A stretch of 64,000 bases of DNA from an uncultured Granulosicoccaceae bacterium (GTDB lineage Bacteria > Pseudomonadota > Gammaproteobacteria > Granulosicoccales > Granulosicoccaceae), in the NCBI GenBank assembly GCA_938035945.1, contig CALHOU010000019.1, forward strand, positions 1 to 64,000, written 5' to 3'. The notes beneath the pieces are model-generated. The model made no database searches. It was not told where the DNA came from and was given only the letters and a program-made list of their open reading frames with translations. Shown here one piece after another: positions 1-64,000 of the stretch. The position numbers and the translations under genes are program-made. The stretch's first letter is position 1; each line of letters opens with the position of its first letter.

Positions 1-18
1 TTGCCAGCAGAGGACCTC

Positions 19-1053
19 ATGCTAACAAATCACATTGAAAGCCGATGGATAACCGCCTTCGCGCATGTTTTCGAATTGTGCAAAATGCATAAGGGCGAAA
101 GTATTGTCATTCTTAGTGAAAGCCAATCGCGACAGCTGAACATTCAACTGAGCGAGTTAGCGCTAGGCCAACTGGGCCTTAATTACTTTCATATAAAAGT
201 GCCAACACGCGCCGATGTACCCGGACCGATTATTCGCTCATCCGGGGCATGCGTAGCACTAGATCAGCAAGACAGAGCCATTGTCGCGCTAGCCGAGTGT
301 GATGTCATCATTGATCTAACTATTGAAGGCCTGATGCATGCGCCACAAACGGCACAGATATTAAAATCAGGCGCTCGCATCATGAACATTTCAAACGAAC
401 ACCCAGATGCGCTTGCCAGACTAATTCCTCATGAAAATTTAAAAGAACGAGCAAAAAATGCTGTATCTCGTTGTCGATCAGCAAAACAAATGCATGTGCA
501 ATCGACAAAAGGCACCGACCTACGAATTAGCATGGAAGGCGCGGCTACCGTAGGCGTTTGGGGCTGGACCGATCGCCCGGGAACCTTGGCGCATTGGCCA
601 GGCGGGATAGTGGTTAGTTTTCCAGTTGCAGGTAGTGTCAACGGTACATTAGCTTATCAACCTGGAGATATGAATCTCACATTCAAACGTTACTTCGACA
701 GCGCAGTAAATTTAGTCATCAAGAACGATTATGTGGTCGACATACAAGGCTCGGGGGTTGATGCCGCTTTGATGCGTGATTACTTTAGCTCATTTGGTGA
801 CAAGGAAGCCTACGCAACCAGCCACGTCGGTTGGGGATTTAATCCAGCAGCACGATATGAAGCCTTAACGATGTATGATAAAAACGATACCAATGGCACA
901 GAGCTGCGGGCTGTGGCTGGCAACTTCTTGTATTCCACCGGTGCTAATGAGTTTGCACATCGTTTTACACGCGGCCATTTCGATTTACCGATGATGGGTT
1001 GCGATATAGCTTTGGATGGGGTCAACGTGGTTACGCAAGGCACACCTGTATGA
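19..1053 (+). CDS. 2,5-dihydroxypyridine 5,6-dioxygenase-like (NicX / M29-like family) protein
   Basis: ORF open from base 1; ATG at 19 is the likely start. C-terminal motifs SHVGWGFNPAARYEAL, GNFLYSTGAN and GHFDLPMMGCDIALDG resemble the NicX iron-ligand regions (His, and HxD). Confidence 0.7.
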   Translation: MLTNHIESRWITAFAHVFELCKMHKGESIVILSESQSRQLNIQLSELALGQLGLNYFHIKVPTRADVPGPIIRSSGACVALDQQDRAIVALAECDVIIDLTIEGLMHAPQTAQILKSGARIMNISNEHPDALARLIPHENLKERAKNAVSRCRSAKQMHVQSTKGTDLRISMEGAATVGVWGWTDRPGTLAHWPGGIVVSFPVAGSVNGTLAYQPGDMNLTFKRYFDSAVNLVIKNDYVVDIQGSGVDAALMRDYFSSFGDKEAYATSHVGWGFNPAARYEALTMYDKNDTNGTELRAVAGNFLYSTGANEFAHRFTRGHFDLPMMGCDIALDGVNVVTQGTPV

Positions 1054-1847
1054 TGCCTTTCGAGAAAAAAAACATTGCGGGCATTGAATATACCGAGCAC
1101 GGAGATGGCGAACCCATTATTTTTCTGCACGGTATTGGCGGTGGCGCTGCAAGCTTTGACCAGCAGTTACAGCATTTGAAGGCCTATCGGTGTATCGCAT
1201 GGAACATGCCCGGATATGAATCAAGTGTTGCCGACAGGTGGCCGCCCACATTTAAATTTTTGTCCGACACGCTAGGAACATTTATCGAAGCGCTGGGTTT
1301 TAACAAAGTCCATTTGGCTGGGCAATCATTAGGTGGGATGCTTTGCCTTGAGCACGCTATGCATAGACGCGAACAAATCGCATCGTTAATTATCATGGCT
1401 TCAACACCCGCCTTTGGTGGTGCGGACGAAAGCTTTAAGCAAGCTTTTCTTAAAGCCCGCTTGGCGCCCTTGGATGCAGGGGATACAATGGCGCAACTGG
1501 CAAGCGTATCGGCACCACGGCTGGTTGGGCCAATTGCAACTACAGAATGCGTTAGCGAAGTAGAGCGAATATTGTCTCGCGTTAGTGAAAAAACATGGCG
1601 CGGTATTTTGGAATGCCTTGTTACATTCAACCGTCGCGAGAATCTTGTTGATATCGACGTGCCTTGCTGTTTAATCGCTGGCAGTCACGATCAAAACGCT
1701 CCTGCCAAAACCATGCAAAAGGCAAGTGAAACACTACCGACTGCCGAATACCATTTAATAGAAGGTGCGGGCCATATGCTAAATCAAGAGGCACATTTAC
1801 AAACCAACGCCATCATCGAACAGTTTTTACAAAAGCAAACGGCATAA
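1050..1847 (+). CDS. alpha/beta hydrolase (position suggests a NicD-like deformylase role)
   Basis: ATG overlaps upstream stop (ATGA). HGIGGG oxyanion region, GQSLGG nucleophile elbow, GAGHMLNQE catalytic His. Confidence 0.75.
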   Translation: MMPFEKKNIAGIEYTEHGDGEPIIFLHGIGGGAASFDQQLQHLKAYRCIAWNMPGYESSVADRWPPTFKFLSDTLGTFIEALGFNKVHLAGQSLGGMLCLEHAMHRREQIASLIIMASTPAFGGADESFKQAFLKARLAPLDAGDTMAQLASVSAPRLVGPIATTECVSEVERILSRVSEKTWRGILECLVTFNRRENLVDIDVPCCLIAGSHDQNAPAKTMQKASETLPTAEYHLIEGAGHMLNQEAHLQTNAIIEQFLQKQTA

Positions 1848-1883
1848 CGCTCGTTTACAAACACCTTTTTTGATTTTAATAGC

Positions 1884-3134
1884 ATGAGCTTAGAACCCAT
1901 ATTCGACCCATCTGCATGGAACCTAACAGAGCAGCAAGCATCGCTAGCAACTCAAGCGCGCGAATTGGCCGCGGAAAAGTTTGCACCCCGAGCCGCAAAG
2001 TACGATAAGGAAGCTTCGTTCCCGACAGAAAACTATCAAGACATGGCCAAGGCAGGTTTACTTGGCATTTGTATTCCACAAAGTGAAGGTGGCCTTGGCG
2101 CCGATTTAAAAACCTACATGATCGCCGCTGCAGAAATGGGTCGCTCGTGTGGCGCTACTGCACTCACGTTTAATATGCATGTGTCATCTTGTTTATGGAC
2201 TGGTTTCTTATTGGATGGCCTTGAACTGGATTCAGACACGCGTGCTCAACATAATCAAATGCGCAAACGGCACTATCGACGCATTATTGAAGGTGGAAAA
2301 ATCTACTCTCAACCGTTTTCTGAAGGTGGTGCGGCGGCGGCAGGCTTTAAAGCATTTGGTACTACAGCACTTAAAGTCGCCGGTGGTTGGCAAGTTAATG
2401 GTAAAAAAATATTCGCATCTTTATCAGGTCATGCCGATTACTATGGCGCGTTATGCACCGCCTTGCAAACACCCAACGACAAACACTCACGCCGTAACAC
2501 CATGTATTTGGCGATACCGGCTGATGCGAAAGGTGTATGCGTTGAAGGTGATTGGGATCCATTGGGCATGCGAGGCACTATTTCACGCACATTGATTTTT
2601 AAAGACGTGTTTGTAGCGGATGAAGAACAGCTAATGCCGTTAGGTGTATATCCAAGTGCCGCTGGTCGTTGGCCGCACATGTTTATGACGCTTACACCGA
2701 CCTATATGGGAATTGCTCAAGCTTGTTATGACTTTACCGTTGCTTATTTGCGTGGCGAAGTACCCGGCACACCTCCGGTTAAACGGCGCATGTTTCCAAC
2801 CAAGCAAATAGCCGTTTCACAAATGCGCGTGATGCTCGAACAAACAAAATCTATTTGGTTCCAAGCCATATCAGAGGCCAGACCTGACCCAAGTCAAGAC
2901 AGTATTATGCGCGCATGGGCTGCGCAGTATTCAGTCATGGAAAATGCGAATGAACTTGCCCAGCTAGCGATTCGCACATGCGGCGGACAGTCCATGCTAC
3001 GTTCATTGCCATTAGAGCGTTTATACCGTGACAGCCGATGTGGTTCACTCATGCTGCCATGGACTGCTGAACTTTGTTTAGACAAACTGGGCAAAGGCGC
3101 ACTTTATAAACCAGGTGAAAGTGATGACGATTGA
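1884..3134 (+). CDS. acyl-CoA dehydrogenase family protein
   Basis: Full-length ACAD-like ORF (FPTENYQDMAKAGLLGICIPQSEGGLGAD; RTCGGQSMLRSLPLERLYRDSR). Confidence 0.85.
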   Translation: MSLEPIFDPSAWNLTEQQASLATQARELAAEKFAPRAAKYDKEASFPTENYQDMAKAGLLGICIPQSEGGLGADLKTYMIAAAEMGRSCGATALTFNMHVSSCLWTGFLLDGLELDSDTRAQHNQMRKRHYRRIIEGGKIYSQPFSEGGAAAAGFKAFGTTALKVAGGWQVNGKKIFASLSGHADYYGALCTALQTPNDKHSRRNTMYLAIPADAKGVCVEGDWDPLGMRGTISRTLIFKDVFVADEEQLMPLGVYPSAAGRWPHMFMTLTPTYMGIAQACYDFTVAYLRGEVPGTPPVKRRMFPTKQIAVSQMRVMLEQTKSIWFQAISEARPDPSQDSIMRAWAAQYSVMENANELAQLAIRTCGGQSMLRSLPLERLYRDSRCGSLMLPWTAELCLDKLGKGALYKPGESDDD

Positions 3135-4617
3135 TCGCTGGATAGTTGATGCAGCAAACTCTCGTCCTTCACATATTGCACTAACTTATAAACAACAGCA
3201 GATCAGCTATCTGGAGTTTTCGCGCTTAATCGATACCAGAACCGATGCATTGGTAGATGCCGGTATTAAACTAGGCGATCGCATTGCTTGGTATGGACTG
3301 AATAATCCGGAAGTTTTTGTGTTGCTTTTCGCGTGTGCGCGAGTGGGCGCAATTCTAGTACCTTTAAATTGGCGACTAGCCGACCCTGAAATCGCATCGA
3401 TAGTTGCGAACTGCGAACCTTCGTTTTTGTTTTACGATGCGCATTTTTCATCGCAGGCGCAGGCTTTACCAAATGTGTTCGCTGTGTCAGTTAAAGCGTT
3501 ACAGAACACGGCTGATCGTTTGCCCGAAGTCAGCCAGATAGCCAATGATTTTTTAAACCACACAGATAAGATTACGACTAAAAGCCCCTTACTATTAGTA
3601 TATACATCCGGATCAACAGGTTTACCAAAAGGTGCGCTGTTATCACAACAAGCGCTGATATCGAATGCGTTAATGTCAGTTGATGCGCACCGGATGACGC
3701 CTGACGATAAAGCGCTGGTAGCGCTGCCGTTATTTCATGTGGGTGGCTTAAATATATTGCCCACGCCGGCATTCTCGATAGGCGCCACGGTTATACTGCA
3801 CGAAAAATTTGAACCTGATGCAGTTTGCGCAGACCTGCAAAATGCAACGCTTGCGATAACCGTACCTACGGTGCTACAGGCAATAATGAGCAGTCAACAT
3901 TGGCCTTCGCTTGATCTAAGCTCATTAAAAGGCATGAGCATTGGCTCAACTGACGTACCTTTATCTTTTTTCGAACAAATACATGCTCTGAACATTCCGC
4001 TAATACAAGTGTATGGTGCTACAGAAACGTCGCCCTTCGCTATTTATCAAACCATAGATGAAGCCATGAGCTCGGTTGGTAGCATTGGCCGTGCCGGTTG
4101 CGATTGCGAGATTCGCTTGGTGATGGATGGCAAGGATGTGGCAATTAGTGAGCCAGGTGAGATTTGGGTTAAAGGCGATAATGTATTGCTTGAGTATTGG
4201 CGAGATGAATCGCTCACATCAACATCCATTATCGACGGTTGGCTACGAACAGGCGATGTGGCAAGCGTCGATGAAAATGGCTTGTATTGGTTTAAAGATC
4301 GCATCAAGCACGTGATCATATCCGGCGGTGAAAATATCTACCCAACAGAAATAGAACGCGTGCTATCAAAATTGGCAGGGGTGGATGAAGTGTCAGTGGT
4401 TGGCATACCGGATGATAAATGGGGCGAAATACCGGTGGCCGTAATCGCAAGCTCTGCAAACCTTAGCGAATCACAAATCCTTACCGCACTCAACGGCCAA
4501 CTCGCTCGCTACAAACACCCTAAACGCGTGGCATTCGTCGATGCACTTCCCCGCAACGCCATGGGCAAAGTCGTCGCCGACCAAGTCAAATCCCTAATCC
4601 GGGGACAGTTTACCTAA
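3115..4617 (+). CDS. AMP-dependent acyl-CoA synthetase/ligase
   Basis: AMP-binding motif YTSGSTGLPKGALLS, GATETSP, WLRTGDVASVDENG, C-terminal PRNAMGKVV. Overlaps upstream CDS (start possibly 3121). Last codons lie in a repeat element. Confidence 0.9.
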   Translation: MKVMTIDRWIVDAANSRPSHIALTYKQQQISYLEFSRLIDTRTDALVDAGIKLGDRIAWYGLNNPEVFVLLFACARVGAILVPLNWRLADPEIASIVANCEPSFLFYDAHFSSQAQALPNVFAVSVKALQNTADRLPEVSQIANDFLNHTDKITTKSPLLLVYTSGSTGLPKGALLSQQALISNALMSVDAHRMTPDDKALVALPLFHVGGLNILPTPAFSIGATVILHEKFEPDAVCADLQNATLAITVPTVLQAIMSSQHWPSLDLSSLKGMSIGSTDVPLSFFEQIHALNIPLIQVYGATETSPFAIYQTIDEAMSSVGSIGRAGCDCEIRLVMDGKDVAISEPGEIWVKGDNVLLEYWRDESLTSTSIIDGWLRTGDVASVDENGLYWFKDRIKHVIISGGENIYPTEIERVLSKLAGVDEVSVVGIPDDKWGEIPVAVIASSANLSESQILTALNGQLARYKHPKRVAFVDALPRNAMGKVVADQVKSLIRGQFT

Positions 4618-4686
4618 ATGACACAATGCCGATCCCATCGGGTATATAAGTCGTCGTATCGCATATAAGTAAACTGTCCCCGGATT
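4596..4686. repeat. REP/MITE-like inverted-repeat element, copy 1
   Basis: Arms 4596-4620 (aatccggggacagtttacctaaatg) and 4662-4686 (catataagtaaactgtccccggatt) are inverted complements with 2 mismatches; same core as 46485-46569. Confidence 0.85.
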
Positions 4687-4784
4687 TTGGGGTTTGTACA
4701 TTTGGATACACAATCGCACTACAAACGGCGCGGGCACTTTTCCGATAATTCTGACTCCTAAGCGGATAAAGTCAAACTACCGAG

Positions 4785-5849
4785 TTACTCGCCCTGCACA
4801 ACACCTTGGCTTTGCGCGTATGAAATTGGTGGGTATTTCGCAGGATTATCGTCGCTACAGCAACTGGGAATACAGCTCATCACATAGTGCGGATTGGCGT
4901 TAAAGAAAAACGGTATCGAATAACGTGATTGTTCACCAGTATTATTGTTAGCAAAATGCCGAGTACTAAGAAATCGATCGTTAGTCCACTGCTTTAGCAA
5001 CTCACCGGTGTTTACAATGAAGGCATCTTTTACCGCAGGTGCATTCACCCACACTTTTCGTCGTTCACTAAAAATGGTTAAGCCAGGCTGGTCTTGCGCA
5101 AGAATAGTGCAAAACGATGTATCAACATGAGGTGCAATACCAAACGCATTTTCAGGTTCTAGTTCGACCGCTGGATAGTGCGTCATGCGCAGTCGGTAAA
5201 GCGGCTTTTCAAACGCTTCATTAAAGAAGTCTATCGGCATATCCAAGGCACGTGCATAGATTGGCAACATGCGCTTTCCTAATGCTTCTACTTCGCAAGC
5301 GTAGTTTTCAACTGCGGCTCTAAACTGCGGCAAGGTGGCCAAGTCGGGCCACTGATTATCGTCCATGCCTAGTTGGTCATCGCACTTTATGATAAAGGCC
5401 TCGTTAACGTTTCCTGTTTGCCGAGCTGGCAATTTATGATTTTTTAAAGGCAGGTAACCCATACCACCGACTGGCCAATTGGGCCTATCCATTAATATCT
5501 GATTTTTTATCTCCAACGGTGTTGCGTGAAACTGCCTGACTTGATCAAACGTATGATTGATAAGGTCGCTTGAAATGGAATGACCAATAATGGAAAAAAA
5601 CCCAGTTTCTTCACAAGCGGTGCGCAGCTGGGCTGCAACATCATTGAGATGTTTTTCAGAATTAGAGTTGAAATAGGCAGAAAGATCGATCAGGGGTATA
5701 TCGTCTTCGCGCGCGTCTTCAGGATTTGATATATCCCACTCTTCTGACTCTGCTCGAAGCTGTTGCTCTTTTTCTTTCGGATCAAAGGCCAGCTTCGCAT
5801 CTAAGGTGGGTGAATCATTATTTGAAGCTTCGTTATCTACAGATGTCAT
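4785..5849 (-). CDS. 2-oxoglutarate/Fe(II)-dependent oxygenase (isopenicillin N synthase-like)
   Basis: DDIPLIDLSAYF N-terminal DIOX_N-like; HVDTSFCTILAQDQPGLTIF (HxD) and RFLSTRHFANN core. Confidence 0.85.
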   Translation of the reverse strand: MTSVDNEASNNDSPTLDAKLAFDPKEKEQQLRAESEEWDISNPEDAREDDIPLIDLSAYFNSNSEKHLNDVAAQLRTACEETGFFSIIGHSISSDLINHTFDQVRQFHATPLEIKNQILMDRPNWPVGGMGYLPLKNHKLPARQTGNVNEAFIIKCDDQLGMDDNQWPDLATLPQFRAAVENYACEVEALGKRMLPIYARALDMPIDFFNEAFEKPLYRLRMTHYPAVELEPENAFGIAPHVDTSFCTILAQDQPGLTIFSERRKVWVNAPAVKDAFIVNTGELLKQWTNDRFLSTRHFANNNTGEQSRYSIPFFFNANPHYVMSCIPSCCSDDNPAKYPPISYAQSQGVVQGE

Positions 5850-5922
5850 TGTTCAAAACCATGCGAGATTGCCAGTGTACGGTTGCAGTTTAATATTTTC
5901 ATTGTAGGGTTAGACGTTGCAC

Positions 5923-6423
5923 CTATGCCTTGTGAATTGCCTGCTGATTATCGCAAATCCAATCTATTTGGCGCTGTGTATCAGGAATTTTCATACCCCT
6001 TTTTTTCGATATATAATCTATCGCCTGCAACGGGTTATAGCCGCAACGTAACAGAATACTTGTTGTAACAATACCAGTTCGTCCGATACCTGCGTAGCAA
6101 TGCACAACAGTGTGCTCACCAGCAACTATGGCCTGATGTTCTTGACGTATAAATAGTGCGAATTCGTGAATATTTTCCGGCACACCAAAATCACCGATGG
6201 GATAGTGTACAAACTGCATACCACAACGCTCAACTTCTCGTTTTTCATTTGCCAAACCTTGCCCAGCAGCTTCTGTTGATTCCAACAGCGAAACCACGCG
6301 CGTGATATTCCGCGCAGCAATCGATTTGAATTCAGCTTCGATATCACCCTTGGCATTGGGTTTAGCCATAGCTGAGAGAGAGCCCGCTTCAATAGTTTCA
6401 ATTGGGTATATAGGTGATGTCAT
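5923..6423 (-). CDS. protein tyrosine / dual-specificity phosphatase family protein
   Basis: HCYAGIGRTG P-loop (HCxxGxxR). ATG at 6423 avoids overlap with the upstream gene (ORF extends to 6522). Confidence 0.8.
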   Translation of the reverse strand: MTSPIYPIETIEAGSLSAMAKPNAKGDIEAEFKSIAARNITRVVSLLESTEAAGQGLANEKREVERCGMQFVHYPIGDFGVPENIHEFALFIRQEHQAIVAGEHTVVHCYAGIGRTGIVTTSILLRCGYNPLQAIDYISKKRGMKIPDTQRQIDWICDNQQAIHKA

Positions 6424-6451
6424 ATATTTGTACTGTGCGTAGCACTGCCTC

Positions 6452-7258
6452 TTACTCGATATTGTCTTGCAAGCTGCGTTTAAACTCTCTAAACGCTTCA
6501 TTCTCTTGCCGCCAATGATCAAGCTGCCCTTGCGCCTTTAGACGCTCAGTTGCAGATTGCCCAATTGTATCAATCGCTACGTTTTCATCTGACATATGTA
6601 ATAACACTTCGCTCACCATGTCCAGTAAGGCACCATCAGCGTTGGTACCGTAGCTCGAGCAAAACAATTTTAAACGCTTGCATCCCTGTCGCACATCTTG
6701 CAAAGCAGCATCCCGCATATCATCATTTCTCACGGACAAGGGCACAAGCCAATAAGCAGCGTAAGCGATATCACGCACTCTTGGCCCTGGACCTGCAAGA
6801 TCAAAATCTATTACGCCGATGAATCTATTATTGCTCGATATGAGATTGTAGGGTGCAAAGTCATTGTGGCATATGACCTCATGTTTTGATACGTCCGGAT
6901 ATTGGAACGCCCATTTATCATCAGGTTCTGCAATAAACGTGGCGGTGAGGTCGTGAAAGTGTTTAAGCATTGTAGCGGCGGAAATCAGATATTGATCTTC
7001 TAACCAGTAGTTGGGCTTTATCGTGCACTCACCTTCTTTATAACTTAGTATTTCTCTACCTTTCTCATCAACACCTAAAAATCTGGGCGCTTGATCGAAA
7101 TCGTTCACTTCTAAATGATTTAGCAGTCGATGAATCGCCGGGCTAGCTGAACTGCAGGTTCGCCGAACCGTATCGCCTATTCTGACAACTTCATCATTGA
7201 CGTTACCGCCATTTAAAGGCTCTTCTGGTGGGATTATCATCCGACTATTTTCTAACAA
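6452..7258 (-). CDS. aminoglycoside phosphotransferase (APH) family kinase
   Basis: CHNDFAPYNLI catalytic loop and GVIDFDLAGPGPRVRDIA DFD motif. Confidence 0.85.
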   Translation of the reverse strand: MLENSRMIIPPEEPLNGGNVNDEVVRIGDTVRRTCSSASPAIHRLLNHLEVNDFDQAPRFLGVDEKGREILSYKEGECTIKPNYWLEDQYLISAATMLKHFHDLTATFIAEPDDKWAFQYPDVSKHEVICHNDFAPYNLISSNNRFIGVIDFDLAGPGPRVRDIAYAAYWLVPLSVRNDDMRDAALQDVRQGCKRLKLFCSSYGTNADGALLDMVSEVLLHMSDENVAIDTIGQSATERLKAQGQLDHWRQENEAFREFKRSLQDNIE

Positions 7259-7548
7259 AATTAAAAAAGCTAGTAGAGCTCTCTTTACCGAGAATCAGCT
7301 CAGCACCGGCCCAACCCAATGAAGTACTTCATTAAGCTGATCGGGACTATTATCGTAAATAGCGTCTAATAAGTGTTTATCTATCATGTGGGTGAATCGG
7401 TAAAGTTGTATTGCTATGTCTACATAACGCACATAGAACTGTTTTTACTTATCTAAGTGCAATATCGCGGCACGCAGTGCTGAAATCTACCACACTGACT
7501 TTTTAATTGGCACCCTATCCCGTGGTAGCGTGGGGTACACTCTTGAAC

Positions 7549-8451
7549 ATGCCAAACGCCCTGCGCCCTTTCATCCCCATCCTGTTCGTCCTACTGTGGA
7601 GCACAGGCTTTATCATGGCGCGTTGGGGCATGGAAACCGCAGAGCCTGCAAGTTTCTTATCGATTAGGTTTGCACTGGCCGCCTTCGTCCTTCTAGCGAT
7701 TGCACTTATTTTTCCAAAGCTCAAAACCCTGCCACTGGACTGGACCCAAGTCGCTCACGCAGCCGTGGCTGGTGTATTGCTGCAAGCTGTGTATTTGGGC
7801 GGTGTGTTTGCGGGCGTCAACCAGGGTATAGGCGCGGGTTTGTCGTCTCTGATTGTCGGTATACAGCCTGTGCTGACTGTTGTACTTGCAGCCGTTTGGT
7901 TGTCAGAGAAGTTAACCTGGGCCAAGGTGATCGGGATTGCGATGGGGTTTATTGGTGTGGCGCTTGTTACCGCCGAATGGGGCCATGTTGATGGCGCTAT
8001 CTCCTTACAAGGCATCGGTTTTTGTGTTGCCGCATTACTTGGAATAACGATCGGCACGCTTTATCAAAAGCGCTTTTGTCAATCGCTTGATTTACACATC
8101 AACATGATCGTGCAATACGTTGCAAGCGTGCTGTTCCTCTTGCCGTTCGCACTAATCTGGGAATCCTACACCATTGATTGGACGCCGAAGCTAATTGCAG
8201 TGCTTGTATGGCTGGTGTTTGTACTCTCTATTGGTGCCGTTTTTTTGCTTATGTGGTTAATAAAAATGGGCGAAGCGGGCCGAGTGTCAACATTATTCTT
8301 TTTAGTACCACCAGTTGTTGCCATTGAAGCATGGATACTGTTCGACGAACCACTAACACTTTATGTGATCATAGGCACTTTGCTGTGCATATTCGGCGTT
8401 GCTATCGTGAGCGGGGTATTCAGTAAATTTCAACAAAGTACGACTAAGTGA
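7549..8451 (+). CDS. DMT superfamily (EamA) transporter
   Basis: About 10 hydrophobic segments, EamA-type duplication; ATG at 7549 preferred over TTG at 7507. Confidence 0.8.
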   Translation: MPNALRPFIPILFVLLWSTGFIMARWGMETAEPASFLSIRFALAAFVLLAIALIFPKLKTLPLDWTQVAHAAVAGVLLQAVYLGGVFAGVNQGIGAGLSSLIVGIQPVLTVVLAAVWLSEKLTWAKVIGIAMGFIGVALVTAEWGHVDGAISLQGIGFCVAALLGITIGTLYQKRFCQSLDLHINMIVQYVASVLFLLPFALIWESYTIDWTPKLIAVLVWLVFVLSIGAVFLLMWLIKMGEAGRVSTLFFLVPPVVAIEAWILFDEPLTLYVIIGTLLCIFGVAIVSGVFSKFQQSTTK

Positions 8452-8982
8452 ATGACAATACAAATTCGAGACGCAAGTACTCACGACTTAAAAGACATTG
8501 CGCGCATCTACGCAAACGAAGTGCTATACGGTTTAGCCACGTTCGAAACCACACCGCCAAGCGCCGACGAACTTGGCTTGAGAAGACAAAAAATTGTAGA
8601 CGCAGGCATGCCGTATATCGTGGCAGAGAAAGACAGACGCATTCTGGGTTTCGCCTACGCTGGCCCATACCGCGCACGTGCCGCTTACCAAAATTCTTTA
8701 GAAAATTCAGTCTACGTTGATAGTTCGGCTCGAAAGCTTGGCGTCGGTTCGCAGCTACTTGAACACCTTATTAAATCGTGCGAAGAAGGTCCGTGGCGAC
8801 AAATGATTGCAGTGATTGGTGATTCAAAAAATACCGGTTCAATCGCTTTGCACAAGCGACTTGGCTTTGAGCATGTCGGCACCATCAAGGCCGTTGGTTA
8901 TAAGCTTGATCAATGGGTTGACACAGTAATCATGCAGCGCTCTCTTGGTGAAGGCGAAAATACGAGTCCGTATAAAAGATAA
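8452..8982 (+). CDS. GNAT N-acetyltransferase (phosphinothricin acetyltransferase-like)
   Basis: IRDASTHDLKDIARIYANEVLYGLATFETTPPS; SVYVDSSARKLGVGSQLLEHLI; NTGSIALHKRLGFEHVGT. Confidence 0.85.
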   Translation: MTIQIRDASTHDLKDIARIYANEVLYGLATFETTPPSADELGLRRQKIVDAGMPYIVAEKDRRILGFAYAGPYRARAAYQNSLENSVYVDSSARKLGVGSQLLEHLIKSCEEGPWRQMIAVIGDSKNTGSIALHKRLGFEHVGTIKAVGYKLDQWVDTVIMQRSLGEGENTSPYKR

Positions 8983-9016
8983 AGGCCGCAAGAACAATGT
9001 GTTCTTGCAGCCTTTT
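8981..9016. terminator. bidirectional rho-independent terminator between convergent genes
   Basis: aaaggccgcaagaaca-atg-tgttcttgcagcctttt: about 16 bp stem with A/T flanks. Confidence 0.85.
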
Positions 9017-9051
9017 CGTAAGCTATGTTTGCACCTACCGGTGCATTCGCA

Positions 9052-9924
9052 CTACCAGCCAGTCGCTTCCTTAACAGCCAAACCAAGTTCAGCAGGTGAG
9101 CGCGTAATCGTAACGCCTGCAGAACCTAGTGCCGCGAACTTATCATCCGCAGTACCTTTACCACCAGAGATAATCGCCCCAGCGTGGCCCATGCGTTTTC
9201 CAGGAGGTGCAGTCACACCAGCAATGTACGCAGCGACGGGCTTAGTCACATTCGACTTAATAAATTCGGCGGCCTCTTCTTCTGCTGTACCACCGATTTC
9301 ACCCACCATTAAAATGGCTTCGGTTTGTGGATCGTCCTGGAACAGCGCCAGCGCATCGATAAAACTTGTGCCCGGGATTGGGTCACCACCAATACCAATG
9401 CACGTGCTTTGGCCGTAGTTCAAATCAGATGTTTGCTTAACGCATTCGTAGGTCAAGGTACCAGAGCGTGAAACCACACCCACTTTACCGGCGTTATGAA
9501 TCGAACCAGGCATAATGCCAATCTTACATTCACCTGGCGTGATAATACCGGGGCAGTTAGGGCCGATCAAACGAACACCGTTTTGCTGCACAGCAATGCG
9601 CGCTTCAAGCATATCCAAGGTAGGTATACCTTCAGTAATGCACACAATAAGCGATACGCCAGATTCTGCAGCTTCGATGATGGAGTCTTTACAAAAAGCC
9701 GCAGGAACATAAATAACCGATGCATCAGCACCGGTTTGATCAACCGCATTTTTTACTGTGTTAAATACCGGCAGATCAAGATGCGTGCTGCCACCCTTAC
9801 CCGGTGTAACGCCACCCACCATTTTCGTACCGTATTCAATAGCTTGTTCACTATGAAAGGTACCCTGGCTACCGGTTATACCCTGACATATCACTTTAGT
9901 GTCTTTATTGATCAAAACACTCAT
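9052..9924 (-). CDS. sucD: succinyl-CoA synthetase (ADP-forming) subunit alpha
   Basis: [44 protein letters not shown]; adjacent to sucC. Confidence 0.97.
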
Positions 9925-11090
9925 GACGCTGCTCCTACGGTTTCTACAATCTTGGTAGCGGCATCTCCCAGATCACTGGCAGATTGTAAGTTCAAACCAC
10001 TTTGATCGAGTAACTCCCGACCTTCTTTGGCTTTAGTGCCTTCGAGTCGCACAACCACAGGCACATCGATTCCAACTTCTTTAACGGCCGCAATAACACC
10101 ATTAGCGATAAGGTCGCAACGCACAATGCCACCAAAGATATTAACCAAAATGCCTTTAACATCAGGGTCAGATAAGATAATTTTTAACGCTTCGGTTACG
10201 CGCTCTTTAGTCGCACCGCCACCAACATCTAGAAAGTTTGCTGGCTGACCGCCTTTTAGCTTGATGATATCCATCGTTGCCATCGCTAAACCAGCACCAT
10301 TAACCATACAACCGATGTTGCCCTCAAGCGCGACGTAGTTAAGATCCCACTCAGCTGCGCGCAACTCACGCTCATCTTCCTGGGTCTTATCTTGTAAGGC
10401 TTCCAAGTCAGGGTGGCGATAAAGTGCATTGCCATCAACGTTGATCTTGCCGTCCAAGCAAATCAGATCTTCTTCTTTAGTAATGACCAGCGGGTTGATT
10501 TCAACCAAGGCTAAATCTTTTTCTACAAACAACTTACACAAACCCGTTAACAGCGCAGAAAACTGTTTGATCTGTTTGCCTTTCATACCTAGGCCGAACG
10601 CAAGCTCGCGGCATTGGTATGGCATAACACCTACCAATGGATTGATGGCTTGCTTTAGAATTTTTTCTGGGGTTTCGTGAGCAACGGTTTCGATGTCCAT
10701 TCCACCTTCGGTTGATGCCATGATCACTACGCGCTGGCTGGCGCGATCTATAACCAAGCCCAAATAAAGTTCGCTAGCAATGTTGCTGGTTTCTTCAATT
10801 AGAACCGTGTTAATGGGTTGGCCGTTCGCATCGGTTTGAATGGTAACCAGTTGCGTACCCAATAATGATTTCGCAAATTCTGCTGCTTCGTCTGGCGTAT
10901 CCACAAGTTTTACACCACCGGCTTTACCTCGGCCACCTGCGTGCACTTGAGCTTTAACAACCACTTTATCGGTGGTGAGTTTTTCAGCGCCAGCTTTCGC
11001 TTCAGCAGGCGTTGACGCAACAATGTTGTTCGGAACCGGCATACCGTATTCTGCGAACAAGGCTTTCGCCTGGTACTCATGTAGATTCAT
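9921..11090 (-). CDS. sucC: succinyl-CoA synthetase (ADP-forming) subunit beta
   Basis: [37 protein letters not shown]. Confidence 0.97.
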
Positions 11091-11129
11091 GTTTCCCCCA
11101 GCAGGAAATTAAGCTAAATAATAAATTCG

Positions 11130-12581
<1,452 letters not shown>

Positions 12582-12602
12582 TTATAAATTAAAAAACCAG
12601 AC

Positions 12603-13808
12603 CTACAGATCAAGAACCAATCGCTGAGGATCTTCAACCAGTTCTTTAATGGTTTTTAGAAAGCCGACCGCGCCTTTACCATCAACGATGCGATGATCGT
12701 ATGACAAAGCCACGTACATCATTGGACGAATAACAACTTCACCGTTTTCAGCTATTGGGCGAGCCTGAGTTGCGTGCATACCCAAAATCGCACTTTGAGG
12801 TGGATTTAAAATGGGTGTAGAAAGTAGCGAACCGAATACACCACCGTTAGATACGGTAAAAGTACCACCGGTCATCTCTTCAATAGAGAGCTTACCGTCA
12901 CGCGCTTTCTCTGCATATTCAGCAATGGATTTTTCAATGGTTGCAAGCGACATATATTCAGTGTTGCGCACAACCGGTACAACCAAGCCACGATCAGATG
13001 ATACGGCTACACCAATATCGCAGTAGCTGTGATAAACAATATCGTCACCATCAATAGATGCGTTTACGTCTGGGTAACGCTTTAGCGCCTCTGTTGCCGC
13101 TTTTAAAAATATGGACATAAAGCCCAGCTTGATACCGTGCGATTTTTCAAACTGATCTTTGTATTGTTTACGCATTTCAATGAAGGCATGCATGTTCACT
13201 TCATTAAACGTAGTTAGCATGGCTGTGTTTTGCGTTGCATCAAGCAATCGCTCGGCTATGCGTGAACGCAGCCGCGACATGGGTACGCGTTTTTCAGTGC
13301 GCTCACCCGCGACTGCCATGGGTGCATCTGCACTGGTACTGGCAGCTGGTGCACTGACTCCGCCTTTGTTAGCGACGTGCGCTTCAACATCTTCCTTACT
13401 AATGCGGCCATTTTTGCCAGAGCCCTTAACATCTGATGCGCTTAAACCATGCTCAGTTAATAGCTTGCGAACCGATGGACTGGTTTGACCGTCCCCCTCA
13501 TCGCTACTTGCAGCAGCGGCCGGCGTTGCTGCTGGCTCTGCTGCTGTAGCCGGTGCTGCACCCGCAGCACTGCCCTCTTCAATGCTACCAATGACCTGGT
13601 GTGCAGTAACCGTTGTGCCTTCAGGCTCGATGATCTTTCCCATCACTCCATCGTGCGCGGCAGGAACCTCCATAACCACTTTATCGGTTTCAATATCCAC
13701 TAGCACTTCATCACGTTGTACCGGGTCGCCTTCGGCCTTGTACCAGGTAACGATCAATGCATCTGCAATGGATTCAGGCAGGGTTGGGACTTTGATTTCG
13801 CTGCTCAT
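12603..13808 (-). CDS. sucB: 2-oxoglutarate dehydrogenase E2, dihydrolipoyllysine succinyltransferase
   Basis: Lipoyl domain ([11 protein letters not shown]), peripheral subunit-binding domain, catalytic [11 protein letters not shown]. Confidence 0.97.
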
Positions 13809-13865
13809 TTGTCAGGTCCAGATTAGTTAATTCGGTTGTTATATTAAGTTTAAGTTGTCAGCGCT

Positions 13866-16706
13866 TTATGTCAGCTGACTATTAGGCACAATGGCCAGCG
13901 CTTCATCTACAAGGCGCTTTTGTTCAATAACATGTTGGTTGTGATACCCGCTCGCAGGAGAGGCAGAGGGTGCTCGACCAGCAAATTCAATGGGCGACTC
14001 TTTCGGTGTGACACGCTCTAAACGATGACGATTCGAGCGCCACGAGCCTTGGTTACGCGGCTCTTCCTGACACCACACAAACTCTTTGGCATTGGTATAG
14101 CGCCCAACCGCTGCCAACATTTCATCATACGGGAAGGGATACAGCTGTTCCAATCGTACGATAGCAATATCTTCAATTTTCTGTTCGCGTCGACGCTCAA
14201 GAAGATCGTAATAGACCTTACCGCTACAGAACACAACACGACGTACCTTACTCGATTCCAGATCATCTATCTCATCGATAACGGGCTGAAATTGTCCGGT
14301 TGCAAGATCTTCCAGCGTTGAAACGGCCAAGCGATGGCGTAGCAAACTTTTAGGCGTCATTACTATCAGTGGACGACGCATAGGACGAATCATTTGCCGA
14401 CGTAACATATGATAAGCCTGCGCGGGTGTGCTCGGTACCAGCACTTGCATGTTGTCTTCGGCGCATAGCTGCATAAAACGCTCTATGCGTGCTGATGAAT
14501 GCTCTGGACCCTGGCCTTCATAACCGTGTGGAAGCAATAGGGTTAAGCCACATAGGCGACCCCACTTGGTTTCACCAGAACTTATAAACTGATCGATAAC
14601 CACTTGCGCACCATTGGCGAAATCACCAAATTGCCCTTCCCATATAACCAGAGTTTCAGGGTCGGCTTGCGAATAGCCGTATTCAAATGCCAGTACAGCT
14701 TCTTCAGATAACACTGAATCTATGACCAAAAAGTGCGCCTGATTACTATTGATGCTTCGAAGCGGCACCAAAGATTCGCGTTTTACTTGATTGTGTAAAA
14801 CCGCGTGTCGGTGCGCGAATGTGCCTCGGCCGCAATCCTGACCAGACAAGCGCACCGAATAGCCATCATGCAACAAAGTGGCATAAGCCATCGTTTCTGC
14901 ATAACCCCAATCTATGGGTAGCGCACCAGCAGCCATCTTGCGTCTATCTTCAATAAGTTTGTTAACACGTGAATGCAAAACAAAGCCTTCAGGGATGGTA
15001 TGTAACTCAGTGGCCAATGCTTGCAAGGTATTGAGCGACACATCACCCTGAAATGGAATGCGCCAATCGGTTGCAACATATTTATCCCAATCCACTTCCA
15101 GTTCAGGTGCGGTTTTAACACCCACCAGCACATCGGGCGCAACCACTTCACCCGCATCGAGTGCGCTGCGGTAGTTCTCGATCATGGCATCAGCTTCAGC
15201 ACGATCAACGACACCTATTTGTTCTAGTTTGTCTGCGTATATTTTTCGCGTGGTCGGCAAGGCTTTAATGGTTTTATACATCAATGGCTGTGTCACCGAT
15301 GGCTCATCAGTTTCGTTATGACCAAGGCGGCGATAACACACAAGATCAATAACCACATCTTTTTTAAACGTGTTTCTAAAGTCCAGCGCCAGCTGTGTTA
15401 CAAACAGTACCGCTTCCGGGTCGTCACCATTAACGTGAAAGATTGGTGCATTGATCATTTTCGCAACATCAGATGCGTAGAGTGTGGAACGCGCATCGGA
15501 TGCATTACTGGTGGTAAAACCAATTTGGTTGTTCACAATAATATGCACGGTGCCTTTGGTTGAAAAACCGCGCGAATCAGCCATGTTGAACGTTTCCATG
15601 ACAACGCCCTGACCTGCAAACGCGGCATCGCCGTGTATTGCAATCGGTATAACCCAATCACCAGAGTGATCACCATAACGATCTTGCCTGGAGCGTACAG
15701 AGCCTTCAACCACTGGCGATACAATTTCCAAGTGCGATGGATTAAACGCCATTGCCAAGTGCATGTGTCCGTTCGGTGTTTTTAAATCAGAAGAAAAACC
15801 CTGATGGTACTTAACATCGCCAGAGGATAAAGATTCATCGTGCTTACCTTCAAATTCTGAGAACAGCTCAGCTGGGTTCTTACCTAGAATATTAACCAAT
15901 ACATTTAGTCGGCCTCGGTGCGCCATGCCGATAACCATGTCTTTCACACCGGCAGCACCAGCACGTCGAACCAGCTCACTCATTATTACAATTAAGCTCT
16001 CGCCACCTTCAAGACCAAAACGTTTCTGGCCAACAAAGCGCGAACCCAAGTGCCGCTCTAAACTTTCACCGGCGGTAACGCGTTGTAACAACCAACGCTG
16101 TGTTTCTTCAGTTAACTTTGGTGCTGAAGCAACAGATTCTATTCGGGTTTGTAAGAAGTCTTTCTGCGGCGTGTGATCGATATACATATATTCGTAGCCG
16201 ATACTGCTGCAGTAACATTTTTCTAAATGCGCAATGATGTCTTTTAATGGCGCTCGATCGATACCTTCTAATGAAGGCGTTGGGAAGACCGTATCTAAGT
16301 CGGCTTCAGAGAGTCCGTTTTCGTGTAGTCGCACTTCGCGAACGGTAGCCGTTGTGACTTGGCCCAATGGATCAGTTTTGGCAAGCTGGTGTCCGCGAAC
16401 GCGGTAAGCATTGATTAACTGCGATACATAGATCTGTTTTAAATCTTGAGACGAAGCTGCACCGCCACTGGATGCAACAGGGCCGGTGCCCGCATTGCGG
16501 GTCATTTGATAGAACTGATTGCGCACATCAGCGTGTGAAACTTCACGCGCATTGTCACCAACCATCGGCAACTGCGAAAAATAATTACGCCAGCTCTCAT
16601 CAACCGAGTTAGGGTCTTTTAGAAATAGCTCGTACTGATCTTCAAGGTATGCCGCGTTGGCTCCATTGAAAAGAGACGTCTCTTGTCGCGCCTTCATTGA
16701 ACTCAT
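13866..16706 (-). CDS. sucA: 2-oxoglutarate dehydrogenase E1
   Basis: 946 aa; GMAHRGRLNVLVN, GDAAFAGQGVVMET, LLPHGYEGQGPEHSSAR. Confidence 0.98.
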   Translation of the reverse strand: MSSMKARQETSLFNGANAAYLEDQYELFLKDPNSVDESWRNYFSQLPMVGDNAREVSHADVRNQFYQMTRNAGTGPVASSGGAASSQDLKQIYVSQLINAYRVRGHQLAKTDPLGQVTTATVREVRLHENGLSEADLDTVFPTPSLEGIDRAPLKDIIAHLEKCYCSSIGYEYMYIDHTPQKDFLQTRIESVASAPKLTEETQRWLLQRVTAGESLERHLGSRFVGQKRFGLEGGESLIVIMSELVRRAGAAGVKDMVIGMAHRGRLNVLVNILGKNPAELFSEFEGKHDESLSSGDVKYHQGFSSDLKTPNGHMHLAMAFNPSHLEIVSPVVEGSVRSRQDRYGDHSGDWVIPIAIHGDAAFAGQGVVMETFNMADSRGFSTKGTVHIIVNNQIGFTTSNASDARSTLYASDVAKMINAPIFHVNGDDPEAVLFVTQLALDFRNTFKKDVVIDLVCYRRLGHNETDEPSVTQPLMYKTIKALPTTRKIYADKLEQIGVVDRAEADAMIENYRSALDAGEVVAPDVLVGVKTAPELEVDWDKYVATDWRIPFQGDVSLNTLQALATELHTIPEGFVLHSRVNKLIEDRRKMAAGALPIDWGYAETMAYATLLHDGYSVRLSGQDCGRGTFAHRHAVLHNQVKRESLVPLRSINSNQAHFLVIDSVLSEEAVLAFEYGYSQADPETLVIWEGQFGDFANGAQVVIDQFISSGETKWGRLCGLTLLLPHGYEGQGPEHSSARIERFMQLCAEDNMQVLVPSTPAQAYHMLRRQMIRPMRRPLIVMTPKSLLRHRLAVSTLEDLATGQFQPVIDEIDDLESSKVRRVVFCSGKVYYDLLERRREQKIEDIAIVRLEQLYPFPYDEMLAAVGRYTNAKEFVWCQEEPRNQGSWRSNRHRLERVTPKESPIEFAGRAPSASPASGYHNQHVIEQKRLVDEALAIVPNSQLT

Positions 16707-16749
16707 TGTTGTGTCCTAGCTGGTTTACGCTTTAATAAAACTTGCGCGC

Positions 16750-17787
16750 TTACAAATGCGCCGCCATGTTATCGATGACAACGTTAGTAAATTCATCGGT
16801 GTTTAATTTGCCACCCAAATCGCGGGTTGACTGACCGTTTTCAATAGCACCAAGCAAGCTCATGCGTAGGGCGTGGCCCAAGTCGTAGCGATCGACGTGA
16901 TTCAGCAACATGCCAAACGCCAACAACACTGCAGCTGGGTTGGCTATGTTTTTCCCGGCAATGTCTGGAGCGGTGCCACCAGCTGGGTCGAACATGGCAA
17001 TATCAACCTGGTTATTTTCATCAAACGAGTAGTTGCCACTGGCACCTGTGCCCAAGCTTCCCACTAAGCCCGATGCCATATCAGAAAGAAAATCACCGTA
17101 TTCGTTCAAAACCAACACTACTTCGTATTGCGATGGGTCAAGAATGATCTTGGCCAGCAGCGCATCGAACAGTTCAACATGGTGATCTACATCTTTATTC
17201 TCTTCAGCGACTTCTGCGACAACGCTTTCAAACAATCCATCGGTGACCCGTTGAATCGTGTGTTTCGAAGAGGAAGTGACGCTGTAGTTGCCATCACTGT
17301 AGGCCAAGCCTTTTCGGCGAGCCAGATCAAACGCGAATTTCGCTGCCTGTGCGCACGGCGTTCGTTCGACCATGCGTAGCGAAACAGCCGCATCTTTCCC
17401 GATCAATTGACCAGGATCGTCATAGGTGCCGCCCGTAGCGATACGGACGATATGCAGATTCACGTCTTCTTTAAAATTGGAATGAATACCCTTAATCGAA
17501 ATGGCCGGACGATAGATAACGCTGAAGTTACAACGGCGACGTATTAGTGCATTCGGACTGCGTTTGTTGGTGATAGTGGGGTATTTGACTGCCAGTTTAG
17601 TGGCACGCATTGACGCCTCTGCCTCATCAATGACATCGTCCCCCTTCGCCTCACGATTGGCCAAACTCCAATCAACTGGAATAAATTTGAAGTCAGCTGG
17701 CATGGATTCAGCCACCGCATGCACCGATTCGGCCAACTCAGGACCAATACCGTCACCTTGCAGTTCAGTTATTTCAATGGTTTTCAC
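16750..17787 (-). CDS. isocitrate/isopropylmalate dehydrogenase family protein (divergent)
   Basis: GDGIGPEL; SSKHTIQRVTDGLF; NEYGDFLSDMASGLVGSLG; DPAGGTAPDIAGKNIANPAA. Located directly upstream of sucA. Confidence 0.85.
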   Translation of the reverse strand: MKTIEITELQGDGIGPELAESVHAVAESMPADFKFIPVDWSLANREAKGDDVIDEAEASMRATKLAVKYPTITNKRSPNALIRRRCNFSVIYRPAISIKGIHSNFKEDVNLHIVRIATGGTYDDPGQLIGKDAAVSLRMVERTPCAQAAKFAFDLARRKGLAYSDGNYSVTSSSKHTIQRVTDGLFESVVAEVAEENKDVDHHVELFDALLAKIILDPSQYEVVLVLNEYGDFLSDMASGLVGSLGTGASGNYSFDENNQVDIAMFDPAGGTAPDIAGKNIANPAAVLLAFGMLLNHVDRYDLGHALRMSLLGAIENGQSTRDLGGKLNTDEFTNVVIDNMAAHL

Positions 17788-18101
17788 GTCAACTCCAGCT
17801 CTGGCGGGCTTTGCCAGTTTTGTTCAATGAATTAGATTTGCGCACGAGAGCAGTTACCGCAAAACAAGCGGTTTTACGGACTTTTCTGCAAGTTTTATTG
17901 CATAAAAGAGCAAAGCGACGCGTGCCAGCAATGGCGCGAATCGAAAATGACAATGCTTCGTCAGGGTAGACCACCCGAGTCACACAAGTTCCAAGATTGG
18001 GATATAGATTTGTTGATGCATAAGGTACACCAAATCCCAAGCAGTGCCCACCGGCGTTAGAGTGGTTTTTTGCATTGTTTTATGCCGCGGGTAGCCAACA
18101 G

Positions 18102-18587
18102 CTAGTCTGGTAGGTCAAAACGTTCAGGATGCGCCCAAAATCTGGCATTTAGCCAATCAGGCGCCTGTTTATAGTCGCTTAATCGATAGGCGTACCATCG
18201 CGTTTGCGTACGCGGTTGAATCGACGCTTGGCCAAGGCTGCGAAAGCCAAAGGCGAAAAATCGTTCATCGCCTATTTGCACTGAATCGGTGCTCGATTCG
18301 GTTTTCTCAACCAGCACTAAATCGGGTGATTTACGGCAAGCAATTCCGAGGCTAGCATCAATATCTAAGCTGTTAGAGGTCAAGTGAATGCACGTGGTGG
18401 TGGAGGTCGATGCGCTCTTTAACTCAACCCATTCACTCACATCGGCACATTCGACTATTCTAACGTCTTGATCATCAGCAAGTTCGTTGTGCAAAAGCTC
18501 GGAAAGGCGAAAAACAGGCTCGCCCACAAGTACAACGACTTGTGGGTTTGAAGCCAAAAGCAGCTCTGTAAGCGCTTTATCATTCAC
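18102..18587 (-). CDS. conserved hypothetical protein (DUF6231-like)
   Basis: 161 aa ORF in a consistent gene context; DUF assignment from memory, tentative. Confidence 0.55.
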   Translation of the reverse strand: MNDKALTELLLASNPQVVVLVGEPVFRLSELLHNELADDQDVRIVECADVSEWVELKSASTSTTTCIHLTSNSLDIDASLGIACRKSPDLVLVEKTESSTDSVQIGDERFFAFGFRSLGQASIQPRTQTRWYAYRLSDYKQAPDWLNARFWAHPERFDLPD

Positions 18588-18596
18588 GACTTGATA

Positions 18597-18911
18597 TTAG
18601 CTGGGGAATTTCTTGTTGTATTCAGCCATCTGTTCTTCGGTGGCTTTTTCTTGATGATTATCTTTCCATTCAGCGTAAGGCATACCGTATACACGCTCAC
18701 GGGCCGTTTCATAGTCAACATCCAAGCCCTTTTCAGTCGCCGCTTTCGCATACCACTTCGACATGCAATTGCGGCAAAACCCAGCCATGTTCATCAGGTC
18801 GATGTTTTGCACATCTGTACGCTTCTGAAAATGCGCCACCATGGTCCGAAAAGCAGCCGCTTCAAGCTCAATTTGCGTTTTGGCATCAACTTTGTCGTCT
18901 AGATCACTCAT
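18597..18911 (-). CDS. DUF1244 family protein
   Basis: AAAFRTMVAHFQKRTDVQNIDLMNMAGFCRNCMSKWY is characteristic of DUF1244. Confidence 0.9.
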   Translation of the reverse strand: MSDLDDKVDAKTQIELEAAAFRTMVAHFQKRTDVQNIDLMNMAGFCRNCMSKWYAKAATEKGLDVDYETARERVYGMPYAEWKDNHQEKATEEQMAEYNKKFPS

Positions 18912-18980
18912 TAAGGACTCCCATATCTCATGTTTGCCCCCATTATAATGAGATCAACCGACAGTGCGAAAACTTAGGCC

Positions 18981-19328
18981 ATGACCGGATATTTTTATCT
19001 TGATGTATTACTGCTGGGGCTGGCCGTGGCCGTTTTAGTGTTTTGGTGGACAGGCTCCAGGGCGAAGGAACTTGCGGTTAATCACGCACGCACACTGTGT
19101 GATCGCGAAGGCGTGCAGCTACTTGACTACACGGTTGCTTTGCAAAAAATGCGCATGACGCGAAACCAGACAGGTAATGCGTGTGTAAGGCGAGAGTACA
19201 AATTTGAATTTACAGCAGAAGGTGCTTATCGCGATGAAGGCAGCGTCACGCTAAACGGGCATGCGCTGGCAAATGTCTATCTGCCCTACACGCGAGATGC
19301 TGATGGCAACCGCGTGTTCGTACATTAA
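18981..19328 (+). CDS. DUF3301-like small membrane-anchored protein
   Basis: N-terminal TM helix; WWTGSRAKELAVNHARTLCDREGVQLLDYTVALQKM. Confidence 0.75.
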   Translation: MTGYFYLDVLLLGLAVAVLVFWWTGSRAKELAVNHARTLCDREGVQLLDYTVALQKMRMTRNQTGNACVRREYKFEFTAEGAYRDEGSVTLNGHALANVYLPYTRDADGNRVFVH

Positions 19329-19351
19329 TAACGGCTACTGACATTGAAAAC

Positions 19352-19376
19352 TGCGCAGCCAATATTTAGCTGCGCA
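19352..19376. terminator. hairpin between convergent genes (probable terminator)
   Basis: tgcgcagc-caatattta-gctgcgca, 8 bp perfect stem; weak T tract. Confidence 0.5.
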
Positions 19377-19389
19377 ATTTGTTTATCGT

Positions 19390-20433
19390 TTATCCGTCGC
19401 AACTAATACGGAAACTACCATCCAATGCCTTAGGCATTATTAGGGTACGCATGTTTATGGCCGCCGATGATTCACACATCGTTGCCTTTTCAACTGGGTC
19501 TTCTAAATACTTTTTATCGTATTCCACATGGAATACAGGCTTTCCAGCATCGATGATGGCTTGATAAGCGCCACATTCGTTCCAAGCCATGCAAGCTTCA
19601 TTAATCGCCATATCAAAATATTGAGCAACCTCAGGAATGGTTTCAACTGAGTTTTTCAGCGCCACTGCCAGGTTACGCTTATGTGCTTCATTGGCCAGTA
19701 AACGCTGGTATTCAAGCTCATCCGCTTGATCGAAGTCCAAGCCTTTATTGGGATCGGAGAACGCATCTACGTTATCCAATTCCACGCCATCACAACCCAA
19801 TGCCACAGCCATGTCCATTCTATTTGCCATAACCTTTGCCGCTTCAGGCGAACGAACATCAACCCAAATCTCTTCTGTGTAGGCGTAGTGCGAATTACCT
19901 TGTGGAACATTCGCAAATAGATCCGCATCGGGTCGCCACGGCTCGTAGGTACCGGCTGAGAAGTAACAAATCACGTGTTTGTTCTGCGCGTGAAGTCGCT
20001 CGATCACATCGCCTTCGAGTTGCTGAAACATGTCCAACACATAAACATCAACGTTATATTCAGTGTTGGTGTCGCCTAACAATTGCCAGGTCCACGATGT
20101 GTCTGGCGTGAATTGCGGCCAACTGCCACTGGTGACAGGTTCAGTGGCATCGCCCAGCACAATGTCATTGAGCACACCATCTCTAAGCTGCGCATCGATG
20201 CGTGCTGTTGACACACTAGGTGCGACTGGGACTTCTTCGCGCGGTGGGACCGACCCTATCGTATTGTTTGTTGGATTATCAACAGACGCCGATGGCTCGG
20301 TATCGCCGCCAGAAACTGATGCAGAAGATTGGTCAACCGCGGATAGATCCAGGGTATTTGAGTCCGAAGAGCAGCCACCCATCAGTAGGCTTCCTGCCAA
20401 ACTAGCCGCGACGGCCATATTTCGTGTGCGCAT
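19390..20433 (-). CDS. lipoprotein, endo-alpha-1,4-polygalactosaminidase-like (GH114) protein
   Basis: Start chosen at MRTRNMAVAASLAGSLLMGGC (lipobox). WTWQLLGDTNTEYNVDVYVLDMF, VICYFSAGTYEPWRPD and GCDGVELDNVDAF are GH114-like. Confidence 0.8.
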   Translation of the reverse strand: MRTRNMAVAASLAGSLLMGGCSSDSNTLDLSAVDQSSASVSGGDTEPSASVDNPTNNTIGSVPPREEVPVAPSVSTARIDAQLRDGVLNDIVLGDATEPVTSGSWPQFTPDTSWTWQLLGDTNTEYNVDVYVLDMFQQLEGDVIERLHAQNKHVICYFSAGTYEPWRPDADLFANVPQGNSHYAYTEEIWVDVRSPEAAKVMANRMDMAVALGCDGVELDNVDAFSDPNKGLDFDQADELEYQRLLANEAHKRNLAVALKNSVETIPEVAQYFDMAINEACMAWNECGAYQAIIDAGKPVFHVEYDKKYLEDPVEKATMCESSAAINMRTLIMPKALDGSFRISCDG

Positions 20434-20647
20434 GTGTTTCCATCTCGAGGTGTGTTGCGTCAAATATCGGCCCTGAAACCACAGAATTTGAACAATTGAC
20501 ACGAAAACGGGCACCCCTCTGGCGCAATCACTCATAGTGCGCAACACTGCACACTTATTTGGCTGCCGTCGACCCAAGCCTAAGTCTGGGTGGAGCTGCT
20601 GTAATACGCTAAACTTCGGTATTCGATTTAATTATGGATAGTTTGCT

Positions 20648-21139
20648 ATGACGCCTTGCCCCTGCGGCTCAGGTAATCCCCTGAACACCTGCTGCGAACC
20701 ATTAATTGATGGAACCAGTAAAGCTGAATCAGCAGAGCAACTGATGCGGGCCAGATACACCGCCCACACGCTTGCAAAAATCAAATTCATTGTCGAAACG
20801 CATCACCCATCATCACGTGGGGAGATCGATGAAGCAGCGACTAAAAAATGGGCTGCAGAGTCTGATTGGCTGGGGCTGGATATTCGTGATGTAAACGATT
20901 CTGAAGAGAACACTACACGCATTGAATTCACCGCTCGGTACCGAGACGCTGACAAACAACGACACACCCACCACGAAGTGGGTGTTTTTGAGAAGTACCA
21001 CGGTCAATGGTACTTTCGTGATGCCGAAGTACCAGAAATAAAACAATTTATTAGAGAAGCACCAAAGCAAGGCCGCAACGACCCATGTGCGTGCGGCAGT
21101 GGTAAAAAATACAAAAAATGTCATGGTCAGGCGAACTGA
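20648..21139 (+). CDS. ychJ: YchJ family protein with N- and C-terminal SEC-C motifs
   Basis: [13 protein letters not shown] at N-term and [16 protein letters not shown] at C-term. Confidence 0.85.
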
Positions 21140-21183
21140 AGCTCGCCGCCTGACTCAAACCAGAATTACCCCGGAGAACTAGT

Positions 21184-22848
21184 ATGGATAAACCATGGCT
21201 CAATTCGTATCAGGAGGGTGTTCCAGCTGAAATCGACATTAACGAACATCCGTCGGTTGTGGATATATTCAGCAAAGCGTGCAAGGAATACGCTAACAGC
21301 CCATCGTTTACTAACTTTGGCAAGACGATTAACTATAAACAGCTTGATGAGTACACCAATCATTTCGCCTCTTGGTTAATCCACGAAGCTGGCTTGCAAA
21401 AAGGCGATCGCATCGCGATCATGATGCCAAATTTACTGCAATACCCGGTCGCGGTTTTCGGTGCACTGCGCGCAGGCTTGGTAGTTGTTAATACCAACCC
21501 TTTATATACCGACCGTGAATTGGAACATCAACTTAAAGACTCTGGCGCAAAGGCCATTGTTGTTGTAGAAGCATTTGCAGCGACACTGGCAGATGTTGTA
21601 AACAAAACGCAAGTTGAAACCGTCATTACCACGCGCTTTGGCGATATGCTTGACTGGCCGAAGTCGATGGTAATTAACTTTGTTATTAAACACGTGAAGA
21701 AAATGGTTAAGCCTTTTAGCTTGCCAGGTTCGCACAGCTTTAAAGACGTGCTAAACAAAGGCTCATCATTGCCAGCTGTTAGCGCTGAATTAAATCATGA
21801 TGATCTGGCATTTCTTCAATACACAGGTGGCACAACCGGTGTTGCCAAAGGTGCGATGCTAACGCACGGCAACATGGTAGCCAATATCCAACAAGCCTAC
21901 AGCTGGATCGTGATTGATGATTTAAAGAAAGGTGAAGAGATCATTATCACCGCCTTACCGCTCTATCACATCTTCGCACTAACGGCTAACTGTTTAACGT
22001 TTATGAAGCTGGGTGCAATGAATGTACTCATTACTAATCCGCGCGATATGCCTGGCTTTGTTAAGGAACTAAACAAACATCGCTTTACCGCATTCACAGG
22101 TGTAAATACATTGTTTAACGCCTTGATGAATACCGATGGTTTCAAAGACATCGACTTCTCAGGATTAAAAATGACGCTAGGTGGCGGTATGGCTGTGCAA
22201 AAAGTCGTGGCCGATCGCTGGAAAGAGATCACCGGTGTGCCTCTTATCGAAGCTTACGGTTTAACCGAAACAAGTCCGGCTGCTTGTATTAATCCGATGG
22301 ATTTACAAGACTACAATGACTCAATCGGCCTCCCTATTCCATCGACCGATGCATCCGTTCGCAGCGAAGACAATCAAGCCCTACCGGTTGGCGAAGCGGG
22401 CGAGCTTTGTATTCGCGGTCCTCAAGTCATGCTCGGCTACTGGGAACGACCAGATGCTACCGCTGAAACTATTGATAGTGAAGGTTGGCTGCATACCGGT
22501 GATGTTGCCGTCATGAATGAAAAAGGTTTTTTCAAAATTGTTGATCGGCTGAAAGACATGATTTTGGTTTCAGGCTTTAACGTCTACCCAAATGAAATTG
22601 AAGGCGTTATCGCAATGATGCCAGAGGTGCTCGAAGTTGGTGCTATTGGTGTACCTGATGAACACTCCGGCGAGGTGGTGAAAGTTGTAATTGCCAAGAA
22701 AGACCAATCATTAACAGAAGAAGCCGTGCTCGCACACTGCAAAGAAAACTTAACTGGTTATAAGCGACCTAAGTTTGTTCAGTTTGTAGATGAGCTACCA
22801 AAAACCAATGTCGGTAAAATTCTACGACGTGAATTGCGCGACCTGTAA
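21184..22848 (+). CDS. fadD: long-chain-fatty-acid--CoA ligase
   Basis: YTGGTTGVAKGAMLTHGN; YGLTETSPA; GWLHTGDVAVMNEKGFFKIVDRLKDMILVSGFNVYPNEIE. Confidence 0.93.
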   Translation: MDKPWLNSYQEGVPAEIDINEHPSVVDIFSKACKEYANSPSFTNFGKTINYKQLDEYTNHFASWLIHEAGLQKGDRIAIMMPNLLQYPVAVFGALRAGLVVVNTNPLYTDRELEHQLKDSGAKAIVVVEAFAATLADVVNKTQVETVITTRFGDMLDWPKSMVINFVIKHVKKMVKPFSLPGSHSFKDVLNKGSSLPAVSAELNHDDLAFLQYTGGTTGVAKGAMLTHGNMVANIQQAYSWIVIDDLKKGEEIIITALPLYHIFALTANCLTFMKLGAMNVLITNPRDMPGFVKELNKHRFTAFTGVNTLFNALMNTDGFKDIDFSGLKMTLGGGMAVQKVVADRWKEITGVPLIEAYGLTETSPAACINPMDLQDYNDSIGLPIPSTDASVRSEDNQALPVGEAGELCIRGPQVMLGYWERPDATAETIDSEGWLHTGDVAVMNEKGFFKIVDRLKDMILVSGFNVYPNEIEGVIAMMPEVLEVGAIGVPDEHSGEVVKVVIAKKDQSLTEEAVLAHCKENLTGYKRPKFVQFVDELPKTNVGKILRRELRDL

Positions 22849-22860
22849 TTGTCATAGTCG

Positions 22861-23745
22861 ATGCCGTCACCGCATAGCACGCTTGTTTCCGTTGATAAGC
22901 TAGACGCTCATCTAAATCAAGCACCATCGAATCGATGGGTCATTATTGATTGTCGTTTCTCCTTGGCTGATACCAGTCAGGGAGAAACGCACTTTCAACA
23001 ATCCCGAATTCCAACAGCGCAATATGCGCACCTAGACAAGCACTTGTCGAGTGCCATCATTCCAGGCGTTACTGGCCGTCACCCACTGCCAGATGCCGAT
23101 GCGTTAGCACAGCAATTTCAACACTGGGGTATCGACAACGATACTCAAATTATTGCGTATGACGATAAGTCAGGGGCGATTGCTAGCAGGCTTTGGTGGT
23201 TGAGCCGTTGGTTGGGGCATGAAGCCTGTGCTGTGCTTGATGGTGGGTTTGCGGCTTGGAAGCAAGCAGAAAAAACGCTTGAAACATCATCACCGGTTGC
23301 GCCTTCATCGGGTTCGTTCGAAAAATCATCGCCATTGACCAAGGTCATTGAAAAGCACGAAGTGCTGGATCCAAACTTGTGTCTACTTGATGCGCGCGAG
23401 ACAGAACGTTATCGCGGTGAACACGAACCGATCGACCCTGTAGCGGGCCATATCCCTGGTGCCCTTAATGCGCCGTTTATGGAAAATGTGAACGCGGATG
23501 GAACGTTCCGATCAATCGCAGAATTACAACAACGATTCGATTCGGTATTAGAAAAAAAAGAAGACAAACAACTGGTGCACTATTGTGGCTCAGGTGTGAC
23601 TGCTGCCCACAATATGCTGGCAATGGCACATGCACAACGTGATCCGGGTGCTATGTATGCCGGCTCATTCAGTGAATGGGTTGCAGATATAAATAACAAC
23701 CAAGTTAATGACGATCAATTTCCAGTGGCGCGCCTGGTCGACTGA
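22861..23745 (+). CDS. sulfurtransferase (3-mercaptopyruvate sulfurtransferase-like, two rhodanese domains)
   Basis: Active-site loop HYCGSGVTAAHN; tandem rhodanese domains. Confidence 0.85.
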   Translation: MPSPHSTLVSVDKLDAHLNQAPSNRWVIIDCRFSLADTSQGETHFQQSRIPTAQYAHLDKHLSSAIIPGVTGRHPLPDADALAQQFQHWGIDNDTQIIAYDDKSGAIASRLWWLSRWLGHEACAVLDGGFAAWKQAEKTLETSSPVAPSSGSFEKSSPLTKVIEKHEVLDPNLCLLDARETERYRGEHEPIDPVAGHIPGALNAPFMENVNADGTFRSIAELQQRFDSVLEKKEDKQLVHYCGSGVTAAHNMLAMAHAQRDPGAMYAGSFSEWVADINNNQVNDDQFPVARLVD

Positions 23746-24277
23746 AAATATCCGCGTAGTGTACTTCACGTATGCGATCTTGCCGCCGCTCAAAATAGCG
23801 CGTTAATGTCTCCGTCACCACAGGGAATGCAAGCTCATCCCAAGGCACTTCATTTTGACTAAACAGCTTCACTTCTAGGGTCTCTTCACCCGCGGCAGCT
23901 TTGCCATCACGCAGCCGGCCAAAAAACATCATATAGACCTGGGAAATGCGTGGAAGATTGTAAACCGCAAACAAGCGTAAGTCGTCGCATTCAGCTTCGG
24001 CCTCTTCGCGCACTTCACGCGCAGCGCCCTCAAGTGTGGTTTCTTCGTTTTCCATGAAACCGGCGGGCAGGGTCCAGTAGCCGTGCCTTGGTTCGATCGC
24101 CCGTTTGCATAGTAATACCTTGCCATGCCATTCAAGCAAACACCCCACCACGTTTTTGGGGTTTTCATAGTGGATAAGGTCGCACGATTGGCAAACCGCG
24201 CGAGGTCGATTGTCGCCCTCAGGAATAAGCTGATTAACGGCATGACCGCAGTTCTGGCAAAAACGAATCTCGGACAT
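23705..24277 (-). CDS. NUDIX hydrolase with N-terminal zinc ribbon
   Basis: CxxC...CxxC at N-term; Nudix box GAAREVREEAEAE. Confidence 0.9.
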   Translation of the reverse strand: MSEIRFCQNCGHAVNQLIPEGDNRPRAVCQSCDLIHYENPKNVVGCLLEWHGKVLLCKRAIEPRHGYWTLPAGFMENEETTLEGAAREVREEAEAECDDLRLFAVYNLPRISQVYMMFFGRLRDGKAAAGEETLEVKLFSQNEVPWDELAFPVVTETLTRYFERRQDRIREVHYADIFSRPGAPLEIDRH

Positions 24278-24284
24278 CAGTGGA

Positions 24285-24716
24285 TCAACCTTTCTCTGTG
24301 TCGACCAGTTGCCGAATATGCGGCGGCAATGGTGTTGATTTCATATCGCGGTTATTAACCCAAACGATACGCGCTTGCCCACGGGTAGTGAGCGTACCGT
24401 CCACGGTTAGCGTGTAGGTGCTAATGAAAGAGCTTCTTCTCGGCGAATGCCCCCCCATTCGGACGACCGCCGTGGCCGGACAAACAACAGGCTGTAAATA
24501 CTCGGCGTGATTATCGACGATAACAATGCCATCATCGAAGGTACCGGGCGGTAATTCGCCCAGCTTCTCGAACCATTCCATCCGAACGGTTTCGAAATAG
24601 CGAAAATACATAGCATTGTTTACATGACCCAATGAATCCATATCACCCCAGCGCACTGGAATCTGCATTTCGTACAATGGATTGCCTTCAGGCACATTGG
24701 GATCGTTATCTGACAT
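24285..24716 (-). CDS. acyl-CoA thioesterase (4HBT hot-dog fold)
   Basis: PVRWGDMDSLGHVNNAMYFRYFETVRMEWF; ATG at 24716 chosen (ORF to 24764). Confidence 0.85.
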   Translation of the reverse strand: MSDNDPNVPEGNPLYEMQIPVRWGDMDSLGHVNNAMYFRYFETVRMEWFEKLGELPPGTFDDGIVIVDNHAEYLQPVVCPATAVVRMGGHSPRRSSFISTYTLTVDGTLTTRGQARIVWVNNRDMKSTPLPPHIRQLVDTEKG

Positions 24717-24772
24717 GGCTACTTGAATCGCATCAACAACAGCTTCAAGGTAAGCATAGCGCAAAGGTACAC

Positions 24773-26659
24773 TTAGCGACGATCACCACGCAGCTTTTCC
24801 ACGGTGTTTTGCAAACCATCAAGCGTGACAGCCTCTGGCGGGATTGGGTCGCCCACCACCAGACCAATTTTGGCGAACATGCGCTTAGGCCTTTTCTTCA
24901 TGGCTGGTCCATCTTTTCGACTGAATAAACTCCCCCATAACCCTTGTAGAGCGATGGGTATGACCGGTGCAGGCGATTTTTCCAATACATGCATAATGCC
25001 GGGTTTAAAGTCGTTCATCTCGCCGTCGTAAGTGATCTGCCCTTCTGGGAAAATGCACAGTAGCTCGCCTTTGCGGATAGTGTCCTGCATTTTTTCAAAC
25101 GCGCTATTAAACATCGCCTCATCTTCCTTGCGCCCGGCGATGGGAATCGCGCCAGCGGTTTTGAAGATAAAGCTAAGCACAGGGATTTTGAAAATCTTGT
25201 AGTACATAACAAATCGGACAGGCCGGCGGATACTGCCGCCAACTAAGAGTGCATCGACAAAGCTCACATGATTGCAAGCCAGAATCGCCGCACCTTGATC
25301 TGGAATTTTATCCAAGCCGGTGTTGTTCACTTTATAAGCCGAATGCATCAGCATCCAAATTAGAAAGCGCATTAAAAATTCGGGCACTAAACGGAAAATA
25401 TAGGCCGCCACCAGCGCATTGAGTATGGCAACGGCCAGAAACATGCCGGCAATCGAGAACCCCAGTTTCAGCATAACGCCAACTATGATGGCCGATAACA
25501 CCATGAACATAGCGTTCATCACATTATTGCAAGCAATGGCTCGCGATAAACGATCGGGCGCACTGGTTTTTTGTATAAGGGCATACAGCGGCACAATATA
25601 AAATCCGCCGAACAAACCGATTAACATGATATCGATGAGCACCCGCCAGGCGGCAGCATGCGATAGAAATTCACCCAGCCCGATCAAGCTACCAAATGGC
25701 GCTGCTGGTGTGGCAAAAAAGAGATCCAAGCCAAACAGGGTTATACCCAGTGCACCCAGCGGCACCAAGCCGATTTCGACCTTGCCGCCGGATAAACGCT
25801 CACACAATGCCGAGCCCACGCCTATGCCAATCGAGAATGCGGCCAACAGCACTGTGAACACATTGCCATCGCCACCGAGTACTTCGCGCGCGAAGATCGG
25901 AAACTGGGCAAGGTAGGTAGCGCCCATAAACCAAAACCACGATATACCTAAAATAGATTGGAAGATCACGCGGTGCTTCTTGGTGTACTTAACCAGTTTC
26001 CAGGTTTCACTCGCGGGGTTAAAGCGCACCGATAAATTGGGATCAGGCGCTTTTGCTGACGGAATTTTTCGGCTGGCCAGATAACCGCTGACGGCGACCA
26101 CTAGAATGAACATGCACGTGAGCAGCACGGAACCGTTGGGAGAATTAGTGATTAATTGCGTGCCGATGATGGTGCCAAGCAGAATCGCCAGAAAGGTGCC
26201 GAGTTCAACGACACCATTGCCACCGATCAACTCTGTCTCATGTAAATGCTGTGGCAGGATGCCGTATTTGATGGGGCCAAAAAACGCAGATTGGGTGCCC
26301 ATCAAAAACAGAATTCCCATGAGCATAGGCACACTTTGAATCCAAAAAGCGATGGCGCCCAGACACATGATGGCAATTTCAGCCAATTTAATGCGCCGAA
26401 TCAACATCGACTTTTCGTATTTGTCGGCAATTTGCCCACTTAAAGCGGAAAATAAGAAGAACGGCAATATGAAAATACCGCCCGACATTGCAATTAGCGA
26501 CCCCGCATCTTCTGCACTTAGCTTAAGCGCACCAAAACTGAGCAGCGCGATCAAAGCGCTTTTAAAAAGATTGTCGTTAAAGGCACCCAGAAGTTGGGTG
26601 GTGAAAAATGGTGCGAATCGTTGCTCTTTTAGAAGAGCAAACTGGCTGGTCTGATTCAT
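24773..26659 (-). CDS. MFS transporter (LplT-like) fused to PlsC-type 1-acylglycerol-3-phosphate acyltransferase
   Basis: N-terminal about 12 TM MFS; C-terminal CNHVSFVDALL (NHxxxxD) and FPEGQITYDGEM. Confidence 0.9.
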   Translation of the reverse strand: MNQTSQFALLKEQRFAPFFTTQLLGAFNDNLFKSALIALLSFGALKLSAEDAGSLIAMSGGIFILPFFLFSALSGQIADKYEKSMLIRRIKLAEIAIMCLGAIAFWIQSVPMLMGILFLMGTQSAFFGPIKYGILPQHLHETELIGGNGVVELGTFLAILLGTIIGTQLITNSPNGSVLLTCMFILVVAVSGYLASRKIPSAKAPDPNLSVRFNPASETWKLVKYTKKHRVIFQSILGISWFWFMGATYLAQFPIFAREVLGGDGNVFTVLLAAFSIGIGVGSALCERLSGGKVEIGLVPLGALGITLFGLDLFFATPAAPFGSLIGLGEFLSHAAAWRVLIDIMLIGLFGGFYIVPLYALIQKTSAPDRLSRAIACNNVMNAMFMVLSAIIVGVMLKLGFSIAGMFLAVAILNALVAAYIFRLVPEFLMRFLIWMLMHSAYKVNNTGLDKIPDQGAAILACNHVSFVDALLVGGSIRRPVRFVMYYKIFKIPVLSFIFKTAGAIPIAGRKEDEAMFNSAFEKMQDTIRKGELLCIFPEGQITYDGEMNDFKPGIMHVLEKSPAPVIPIALQGLWGSLFSRKDGPAMKKRPKRMFAKIGLVVGDPIPPEAVTLDGLQNTVEKLRGDRR

Positions 26660-26752
26660 GACCGGACCGCCAGGTTATTTGCGCTTGAATAGACTAGCCG
26701 AGAATAGACTAGCCGAGCAAAGACTCTATTAAAGTATTCAGATAAATATTGA

Positions 26753-26968
26753 CTATCCCGCCGACACTTCCGACGCTTGCCAGCCTTTGTCGCCGCGAGT
26801 TGCAATGAATTCAACTTTCTGACCTTCAGAAAGCGATCGGTAACCATCACCAACAATAGCACGGTAGTGGACAAACACATCTTCGCCTTCTGGGCTGATG
26901 ATAAAACCGTAGCCTTTGGCATTGTCGAACCATTTAACGGTTCCGCTTTTACGCTGCTCTTCTGACAT
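26753..26968 (-). CDS. cold-shock domain protein (CspA family)
   Basis: [15 protein letters not shown] and VFVHYRAI (RNP1/RNP2-like). Confidence 0.95.
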
Positions 26969-27215
26969 AAACACACTTCCTCGAAATCGCACTGCTGTAT
27001 CCCTGCTTCGGTGCAGAGAATCTTATTGCATGGCGAAATTAGCATGTCATGTCCTTTCATTTTTAGACCCCCAAAAGCATTTCATGTTTGTTCACAATGT
27101 GCTCTTGTTCTAACGACCAATACCTGTATCGAGTATGCGAAGCCGCCTAACAGTTTCATTACGGGGTTATTTAGTAACAACCGCCACCTAAAGCTAAAAA
27201 GACACAGTGAAGAAG

Positions 27216-29816
27216 TTACGCTTCCAAAGCCTTAGTGACCAATTCGTAAACCGCCGGTGATAGCTTGTTAACAGAGGCAATCTTCAGTAACGCGCTCTGC
27301 ATACTGGCTTGCTGCGGATTAACAAATCGACGCCATTGTAAAAATGGAGACAATAACCGAGCAGCAACTTGGGGATTCGTACTATCTAGAAGAATAATAT
27401 AGTCTGATACCAAGTCATAACCACTGCCATCCGCTGCGTGGAAATACACAGGATTTGCACTGGCAAATGCACCGATCAAAGAACGAAACCTATTGGGGTT
27501 ATTTGCATCGAAAGCTTCATGCCCTGTTAAACCTATAACGTCATTAATCACCTGATCATGTTGTGCGGTTGCTTGCAATGAGAACCACTTATCAACAACC
27601 AGCTTGTGATCAGACCATCTTTCGTAAAAGTCAGCCACACAGCGCCTTTTCTCGTCCCCTGGCAAATCGCACAAAGCACTTAACGCCGCCACGCGATCGG
27701 TCATATTAGAAGCGTTGTGGTATTGCGTGACGGCCAACGACTCCCATTGTTCACTCGGTAAATAACTCAGCAAAGACAAAGCAGTATTTGCCAAGCTACG
27801 CTCACCAATGCTCGACAATAATTTTCGTTGTTTTGTATTCTCAACAAGGTGGGTTAAAGCGGTTTGAAATCGAGTAGCCAAGGCTGTGTTGATGGTGGTA
27901 AGTGCGGCATCAATAGCATGTATATCGATTTCTTCGCAATCGTTCGCCACCGTTTTTATACCGGGCATATCCAACATGATCGATTTAAATCCGGGGTCCA
28001 GCTGACCATCATTAATCACGGTGGCATAGGCGTCTAGAAACTGATCCGGCACAACAAACTGATCATTTTTTAAATGTTGAAGAATGAGTCGTTTGGCGAA
28101 ACGTTGGCCCGCTTCCCAACGATTAAAGCTATCTGAATCGTTGGCTAACAAAAACGCCAGTGCATCATTATTGTATTCGTACTCGAGCACCACTGGTGCA
28201 GAAAAACCACGCAATAGCGATGGAATTGGTTTGGCCGATATATTATCGAACACGAAGGTTTGACTTCGTTCGGTAAGGTTCAAAACCGTGCTGCCATCGG
28301 CGCTATGGCGGCCAAGTGTTAATGGTAAATTATTTCCAGTGGCATCTAGTAGACCTAAACTTATGGGAATGAGTGTAGGTGGGCGTTCATTACCGTTACG
28401 ATCAGGGTTTTGCTGCGTTACCGTTAGTGTGTATTGTTGGCTTGAGTGGTCGAATTTATCTGTAACCTGCACCCGCGGCGTGCCTGATTGCGAATACCAT
28501 TGCCGAAACACGCTCAGATCAATACCACTGGCATCTTCCATGGCTTGCACAAAGTCATCGCACGTTACGGCTTGCCCGTCATGACGCTCAAAATATAAAT
28601 CGATACCAGCATGGTACTTCTCTAAGCCCAGCACAGTGTGAATCATTCGGATAACCTCTGCGCCTTTTTCATACACAGTTAGGGTATAAAAATTATTTAT
28701 CTCTATGTATTCATCAGGTCTGATTGGGTGCGACATTGGGCTTGCATCTTCTGCAAATTGCTGTGCACGCAACATGCGCACATCTTGAATGCGCTTGACT
28801 TCTCGTGATTGCATATCACTGCTAAATTCCTGATCACGAAAAACAGTTAAGCCTTCTTTTAAACTCAACTGAAACCAATCCCTGCAAGTAACCCGATTGC
28901 CAGTCCAGTTATGAAAGTACTCGTGCGCTATAACCGCTTCAACACCAAGAAAGTCGTCGTCTGTAGCAAGCTCAGTATCAGCTAACACGTATTTGGAATT
29001 GAAAATATTTAAACCCTTGTTCTCCATGGCACCGGCATTAAAGTCATCAACAGCCACGATCATGAACAGATCCAGATCGTACTCAAGACCATATACTTTT
29101 TCATCCCACGCCATCGATCGCTTTAGCGCATCCATGGCGTAATCACACTGATCTATATTGTGCTCTTCAACATATATGTGCAGATCGACTGTACGCTTTG
29201 ATCGAGTTATAAAAGTGTCCTCAATTCTTGCCAACTTACCGGCAACCAAGGCAAACAAATAGCACGGCTTTGGAAACGGGTCGAGCCATTGCACTTCATG
29301 CCGGCCATCACCCAGCCGACGGGCGGATTCTAGGTTTCCATTTGAGAGCAAAACCGGGTATGCGTTCTGATCAGCAACAATGCGCACGCTAAAAACGGAT
29401 AACACATCGGGTCGATCTAAGTAGTAGGTAATTTTTCGAAAACCTTCCGCCTCGCACTGGGTAGTGAAATTATTGCTGCTGCAATACAGTCCTTCTAACG
29501 CCGTATTCGCTGTTGGGTTTATTTTTGTCACTATGTTCAGTTGGCACGTGTCAGGGAGCGAGTCAATTTGCAAATGTGTATCGCTAATAGTGTAATGAGT
29601 GCTATCGAGTGGCTGCCCATCGACGCTAACTGATTGCAAGGCCAAGTCTTGCCCATCCAATTGCAAAGGCCCCGAACTCAACCGTTGCAGATGCAATGTG
29701 CTATGCACCAGCGTTTGGGTTAAATCCAATTCGAACACAAGATCGGTTTTAACAATGGTCCAGTTGCAGGGTTGATAATCTTTTCTGGCAATAACAACTG
29801 GACTGGCTTCTTTCAT
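27216..29816 (-). CDS. pepN: aminopeptidase N
   Basis: 866 aa; GAMENKGLNIFN and VIAHEYFHNWTGNRVTCRDWFQLSLKEGLTVFRDQEFS. Confidence 0.97.
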   Translation of the reverse strand: MKEASPVVIARKDYQPCNWTIVKTDLVFELDLTQTLVHSTLHLQRLSSGPLQLDGQDLALQSVSVDGQPLDSTHYTISDTHLQIDSLPDTCQLNIVTKINPTANTALEGLYCSSNNFTTQCEAEGFRKITYYLDRPDVLSVFSVRIVADQNAYPVLLSNGNLESARRLGDGRHEVQWLDPFPKPCYLFALVAGKLARIEDTFITRSKRTVDLHIYVEEHNIDQCDYAMDALKRSMAWDEKVYGLEYDLDLFMIVAVDDFNAGAMENKGLNIFNSKYVLADTELATDDDFLGVEAVIAHEYFHNWTGNRVTCRDWFQLSLKEGLTVFRDQEFSSDMQSREVKRIQDVRMLRAQQFAEDASPMSHPIRPDEYIEINNFYTLTVYEKGAEVIRMIHTVLGLEKYHAGIDLYFERHDGQAVTCDDFVQAMEDASGIDLSVFRQWYSQSGTPRVQVTDKFDHSSQQYTLTVTQQNPDRNGNERPPTLIPISLGLLDATGNNLPLTLGRHSADGSTVLNLTERSQTFVFDNISAKPIPSLLRGFSAPVVLEYEYNNDALAFLLANDSDSFNRWEAGQRFAKRLILQHLKNDQFVVPDQFLDAYATVINDGQLDPGFKSIMLDMPGIKTVANDCEEIDIHAIDAALTTINTALATRFQTALTHLVENTKQRKLLSSIGERSLANTALSLLSYLPSEQWESLAVTQYHNASNMTDRVAALSALCDLPGDEKRRCVADFYERWSDHKLVVDKWFSLQATAQHDQVINDVIGLTGHEAFDANNPNRFRSLIGAFASANPVYFHAADGSGYDLVSDYIILLDSTNPQVAARLLSPFLQWRRFVNPQQASMQSALLKIASVNKLSPAVYELVTKALEA

Positions 29817-30006
29817 ATCGAATATTTCCTTGTGTTCAGAGCTCTCTTTTGAGCCCGAGTAGCAATCTTTAGCAGCACTTATTTTTAAGGTGTGATTGTG
29901 GACTGTGACACTTTCAAACTACGCAAAGTGAGACGCCCTACCGGATACACCCTCATTGTGGTTGACTGGTTTAAAGATAGCACTGCTTGGGCCCGAAAAC
30001 CGAAGT

Positions 30007-30786
30007 ATGCGTCTGCCCTCATTTACTAATATACGAGTGACTCTGTTACTGATGGCATTGTTATGCTTCGGGTTTGTCAGTTTGACGCAGCTGGTGTACA
30101 CGCGTAGCTGGAATCAAACATTGCAGGTTACGGTGTTCCCGATGAACGCGGACGGACACTTGACTACGGCTGACTATATTAATACGCTCAGCACCGATAC
30201 ATTCTCGACAATCGATAGTTGGGCTGCACGCGAAGCCAGACGTCACGATGTCGATTTACAGAAACCCTTTAAAGTCACTCTGGGTGAGCAGATTTGGAAT
30301 TTACCGCCCCAGTGGCCAGAGAATGCCAATCCGGTTTCGGTTTTATTTTGGGGCTTGCGATTCCGTTGGTGGGCTTATCGTAATACACCGGATGACAACG
30401 GCGATATCACCCGCATTCGCATGTTTGTTTTATACCATTCAGGTGCTGACGATAAACCACTTTCACATTCTTTAGGCATGCAAAAAGGCTTGATGGGCTT
30501 GGTTAACGCCTATGCGATTAATCAGCAAACCTCGCAAAACAATGTGGTAATCGCGCATGAAATGCTGCACACGGTGGGCGCGATTGATAAGTACACAGAA
30601 TTTGGTACACCGATGTACCCCGTTGGATTTGCAAACCCAACAAAATATCCGCTCTTCCCTCAACGCTACGCAGAAATCATGGCAGGTCAAGTGCCGACCG
30701 ACAATGGCTCTTCCTATATGGCTGAAAGCCTGCGCAGTGTACAAGTTAATCAGTTCACCGCAAACGAGATCAACTGGATAGAATAG
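30007..30786 (+). CDS. uncharacterised membrane-anchored putative zinc metallopeptidase
   Basis: N-terminal signal/TM segment; HEMLHTVGAIDKY matches HExxHxxGxxD. Confidence 0.7.
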   Translation: MRLPSFTNIRVTLLLMALLCFGFVSLTQLVYTRSWNQTLQVTVFPMNADGHLTTADYINTLSTDTFSTIDSWAAREARRHDVDLQKPFKVTLGEQIWNLPPQWPENANPVSVLFWGLRFRWWAYRNTPDDNGDITRIRMFVLYHSGADDKPLSHSLGMQKGLMGLVNAYAINQQTSQNNVVIAHEMLHTVGAIDKYTEFGTPMYPVGFANPTKYPLFPQRYAEIMAGQVPTDNGSSYMAESLRSVQVNQFTANEINWIE

Positions 30787-30814
30787 TTACTTTTCCGATT
30801 ATAGGTTCTTATCG

Positions 30815-31213
30815 TTGGCGAATTGGTTGTCACAACATTCAGATATCCTCATCTTTGTCGGCATCGGTTCGTTCTTGCTACTTTGCGCTTCACTACTGGC
30901 CACGCCGTGGGTATTGGCCAAATTGCCAGCCAACTACTTCTCAGCACCGCCAAGTCTGATACAACGAAGTGCCGCGAGGGTGCTGTTTTCCGCGGCCAAG
31001 ACTGTGTTGGGTTTAGCGATGGTTTTCGCAGGCATGGTGATGATGTTTACCCCAGGACCAGGTCTTGTTTGTGTCGTGCTCGGTCTGGCCCTGTGTGAAT
31101 TTCCCGGCAAACATAATCTGATGGCGAACCTGGTGAAACGACCCAGCGTGTTCTCTTCATTAAACTGGCTGCGTAATAAAGCCGGTAAACCACCGTTTGA
31201 AAGGCCCGAATGA
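30815..31213 (+). CDS. PGPGW-type small transmembrane protein
   Basis: 132 aa with TM helices and FTPGPGLVCVVLGLALCEFPGK. Confidence 0.7.
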   Translation: MANWLSQHSDILIFVGIGSFLLLCASLLATPWVLAKLPANYFSAPPSLIQRSAARVLFSAAKTVLGLAMVFAGMVMMFTPGPGLVCVVLGLALCEFPGKHNLMANLVKRPSVFSSLNWLRNKAGKPPFERPE

Positions 31214-31241
31214 GGCTTTGCAATAGCGTTTTGAGGATGTT

Positions 31242-32483
31242 TTGTTTCAACACAGCCACGTTATCGCGGCTACACTTATTAGTATGGCTTGCTTACGTCT
31301 TCCCAGCAATTTTTCACGAACGATTGTCCGTTGCGCGATAGTGCTCGTTGTTTGTACACAGGTGAGCCACGCCAATGATTCAAGCAATAGTGATGAGAAT
31401 CTGGAATCGGTCGAGAAAGAAATCCAATCCACCGCGGCGCGTCTTGAGCAGCTGGATGCAGAGATTGCGCAGAGCCGGGCCCTAAAGGCGAAGCTCGACA
31501 AAGCATTAAAAGTATCAAACGAAAAAGTCAGTGAACGTAAAGCGCGCATTAAAGGATTAAATGCCGACGTTAAAAAATACAATGCCCAACTCGACAAGCT
31601 CGAGGCGCAGATTGCGGCTGAGCAACAGAATGTGGAGAAACGCAAAAAAGTGTTGGCTGAATCAATTCGCCGAGCGCAACGCGTGACCTCCGGCCAAGGG
31701 TTAAAAGTCGTTTTACAAAACGATAATCCGGCTGACGCAGACAGACTCGGCGTTTATACCGCCTACTTTATGCGCGCACAACAACGCGCGATTGTTGAAC
31801 AGTACGCCGTGCTGAAAAAAATTGACGAGGCCCGCCACGAGGCTTTAAAAAACAGGAATTGGTTAAATCACATCAAAAACAAGGCGAGTAGCCAGTATGA
31901 CTCGTACAAGAATGAGCAGATCAAGAAAAAGCAGTCCATTGGCGAGGTAGAGACACAGATAACGTCTAAAACCCGCACGGTGGCCGAATTGAAATTAGAT
32001 CAGGCTCGGCTGCAGGCTTTAATGGAAGAGCTGCGCGCAGCTCAGATTGCTCGCTCCGGATATTTCTTATCGGGTCAGGGTAAATACCCCTTACCCGTGG
32101 CTGGCAAAATCACGGCACGCTTCGGAGAAGTGAAGTCTGTAGGAAAGCTGCGCTGGGAAGGCTACTTCATCGAAGCTGCTAAAGGCTCGCCTGTTCGTGC
32201 CATCGCCGATGGTGCCGTCATCTACAGCGACTGGTTGCAAGGCTTTGGCATGTTAGTCATATTGGACCACGGCGACGGCTATATGACGTTGTATGGCGGT
32301 AACCGCGAGGTGGCGGTACAACAGGAAGATTGGGTCGATTCAGGTGCAACAATTGCAACTGTTGGAGACTCAGGTGGTCAAAAGACCAGCGGCGTTTATT
32401 TTGAAATTCGTCACAACGCCAAACCTGTCGACCCAAAACAGTGGGTCAGCGCCAAAAACAGCATCAAGAGTGCCAAGAAGTAG
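31242..32483 (+). CDS. murein hydrolase activator EnvC family (coiled coil + M23/LytM domain)
   Basis: Signal peptide, long coiled coil, C-terminal LytM (YFIEAAKGSPVRAIADGAVIYSDWLQGFGMLVILDHGDGYMTLYGGN). Confidence 0.92.
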   Translation: MFQHSHVIAATLISMACLRLPSNFSRTIVRCAIVLVVCTQVSHANDSSNSDENLESVEKEIQSTAARLEQLDAEIAQSRALKAKLDKALKVSNEKVSERKARIKGLNADVKKYNAQLDKLEAQIAAEQQNVEKRKKVLAESIRRAQRVTSGQGLKVVLQNDNPADADRLGVYTAYFMRAQQRAIVEQYAVLKKIDEARHEALKNRNWLNHIKNKASSQYDSYKNEQIKKKQSIGEVETQITSKTRTVAELKLDQARLQALMEELRAAQIARSGYFLSGQGKYPLPVAGKITARFGEVKSVGKLRWEGYFIEAAKGSPVRAIADGAVIYSDWLQGFGMLVILDHGDGYMTLYGGNREVAVQQEDWVDSGATIATVGDSGGQKTSGVYFEIRHNAKPVDPKQWVSAKNSIKSAKK

Positions 32484-32623
32484 CTGGCTTAGGCCGAAAA
32501 ACGGTAGACTGCCAATAAAAACACAGGTTTACCACTACCCCTGACCGGCCCATCACGGGCATGAAGGTTGGGACAAATCAGGCTGTGGCCTGTTAGTAGC
32601 GTTGGTAATTGGAGCCAATAATA

Positions 32624-33946
32624 ATGAGCGTAAAATCAAGACCTCTTACGATGGTACTGCTGGGCACTGTGCTTGGCGCGTCGCTAACCCTGGGACAGGG
32701 TGTCTGGGCAACGCGAAACAGTAGCGAACTGGCGTTGCCGCTAGAGCAAATGCGCACCTTCACCGATGTGTTCTCTCGAATTAAAAATGATTACGTGGAA
32801 GAAGTCAGCGATGAAGAGCTGCTCGAACACGCAATCCGCGGCATGCTCAATGGCCTCGACCCTCACTCCGCCTATTTAAATTCTGAAGAATATAATGAGC
32901 TTCGAATCGGCACCACCGGTGAATTTGGTGGGCTGGGCATCGAAGTGGGCATGGAAGACGGTTTTGTAAAAGTGGTCTCTCCAATCGATGACACCCCAGC
33001 ACAACGTGCAGGTGTTGAAGCCGGCGACTTGATCATTCGCCTGGACGACACGCCCGTAAAAGGCTTGTCATTAAACGATGCAGTCAAACTTATGCGTGGA
33101 AAGCCGGGCAGCCCAATCAGCCTAACCATCATTCGTGAAGGTGAAGATCAACCGCTGACTATCGAAATCAAACGCGACATCATTAAAGTCACCAGTGTGA
33201 AAAACCGCATGCTCGATGACAACTATGGCTATGTTCGAATTTCTAACTTCCAAACCAAGACTACCGCGGATATGCTTAAAGCCATCCGCAAAATGAAAAA
33301 AGACTCTGGTGGTTCTTTGAGTGGTCTGGTACTTGATTTACGCAACAACCCAGGCGGTGTGTTATCTGGCGCTGTTGGTGTATCGGATGCGTTTTTGAAT
33401 GAAGGCATGATCGTCTATACCGACGGCCGCGAACAAGACAATAAACTTCGCTACGATGCAACCCAAGGCGACATCCTGGATGGCAGCCCACTGGTTGTAT
33501 TGGTAAACGGTGGTTCAGCATCGGCATCTGAGATTGTTGCGGGTGCTATGCAAGATCACAATCGCGCCATCATTATGGGCACTAAAACCTTTGGTAAGGG
33601 TTCGGTACAAACCATCCAAGATCTGCAAACTGGTGGTGCTGTGAAACTCACAACATCGCGTTACTACACACCCGAAGGTCGCTCAATTCAAGCACTCGGC
33701 ATTGAGCCAGACATCATCACCAAGCCTGGCACATGGAAAAAACCAGAGACAGAATCAAGCTACAAGCCATTGACTGAATCAAGCCTGTCTGGCCACTTAG
33801 TCGGTGCAGACGAGCAAACCGCTGAAGAGAAAAAAGCCGAAGAGGAAGCGAAGAAGGCTGACGAGTTAGTGTTCGATGACTTTCAGCTTTTTGAAGCGTT
33901 GAACCTATTAAAGGGCTTGGCAATTTTGCAACAGGCGAAAGGCTAA
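32624..33946 (+). CDS. ctpA: S41 family carboxy-terminal processing peptidase
   Basis: PDZ domain; GGSASASEIVAGAMQDHNRAIIMGTKTFGKGSVQT catalytic region. Confidence 0.95.
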   Translation: MSVKSRPLTMVLLGTVLGASLTLGQGVWATRNSSELALPLEQMRTFTDVFSRIKNDYVEEVSDEELLEHAIRGMLNGLDPHSAYLNSEEYNELRIGTTGEFGGLGIEVGMEDGFVKVVSPIDDTPAQRAGVEAGDLIIRLDDTPVKGLSLNDAVKLMRGKPGSPISLTIIREGEDQPLTIEIKRDIIKVTSVKNRMLDDNYGYVRISNFQTKTTADMLKAIRKMKKDSGGSLSGLVLDLRNNPGGVLSGAVGVSDAFLNEGMIVYTDGREQDNKLRYDATQGDILDGSPLVVLVNGGSASASEIVAGAMQDHNRAIIMGTKTFGKGSVQTIQDLQTGGAVKLTTSRYYTPEGRSIQALGIEPDIITKPGTWKKPETESSYKPLTESSLSGHLVGADEQTAEEKKAEEEAKKADELVFDDFQLFEALNLLKGLAILQQAKG

Positions 33947-33973
33947 TCCTTATCAACAATCTGTTTTAATGAC

Positions 33974-34008
33974 AAAGGCGGTTTGCTTCTCAGCACACCG
34001 CCTTTTTT
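33974..34008 (+). terminator. rho-independent terminator after ctpA
   Basis: aaaggcggt-ttgcttctcagcac-accgcctttttt. Confidence 0.85.
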
Positions 34009-34205
34009 GTACCAACCGCGCTAATTAAAGCGTGTGATCACACTCACCGTGCCGATTTTTTTCTCCGACCACGTTTAACTGATTTTCCCTGTCTTGATAT
34101 ACAGAAAAGTATAGTTAACGCAACACCGCAGAAAGCTTAAGTGCTGATAATGGAATGCAAGATACACACTAACCATTTCAACTATCAATAGAACGGGAGC
34201 ATGTT

Positions 34206-34466
34206 ATGCACAACTTAGAGCGGGTAAACCATTCGATTGCAACAGCCATTGGTGGTATGCATCCAGATTCAAACGCTGTAATACGCAGCATGCTTAATCG
34301 TGAAATTCAATCGGTCATTGGGTATCGCTCATCGATTCAAGTTGAGTGTAATAATGGCGTTGTCACACTCACTGGGTATTTCGCTAACAAGAACGATCAG
34401 AATCGTGCTTTAAGAAAAGCGATATCGAACCCTTGCGTGAGCAGGGTTGTTAATAATGCGAATTGA
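34206..34466 (+). CDS. BON domain protein
   Basis: IQVECNNGVVTLTGYFANKNDQNRALRKAISNPCVSRVVNN; gggagc RBS upstream. Confidence 0.75.
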   Translation: MHNLERVNHSIATAIGGMHPDSNAVIRSMLNREIQSVIGYRSSIQVECNNGVVTLTGYFANKNDQNRALRKAISNPCVSRVVNNAN

Positions 34467-34518
34467 ATAGTCACATCAAATTTGATTGACTGAAATATAT
34501 GTGCAATCAACCGCGAGT

Positions 34519-35577
34519 TCAGCCCGACTTTTCTAGCTGCAATAGCGCTTGCTTCGTCTCTACACCCCATCGGTAACCGCCAACACTGCCATCGCCACGC
34601 AACACTCGGTGACACGGTATGAGCAAAGCGATACGGTTTTTACCACAGGCCGACGCTGCAGCTCGAAAGGCATTGGGTTGGCCGATACCATTGGCAACAT
34701 CCGTATAAGATACTGTGGCGCCTTCTTCCACGGATTGCAAAAACGCCCAAACACGTAATTGAAAGGCCGTGCCTCGTATATCCAATGGAATGTTTGGCAT
34801 GTTTTGGTTTTCGTTTAAGTAAGCCTCTATCGCCTTAAACCATTCCTTAAGCTGCTTATTGGATTTAACGGCTTTGATTTGCGCTAGTGAAAACTCTTCA
34901 CTTAAGTGTTTACACAGTTCTGCTTCACTGCTGCCAAACATCACAAAGCACACACCTTTATTCGTTGCGGCCAGCATTAAGCGACCAAAGCGTGTGTTTT
35001 TGCAAATGTAGTTAATCGTTTCGTTCTTGGCTCCAGCCTTATAAGCACCGGGCGTCATACCTATGTTAGTCGTGGCTTTTTCATATACCCGGCTCGATGA
35101 ACCATAGCCGGCGGCAAACACCGCATCCGTAACTGATTCGCCTTTTTTTAACAGCATTTTGAATTGACTATGGCGAATGCCTTCTTGAAACGCTTTAGGC
35201 GACAATCCGATTGTGGCTTTAAATGCTTTTTGCAAATGCGCAGGTGATAAATCGAACCGATCAGCAAGCATGGACAGCGTGATTTTCTCGTGCGCATTCG
35301 CTTCGATGTAACGCGCTATGTTTACTAACTTGTCGTCATCTTGATTTAATGATTCGGGCGAACAGCGTTTGCAAGCCCTGAAACCCGCCTTTTTCGCGCT
35401 TTGCACGGAATCGTAGAAGCGGAGGTTTTCAGGTTTTGCCCGTCGAGAGTTACACGATGGCTTACAAAAAACACCGGTGGTGATAACACCAAAGAACAAT
35501 TTACCGTCGTAGCTTGCGTCGCGCTTACGAACGGCTTGTATGGCTTCGTTTTCGCCTATGGCAATGGTTACATTCAT
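34519..35577 (-). CDS. ada: bifunctional Ada: AraC-type regulator / methylated-DNA--protein-cysteine methyltransferase
   Basis: GVFCKPSCNSRRAKPENLRFY (Ada Zn domain), HTH_18 region, IPCHRVLRGDGSVGGYRWG (MGMT active site). Confidence 0.93.
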   Translation of the reverse strand: MNVTIAIGENEAIQAVRKRDASYDGKLFFGVITTGVFCKPSCNSRRAKPENLRFYDSVQSAKKAGFRACKRCSPESLNQDDDKLVNIARYIEANAHEKITLSMLADRFDLSPAHLQKAFKATIGLSPKAFQEGIRHSQFKMLLKKGESVTDAVFAAGYGSSSRVYEKATTNIGMTPGAYKAGAKNETINYICKNTRFGRLMLAATNKGVCFVMFGSSEAELCKHLSEEFSLAQIKAVKSNKQLKEWFKAIEAYLNENQNMPNIPLDIRGTAFQLRVWAFLQSVEEGATVSYTDVANGIGQPNAFRAAASACGKNRIALLIPCHRVLRGDGSVGGYRWGVETKQALLQLEKSG

Positions 35578-35938
35578 GAATCCAGTATATGCCTCGATCT
35601 ATGACAACTGCTCTCCGAATCTTGTGGTCATATTTTAAATCGATGATATAGCCGACGATATCATCGGTTTTCCAAGCGGAAGTTTGGCATAGCACCGAAA
35701 AAGAACCCAGAACCCCGCACCGCTGAAGTCGACGGATTTGCTTTTGGGAAATTCTACAGACCGAGAGCGCGGTTGCTAGAAGTTTAATTCGCGCTTTGAG
35801 GGCATCACACAGTAGGTGTGGAAGGGAGTACGGCGAAAAACTGGAGAGATGCAGAAATGCGGGCTAAAGCACTGTTGATAGCCCTTCGCATATTTTTTAG
35901 CTAGTACACAGGGTAAGCTAGTACAAAAAAAGATTGGA

Positions 35939-36103
35939 TTAGGATCCAGAGGAGTTGCCGCCGGCTCCACTGCCACCACCATTGCCGTCGCTACCCGTCA
36001 TCCCATTGGCGGTTTCTGAAATATCCAATTCATTCAGGGTTGGCGTCTGCCAGACTTTCAATGTTTCCAAGTCTTTCTGTGATTTTATTTGTTCATTACT
36101 CAT
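35939..36103 (-). CDS. putative lasso-peptide-like RiPP precursor (A), 54 aa
   Basis: ATG at 36103 with RBS aaaagga 8 nt upstream. MSNEQIKSQKDLETLKVWQTPTLNELDISETANGMTGSDGNGGGSGAGGNSSGS: leader WxxPxLxxLD...T, Gly/Ser/Asn-rich C-terminus; next to RiPP enzymes. Confidence 0.75.
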   Translation of the reverse strand: MSNEQIKSQKDLETLKVWQTPTLNELDISETANGMTGSDGNGGGSGAGGNSSGS

Positions 36104-36271
36104 TAAAAATATCCTTTTAGATTTATTCTTTCGCGAACGAATCATAGTAATTATTTTGACAGCCCGATATAAGACTAATGGGTAGTTCAATCACCAATTT
36201 GTCTACAAATACTATATAGAGTAAATATTCAAGCCAAAACACGTTATTAAGTACTATTTGCACTTTCACAT

Positions 36272-38161
36272 CTAAGTGTATTTTCTAATAAACAGTCCTG
36301 TTGCAATCGCATTAAGGAATATTCCATAAGCAGACATATGAGTCGCAAAATCGGGCTGGGGGTTATTTTTTATATCGTGCCAAATGCTGTTAACCAATTT
36401 CAAATCAATGACGTCTCGGACATAGGGGTCTTTTGAGAAGTCATCGAGCAGGTATTCAATTCTTGTGGCGTCTTGGCGTAATTTGTGAACCAAGTCCGCT
36501 GCCTGAAGGCCACGAACCTGATTGATGAGCACATCTCGTGGTAAAAAACTCGAGACCTGTTTAGCCAACCACCTCGGTTCGTCATTGGGACCGATAAAAA
36601 CCCTGTCTGGCAATCCCAAGGTATAGAGAACCAATGCAGTATCAGACGTGGGATCCAAAACATCCATCCCGTGAGTTCTGGAGAGCGCATCCCAGAGCAC
36701 GCCTGCGCCAATCTTTGGCGCTAGGAATTCCAGACGTTCGTCGAGCGAATTCTGGTGTAGGTTTGTTGTGTAAAACGTAGGATCATGACCTGCAACCTTC
36801 ATCAGGCCGACAAGGTTTAATCGTTCAACAAATTTCTTATTAATGGGCGAATACTCGCGCCATGGATTACCACCGGTTTTTAACAATAAGAGCATTTTTC
36901 TGACATCCAAAACCGGACGCTTCCACCTCGATTTTGATAAAGCTCTTCTAAACTTCAAAGATCGTAGATCCTCGGTAATACTGTTTGCTCGTCGCCCGGC
37001 AAAAGAAAAAGTAATATTTCCAAGACCGCCATTGAGCAATACATGATTTCCATCCGATTGACTTTGTTTTGCAACACTGTTTATCCAGTGATCATTACTG
37101 GTGGCATAAAATGGCTGACAGGTTGAAGCAATAGAATGTTCTATCCCTTGAATCGGGGAAATGTCCGCCGAATCTACCGTGTGAAATTTTATGTTCGGTT
37201 GGGAATTTGCTATTAGTTTCGCTAACTCTGCCTCATTCGCTGTTCGACCCTTGCGAACTATTGTGTTTTCCGGGTACAGTGGAATAGAGCAGTAAGCATC
37301 AAGACTAACATTACTTTCAGACAGTGTTTTCGCCGCCATCATTGCGACGCTTGACGAATCAAGACCGCTACTTAGCATGCTTGACGTATTAAGTTTTGTA
37401 CACACTCTGGAATCAACTGCTTTTTGTAATAGCGCGCCGGTAGCCTCTATTGCCTCCGCCTGGCTAATGTTATTGTTGATTTCAATGTTCTCCTCCATTT
37501 TCCAAAATCTGCGCACGCTGATTTGATTGCCTTCAAATGTCAACATGCTTGCGGGAGGTAAAAAATGAATGTTCTCAAAGCAGGTTAGATAATCGTTTTC
37601 ACCGTCCCAGCGTGTCATGGATTTGGCGATGTAAATATCTCTGATTTTCTTCTCTACGCTGGGCAACACGAGTAAAGATTCAAGAGCGGTACTAAAGGCG
37701 AATAATTCGCGGTTTTTTACGTAATATAGTGGCTTCTGACCATGATGTTCCCTGGCAATAACAAGCGTTTTATCTGCTTTATTCCATCCAGAAATAATCC
37801 AATCCCCAAACGCACTGCAAAAATTCGTATCCCTATTTCTTCTTATGAAGGTTTCTATTAGCTCGATATCACTGTAAGCATCTTTGTCAGTGCTTGATAA
37901 ACCAAGCGATGACATGACATACTTTTTGTCGTCAAGTCGACAATGGCCACTGAATACCCAACTGTCAGTATTCCTTATCTTTTGTTTTCCACCTCTAAGC
38001 ACGTCAGATTCGATGTTTACCTGACCCAACATGACATTCTCAGTGATTACACTGTCAGTTGAATAGTGATTAAACCGACTTAACCCATGTAACATTCGCT
38101 GAGAATAATCATGTATGTCGATTGAGTCATTGCTCAAAATCAGGCCGCATATTCCAGACAT
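36272..38161 (-). CDS. asparagine synthetase-like protein (lasso peptide cyclase C homologue)
   Basis: Class-II amidotransferase-like N-term (MSGICGLI) and synthetase domain SSMLSSGLDSSSVAMMAA (SGxDSS PP-loop). Confidence 0.88.
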   Translation of the reverse strand: MSGICGLILSNDSIDIHDYSQRMLHGLSRFNHYSTDSVITENVMLGQVNIESDVLRGGKQKIRNTDSWVFSGHCRLDDKKYVMSSLGLSSTDKDAYSDIELIETFIRRNRDTNFCSAFGDWIISGWNKADKTLVIAREHHGQKPLYYVKNRELFAFSTALESLLVLPSVEKKIRDIYIAKSMTRWDGENDYLTCFENIHFLPPASMLTFEGNQISVRRFWKMEENIEINNNISQAEAIEATGALLQKAVDSRVCTKLNTSSMLSSGLDSSSVAMMAAKTLSESNVSLDAYCSIPLYPENTIVRKGRTANEAELAKLIANSQPNIKFHTVDSADISPIQGIEHSIASTCQPFYATSNDHWINSVAKQSQSDGNHVLLNGGLGNITFSFAGRRANSITEDLRSLKFRRALSKSRWKRPVLDVRKMLLLLKTGGNPWREYSPINKKFVERLNLVGLMKVAGHDPTFYTTNLHQNSLDERLEFLAPKIGAGVLWDALSRTHGMDVLDPTSDTALVLYTLGLPDRVFIGPNDEPRWLAKQVSSFLPRDVLINQVRGLQAADLVHKLRQDATRIEYLLDDFSKDPYVRDVIDLKLVNSIWHDIKNNPQPDFATHMSAYGIFLNAIATGLFIRKYT

Positions 38162-38175
38162 AAAGGTTGCTCTTT

Positions 38176-39855
38176 TTAGATATCTAACAGCTGATAGTTG
38201 TGAAGTTTCTTTTTACTGGTTGCAATTGAAGATAGGGACGATTCATGACTAATAATGATCACGCCCTTGTCTTTACTCCATTCGGGTGAACGCTCTATAA
38301 ACCAATTAACGCCATCACTATCAAGCATAGAAGTGGGCTCATCCAGAATTAAAAAGCCAGGATGAGTCATAACCGCCCTGGCAAAAGAAAGCTTTTGCTG
38401 TTGTCCACCCGACAAGCCTGCTCCACCTGTTACCAATTGAGTGTCCAACCCTTCTGGCAAGTCATCTATGAACGTTTGCGCGCCTGATTGAAAAAGAGCT
38501 TTGCGGAGGTCGTCCGCTGAACAGTTTCTTCCCAACAGAAGGTTATCCTTTATAGGTCCTTGCCTAAGCATTGGTTGCTGCGCAACATATCCAAAATTAC
38601 TTCGCCAACTTTTATCTTGCGAGCGCATCGAAGAAGCACCTGAAATAGAAATCTCACCTTTTGCAGGAGCTAACAAATCCAGTAGTAGATAGGCAAGAGT
38701 GGACTTACCTGAACCATTTTCACCTGTTAGTAGCAGTATATCCCCCTGTTTTAAATTAAAGCTTATATTTTCAAGCAGCCGCTCACCTCGTCCATACGAG
38801 AAAGACAGATCATCAACCCTTAATACTAAGTCGGAGTCGTTTGTCTGTGGCGTCTGCTTGATTACTGGCGTAAGCCTTGGTTCTTTGTGGTCACTCGAGT
38901 TTGTATCGAGCAATCGCATGATTCGCTCATAGGCAGCAAAGGCCTGTTGATATTTTGCAAATATTCCCGCCAAAGCAGCAAATGGCCGCACCACCAACAA
39001 TCCATACAATAATAAATAACTCCAGTCAGACGGTTTTAGATTGGCCTTTAATGCACTCCCAAAAACTAAAATTGAACCTATGACTAATATGAGTAAGCTA
39101 AAAAACCTAACGATTGGTGTAATAGAAGATTGTAATGCTATATAAGATAAGGATTGGTTTCTTAATGATTTATTCAATTCAGAAAAATTAGCTATTGAAT
39201 AACTCTCAGTCGCAGTGGCCTTTGTTATTAAGTACGTAAGAAAATTCTCTTCGGCGTGGGCAAATAGTTCTCCTTGAGTCTGCAGCATTTTCGCAGCTCG
39301 TCGCCGAGTCAGCCTTCTTAAAAGCACCGATATTACAATGGTCGGAAATGCCGCAAACAATATAACTAATGACAGTACTGGGCTTGTTTTGAGAATGACT
39401 AAATATGCGCCGAGTGCCGTAATAAGTTGAAGCAGTACAAGCGGTAAGTTATTCCCCAAAAAATATCCCAGTACATTCGTATCGGCCGTTAATCTGGATA
39501 ATCTTTCTCCCCGAGCATGTTCATTCCACTGTTTTAAAGCTGAGTTAATACTATTCGAATAGACAGCCTCACGAAAATCAAAAATTATCTGCTGAGTGAC
39601 CTTTCCACTCTGGTAAATGGCATAAAAAGAGGCGACAGATTGAAATGCCATAACGCCAATCCAGCCGGAGACAAGCTGTGAGATGGCCAATCTATGACTT
39701 TGAGACTCGTCAAATCCAAGCTCGATTAACCTGCCCAAAAACCAAGGAAAACTCAGCAGCGCAATACTGCTAAGGACTAGCGCAATTGCGATTAAAACCA
39801 GACGGCCGTAATGGGGCTGTATATATTTAACATCTATGAATTTACCAGCTTGCAT
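38176..39855 (-). CDS. ABC transporter, fused TM and ATPase domains (RiPP exporter D candidate)
   Basis: TM domain; Walker A GENGSGKST; LSGGQQQKLSFARA; Walker B FLILDEPTS. Confidence 0.92.
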   Translation of the reverse strand: MQAGKFIDVKYIQPHYGRLVLIAIALVLSSIALLSFPWFLGRLIELGFDESQSHRLAISQLVSGWIGVMAFQSVASFYAIYQSGKVTQQIIFDFREAVYSNSINSALKQWNEHARGERLSRLTADTNVLGYFLGNNLPLVLLQLITALGAYLVILKTSPVLSLVILFAAFPTIVISVLLRRLTRRRAAKMLQTQGELFAHAEENFLTYLITKATATESYSIANFSELNKSLRNQSLSYIALQSSITPIVRFFSLLILVIGSILVFGSALKANLKPSDWSYLLLYGLLVVRPFAALAGIFAKYQQAFAAYERIMRLLDTNSSDHKEPRLTPVIKQTPQTNDSDLVLRVDDLSFSYGRGERLLENISFNLKQGDILLLTGENGSGKSTLAYLLLDLLAPAKGEISISGASSMRSQDKSWRSNFGYVAQQPMLRQGPIKDNLLLGRNCSADDLRKALFQSGAQTFIDDLPEGLDTQLVTGGAGLSGGQQQKLSFARAVMTHPGFLILDEPTSMLDSDGVNWFIERSPEWSKDKGVIIISHESSLSSIATSKKKLHNYQLLDI

Positions 39856-40169
39856 ATGCGTTTTGTTCGGAATAGCTCTTCGCTAAGGGCAGCAGTGAGG
39901 GCCGCGTGAGCCGATGACCACATTTAAGAAGCAATTATCAGGGAACGCTCCGCTTGGCAGAATAGCAAAATTGCCCCACCGTCGCTAAAAATTGCAGTTT
40001 GAATATACGGTCACATAATACAAGTGTGCTCTTGGTACTTACATAGATATATTTGTATACTTGAATTGAGGAAGGACCTTGATTTACCCATGGCGCCTAT
40101 ACCTACTATTTGTAGGGGTTTGAATGCGCGATATACTCGCTAGATTTATATTGTGTGTAAACAAAACCG

Positions 40170-41150
40170 ATGCTGCACGAATCCAATCATAACAATATAT
40201 CTCAATTCACTTTACAGCATCACTATGCTGCCTTTGGCATGCACGTTGACTCCTCTCTCCCACTACCTGAATTATGCACACCGGAACAGAAGAACATTGA
40301 AACACGCTTGCAACGCGTGACAATAAGTGAGTGTAGATCTATCGAAACTGACGGCATACAGCTTGAAGAAAACCAGTGGCTAGCGGTTTCGGAAAACAGA
40401 TTGCTTTTCAGAATTAATAACGTTGGGTCCTTTTTGGTTAGTAACGGCAAAGATATAAGATTCGAAAGAACTGTGGTTGACGGCAACGACGTGGTATTGG
40501 ACAAAGACCTCAGAGTATTCATTCTGGGTTCGTGCTTCGGCGCTATAGCCCTTCAAAATAAGTTGCTACCCATACACGGGAGTGTTGTGGTTTTAGAGAA
40601 AGGCGCCATGGCTTTTGTTGGCGATTCTGGTGCAGGTAAATCTACCATGCTAGGTTCGTTTCTAGCATGCGGATATAAAATGTTGACAGATGACGTGTGT
40701 GTTCTCAATTTTGATGATGACCGACCAACAGCATTTCCAGCTTATCCACAATGCAAATACAACAAAGACAGCGCAGATCTTTTAGGGCACAAATTTGATA
40801 ATATGCGATGGATAAACAGATTTAAATCAAAAAAATATTTGGACACAGCCGATCACTTTGAAACTCAGTCGCAGCCGTTGACCACTATCATTGCACTAGA
40901 ACCCAGCGCGAGCGCAAACAAATTGATGATGAATAAAATTAACGGTTTAGAAAAGTTTGAGACCATCTTTCGAAATACTTATAGACAGGTATTTCATTAT
41001 GGAGAAGAGAATAAGAAAACAATTTTACAGCAGGTTGCCAATTGCACGCAGAATTGCGAAGTCTATAAGTTAATCAGACCAACATCGAAAAGCTACTCTC
41101 CTGAAGAAATGGTTGAATTCGTTACAGATTTCTGCGCCTCAGCCGTTTAA
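40170..41150 (+). CDS. HPr kinase/phosphorylase C-terminal-domain-like kinase (lasso tailoring kinase candidate)
   Basis: LPIHGSVVVLEKGAMAFVGDSGAGKSTMLGSFLACGYKMLTDDVCVL (HprK-type P-loop and LTDD). Confidence 0.85.
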   Translation: MLHESNHNNISQFTLQHHYAAFGMHVDSSLPLPELCTPEQKNIETRLQRVTISECRSIETDGIQLEENQWLAVSENRLLFRINNVGSFLVSNGKDIRFERTVVDGNDVVLDKDLRVFILGSCFGAIALQNKLLPIHGSVVVLEKGAMAFVGDSGAGKSTMLGSFLACGYKMLTDDVCVLNFDDDRPTAFPAYPQCKYNKDSADLLGHKFDNMRWINRFKSKKYLDTADHFETQSQPLTTIIALEPSASANKLMMNKINGLEKFETIFRNTYRQVFHYGEENKKTILQQVANCTQNCEVYKLIRPTSKSYSPEEMVEFVTDFCASAV

Positions 41151-41199
41151 ATTGAACTGACCACATCATTTGGAACAGGGACCGTATTACTAAAGCACA

Positions 41200-41478
41200 A
41201 TGAATATTACTGACAATACAGAATTAAGCCGTAGTAAGAATATCCCATTCTCTGAAATTGATGATGAGCTTGTGATGATGGACTTAGACCAGGGAAAATA
41301 TTACGGTCTTAATAGCGTTGGTAGTTCAATTTGGACTCTGCTAAGTGAACCAATCACTTTTGGAAAGTTGTGTGATGAATTGCAGCTGGAATATAAAGTG
41401 GAACGGGATGAGTGCCAGAAGCAAGTTAAGGAGTTTGTTACTCAGCTACTAAAATCTAAGCTGGTCAACGTAAAGTAA
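41200..41478 (+). CDS. PqqD-family RRE protein (lasso B1 homologue)
   Basis: IDDELVMMDLDQGKYYGLNSVGSSIWTLLSEPITFGKLCDEL typical of PqqD-like RRE. Confidence 0.88.
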   Translation: MNITDNTELSRSKNIPFSEIDDELVMMDLDQGKYYGLNSVGSSIWTLLSEPITFGKLCDELQLEYKVERDECQKQVKEFVTQLLKSKLVNVK

Positions 41479-41524
41479 TCGATAGTCAATATCAGTTATA
41501 AGCCCACTTGATACCTTTTTCGAA

Positions 41525-41986
41525 ATGGAAGCATATTTTCGACGCCTATCAAGAATTCCTCTGGTATTGGAATCAACGTTTTGGCTTGCATTGGCACACC
41601 TGCTAAGAAAGATTCTTCCAATTGCAAAGTTGTTTAAACTACTGGGGATCCACGCTCTACCGTTAACTACTGAGCATCGCGAACTGGTATTAAACCCACA
41701 GAGACCTTCCAAAGGCCTACCAACACGTTACCTCGATCGTATAGCCAAATTCTTAAAATTGGACAAACCCTGTCTCACAACAGCCATTAGCGCCAGATTA
41801 ATGTTTGGCATTCGTAATTCGAAAACAGAAATTGTATTAGGCGTAGCGCATAACGATAGTAGATCGCTAATTGCACACGCCTGGGCAATATACGATGGGC
41901 AAATCATTACCGGGCGTGGGACCGAGGTGCAATTTAATCCTATTTCCGTTTTCTCTTGCGAGAATCCATTTACAAAAAGGCGCTAA
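41525..41986 (+). CDS. lasso peptide biosynthesis B2-like transglutaminase-fold protease
   Basis: CLTTAISARLMFGIRNSKTEIVLGVAHNDSRSLIAHAWAIYDGQIITG: Cys ... AHAW of Transglut_core3/B2. Confidence 0.85.
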   Translation: MEAYFRRLSRIPLVLESTFWLALAHLLRKILPIAKLFKLLGIHALPLTTEHRELVLNPQRPSKGLPTRYLDRIAKFLKLDKPCLTTAISARLMFGIRNSKTEIVLGVAHNDSRSLIAHAWAIYDGQIITGRGTEVQFNPISVFSCENPFTKRR

Positions 41987-42071
41987 CAAAAGAGGTCAAT
42001 TTGGACAAAGGTATGACGCCTGCTGATGAGGAGAACTGTTGAAATACGTATTCTACGGATGTGATGGCCTG

Positions 42072-42332
42072 CTAACTTCTACGTGGGCTTCTAAAAAGCA
42101 TCGCGATAAACACACCGGCACTCATAACCACACCGGTAATTCCAATCCCATATACGCCTGATATATTACGGTAGCTCCCGCCCATAAAAATTGGGAAATA
42201 AACCCACAGACAGCCTGCTAAAACCGCCATGCTAAACGTGAACACAAAATCTCTATAGCCACGCGATAGCACCACACTAGCCATCATGCCTATCAACAAA
42301 GACAGAAATGCGACGATAATAAACGGGTTCAT
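42072..42332 (-). CDS. small hypothetical membrane protein
   Basis: 86 aa, three hydrophobic segments; no family recognised. Confidence 0.5.
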   Translation of the reverse strand: MNPFIIVAFLSLLIGMMASVVLSRGYRDFVFTFSMAVLAGCLWVYFPIFMGGSYRNISGVYGIGITGVVMSAGVFIAMLFRSPRRS

Positions 42333-42522
42333 ATATTTTACTATGTGCTAAAAGGCTATATTAACATCTGACAGCAGCGAGTTAGAACGTTATCAAAGCT
42401 ACGGTTATAATAAATAGAGGAATATTTAGGAGACTGAAGCTAGTCCCATAAAAGCCCACAATAGCGGTTAGAATACGCACCAAGCCTAGATCACAACTAG
42501 ACAACCCCAAACCAGATCAAAG

Positions 42523-43599
42523 ATGCTTTCAATTATTTGTCAAATTTGCTCCAGAGAAAATAGCTCTCTAACGGTAGAAATAAGTGACAAACAATGGAAA
42601 GAACTACTATTTCTAGTAAAGCGGCATCGAATAGAACCACTTGTATACGAAAGTATCCGCAAAAAAAATATTAGCGTACCTAATGCAATAAAGGAAGAGT
42701 TGAAAGGCCTGGTACGAAAAAATTTGTTCAAAGGTCTGCTCTATGCGTCTGAACTAAACCGAATAAATACCAGGTTCGAATCCGAAAACATACAGTACCT
42801 TTGTTTTAAAGGATTAGCTATTTCTAGCCTGTGCGGCAAAGATTTTTCACAACGTCATGTAGGTGACATGGATCTCCTGCTGATAGATTCTGCCGATTTA
42901 ATTCGATCCATAACCATACTGAGGGAACTCAATTATCACAGCGAAATTATAAGTAACATAAACAGCGCTGCAGAGATTGAACGGTTATTAGCTCAAACCA
43001 ATAAAAAAGACTTCACTTTTGTCAATGTTGACAACGGTGTGACGATCGAATTGCACATTAAATTATTTACTTTATTTACCACATTTCCCGTTTCACACGA
43101 AGAACTTTATGCAAATCGTGAATACATCGATATTGCAGATAATAAAATTCCATGTATGGGAACCCAACATCACCAACTATATTTACCCATTCATGGCGCT
43201 CATAGTCGATGGTTTAGATTAAAATGGCTATTCGATATACCAATGCTAGACAGTGTGAATGGTTTTTATTCAGATCTAGACAAAAATTTCGAAACGTCTG
43301 CTATCAATAATAAATACATATTTGCTCAAATGATGTGTTTAGCTGATGACCTTCTAGGTATTAAAGCACCAATTTCCATTGCAGATTTTCGGCGCAAAAA
43401 CATCAGATTGCAATGGCTGATTTGGTTCGCTAAACGATGTCTAATCCGCAAACCAATTAGCGATTTTACTCGTTTTGAAAGTGCAGTTTACGGAATCATG
43501 ACTGAGTCAGCCTACCGTCCCCTGCTTTATGATTCACCCGCAGTAAACTACCGGGACATCAAAAGGCGAATTATTAGATCAGTTACCCCTAGGCGATAA
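42523..43599 (+). CDS. uncharacterised nucleotidyltransferase family protein (NTP_transf_5-like)
   Basis: FKGLAISSLCGKDFSQRHVGDMDLLL (GDxDLL) typical of the family seen in RiPP/polysaccharide loci. Confidence 0.8.
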   Translation: MLSIICQICSRENSSLTVEISDKQWKELLFLVKRHRIEPLVYESIRKKNISVPNAIKEELKGLVRKNLFKGLLYASELNRINTRFESENIQYLCFKGLAISSLCGKDFSQRHVGDMDLLLIDSADLIRSITILRELNYHSEIISNINSAAEIERLLAQTNKKDFTFVNVDNGVTIELHIKLFTLFTTFPVSHEELYANREYIDIADNKIPCMGTQHHQLYLPIHGAHSRWFRLKWLFDIPMLDSVNGFYSDLDKNFETSAINNKYIFAQMMCLADDLLGIKAPISIADFRRKNIRLQWLIWFAKRCLIRKPISDFTRFESAVYGIMTESAYRPLLYDSPAVNYRDIKRRIIRSVTPRR

Positions 43600-43660
43600 T
43601 ACACAAGCACCTCAAGCCAATGGAGAAGCTTTTTAGCTCAATCCCTCAGATTACCTAGTG

Positions 43661-43680
43661 ATACGGCAAGCCGTATTTTT
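43661..43680 (+). terminator. rho-independent terminator downstream of the nucleotidyltransferase
   Basis: atacgg-caag-ccgtattttt. Confidence 0.7.
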
Positions 43681-43792
43681 CGACAGTCCGTTTCCGGTAG
43701 TTTCGCACGAAAGTCGCAATACCGGTTTTCCAATAAGCCACCTGACTGATACCATATCCCTAGGTTTTCTTAACTTGTTGGATAATTAGGTT

Positions 43793-45097
43793 ATGGGATG
43801 TCAGTATCACGATCCAATACACAATGGCGCTACCTCCTTCACGGTCGCCATGCCGAGACTGACTTTTGGTCGTGGCTCACTGGCTGAAATTGGAGCGCGT
43901 AGTGCTCGGCATGGTTTAAAGAAGGTCGCACTGTTTTCCGACCCTTACTTGGCCAATGGGCCTTTAGTTGAAACGGCTAAATCATCATTGGCAGCGGCCG
44001 GCATTGAAGCAAGTGTTTTCTCCGACATTCGAGTAGAACCGTGCGATGACACGGTTATGCGAGGGGCTGCGTTTCTGAATGATGGCTCTTTTGATGGCAT
44101 TGTGTCGGTTGGCGGTGGTTCAGTCATCGATACGGCCAAAGGTGCGCTATTGGTTTATCACCACGGCGGAAATATTGTGGACTATTTCGCCCCCCCGATT
44201 GGACAAGGAAAAACTGCGCCCGGTCCTGTAATGCCCCACCTTGCCTGCCCGACTACGTCTGGCACAGGTTCGGAATGCACATCAATTACCGTTATTCGCG
44301 TAAACAGTTTAAATACTAAGTTTGTTATCGCAAACCCCTACTTGTTACCAACCGAGGCGATTGTTGACCCCCAATGCTGCGACAGCTTGCCGTCAAACGT
44401 GATTGCATCGACGGGGTTTGACCTATGTTGCCATGCGCTCGAATGCTTTACTGCTCGCGCATACAATCAACATGCAAACGTTGATGACCCCAATGCTCGT
44501 CAATACATTCAAGGCGCAAATCCATTTAGTGACATGGTTGCCCGCGAAGCACTGGACATTGTTAATCACTATTTAGTGCGCGGTGTTAATGATAAAGACG
44601 ATGCACAGGCACGCGATAAATTAATGTGGGGTGCAACGCTTGCAGGCATTGCGTTTGGCAATTGCGGCACCCACCTGCCTCATGCCATGTCGTATGGAAT
44701 TACACACTTAATGCACGACATCACCACCGAAGGCTATGCCATCGAGTCGCCATTTGTTCCACACGGTATCAGTGTAGTGGTCAATGCACCGGCCATATTC
44801 GATTACACCGCACAGGCCACGCAAGAGCGGCATATGGAGGGCGCACATTGCTTAGGTGCTGATGCAAAAGGTGCAACAGTTGAAGATGCGGGTGAGGTAT
44901 TGTCTAAGCGACTCATTCAATTAATGCGTGAAACGCACATGCCAAATGGTTTAGGTGGCGTAGGCTTTAATGAATCACACATTAAGGCATTAGCCGAATC
45001 CTCTGTTCGTCAAGCACGCGCCATTGCCAATGCACCGCGCGAGTCTAACTTGACTGATATAGAAAACATGTACAGCAACGCTCTATCTTACTGGTAG
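43793..45097 (+). CDS. iron-containing alcohol dehydrogenase (hydroxyacid-oxoacid transhydrogenase-like)
   Basis: GGGSVIDTAKGA; FAPPIGQGK; TTSGTGSECT; GFDLCCHALECFT; FGNCGTHLPHAMSY. Confidence 0.88.
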   Translation: MGCQYHDPIHNGATSFTVAMPRLTFGRGSLAEIGARSARHGLKKVALFSDPYLANGPLVETAKSSLAAAGIEASVFSDIRVEPCDDTVMRGAAFLNDGSFDGIVSVGGGSVIDTAKGALLVYHHGGNIVDYFAPPIGQGKTAPGPVMPHLACPTTSGTGSECTSITVIRVNSLNTKFVIANPYLLPTEAIVDPQCCDSLPSNVIASTGFDLCCHALECFTARAYNQHANVDDPNARQYIQGANPFSDMVAREALDIVNHYLVRGVNDKDDAQARDKLMWGATLAGIAFGNCGTHLPHAMSYGITHLMHDITTEGYAIESPFVPHGISVVVNAPAIFDYTAQATQERHMEGAHCLGADAKGATVEDAGEVLSKRLIQLMRETHMPNGLGGVGFNESHIKALAESSVRQARAIANAPRESNLTDIENMYSNALSYW

Positions 45098-45100
45098 CAC

Positions 45101-45535
45101 ATGACAACAGTTATTCATGAACGCGTGCATTTGTGCCGAGAAGGCGCATTTGAAAAATGCATTGCGAAAATGCCATCGGGTTGGGCGGTGATGGGTGACG
45201 TACAGTTTTTGCCAGGCTATTGTTTGTTATTGCCTGACCCGGTTGTGCCCCACTTAAATGCGATGAGCATGGAGCATAGAGAAGCTTTTTTACTGGACAT
45301 GACGCGTCTTGGCGATGCTGTTTTGTCGGTTACTGATGCTGTGCGCATTAACTACGAAATGCTTGGAAACTTAGAGCCTGCATTGCATGCACATGTGTTC
45401 CCTCGCTTCAACGATGAAGCCGAAGAATTACGCACATCACCCGTGTGGTTTTACGATTGGAAAAATGCACCTGCTTTTAGCTTGGATACACATCAACCTC
45501 TAATGGAGAAAATCAAAGCACAGTTAGCGCTGTGA
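45101..45535 (+). CDS. HIT-like family protein
   Basis: NYEMLGNLEPALHAHVFPRF resembles HIT HxHxH region with a variant third position. Confidence 0.65.
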   Translation: MTTVIHERVHLCREGAFEKCIAKMPSGWAVMGDVQFLPGYCLLLPDPVVPHLNAMSMEHREAFLLDMTRLGDAVLSVTDAVRINYEMLGNLEPALHAHVFPRFNDEAEELRTSPVWFYDWKNAPAFSLDTHQPLMEKIKAQLAL

Positions 45536-46482
45536 ACAACGCCTCTCAATCAAATCATGGTCGCATAGGCTGGTTACCAGGCGACGCACACCAACAAGGT
45601 GCTCTTTCTGTTTGCTTGAGTGCTGCGCTTTGGGGTTTATTCTGGATTCCGTTACGTTTTTTAAACGATCATGGTGTGCCCGGGCTTTGGTCCGTAACTT
45701 TGGTTATGGGCGCGTTAATCGTGCCGGCTTTGTTTGTTCTAGTCTTAAACAAGAAGGTTCATAGCTTAAAATCAGGCGATACGTGGTTTATTGGTTGCGC
45801 GCTGGGTTTATCAACGGTGTTCTATTTTTGCGGCATTTCCATTTCAGACGTTATTCGCGTGGTGTTTTTATTTTACCTGTTGCCCGTGTGGACAACCCTT
45901 GCCGCCCGCATTCTCTATAAAGAGCCGATAACACCACTTCGCATGCTAGTGATTGTATTTGCATTGCTTGGGATGTGGCTTTTACTTGGCGGCGGAAGCC
46001 TCAGCGTTCCAATTCCTTCAAACGTAGGCGATTGGTGTGGGCTGCTCGCCGGAATGTGTTGGGGTGTTAGTCTTGCTCTGGTGCGCGGCAAAGAAGAAGT
46101 TGATGCCGTGGGTATGGCTTGCACGACCGCCATTGGTGCAACCGTCATTGCACTTATTGCCGCCTTGTTTTTACGCAATACCGAGCTGGCTATGATGCCA
46201 GAGGTAGACTCGGTTACTCTGATTATAACCGCCAGTCTTGGGTTCTCGGTGTTACTACTCTTTCCCGCCTTAATGGGCCAACTGTGGGGCGCAAAACGCG
46301 TCGCTGCACCCACAGCCGCATTGCTCACCATGTCAGAGATTCTAATGGCAACGGCATCAGCCTATCTGTTGATTGGAACCGATCTGAATACGGCATCGAT
46401 GGTGGGTGCTGCGATTATATTGGTTGCCGTGTTGACAGATATCGCAATGCAACGGCGAGAACTCCGGAAAAACCGGGGATAG
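45532..46482 (+). CDS. DMT superfamily (EamA) transporter
   Basis: About 10 TM segments; overlaps upstream stop. Confidence 0.82.
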   Translation: MNNASQSNHGRIGWLPGDAHQQGALSVCLSAALWGLFWIPLRFLNDHGVPGLWSVTLVMGALIVPALFVLVLNKKVHSLKSGDTWFIGCALGLSTVFYFCGISISDVIRVVFLFYLLPVWTTLAARILYKEPITPLRMLVIVFALLGMWLLLGGGSLSVPIPSNVGDWCGLLAGMCWGVSLALVRGKEEVDAVGMACTTAIGATVIALIAALFLRNTELAMMPEVDSVTLIITASLGFSVLLLFPALMGQLWGAKRVAAPTAALLTMSEILMATASAYLLIGTDLNTASMVGAAIILVAVLTDIAMQRRELRKNRG

Positions 46483-46484
46483 AA

Positions 46485-46569
46485 AAAACCGGGGACAGTT
46501 TACTTAATTGCCTAACGACCTATGCGACATCACGGTCTATGCGCAATTAAGTAAACTGTCCCCGGTTTT
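46485..46569. repeat. REP/MITE-like inverted-repeat element, copy 2
   Basis: Perfect 26 bp arms 46485-46510 (aaaaccggggacagtttacttaattg) and 46544-46569. Confidence 0.9.
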
Positions 46570-46583
46570 CCGGCTTTTTCCAT

Positions 46584-46617
46584 AAAAAAATCCCCAGCCA
46601 GTTTCCCGGCCGGGGAT
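46584..46617 (-). terminator. rho-independent terminator for the 46659-47753 gene
   Basis: Minus strand: aatccccggcc-gggaaact-ggctggggatt-ttttt; 11 bp stem with one mismatch. Confidence 0.85.
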
Positions 46618-46658
46618 TCGTCTCCTTGCGGAGAATACCGCTTGTACGCGAGTGCGTA

Positions 46659-47753
46659 TTACTTTACGTTAACACCCAGAGCGTTAACAGTTTGAACGTT
46701 CAAGTAACGATCAACAGGTAGGCCTTTAGAGCGTTGGAAAGCATTTACAGCTTTAATCGTTGCTGGTCCCATGCCACCGTCGATTGGGCCTGGGTTGAAG
46801 CCAGCACTCTTAAGCGCTTTTTGGATTTCCATGATACGGCCTGGCGTTGTGTTAGTTTCACACATGATCTCACGCCAATCCATTCTTCCATCAGTTACCA
46901 ACTCACGAGAGCTAACAGTTGTGAACTTCTCAGGAATAGCGATACGACGCTCTTGAGCAGGTGTGATCTCTTCAGTCACAGTCACAGTGCTGTACTTAGC
47001 TGGTATTTCGATAGTCTTAGTTGTAGCTTCAGTTGCAACTACACGCTTAGTAACTGTACGGTACTCAGCAGGAATAGTACGGTTACGAGTTGAAGCTGGA
47101 GTCTTTAAAACACGCTTCTGGATAGTCTTGTAAGTAGCTGGTACTTCAACTAAACACATGATCTCACCAGTTGACTCATCAATACGCTGGATAGGGCCTG
47201 TGCCTTTCTTCCAAGTAGTGTGAGCCGCTTTTTCTAAGATACGCTCAGAAACAGTTTCGTATACTGGTGGAATTGTTTCAGTTACTGTGCGAGCTGGACG
47301 AACCATAACTTGCTCAGTTTCAGTGCGGTAAGTAGCTGGCACAGTTACTAGCTTAGTAGAAGCTTCCTGAACCAGAACACGCTTTTGAACTTTACCGTAC
47401 TTGGCAGGGATAACTTCTATACGCTCACCACCTTCACTAACTAGCTTACGAGCTGAAACTGTCTTGTAAGTAGGTGGAACCCATAGGCGTGTAAAACACT
47501 GACCAGGCTTTGCGTTTGGTGGAAGCATTTCATTACCACCAGCAGAAACAGGCATAGTTGAACGGTTAGCAAGTGCAGCTTCACGAGCCTTAAGCTCAGC
47601 TTCTTGAGTTGATAGAGCTGCTTGACGAGCTTCTAACTGACGAAGCATATCGCCATTGTCATCACCAACTACTTTACTACCAGAGCTGCTGCAAGCCGTT
47701 ACCGACAGCAGTACCGCAAGTGACGCTAGTGCGCCAAGTTTATTCATTTTCAT
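46659..47753 (-). CDS. lipoprotein with tandem PAxYxTV repeats and C-terminal peptidoglycan-binding domain
   Basis: Lipobox LLSVTAC; eight PxxYxTV-like units; C-term IQKALKSAGFNPGPIDGGMGPATIKAVNAFQRSKGLPVD. Confidence 0.85.
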   Translation of the reverse strand: MKMNKLGALASLAVLLSVTACSSSGSKVVGDDNGDMLRQLEARQAALSTQEAELKAREAALANRSTMPVSAGGNEMLPPNAKPGQCFTRLWVPPTYKTVSARKLVSEGGERIEVIPAKYGKVQKRVLVQEASTKLVTVPATYRTETEQVMVRPARTVTETIPPVYETVSERILEKAAHTTWKKGTGPIQRIDESTGEIMCLVEVPATYKTIQKRVLKTPASTRNRTIPAEYRTVTKRVVATEATTKTIEIPAKYSTVTVTEEITPAQERRIAIPEKFTTVSSRELVTDGRMDWREIMCETNTTPGRIMEIQKALKSAGFNPGPIDGGMGPATIKAVNAFQRSKGLPVDRYLNVQTVNALGVNVK

Positions 47754-48220
47754 TTGAGTATTACCCTCAGTACAATATTTAAAATGAGTCGACTAAAACA
47801 TCGGATTAACCACATGTAGCCGACCCAAGAAAAAAGCGTCATAAGACAGTTGAGCCAGGATGCGTGGTTCCCAGACTGTTATCGAATCGTGACTGGAAAA
47901 CTAAACACGAATGGGTTAGTTGATTACACCAACACAGGTCCAACACACGCTTCAGGTACGAATTAAATGTAAATAACTGTTATGCGGACGATTGACACAA
48001 GCAATGAAGTACGTAAAACCGCTTAAAAGGATGTGTTTTAGCGCTCGAAGCCTAGCAATGAGGTTTCACTTTAGGTTTTGGCTGTGCGCAATAATGGAAA
48101 TAGTGCACTCTTACGCAAATTGCACACAAGACAGAAATTAATTGGAATCATAAACGCCTTTACCGTAGGCTTACGCGGCATCTTGGGCTTATTATTGTGA
48201 ACTAAATCTAGTTGCCTAAT

Positions 48221-49258
48221 CTACGCTTTACCTGCGTTAGGCCACGTATCGCTAATGCGATATCCATGCGGCCATGGATCGCGGGGGTCTAGTGTGTGTT
48301 GATGCGTGCCAGTAATAAACGCTCGACCCGATAAACTTGGCACCACGGCCGTAGTACCAGCCAAATCAGTTTCCCGTTCAATACAACACACAAATTGCGA
48401 ACCAATAATGGACTCACCTACAAACGTTTCGCCCACCTTGATTTGACCACGGGCATGCATTAATGCCAACCGCGCAGAACAACCTGTGCCCGTTGGCGAT
48501 CGATCGATCTTTCCGGGCATGACGGTTACTGCATTTCTGCCTAGCTTAACTCCGTCCTTTTCTTCGACTGGTGCTGCGAACTGACAAAAAGAAATATGCG
48601 TCCAATCTGCATTGGTTGGATGTGTAAAGCCAAGCTGTTCATTAGCAGCATTAGTGATTTTTACACCCAATTCACTCAGATCGCGTGCTTCATCAGGGCT
48701 GATTTTAAAACCCAAACCCTTTGCGTCCACCACCACAAAGCTATCGCCACCATAGGCCGTATCTACCGTGAGCGTGCCAACGCCCTCTACCTCAATAGAA
48801 ACATCGAGCAAGGCCGCAAAGCTCGGCACATTGGTGATCTTCACCGAATCCACTTTACTATTGCTACAAGTGGCACGCACTTGCACCAAACCCGCCGGTG
48901 CTTCTAATACAAGATCGGTGTGTGGCTCATGCATCGGTAGAATACCTGTTTCAAGTAATACCGTTGCCACACACAAACTGTTTGACCCAGACATAGGTGG
49001 CGTGTCTTCTGGTTCCATGATTATCCAGGCAGCATGCGCATCTGGGTGTTTGGGTGGAACGAGCAAATTGAAATGCCTAAACACGCCACCGCGAGGCTCA
49101 TTAAGCATGAAATTGCGCAAAGTTTCGTCTTTAGCAATCCAACGTGATTGTTCCCACAAGGTGTCACCCGGTGGAGGACTTACACCACCAACAATCACGT
49201 CGCCAACTTCCCCTTCCGCATGGCAACTGACGGTGTGCACGACTCGTAGACTTTGCAT
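48221..49258 (-). CDS. proline racemase superfamily protein (hydroxyproline epimerase/dehydratase-like)
   Basis: [51 protein letters not shown]. Confidence 0.88.
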
Positions 49259-49450
49259 TTCAACCAACCTTGAGTTATTCACGTTTAACTATACTGATTA
49301 CGCACTGTAGTCACATTACTGCAGATTACATCCGTGCGGCCATTAAATGCTTAGAAGCAAGTATCCACTTCACAGAGCGATTTATTAATTTTGCATCGAA
49401 ATGAGTTTGATATGCTATAGCTGCATTAACAATACTGTGTACACCTTGAT

Positions 49451-50035
49451 ATGGCCAGCAAAGCATTTAACACGCTCGTTAAATCCGTCCGTGCCTGCAC
49501 ATTGTGTGAAAAGGAATTAGAAAACGGTGTTCGGCCTGTTTTACAGGTTAACCCTAAGGCACGCATTCTGATCGCAGGTCAAGCGCCAGGGTCAAAGGTT
49601 CATGCTACCGGAATCCCTTTTGATGACCCCAGTGGCAACCGACTGCGTGAATGGATGGGCATTAACAACGATACGTTTTACGACGAAGAATGTGTGGCCA
49701 TTTTGCCGATGGGTTTTTGCTACCCAGGCAAGGGCAAGTCTGGCGACCTACCACCCGTCCCACTATGCGCGCAAACGTGGCGACAAAAGTTGGTCGATGC
49801 ATTGCCAAGCATCCAACTTACACTCGTTATTGGCCAATATGCCATGGCGTGGCACCTGCCGCATCAACAAAAGAATTTAACCCTAACGGTACACGACTGG
49901 CAAAGCTACGAAAAACACGTAATGCCACTACCCCACCCTAGCCCTCGAAATAATATTTGGCTAAAAAAGAATGAGTGGTTCGAATCCGATGTACTACCCG
50001 ATCTGAAACGCCGTGTGAAGTCTGCCTTGAAATAG
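49451..50035 (+). CDS. uracil-DNA glycosylase family protein
   Basis: ILIAGQAPGSKVHATGIPFDDPSGNRLREWMG; C-terminal PLPHPSPRN. Confidence 0.85.
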   Translation: MASKAFNTLVKSVRACTLCEKELENGVRPVLQVNPKARILIAGQAPGSKVHATGIPFDDPSGNRLREWMGINNDTFYDEECVAILPMGFCYPGKGKSGDLPPVPLCAQTWRQKLVDALPSIQLTLVIGQYAMAWHLPHQQKNLTLTVHDWQSYEKHVMPLPHPSPRNNIWLKKNEWFESDVLPDLKRRVKSALK

Positions 50036-50039
50036 CAAT

Positions 50040-50578
50040 ATGAAACTTAGCGCACCACAACTGGCACTTCGAGAAATAGCCGACCCCAATATTGCTTTAT
50101 CTGCCCAACGTTATTTTAAAACAGGCAAAGGCGAGTATGGCGAGGGCGATCAATTTATCGGCATACGGATGGGCGATATACGCCGCATCGCAAAAAAACA
50201 TAAAGAACTACCAAGCTCACGAGTATTAAACATACTACGCTCGCCTATCCACGAAGACAGAATGCTTGCACTGATTATGTTGGTGCACTTATACGCCAAA
50301 GGCGATGAGGAGCAAAAACAGGACGTGTATAAATTGTATCTGGCCAATACAAAATACATTAACAGCTGGGATCTGGTGGATAGCTCTGCCTATTTCTAAA
50401 AGATAAAGAAGATTTAATTCACAAGGCTGTTGGCTGGATGCTACGCGAGGTAGGTAATCGCGATAAGCAAACAGAGCTTGAATTCCTAGATAAACATTAT
50501 CGAGCGATGCCACGCACCATGCTGCGTTATGCGATTGAGAAATTCGACCAACAAGAACGACTCAAATACCTTAATTAA
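50040..50578 (+). pseudogene. AlkD-like DNA alkylation repair protein, disrupted by internal deletion/frameshift
   Basis: N-terminal part ends ...[14 protein letters not shown]; shifted frame resumes [60 protein letters not shown]; intervening family segment missing. Confidence 0.8.
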
Positions 50579-50760
50579 TTTAGGTTAGTGATCTTCATTA
50601 AGGCTCGTGTACCAACACAATCTCTTTATAACAGTAAGAATAGATAGTGCTATATGCCATGTAACCCAACTTATGGGTGTTGACAGCAAAGTTATTGGAG
50701 GTGTATTTTTGGACCAATGGTAACTGTGTACTTGTACAGTTAGGTTAATGGAGAACAACC

Positions 50761-50952
50761 ATGCTAAAGGCTAGGCAGACGCTTATGAATAAGAAAGTAG
50801 ATGATATTCCGTTTGGTGTGTTCCCACGTCCAACCTTGTCTCAATTAGAAGCATTGCTTGATGACCGGCAAGTTAAAGACAGACGTAAGAAAAAGGTGGC
50901 TATCCACTTTGAAGAAAGACGTAAACGACAACGACGAGTTAATGTTGACTAA
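50761..50952 (+). CDS. small basic hypothetical protein (63 aa)
   Basis: Ends RQVKDRRKKKVAIHFEERRKRQRRVNVD; ggaga upstream of ATG. Confidence 0.45.
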   Translation: MLKARQTLMNKKVDDIPFGVFPRPTLSQLEALLDDRQVKDRRKKKVAIHFEERRKRQRRVNVD

Positions 50953-51111
50953 GCTGTACGACGAAACCCTAGGAGCTTCATGGCTCTTTTTTTTCGTGTC
51001 GATCTTCAGCTCAGCTAAACGCTAATACAGTTCATTTCTAACTTTGTGGGCGTTCGGCAAAATGTTGACGCGCTTTTACTGTCGGTAACAATCAAAAGAC
51101 GAATAAAAAAC

Positions 51112-51135
51112 GGCGCTCAGAAGCGCCATTTCTTT
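51112..51135. terminator. probable bidirectional terminator
   Basis: aaaaaac-ggcgct-caga-agcgcc-atttcttt. Confidence 0.65.
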
Positions 51136-51176
51136 ATCGCGATCACTAAAACTAATGTTATCCGGTATTTAAGCAA

Positions 51177-51779
51177 TTAAGATTTTAAATGCCGCGACAA
51201 AAACTCGATACGGTCTTGCCCCCAAAACAACTCACCGTCAACTATATAGGTTGGCGATCCAAACACATCATTGTTATGTGCCTCGTCCGTTGTTGCCTGT
51301 AATTGTTTTGCATAAGCATCCTGCTTGGCTTTTTCCAACAAATCACTGCCTGCAAGCCCCACCGATTCAGCGATTTCGATCAAGGTTGCTTCATCGGCTA
51401 TGTTTTTCTCCTGTGCCCAAACCGCGGTCAAAACGGCGTCACTAAAATCGGCCGCCTGGGCATTGCCCGTAGCCCCATCTGCCGCAAACACCATTTGTGC
51501 TGCCAGCGCTTGATTGGTTGGGAAATGTGCCGGCGTAAAATTAATTGGCACATCTAAGTGCGCTGCCCAACGCTTGAGCTCATCCATACGAAAACGCTGT
51601 CTGGATGGGTGGCGTTTCGCAGGTGGCAGGCCCCCCATTTCATCGAAGGTTTGCATCACATCGATGGGCTTGTAGTTCACCACCACGTCGTTGTTCGCTC
51701 GCACTTGGTTGAATTGTTTTATAGCCAAGTAACTCCAGGGGGAGATTAAAAAGTGGTAGTAATCAATGGTTTTGCTCAT
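51177..51779 (-). CDS. 2-hydroxychromene-2-carboxylate isomerase / DsbA-family protein
   Basis: IDYYHFLISPWSYLA; NDVFGSPTYIVDGELFWGQDRIEFL. Confidence 0.88.
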   Translation of the reverse strand: MSKTIDYYHFLISPWSYLAIKQFNQVRANNDVVVNYKPIDVMQTFDEMGGLPPAKRHPSRQRFRMDELKRWAAHLDVPINFTPAHFPTNQALAAQMVFAADGATGNAQAADFSDAVLTAVWAQEKNIADEATLIEIAESVGLAGSDLLEKAKQDAYAKQLQATTDEAHNNDVFGSPTYIVDGELFWGQDRIEFLSRHLKS

Positions 51780-51936
51780 GGTGATCTAGTCAGCCTCGTT
51801 GTATTCATTGTCTAATTGCGCCCAGTATAGCGCTTAGCCTGTTCTGATAGCGACATCAGGAAAATCAGGTGATAGGCACCGTGCTTTTTTGGTCGATAAG
51901 CTGTATAAATCTCGCCCCGTTAAACGAATTGTTGCC

Positions 51937-53280
51937 ATGTTCGGTGTTCTGAAAAATACCTGGCCCCTTATGCTTGGAATGCTATTGCTGATGCTCGGCA
52001 ATGGCTTACAAGGCACCCTGCTCGGTGTGCGTGGTGCGCTGGAAAATATAGATTCGGCGACCATGGGTTACGTCATGTCCGCCTACTTCATAGGATTCCT
52101 GGGTGGGTCCAAAGCTGCGCCCTGGTTGTTACGCCGAGTCGGACACATTCGCGTGTTTGCAGCCTTGGGGTCGTTGGTCTCAGCAGCGTTCATTTTGTAT
52201 GCAGCCGTCGTACACCCGTTGGCATGGCTGTTTTTGCGTCTGGTTGTTGGCTTTTGTTTCTCAGGAATATACGTGGTGGCAGAGAGCTGGCTGAACAATG
52301 CCAGTTCGAATGAAAGCCGAGGCCAATCTTTATCGCTGTACTTGATCGTGCAAATGTTGGGCATCGTATTGGGCCAACTGCTGCTTAACTTGGCAGACCC
52401 AGGCGGCTACGACTTATTCGTGCTCATTACGGTTTTAGTTTCGGTGTCATTCGCGCCCATATTGTTGTCTGTGTCACCTGCGCCTGTGTTTGAAACCACC
52501 AGCGCCCTGTCGATCAAAGACCTTATAGATGCATCACCACTGGCCTGTTTCGGTACTTTATTGCTCGGCGGTGTATTTGCAACTCTGTTTGGTATGGCGC
52601 CCATATACGCAACCCAAAGCGGGTTTAGCATTGCGCAAGTATCGTACTTTATATCCGCCATCTACCTTGGCGGCATGTTGTTACAGTACCCAATAGGCTG
52701 GTTATCAGATCGCTATGACCGCCGAATTCTTATTATCGGCGTAACGGCTATTTGCGCGATCGTATCGGTTGCCGGCTTATTCTTCAGTAATAACTTTCCC
52801 GTGCTCGTGCTTATCGCATTTGTTATAGGTGGCACATCTAATCCACTGTATTCATTACTACTGGCTTACGCGAACGACTACATGGAAGCCGATCAAATGG
52901 CCGCTACGTCAGGTGGGTTGTTATTCATTAATGGCTTAGGTGCGATGACCGGCCCGATACTTGTGGGTTACGCAATGACAGAATTTGGCAACCACTGGTT
53001 CTTTATCACCATCTCAGCGTTGATGGCCATCATATGTGTTTACGGAATTTATCGAATGACTCAACGCAGTTACGATATTGCACCAGAAGATGCTGCACCA
53101 CACGTTGTACTTACCAGCCGTACCACCGCTGTTGGACAGGAGCTAGCCATTGAAGCCGCAGACGAGGCCCAATTGGATTTACTCGAAGAGGCTGATGAAG
53201 CGACCGAATATGACAGCCATGACTCACAAGTCGTTGATCGCTACGATGCTTTCAATGAAGACAGTGGCAGGAAACCATAG
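51937..53280 (+). CDS. MFS transporter
   Basis: 12-TM MFS; GWLSDRYDRRILI loop; acidic C-terminal tail. Confidence 0.85.
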   Translation: MFGVLKNTWPLMLGMLLLMLGNGLQGTLLGVRGALENIDSATMGYVMSAYFIGFLGGSKAAPWLLRRVGHIRVFAALGSLVSAAFILYAAVVHPLAWLFLRLVVGFCFSGIYVVAESWLNNASSNESRGQSLSLYLIVQMLGIVLGQLLLNLADPGGYDLFVLITVLVSVSFAPILLSVSPAPVFETTSALSIKDLIDASPLACFGTLLLGGVFATLFGMAPIYATQSGFSIAQVSYFISAIYLGGMLLQYPIGWLSDRYDRRILIIGVTAICAIVSVAGLFFSNNFPVLVLIAFVIGGTSNPLYSLLLAYANDYMEADQMAATSGGLLFINGLGAMTGPILVGYAMTEFGNHWFFITISALMAIICVYGIYRMTQRSYDIAPEDAAPHVVLTSRTTAVGQELAIEAADEAQLDLLEEADEATEYDSHDSQVVDRYDAFNEDSGRKP

Positions 53281-53302
53281 TCAATGCTGCTATCGCTACC
53301 TG

Positions 53303-53806
53303 TTATTGCTTTATTCTCGCGAAAATATGCTCATCCAGAAACCCGCCTTCGGACTCCCTGAACACAGAACATTCGTGCACACCCTCTAGATTATATCCAC
53401 ACTTTTCCAGCAACCGCATCGATGCCTTATTAGGCCCCAACACAGGCGCGAACAACCGCCTAGCATTGGTATTGTGAAAAACATAATCTGTCATGTGCGA
53501 TAAAGCATTAAAACCGTATCCCTTTTTCCAGTGATCTTGCCCGATCCAGTAACCTATTTCCCACGAAAACCTGTCTTCCATAACACCTGGTGTAGCACCT
53601 ATCGAACCAATACATTCCCCATCCAAGTCGATTGCTCTATGCATGCCCCGCAGCGCTTTATGCCCAACGCTAATCCACCATATGGAATCGTTTAATGTGT
53701 AAGGAGACGGAAACGATTGGAAAAGATAACGGGCTACATTTGGATTGTTAGCATGCTTTTGGTTAGACTCGGCATCTTGCTCTTTGTATTCTCGAATGCT
53801 AATCAT
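53303..53806 (-). CDS. GNAT N-acetyltransferase (RimJ/RimL-like)
   Basis: IGYWIGQDHWKKGYGFNALSHMTDYVF; NKASMRLLEKCGYNLEGV. Confidence 0.85.
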   Translation of the reverse strand: MISIREYKEQDAESNQKHANNPNVARYLFQSFPSPYTLNDSIWWISVGHKALRGMHRAIDLDGECIGSIGATPGVMEDRFSWEIGYWIGQDHWKKGYGFNALSHMTDYVFHNTNARRLFAPVLGPNKASMRLLEKCGYNLEGVHECSVFRESEGGFLDEHIFARIKQ

Positions 53807-53905
53807 AACTTTTTCAACAAGGTTGTTAAGCAGGCATCATGGCCCCGCGCTACAGGGTTGTTTAAACAGAATTTTTTATATTGTTTAGCGCTATCACAAA
53901 ACCGG

Positions 53906-54517
53906 CTAACTGCGAAAAGCCACCGCTCCAGCAGCGCCTAACATTGACATAGCTGCAAACTTGTTTAACCACTTTATTGCTTTGGTACCACTTGCCATTC
54001 GCCGCCCTCTGTCGGCTAAAAAGGTATAAAAAACCAATACCGATGTCCAGACCACGACAATAGTTAAACCAAAACTCAATGCCGTAGCAATGGAAAGTAC
54101 TTCAATGTTCATAAATGCAGGAAGCAAGGCCAAGTAAAAGCCGACTGCCTTCGGGTTCCCCAGTGGCAGGGCTAACGCCAATGTAAAGCTGCGTAGTCCA
54201 TGACTGTTTGGCGGTTCAATGCTCGTACTAGATGAGCCAGTACTCCATGCGTTGTAGGCAAGATAGAGTAAATAGCCGATGCCTATCCACTTTACGATCA
54301 GGAACAATCCGCTGTATGTTTTTGCTAAAGCGACCAATCCTAACAAAGCCATACCAAACAAGAATAGATCACCAATAACGAGACCAGCAATAAAGGGGAG
54401 CGTACGAATTAAACCAGCAGATGCTCCGCGGGACATGACCATCGCAATAGCAGGGCCGGGTGCAATAGAATCTATTGTGAAGATGATAAAGAATGCCCAA
54501 AGCAATTCCGGCTGCAT
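53906..54517 (-). CDS. LysE family exporter
   Basis: IDSIAPGPAIAMVMSRG; LPLGNPKAVGFYLALLPAF. Confidence 0.85.
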   Translation of the reverse strand: MQPELLWAFFIIFTIDSIAPGPAIAMVMSRGASAGLIRTLPFIAGLVIGDLFLFGMALLGLVALAKTYSGLFLIVKWIGIGYLLYLAYNAWSTGSSSTSIEPPNSHGLRSFTLALALPLGNPKAVGFYLALLPAFMNIEVLSIATALSFGLTIVVVWTSVLVFYTFLADRGRRMASGTKAIKWLNKFAAMSMLGAAGAVAFRS

Positions 54518-54553
54518 AGGATAGTACTCAACGCTAAGAATCTTTGTACTACA

Positions 54554-55447
54554 TTACCTTATCTGAGCCTTTTGAGCTTGTCGAGACAGCACTACCTCAC
54601 GATACAAAGTATAAAGCCCCATTAGGACAACGATTGTCGACCCAACTAATGTATAAATATCCGGCACCTCATCAAAAAACAAATAGGCAAACAGAATGGC
54701 CCAGAGCAGACCGGTGTAGCGATACGGCACAACATAAGCGATCTCGCCCGAGCGCATGCTTAATACGATAAATTGATAGCCAAAGAATAGAAAGACCGAA
54801 GCGGCGAGCAATGTCAGCAACTGGCCCGTGTTCATGGGTTGCCATGTCCCCATCCCTAAGGTTAGCACCATGCCTAACACCGCTATAAAAACAGCGGAAA
54901 ATCCAGATACCAACAGCGAAGGCACACTCGATGGCAACCTACGCGTTACCAGATCGCGAGCCGCTGCGAACACCACCGAGAAAAGAACCAAAATGGACGC
55001 CATATGGAAACCATCCAAACCAGGCCGAATAATAACGAGTACCCCAAACATACCAACCAATATCGCTAGCCAACGTCTCCATCCCACCGGCTCACCCAGA
55101 AACAGAGCAGCACCCAGCGTTACGGCCAAAGGTAAGGATTGCAAAATAGCGGTTAAATTGGCGAATGGTAGCTCGGTAAGTGCGCTTAAAAACAGTAAGG
55201 TTGCCCCACCTTCACAGATTGCGCGTAGGGTTATACGTTGACTGACTCCCTCTCGCCACCTTGGTAACAAACCGCGCTGCCAAACGATCAAGAGTATTAA
55301 CACGCTAAGAAAACAGCCCCGAATCCACATAACCTGGTGGGTTGGCAGGCTACCATCTAAAGATTTTATTAATAAATCATTGATGACAAAACCTAGCATC
55401 GCTACCATCATGTAAATACTAGCGCGTATATTTGGAGATACATTCAT
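54554..55447 (-). CDS. DMT superfamily (EamA) transporter
   Basis: 10-TM EamA pattern; FANLTAILQSLPLAVTLGAALFLGEPVGWRRWLAI. Confidence 0.85.
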   Translation of the reverse strand: MNVSPNIRASIYMMVAMLGFVINDLLIKSLDGSLPTHQVMWIRGCFLSVLILLIVWQRGLLPRWREGVSQRITLRAICEGGATLLFLSALTELPFANLTAILQSLPLAVTLGAALFLGEPVGWRRWLAILVGMFGVLVIIRPGLDGFHMASILVLFSVVFAAARDLVTRRLPSSVPSLLVSGFSAVFIAVLGMVLTLGMGTWQPMNTGQLLTLLAASVFLFFGYQFIVLSMRSGEIAYVVPYRYTGLLWAILFAYLFFDEVPDIYTLVGSTIVVLMGLYTLYREVVLSRQAQKAQIR

Positions 55448-55672
55448 TATCGCGATAGTATCGGAAAATGACGTTGAAGATGTTATCTAATATGGCGTGA
55501 GCTCTTTAACTGCTGTTTTATTTATTTGGCAGAATCCGTTGACCAACACTACATAGATTAAAATATTGCCACACAAAAACGAAACCCCTAAATGTAACAC
55601 CGTGAAATAGCGCTATTCCACCCAAACGTAAGGTATCTCAAAATACTGGAATGCTTCATGCATAGTGGTGGT

Positions 55673-56209
55673 ATGAAAGGTGTCATATTCGCATTCCTTG
55701 CCGACATGGTTGAGGACAAATTCGGTTTGGAAGCATGGGATTCCATACTGCACGAAACAAACCTAGACGGTATATACGTTTCGGCAGACACCTATGACGA
55801 CGAGCAATTGTTTAGATTGGTGGAAGCCGCATCGGCCAAAACCGGTATTGACGCAGACGACCTTATAAGATCGTTCGGAAAATACTCGTTCGGAAAATTC
55901 CAGCAAATGCATCCAGATTTCTGCAATCCCAACTTTAGTCTAAAACAATTTTTACTAACCGTAGATAACGTAATTCATGTGGAGGTAAAAAAGCTACACC
56001 CCGACGCGATTCTTCCGTCTTTCAAATATGACGAAATCAGTGACAACGAATTGAGCATGTTTTACAACTCGCCAAGGAAATTGTGCATATTGGCAGAAGG
56101 GCTTATTGCGGGTGCTGCTGAGTTTTACGGAACTGAGTATGAGTTAAAGCACGATACATGCATGCACGATGGTGCAGACCACTGTCATCTGCATATAACG
56201 ATGGTTTGA
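55673..56209 (+). CDS. H-NOX (heme NO/O2-binding) domain protein
   Basis: MKGVIFAFLADMVEDKFGLEAWDSIL; VDNVIHVEVKKLHPDAILPSF (proximal His); MFYNSPRKLC (YxSxR). Confidence 0.93.
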   Translation: MKGVIFAFLADMVEDKFGLEAWDSILHETNLDGIYVSADTYDDEQLFRLVEAASAKTGIDADDLIRSFGKYSFGKFQQMHPDFCNPNFSLKQFLLTVDNVIHVEVKKLHPDAILPSFKYDEISDNELSMFYNSPRKLCILAEGLIAGAAEFYGTEYELKHDTCMHDGADHCHLHITMV

Positions 56210-56214
56210 TCGTC

Positions 56215-57681
56215 GTGGGAGAGAAGGACCCGCTAGAAAAGCAGCTTGAAATAGTACAACGAGCCTATTCTCGTGAAAAAAAGCGCCGCAAGTGTGCCGA
56301 AAAAATTCTTGAAGATAAATCCCGAACCTTATATTTGTCCCAACAAGAGCTTACGAATACGACTCAAGCTCTATCGATTGCATCAGATAAACTTGAAAAC
56401 CAAACTGAGTTACTTTCGGATCTCGCAGAAGATTATGATCGAGTAACCAAAGAATTGGCTTACGCTGCCAGAATTCAAAAAAGTCTTCTACCAAACTCCG
56501 TTAGCCATCCTGGATTCTGCGCGACAGGACAGCTCAAACCGGCTCAATTTATAGCTGGAGATGGTTACGATTTCTTCAATTTACGTGATGATATTTTAAG
56601 TTTCTATATTCTTGATGTGGCAGGGCACGGAATTGCCGCGGCCATGACATCGTTTGCCATTCAAATTCAACTTAACCCAAAACTTGATGGGATATGCCAA
56701 AAGCATCTTGCAGACTCTAAAAATATTGAAGAAGCCGTAAGTAACACGATTCTAGAAATAAATCACATTTTCTATCATGAGCACCGAGACTCTCAGTACT
56801 TTACGATGATTTACGGTCTCATAGACTTGAACACTGGCAGAGTAACTTTTGCACAAGCCGGTCACCCTCCTCCCATACAATGTAGTGTTAATTCAGGCAA
56901 AGCAATACCACATGGGAAGGGTGGCACACCTGTGGCAATGTTTGATAAACCTTCTTTTGGAATTTATCACTGCAACATGGAACCGGGAGACAAATTATGT
57001 ATTTATTCAGATGGTATTACAGAATGCAGAAACAAACATGATGAGGAATTTGGTGATGAGCGTCTGATTAATCTATTAGAACGTCACGCCCATCGTACAA
57101 TAAAAGAAACCACCGATTCTGTTATTGCAGAGATATGCACATGGAATGGCGGTGAAATATTTGAAGATGATTTATCCGTGCTTATAATAGAATACAAGAG
57201 CTTAGACGTAGAACATAGCACACCATCTGACCCAAAATTAATTTATAGCAACGCCTGCAAACTAAGCAATTTGACCAAAATACAGCAGGAAATTGAAATT
57301 TTTCTATCGGATTGTTATCAAGACGACATAACATTAAATTTTACAACGCTTGCCATCATTGAAGCCATGGCGAATACATTCGAGCATGGATTTCAATCTA
57401 TCGAGATTTCCGATCCAGAAATACGCATTACGATTAGCAAGGTTGCACAAAAGGTAACCGCTACCATTAAAGACAGTGGAGACACTATCCCAAAAAACGT
57501 ATTGGAACAAATGTCAAACACGGGTGTTAACATGCCTTCTACAGATGTTTCAAACGATGATTTACCTGTTTCTGGATGGGGTTTAAATTTAATAAATAGC
57601 GCCACATCGTCAGTACGCTACTATCAAATAGAAAATTTAAATCATCTCGAACTTACTTTCGATTGCCCAGAACACAAATAG
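56215..57681 (+). CDS. SpoIIE-type PP2C phosphatase with N-terminal coiled coil and C-terminal HATPase (RsbW-like) domain
   Basis: LAYAARIQKSLLP; DVAGHGIAAAM; YSDGITECRN; N-box EAMANTFEHG and GWGLNLI. Start uncertain (GTG 56215, TTG 56206, or ATG 56158). Confidence 0.88.
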   Translation: MGEKDPLEKQLEIVQRAYSREKKRRKCAEKILEDKSRTLYLSQQELTNTTQALSIASDKLENQTELLSDLAEDYDRVTKELAYAARIQKSLLPNSVSHPGFCATGQLKPAQFIAGDGYDFFNLRDDILSFYILDVAGHGIAAAMTSFAIQIQLNPKLDGICQKHLADSKNIEEAVSNTILEINHIFYHEHRDSQYFTMIYGLIDLNTGRVTFAQAGHPPPIQCSVNSGKAIPHGKGGTPVAMFDKPSFGIYHCNMEPGDKLCIYSDGITECRNKHDEEFGDERLINLLERHAHRTIKETTDSVIAEICTWNGGEIFEDDLSVLIIEYKSLDVEHSTPSDPKLIYSNACKLSNLTKIQQEIEIFLSDCYQDDITLNFTTLAIIEAMANTFEHGFQSIEISDPEIRITISKVAQKVTATIKDSGDTIPKNVLEQMSNTGVNMPSTDVSNDDLPVSGWGLNLINSATSSVRYYQIENLNHLELTFDCPEHK

Positions 57682-59096
57682 TTTAATCTCAGGAATTTCA
57701 TTAACCCTCTTTTCACCAGGGCCAGTCGATCTGTTGCCAAGAAGGTTGCATCCGCCATTAGTATATCGTCAATCGAACTTTGGCTGTTCAGTTCAATTTG
57801 GGCAGGCCCAAGAATGCCAACTGGATATTCGTCTCTGATAAATTGCCAGGGCTCACTACGACCAGCTAAGTCGTCCGGCCGGCATATTGATACACCAAAC
57901 CAATTCAACTCCCCTAGAAAAACATTGATTAAAAACGGAAGTTTGGACAGTGTGCTATTACGACAGCGAATCCTAAAGCTATTTATCTGATTTTGATTCT
58001 GACCTTTATGACGTGCACTACCTAAGATACGAATACGCTCGATAGGCTTGAGCCCATTTTTCGTAAAAGCATCGAAGAAGGCGAACAACCAAGCCGGAAT
58101 TAATAGTAATAAGATTATACCGGCGACCATTCTTCCAACCACACCGGTGAATTGCGACAAGAAGGCTGTTTCTGTTAATCCACTGATTAGTTGATTGTCA
58201 TTAAGTGTTAGTGATGTACCCAGGTCCACACGTATATAGGTATTGCGCCAAAGTATCGCATTTTCAATATTAAGACGTTCACCTACAAAGGTATTGTCCA
58301 GAATAACGCTGTTGGATATCCGTGTATGTCGATCTACTATGACATTATTACCCACTAAGACGGAGCCTTTGCATTGAACCGATTTCTCTAATCGACAGCC
58401 CTCACCAACCAACATCTCTCCATACTCAAGGTTTCCAGAATCTACTATCGATCTCGATCCCGCTACTAAACCTGGCGATATTTCCTTACCACGAAGTAGT
58501 ATGCCGTTGTAACGGTGGCGAACAACAGCCATGTTTGAAGCTAAGTAGCTCTCGAGAGAGCTTATCCTAGTACAATGCTCCATGTGCAACTGAACCTTAG
58601 CAAAACCATGTTTTGCCACCGATAATCGTGCTGCTCGCACTGAGTCAAAAAAATAGACACCAACATCGACCTCATTGAGCATACCTAGGACAGACGGTTT
58701 GTTTACTAAACACATCTGCTGTAAAGCCTCTTTAATTTCAAAGGACCTAAATACGCTTGCATCTAGTATTAAGTAAGAACATTCATTATCAGGCCGCTCC
58801 TGATCTATAAACTTGGCAGCATCCGTATTTCCGCGAGTCGTGGTATAGGTAATATTCATACCCCAGCGCTCGCCACTTCCAACAAACTCTCGAACCTGTC
58901 CGGCAAAACTGCACACTAGCAACTGAACTTCACGTACAGATAAGGGTATCAGCGACTCCAGCACGTGCTCAATAAGCGGCTTTCCACCTATCGGCAGCAT
59001 TGCTACATTTGTCGTATCTGTTAACGGTTTGAGTAACTCTCCCGCATTGTCTGCTATTACAACGACCTTTATCTCTTTTTCTAGCTCATATTCCAT
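57642..59096 (-). CDS. fusion: degenerate NTP-transferase-like + left-handed beta-helix + sugar-transferase-like C-terminus
   Basis: PIGGKPLIEHVLESL; hexapeptide-like VLVGNNVIVDRHTRISNSVILDNTFVG; LSKLPFLINVFLGELNWFGVSICRP resembles LxxLPQLINVLKGEMSLVGPRP. Confidence 0.7.
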   Translation of the reverse strand: MEYELEKEIKVVVIADNAGELLKPLTDTTNVAMLPIGGKPLIEHVLESLIPLSVREVQLLVCSFAGQVREFVGSGERWGMNITYTTTRGNTDAAKFIDQERPDNECSYLILDASVFRSFEIKEALQQMCLVNKPSVLGMLNEVDVGVYFFDSVRAARLSVAKHGFAKVQLHMEHCTRISSLESYLASNMAVVRHRYNGILLRGKEISPGLVAGSRSIVDSGNLEYGEMLVGEGCRLEKSVQCKGSVLVGNNVIVDRHTRISNSVILDNTFVGERLNIENAILWRNTYIRVDLGTSLTLNDNQLISGLTETAFLSQFTGVVGRMVAGIILLLLIPAWLFAFFDAFTKNGLKPIERIRILGSARHKGQNQNQINSFRIRCRNSTLSKLPFLINVFLGELNWFGVSICRPDDLAGRSEPWQFIRDEYPVGILGPAQIELNSQSSIDDILMADATFLATDRLALVKRGLMKFLRLNYLCSGQSKVSSR

Positions 59097-61012
59097 TAGT
59101 AAGCACCTCTTCCGGAAAAAACAGCAGGTATAGTTTTCAGCAAGATAATGATGTCATTTAATGTTCCACGCGACTCCAGATAATCAATATCTAATTCAAC
59201 TTGTTCTTCAAAAGTTGTATCCGATCTGCCGGACACTTGCCACAAACCTGTAATGCCTGGCGTGACTTCAAGTCGACGTCTATCTCGACCCGAATACTTA
59301 TCGACCTCATTTGGCAATGGAGGCCTTGGACCCACTAGAGACATTTCACCTTTTAAAACGTTAATGAGCTGAGGCAATTCATCGATCGAATATCTACGTA
59401 TAGTTCTTCCAATTCTTGTAACGCGTGGATCAATTTTCATCTTAAAGGTGACTCCACCAGCAACCTCATTGGACTCCAATAACACATTCTGCGCTCTTTC
59501 AGCATCAGTTCTCATTGATCGGAACTTGAGCATATTAAAGGGCTCACCGTATCGTCCAATACGGTTTTGCTGAAACAACACAGGACCACGTGATTCGATC
59601 TTAATAATAATGGAGACCAACAGCATCAGCGGAGACAAAAATACAAGAGCACTAGATGCAACAACGATATCTATAAATCGTTTTGTTATTTTTAGCAATT
59701 GATGCCGAATAATCCATACATTCTGTTGGCGTATATATCTTTTATTGGATTGAATACCTGTCCTGTACGGATTCATGAAACGTCTATAGGTGGCAACACC
59801 ACTATCATCTTTTGATTGGCGATATATTCGATACAGGAAAAGAGGATTACCAATCAAATACCGTTTCCACAATCGCATCGGTTCTTGCTTGAGCCTCCAT
59901 ACCCACTCCATACCTATATCTTGAACCCACCTTGGAGCTCTGGAGATTCGACTTGTATGAAAATCAAATAAGCCTCCAACACCTATCTGCACTAAAGAAC
60001 TAAAATTATTAAAGTTATTTTCAATAAACCCCTCTTGGATTGGTGCTCCTAAACCCACTAATAATATATCCGCTTTAGATTCATTAATAGAGCGAATAAT
60101 ATCGGGCAATTCCTGGGATCCAAAATATCCATGTTGTGTACCAACTATTCTAAGGTTGGGAAAACACTTGCGTAATTCTTTCGCCGCATCCTCCGAAACA
60201 CCAGGCTTACCACCCAGTAAATATATGGAGTAATCGTTCTCTAGACAGCGTGTACACAGCCTTGGAAGCAAATCTGTTCCATTGACATTGCCCTTTAAAT
60301 TTACGCCAAGTATTCTCGCGCCCATTTGTAAACCAATACCATCGGCGAATACAGCTGTCATTCTTGATAAGGTTTCTCTATATGGGATATTCTTTACTGA
60401 AATGTTCAGGCAATCTGCATTTACAAACGCATATCGCGACTTCTGGTTTGCATCCAGCCCATTTACAATCATAGATACAGCATCGTCTAATACCATATTG
60501 TCAATGGGAACACCTAGCATGCTAAATTGTTCCGGGCTTTGATAACTAGATTTACCTACAAGAAGCTTTATGAGAAGGTATCGAAACAATACACCCAGCT
60601 TGGCCAAGATGGATTCACTAGAGGCAACCTCGTTCTCGTACTGAGTACCACTGCGTTCTCGTAGCTTTTGTAAATTAACAAGGCAGCATTTCTCACCTCC
60701 TAAGACTGAATCACCATAGTCAATTGTTCGCTGCTTAGAGATCGCCTCATCTAATAGCAGCCCGTTACCCACGAATACCACATCACCATTGACTATGTTA
60801 AACAAATAACCCAAATTTCTACCATACATAAACCCTGCAAATTTGAGTATGGATACTGACCCTGAACTCGTCACTAATTGCGTTTTTTCAAACACCGAAC
60901 CTAACTTATATAACGCCACAATTGATCTAAACACCAAAAACGGCATTATCACCAAAATGACAATAACAGCCAGGATTCTGTCAAAACAACACTCATTCAC
61001 TGCTCTACTCAA
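59096..61012 (-). CDS. WecG/TagA-family glycosyltransferase fused to WcaJ-like polyprenyl-phosphate sugar phosphotransferase
   Basis: FVNADCLNISVKN, ADGIGLQMGARILG (WecG/TagA); KFRSMRTDAE, SIDELPQLINVLKGEMSLVGPRPPLPNEV, GITGLWQVSGRSD (sugar transferase). Confidence 0.92.
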   Translation of the reverse strand: MSRAVNECCFDRILAVIVILVIMPFLVFRSIVALYKLGSVFEKTQLVTSSGSVSILKFAGFMYGRNLGYLFNIVNGDVVFVGNGLLLDEAISKQRTIDYGDSVLGGEKCCLVNLQKLRERSGTQYENEVASSESILAKLGVLFRYLLIKLLVGKSSYQSPEQFSMLGVPIDNMVLDDAVSMIVNGLDANQKSRYAFVNADCLNISVKNIPYRETLSRMTAVFADGIGLQMGARILGVNLKGNVNGTDLLPRLCTRCLENDYSIYLLGGKPGVSEDAAKELRKCFPNLRIVGTQHGYFGSQELPDIIRSINESKADILLVGLGAPIQEGFIENNFNNFSSLVQIGVGGLFDFHTSRISRAPRWVQDIGMEWVWRLKQEPMRLWKRYLIGNPLFLYRIYRQSKDDSGVATYRRFMNPYRTGIQSNKRYIRQQNVWIIRHQLLKITKRFIDIVVASSALVFLSPLMLLVSIIIKIESRGPVLFQQNRIGRYGEPFNMLKFRSMRTDAERAQNVLLESNEVAGGVTFKMKIDPRVTRIGRTIRRYSIDELPQLINVLKGEMSLVGPRPPLPNEVDKYSGRDRRRLEVTPGITGLWQVSGRSDTTFEEQVELDIDYLESRGTLNDIIILLKTIPAVFSGRGAY

Positions 61013-61908
61013 GATCTATTCCTCGCTGTAAAGCTCTTTCTGCTTTCAGGTGAGTCGACAGAAAACCCATAGCTTTTAGAATGATTTGCCAATAGAAATG
61101 AAATAAGCCTTTTTTGCAGCCAATGTAAGCTGCCTTTTTTCTTTCTTGCGAAAGTAGCAGGCTCTTTCACTTCAGTACCGGATAGTTGTCCAAATTCGCC
61201 ATACTTATGCAGGGTGAATCCTTGATGTAGCATAGTTTGCAAAGTTCGGTCGTCCACTGGACTATTCAGGTACTTCATTATCGTTTTCAAAGTAGTTGTG
61301 GGGCATGATTTAAGCGATTCATACCGCACAACACAAATTCCAGGATCGCTGAGTAGTAACTCCTCTGTGCCTGGGCTGGAGAAAAAATACTGATATTTTC
61401 TAATCGCGAAAAATGTTGATTTGGGCGCCCAACTTTGCCCCCAACTTTCGGCTGCATTCAGAATAGATTCGATAACATCTTCCGGCTTTCGCAGCAAAAC
61501 AATTATTCGTGCGTCCGGAAACACACTACGAATATCAGCAATGCAGCGCAAATGATCAGGAGTTTTATCAAGAAACATTTTGTTTTCATTATATTCTGGC
61601 ACATTAGAATACACACGCTTAGCCGTTTCTCGAAGTAACTCAAGAAAATCCTCCTCCGTAAGATAGGCAGGCAAACCAATTCCACCACGACCATCTTCAA
61701 AGTTGAGTATATGCTTCCAGCTGTTTATCATCGGCTGTAGAAAATGATTGAAAAGATGCGACTCCTGAGCTGTACCTATTTCTGGGTGGTTACTTAAAAT
61801 ACCTTGCAACCAGGTTGTTCCACTGCGCGGCGGCCCAACCAAGAAAACCATTTTCTCATTTATGTCTTGGTCTTGATCTTTTTCATTTATATTAGAGTTT
61901 GTATTCAT
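61009..61908 (-). CDS. sulfotransferase family protein
   Basis: FLVGPPRSGTTWLQGILSNHPEI (5'-PSB loop); FLDKTPDHLRCI. Confidence 0.9.
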   Translation of the reverse strand: MNTNSNINEKDQDQDINEKMVFLVGPPRSGTTWLQGILSNHPEIGTAQESHLFNHFLQPMINSWKHILNFEDGRGGIGLPAYLTEEDFLELLRETAKRVYSNVPEYNENKMFLDKTPDHLRCIADIRSVFPDARIIVLLRKPEDVIESILNAAESWGQSWAPKSTFFAIRKYQYFFSSPGTEELLLSDPGICVVRYESLKSCPTTTLKTIMKYLNSPVDDRTLQTMLHQGFTLHKYGEFGQLSGTEVKEPATFARKKKGSLHWLQKRLISFLLANHSKSYGFSVDSPESRKSFTARNRS

Positions 61909-62984
61909 GAGCGAACCAACAATTTATTAATAATGAACACTTTTGCAACAACTGCCGACGCAGCATCTTTTACTTTTATTCTTAGAGACTGAATTTGCCC
62001 GGTAACAAACAGTCCAATCGGCATAAGCCTATTAAAACTCTGAGCCGGCAACAGCTTGAGTAAATATGCCGAGATTCCTGTAACTATGGTTCTGGATGGC
62101 TCGTGAAGAACAATACTCCAATCCATCACAATTGATTTCTTGAACATGTCCACAGCCATGGGACCGTCTGCCAGACGTATCGCTTGCCTGGATAAATACC
62201 TTAGTTGGTAGGCTTTCGCTCTTCTGCCATGCTGTTCAATGAGTTCGGGCGCGTACGATTGGGTTTTTGTTATTACTTTTTCCCAAGTGTCTAACTGCTT
62301 AGGTATGTTCGCTGACAGCCCTCCAGAATTGAGTCGATACAACGTAAGTGGCTCAGACAGTCCTTCTATACGCCATCTGGTAAGTAATCTAATGCGCAAC
62401 CAACATTCGATGTCTTCTGATTGTCTGAATGATTCGTCGAAGTAACTATCATTATCACAATGACCATTATTAGCTGAAAATTTAATATCATCGAACACCT
62501 GCTTTCGAACTACTGGCGCTGAACCATTACCAATAGGATTTCTACACAACAGATATTCAGGCGGCACATGATCCAATCGAGGCATCTGATGAGTTCCTAA
62601 TTTCTCACCTTTTTCATCGATAAAGGCTGACCTGGAGAAACTTAAACCGATAGAGTCATTAGATCTAAAGTGTGCAAGATGTTGTTCTAACTTAGTTGGT
62701 TCCCACACGTCATCTGAATCCAAGAAAGCGATGTAATCGCCTGACGCAAATCGAATACCTGTATTTCTGGCGCCAGCAAGGCCTCTATTTTCAGAATGAC
62801 GGACTATTTTTATTCGTCTGTCATCAAATTGCTTGCAGAGCTCAATGCTTCTATCTGGCGAACAATCATCGATAACTAACAATTCAAAGTCTTTATGTGT
62901 TTGATCTAACACCGACTGAACAGCCGATTCAACAAACTCCTCTACGCGGAAAACCGGCATCACTACTGATACAAAACTCATCAT
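61905..62984 (-). CDS. glycosyltransferase family 2
   Basis: VVMPVFRVEEFVESAVQSVLDQTHKDFELLVIDDCSPD; FLDSDDVW. Confidence 0.93.
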   Translation of the reverse strand: MMSFVSVVMPVFRVEEFVESAVQSVLDQTHKDFELLVIDDCSPDRSIELCKQFDDRRIKIVRHSENRGLAGARNTGIRFASGDYIAFLDSDDVWEPTKLEQHLAHFRSNDSIGLSFSRSAFIDEKGEKLGTHQMPRLDHVPPEYLLCRNPIGNGSAPVVRKQVFDDIKFSANNGHCDNDSYFDESFRQSEDIECWLRIRLLTRWRIEGLSEPLTLYRLNSGGLSANIPKQLDTWEKVITKTQSYAPELIEQHGRRAKAYQLRYLSRQAIRLADGPMAVDMFKKSIVMDWSIVLHEPSRTIVTGISAYLLKLLPAQSFNRLMPIGLFVTGQIQSLRIKVKDAASAVVAKVFIINKLLVRS

Positions 62985-64000
62985 ACAAATCCTCGAATAA
63001 CAGGGAGCGAACTATGCTCTTCAACTTCCCGACGTGGTTTGACCACGAATAAAAAATGCAAAGGAGCCGCTATGAATTGAACACTCACAATGGCAATCAC
63101 TAAACCCAATAACCCCCAGTACAAACCAATAATCATTGCTAACACAAACGTACACGTATAAAAACAGTTCCAACGCAGATCATCTGAGGGCCGATTCTGG
63201 GCGCGAATATACTGCGCACCTGCCTCAGTAATAAGTAAAGGTATACCCATCAGGCATAGGAGTGACACATACGTTACAGCCCCCAGTTCTTCCCATTTTT
63301 CACCAAACAAAAATGGAACGTAATACTGCGCAAAGTAAGCCTGAGCACACAACAAAGGAACCAATAGCAGAAGCATGTACGTAACGCCTTTTACGTATAT
63401 GGATTTCATCTCCAATAAATTATGCTTTGCTTTACAAAGATACGGATAGAAAGCATTATTCAGCGATGTTATAAAGCCTCTGGACAAACCGAGGCCTGCG
63501 TTATACGCAAAATAATAGACACCGAGAGAATGCATACCGAGAAAGTAGCCGATTAGGATATAGTCGATGTTATGCCGTACAACGCCCAGCAACTCAACAC
63601 CCAGCACTCGTCCATTAAAGCTAAGATGGTCTGACAAATAGTCTAGTGAAAGTTTTGAAGAAGGTCGCCAATCAGACCCAGTCTGGTGCAACTTAACCCA
63701 TAGAGGAATTACCAATAATTTGGGCAGCACCAAAGCCCATACACCAAAGCCAAGCAACACCAGTATCAATATTAAAACTGCATCGCATACAGTTTGTAGA
63801 ATTTCTGTTTTCGCCAGTAAATCAACTTTTCTGTCACGCAGGTTTCGAGCTGCATGTACTTGTCCTATCGGAAGCAATAGGTAACTCACGCCCAAAGTGC
63901 ACACCAAATAAAACAAGGTCTCATTTTCGTAAACGCTCGCGAGAATACCACCAATCAAACATTGAAGTAAAAACAAAGCCAATCCAACGATCCAATTTAC
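62981..64000 (-). CDS. polysaccharide flippase/transporter (Wzx-like), 5' end beyond window
   Basis: Multi-TM; frame stays open to base 64000, so the listed Met at 63982 is probably internal. Confidence 0.75.
   Translation of the reverse strand, partial: VNWIVGLALFLLQCLIGGILASVYENETLFYLVCTLGVSYLLLPIGQVHAARNLRDRKVDLLAKTEILQTVCDAVLILILVLLGFGVWALVLPKLLVIPLWVKLHQTGSDWRPSSKLSLDYLSDHLSFNGRVLGVELLGVVRHNIDYILIGYFLGMHSLGVYYFAYNAGLGLSRGFITSLNNAFYPYLCKAKHNLLEMKSIYVKGVTYMLLLLVPLLCAQAYFAQYYVPFLFGEKWEELGAVTYVSLLCLMGIPLLITEAGAQYIRAQNRPSDDLRWNCFYTCTFVLAMIIGLYWGLLGLVIAIVSVQFIAAPLHFLFVVKPRREVEEHSSLPVIRGFV

Follow-up and report, generated by a model that had tools for sequence, protein, structure and literature searches.

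A kinase-bearing lasso-type gene cluster with an extreme plug-less precursor core in an uncultured Granulosicoccaceae bacterium

Bulky plug residues are generally regarded as a requirement of lasso peptides. A short ORF of an uncultured Granulosicoccaceae bacterium, located in the 64,000-nucleotide stretch of contig CALHOU010000019.1 analyzed here (hereafter the window), encodes a lasso-type leader followed by a Gly/Ser/Asn-rich core, which raises the question of what product a core without plugs could give, and whether it stands alone among its relatives.

Precursor gene and leader

The ORF (36103..35939, minus strand) encodes the 54-aa precursor A, with the translation MSNEQIKSQKDLETLKVWQTPTLNELDISETANGMTGSDGNGGGSGAGGNSSGS, in which residues 1–32 form the leader (36103-36008) and residues 33–54 the core (36007-35942), followed by the stop codon (35941-35939). 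The core, NGMTGSDGNGGGSGAGGNSSGS, comprises 10 G, 5 S, and 3 N, with A, D, M, and T present once each, and its mixed glycine codons (GGG, GGT, GGC, and GGA) rule out a simple DNA repeat. Two readings of the original prediction hold on translation: D39 is the sole acidic residue past T31, and nothing larger than Asn follows D39, leaving no plug. A Shine–Dalgarno-like AAGGA, read from the sequence (36112..36116, minus), stands 7 nt ahead of the ATG, and the leader carries W18-x-x-P21-x-L23 (codons at 36035..36052, minus), an instance of the WxxPxL motif defined as RRE-binding (PMC13381572).

The leader matched the NCBIfam profile NF033524 (paeninodin-family lasso peptide) with 25.2 bits (E 1e-5), short of the curated cut-off of 27. 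Across 369 genomes of the class, this profile recovered no precursor above its cut-off, and precursor A was the top match (E 1.3e-4; runner-up 0.019). A search of its own genome with precursor A returned no match besides itself, and the genomes searched yielded no close orthologue. In scans for promoters and terminators, sites were no more numerous than in shuffled sequences. A different bona fide precursor in or near the locus, which would have displaced precursor A from the original prediction, was sought by a motif scan of both strands at 28–52 kb, and no second credible leader-bearing candidate emerged. The slightly sub-threshold leader score is what could speak for a spurious ORF or for some other ORF as the true precursor; we give this almost no credence, as it is opposed by the leader motif, the Shine–Dalgarno site, the location after the cyclase gene, the unique match in the genome, and the fit of a Trp leader to the B1 pocket described below. 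We conclude that ORF 36103..35939 is the raw peptide (precursor) of a lasso-type natural product.

Gene cluster and enzymes

An intact biosynthetic set adjoins precursor A, with D, C, and A in succession on the minus strand and K, B1, B2, and N on the plus strand. C (36272..38161, minus; 629 aa) is an asparagine-synthetase-like macrolactam cyclase with PF00733 and PF13537 domains and an SSGLDS motif, scoring 163.9 bits against NF033535, below the cut-off of 525. D (38176..39855, minus; 559 aa) is an ABC exporter (PF00005, PF00664). K (40170..41150, plus; 326 aa) is an HPrK-like peptide kinase that shows weak HPrK-related profile matches and the full H-x14-G-x2-G-x-GKS-x15-DD motif; every residue of the lasso-kinase motif is present, with spacing identical to that of BsfK (motif from PMC10368454). 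B1 (41200..41478, plus) is a PqqD-like RRE (NF033536, 83.5 bits; cut-off 80), and B2 (41525..41986, plus) a transglutaminase-like leader protease (PF13471; NF033537 above cut-off). N (42523..43599, plus; 358 aa) is a PF14907 nucleotidyltransferase with conserved K96-G97, R111, and D115-x-D117. Catalytic residues conserved among homologs are retained throughout: the kinase motif in K, Cys and His in B2, SSGLDS in C, and D-x-D in N. An 86-aa hydrophobic ORF of no known family (42072..42332, minus) lies between B2 and N, and its cluster membership is uncertain. The cluster genes do not include a signal peptidase. The occurrence of the cluster is sporadic, as a comparable kinase was found in only 2 of 48 genomes of the family, that of the window and one other (G030).

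The sequence profile of N returned no meaningful solved relative. Its AlphaFold model (pLDDT 84.6) resembles nucleotidyltransferases of the LnuA, MenT1, and ANT(2'') types; a weaker resemblance links it to FKRP, an enzyme using CDP-ribitol. The modeled fold agrees with a possible role in nucleotidyl or phospho-sugar transfer; N itself is assigned by family and neighborhood only.

A polysaccharide locus (57642-63982, minus) lies 14 kb from N and encodes a sugar-nucleotide transferase, a WecG/sugar transferase, a sulfotransferase, a GT2, and a flippase. Polysaccharide genes are often found near kinase-bearing lasso loci elsewhere (L055, L110, L111, L113, and L114), and such proximity has been published for Bacilli. 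In our data, an exopolysaccharide association was seen in 17 of 88 kinase-bearing loci versus 1 of 22 others, a non-significant difference (p 0.12) in a comparison based on few query proteins and stretches of unequal length.

Predicted leader recognition by B1

The closest solved relative of B1 is PbaB1 (9x90; E 2.6e-14); the corresponding leader contains WxxPxL, and in the structure its Trp is held by Q79 and E75 (PMC13381572). Q75 and E71 of the window B1 occupy these two positions. Among the B1 proteins compared, both pocket residues were shared only by those of Paenibacillus (L085) and Priestia (L086), members of Bacillota, while in all 24 B1 rows associated with Tyr leaders the position of Q79 is occupied by Asp. 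The closest B1 belongs to a locus (L044) in which no precursor was found.

Predicted ring and cleavage site

As in class II lasso clusters, precursor A adjoins a leader protease and an asparagine-synthetase-like cyclase, has Thr at leader position -2, and has an acidic residue within core positions 7–9. Taking Thr31 (codon 36011..36013, minus) as -2, N33 becomes core residue 1 and D39 (codon 35987..35989, minus) position 7, so that the seven-residue ring of the original prediction follows from the rule. Applied to 42 precursors, including that of the window, the same rule gives rings of 8 (21 precursors), 9 (18), and 7 (3), and on inspection the other two seven-residue assignments have alternatives. 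The original prediction had also considered a core starting at A32, with an eight-residue ring. This is unlikely: Thr would fall at -1, whereas Thr at -2 suits the five relatives (L118, L120, L132, L134, and L138) whose W/Y-to-Thr spacing is also 13.

In a cyclase phylogeny built by a quick method and containing long branches, the window groups with L138, L047, and L049 (SH-aLRT 96), beside Bacillota and L044 (95). The precursors collected near related genes, as the original prediction had proposed, include those of this clade, which carry a common [S/N/A]-D-G motif (L-N-D-G-G, V-A-D-G-G, A-N-D-G-T, and G-S-D-G-G, compared with G-S-D-G-N in the window); this shared motif backs D39 as the ring acid. 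By the Thr rule, L049 and L138 would have rings of 8 and L047 one of 10, and the window ring looks one residue shorter than those of L049 and L138. Seven-residue rings are known from xanthomonins, and a predicted one in the literature has E7; to our knowledge, all known rings of this size close through Glu. Fusilassin tolerates ring sizes of 7–10 (PMC13352647).

Two loci depart further from the usual rule. In L090, three paralogous precursors (9779-10465, minus) lie beside C, K, N, B1, B2, and D; they have no D/E at core positions 7–9 but a conserved E at 12, and their basic cores end in VGS (NVGS in precursor c). On a Thalassobaculum plasmid, L087 encodes a precursor (7983-8210, plus) with an adjoining C gene; this precursor, which ends in NTLGPSTFSSGQAAHVS, is acid-free after Thr and, under the usual rule, could not form an isopeptide ring.

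Terminal serine in kinase-bearing loci

Kinase-bearing loci were gathered with K from overlapping sets of 143, 399, 78, 48, and 387 genomes and supplemented by a K search of plasmids and a B1 scan of genome contigs (10 loci); plasmid searches with C and K returned distant relatives only. Precursors were chosen with a leader-only profile and inspection. A terminal Ser was present in 54 of 66 distinct precursors from kinase-bearing loci, spanning several phyla, versus none of eight from kinase-less loci (Fisher p 8e-6), a test that counts related loci as independent and whose controls belong mostly to another lasso lineage, so that lineage and kinase are confounded. Under tail-blind selection at rising leader-score thresholds, terminal Ser occurred in 37/52, 32/39, 23/29, and 15/18 precursors; the background among all small ORFs of the loci was 9.7%.

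In Firmicutes and Proteobacteria, homologs of HPrK phosphorylate linear precursors at the C-terminal Ser, in some cases more than once, and in pseudomycoidin a nucleotidyltransferase has been linked to one or two hexoses on the terminal-Ser phosphate (PMC8498205, PMC9266682). Like phosphorylated lasso systems, the window combines the H-G-G-G-K-S-D-D kinase motif with a C-terminal Ser, and as in pseudomycoidin-like clusters, a nucleotidyltransferase, recognized by PF14907 and fold, lies within the cluster. With K, N, and a terminal Ser all present, Ser54 (codon 35942..35944, minus) is the most likely target of K, which lends support to the original suggestion that the tail may serve as a modification site.

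Proposed product and pathway

From the gene set, the enzyme residues, the leader motif, the terminal Ser of the group, and the D-G motif, we infer a pathway in which B1 would bind the WxxPxL leader of precursor A and K would phosphorylate Ser54 on the linear precursor. B2 would cleave after Ala32, placing Thr31 at -2, and C would join N33, through its amino group, to the D39 side chain, giving the seven-residue ring. N may add a sugar-containing group to the Ser54 phosphate, and D would export the product. The probable outcome is a phosphate-modified lasso-type RiPP with an N33–D39 macrolactam and Ser54 phosphorylated by K, with sugar-group addition by N as a possible further step. Certain observations weigh against it. 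Of the three loci nearest by cyclase, two (L049 and L138) encode K yet have precursors terminating in K, V, or P; an acid at position 7 is rare; and L047 gives 10 by the Thr rule. In a related cluster, LppN, which corresponds to N, had no detectable effect on products.

K could alternatively act as BsfK does, whose target is ring Ser3 rather than the terminus (PMC10368454), modifying T36 or S38 and leaving the terminal Ser incidental. The identical A-B1-B2-C-D-K-N gene set of the Bsf cluster and the abundance of Ser and Thr in the window core are compatible with this reading, which we nevertheless consider rather unlikely, given the strong enrichment of terminal Ser in kinase-bearing loci and the fact that BsfA itself ends in Asp. 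It is very unlikely that C is inactive on precursor A and that the end product is a linear phosphorylated peptide resembling the linear polyphosphorylated peptides (LPPs). LPP clusters do share K, N, B1, and D with the window, and some C-bearing kinase loci have precursors lacking an acid at 7–9 (L090) or altogether (L087). Against this, the window C retains its conserved residues, B2 is present, the cluster has no signal-peptidase gene, and D39-G40 agrees with the cyclase clade.

Core composition and topology

The original prediction held that the core does not look like that of a normal lasso peptide. Its plug-less character stands, and the window core ranks first of 65 in both small-residue fraction (0.91) and glycine fraction (0.45); what does not stand is its isolation. 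The median bulky fraction of cores was 0.24 in kinase-bearing loci versus 0.48 in controls (Mann–Whitney p 1e-4). After the ring acid, 17 of 42 ring-assigned precursors have no F/W/Y/H/R/K, and five (window, L115b, L118, L122c, and L147) have no F/W/Y/H/R/K/I/L/M/Q/V. Because related tails are plug-poor and the window core heads both rankings, it marks the extreme of a trend and not a lone oddity: among the cases found, it shows in the most extreme form a plug-less trait common to many kinase-bearing lasso clusters. Many of these clusters thus combine cores having little or no plug with a conserved terminal Ser that a kinase could modify. Similar cores may already be tabulated in Zhu 2016 (paeninodin phosphorylation) and Zyubko 2019 (pseudomycoidin).

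Since the Gly/Ser/Asn-rich tail offers no bulky plug, the phosphate-modified product proposed above could be an open lariat or a threaded structure, in which the tail would be retained either by the very small ring or by the phospho-group on Ser54. The residues that lock a lasso are usually bulky (PMC13352647), and thermal stability rises with larger plugs and smaller rings (PMC7549694). The latter trend, together with the seven-residue precedent of xanthomonins, suggests that small residues might hold a thread.

An unthreaded, branched-cyclic lariat with a flexible phosphorylated tail is a real possibility that stops short of being probable. It accords with the absence of residues exceeding Asn in size past D39 and with the 17 related tails devoid of F/W/Y/H/R/K, among them the five without any bulky residue and several only 5–9 residues long; it is countered by the threaded products of known cyclases of the family and by the retention of smaller side chains in small rings (PMC7549694). 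Somewhat doubtful is a threaded lasso with a seven-residue ring in which Asn, Ser, or the Ser54 phosphate acts as the stopper. Here the xanthomonin and fusilassin ring sizes are encouraging, as is the action of such kinases on linear precursors (PMC8498205, PMC9266682), by which the terminus would already carry its modification when the ring closes; an Asp7 ring, however, would be one methylene smaller than Glu rings and may be too tight to thread.

That order of events also allows a broader proposal, which we regard as improbable: in a subset of kinase-bearing lasso clusters, plugs were lost as a phosphate or phospho-sugar on the C-terminal Ser, added before closure, became the stopper. If true, such a lasso would be locked by an end group added post-translationally, with the window core as the extreme case. 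The window cluster provides a minimal Gly/Ser scaffold for deciding between an open lariat, a small-ring lasso, and a phosphate-locked lasso.

Comparison with known systems

With its ordinary genes but extreme core, the cluster is a variant among phosphate-modified lasso-type clusters. It resembles paeninodin and paeninodin-like systems (PadeA/PadeK; PbaA/PbaB1) in its WxxPxL leader, split B1/B2, C, D, HPrK-like kinase, and C-terminal Ser, and its B1 retains the Glu and Gln of the Trp pocket. It differs in residing in a proteobacterial genome, whereas paeninodins have been called Bacillota-restricted (PMC13381572), as well as in its leader score below the family cut-off, the lack of any bulky residue past the ring acid, and the predicted seven-residue ring. 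Relative to the Bacillota paeninodin clade, the C tree places the window in a sister group, and the B1 tree did not place its B1.

Compared by description, the cluster shares with that of pseudomycoidin (Bacillus pseudomycoides) a kinase and a nucleotidyltransferase by the core lasso genes; phosphate and hexoses are reported on the terminal Ser of pseudomycoidin, whereas the role of the window N is predicted. The Bsf cluster of Bradymonas sediminis has the same genes (A, B1, B2, C, D, K, and N) and an identical kinase motif, but its precursor has Ile at -2, is phosphorylated on ring Ser3, and ends in Asp; the window, lacking the Bsf-type Ile/Val at -2, has Thr31 there and a terminal Ser. Xanthomonins I–III share the seven-residue macrolactam ring predicted here, which in the window would close from Asn1 to Asp7, in a kinase-bearing cluster and with no plug. 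LPP clusters likewise encode an RRE, an HPrK-like kinase, an NTP transferase, and an exporter, but have a SipW-like peptidase and no cyclase, in contrast to the C and B2 of the window.

Other precursors in related loci

Our survey also recovered unusual precursors and neighborhoods. A plasmid of the archaeon Halopiger xanaduensis carries a lasso-type cluster with K and N whose precursor (L089:7914-8075, minus) ends in Thr. In three Tistrella-like genomes (L152, L153, and L150), Cys-containing precursors (ending in DGNCGS, DGYCVS, and DGVGCAS, respectively) lie beside K, with B1, B2, and C absent from the stretch examined around it. A 119-aa protein (L145:4928-5287, plus) adjoining C, K, and B1 genes has a lasso-type leader (YVRPAL...NLTGGSLGDVGDGG; NF033521, 17.5 bits, cut-off 19) fused to a Peptidase_S74 endosialidase-chaperone domain (33.8 bits, above cut-off), an odd pairing of such a leader with a self-cleaving chaperone domain. 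In Azospirillum, two kinase-bearing lasso loci (L110:11609-13298 and L111:11811-13507) each precede a GNAT gene and three genes annotated as tail-fiber proteins.
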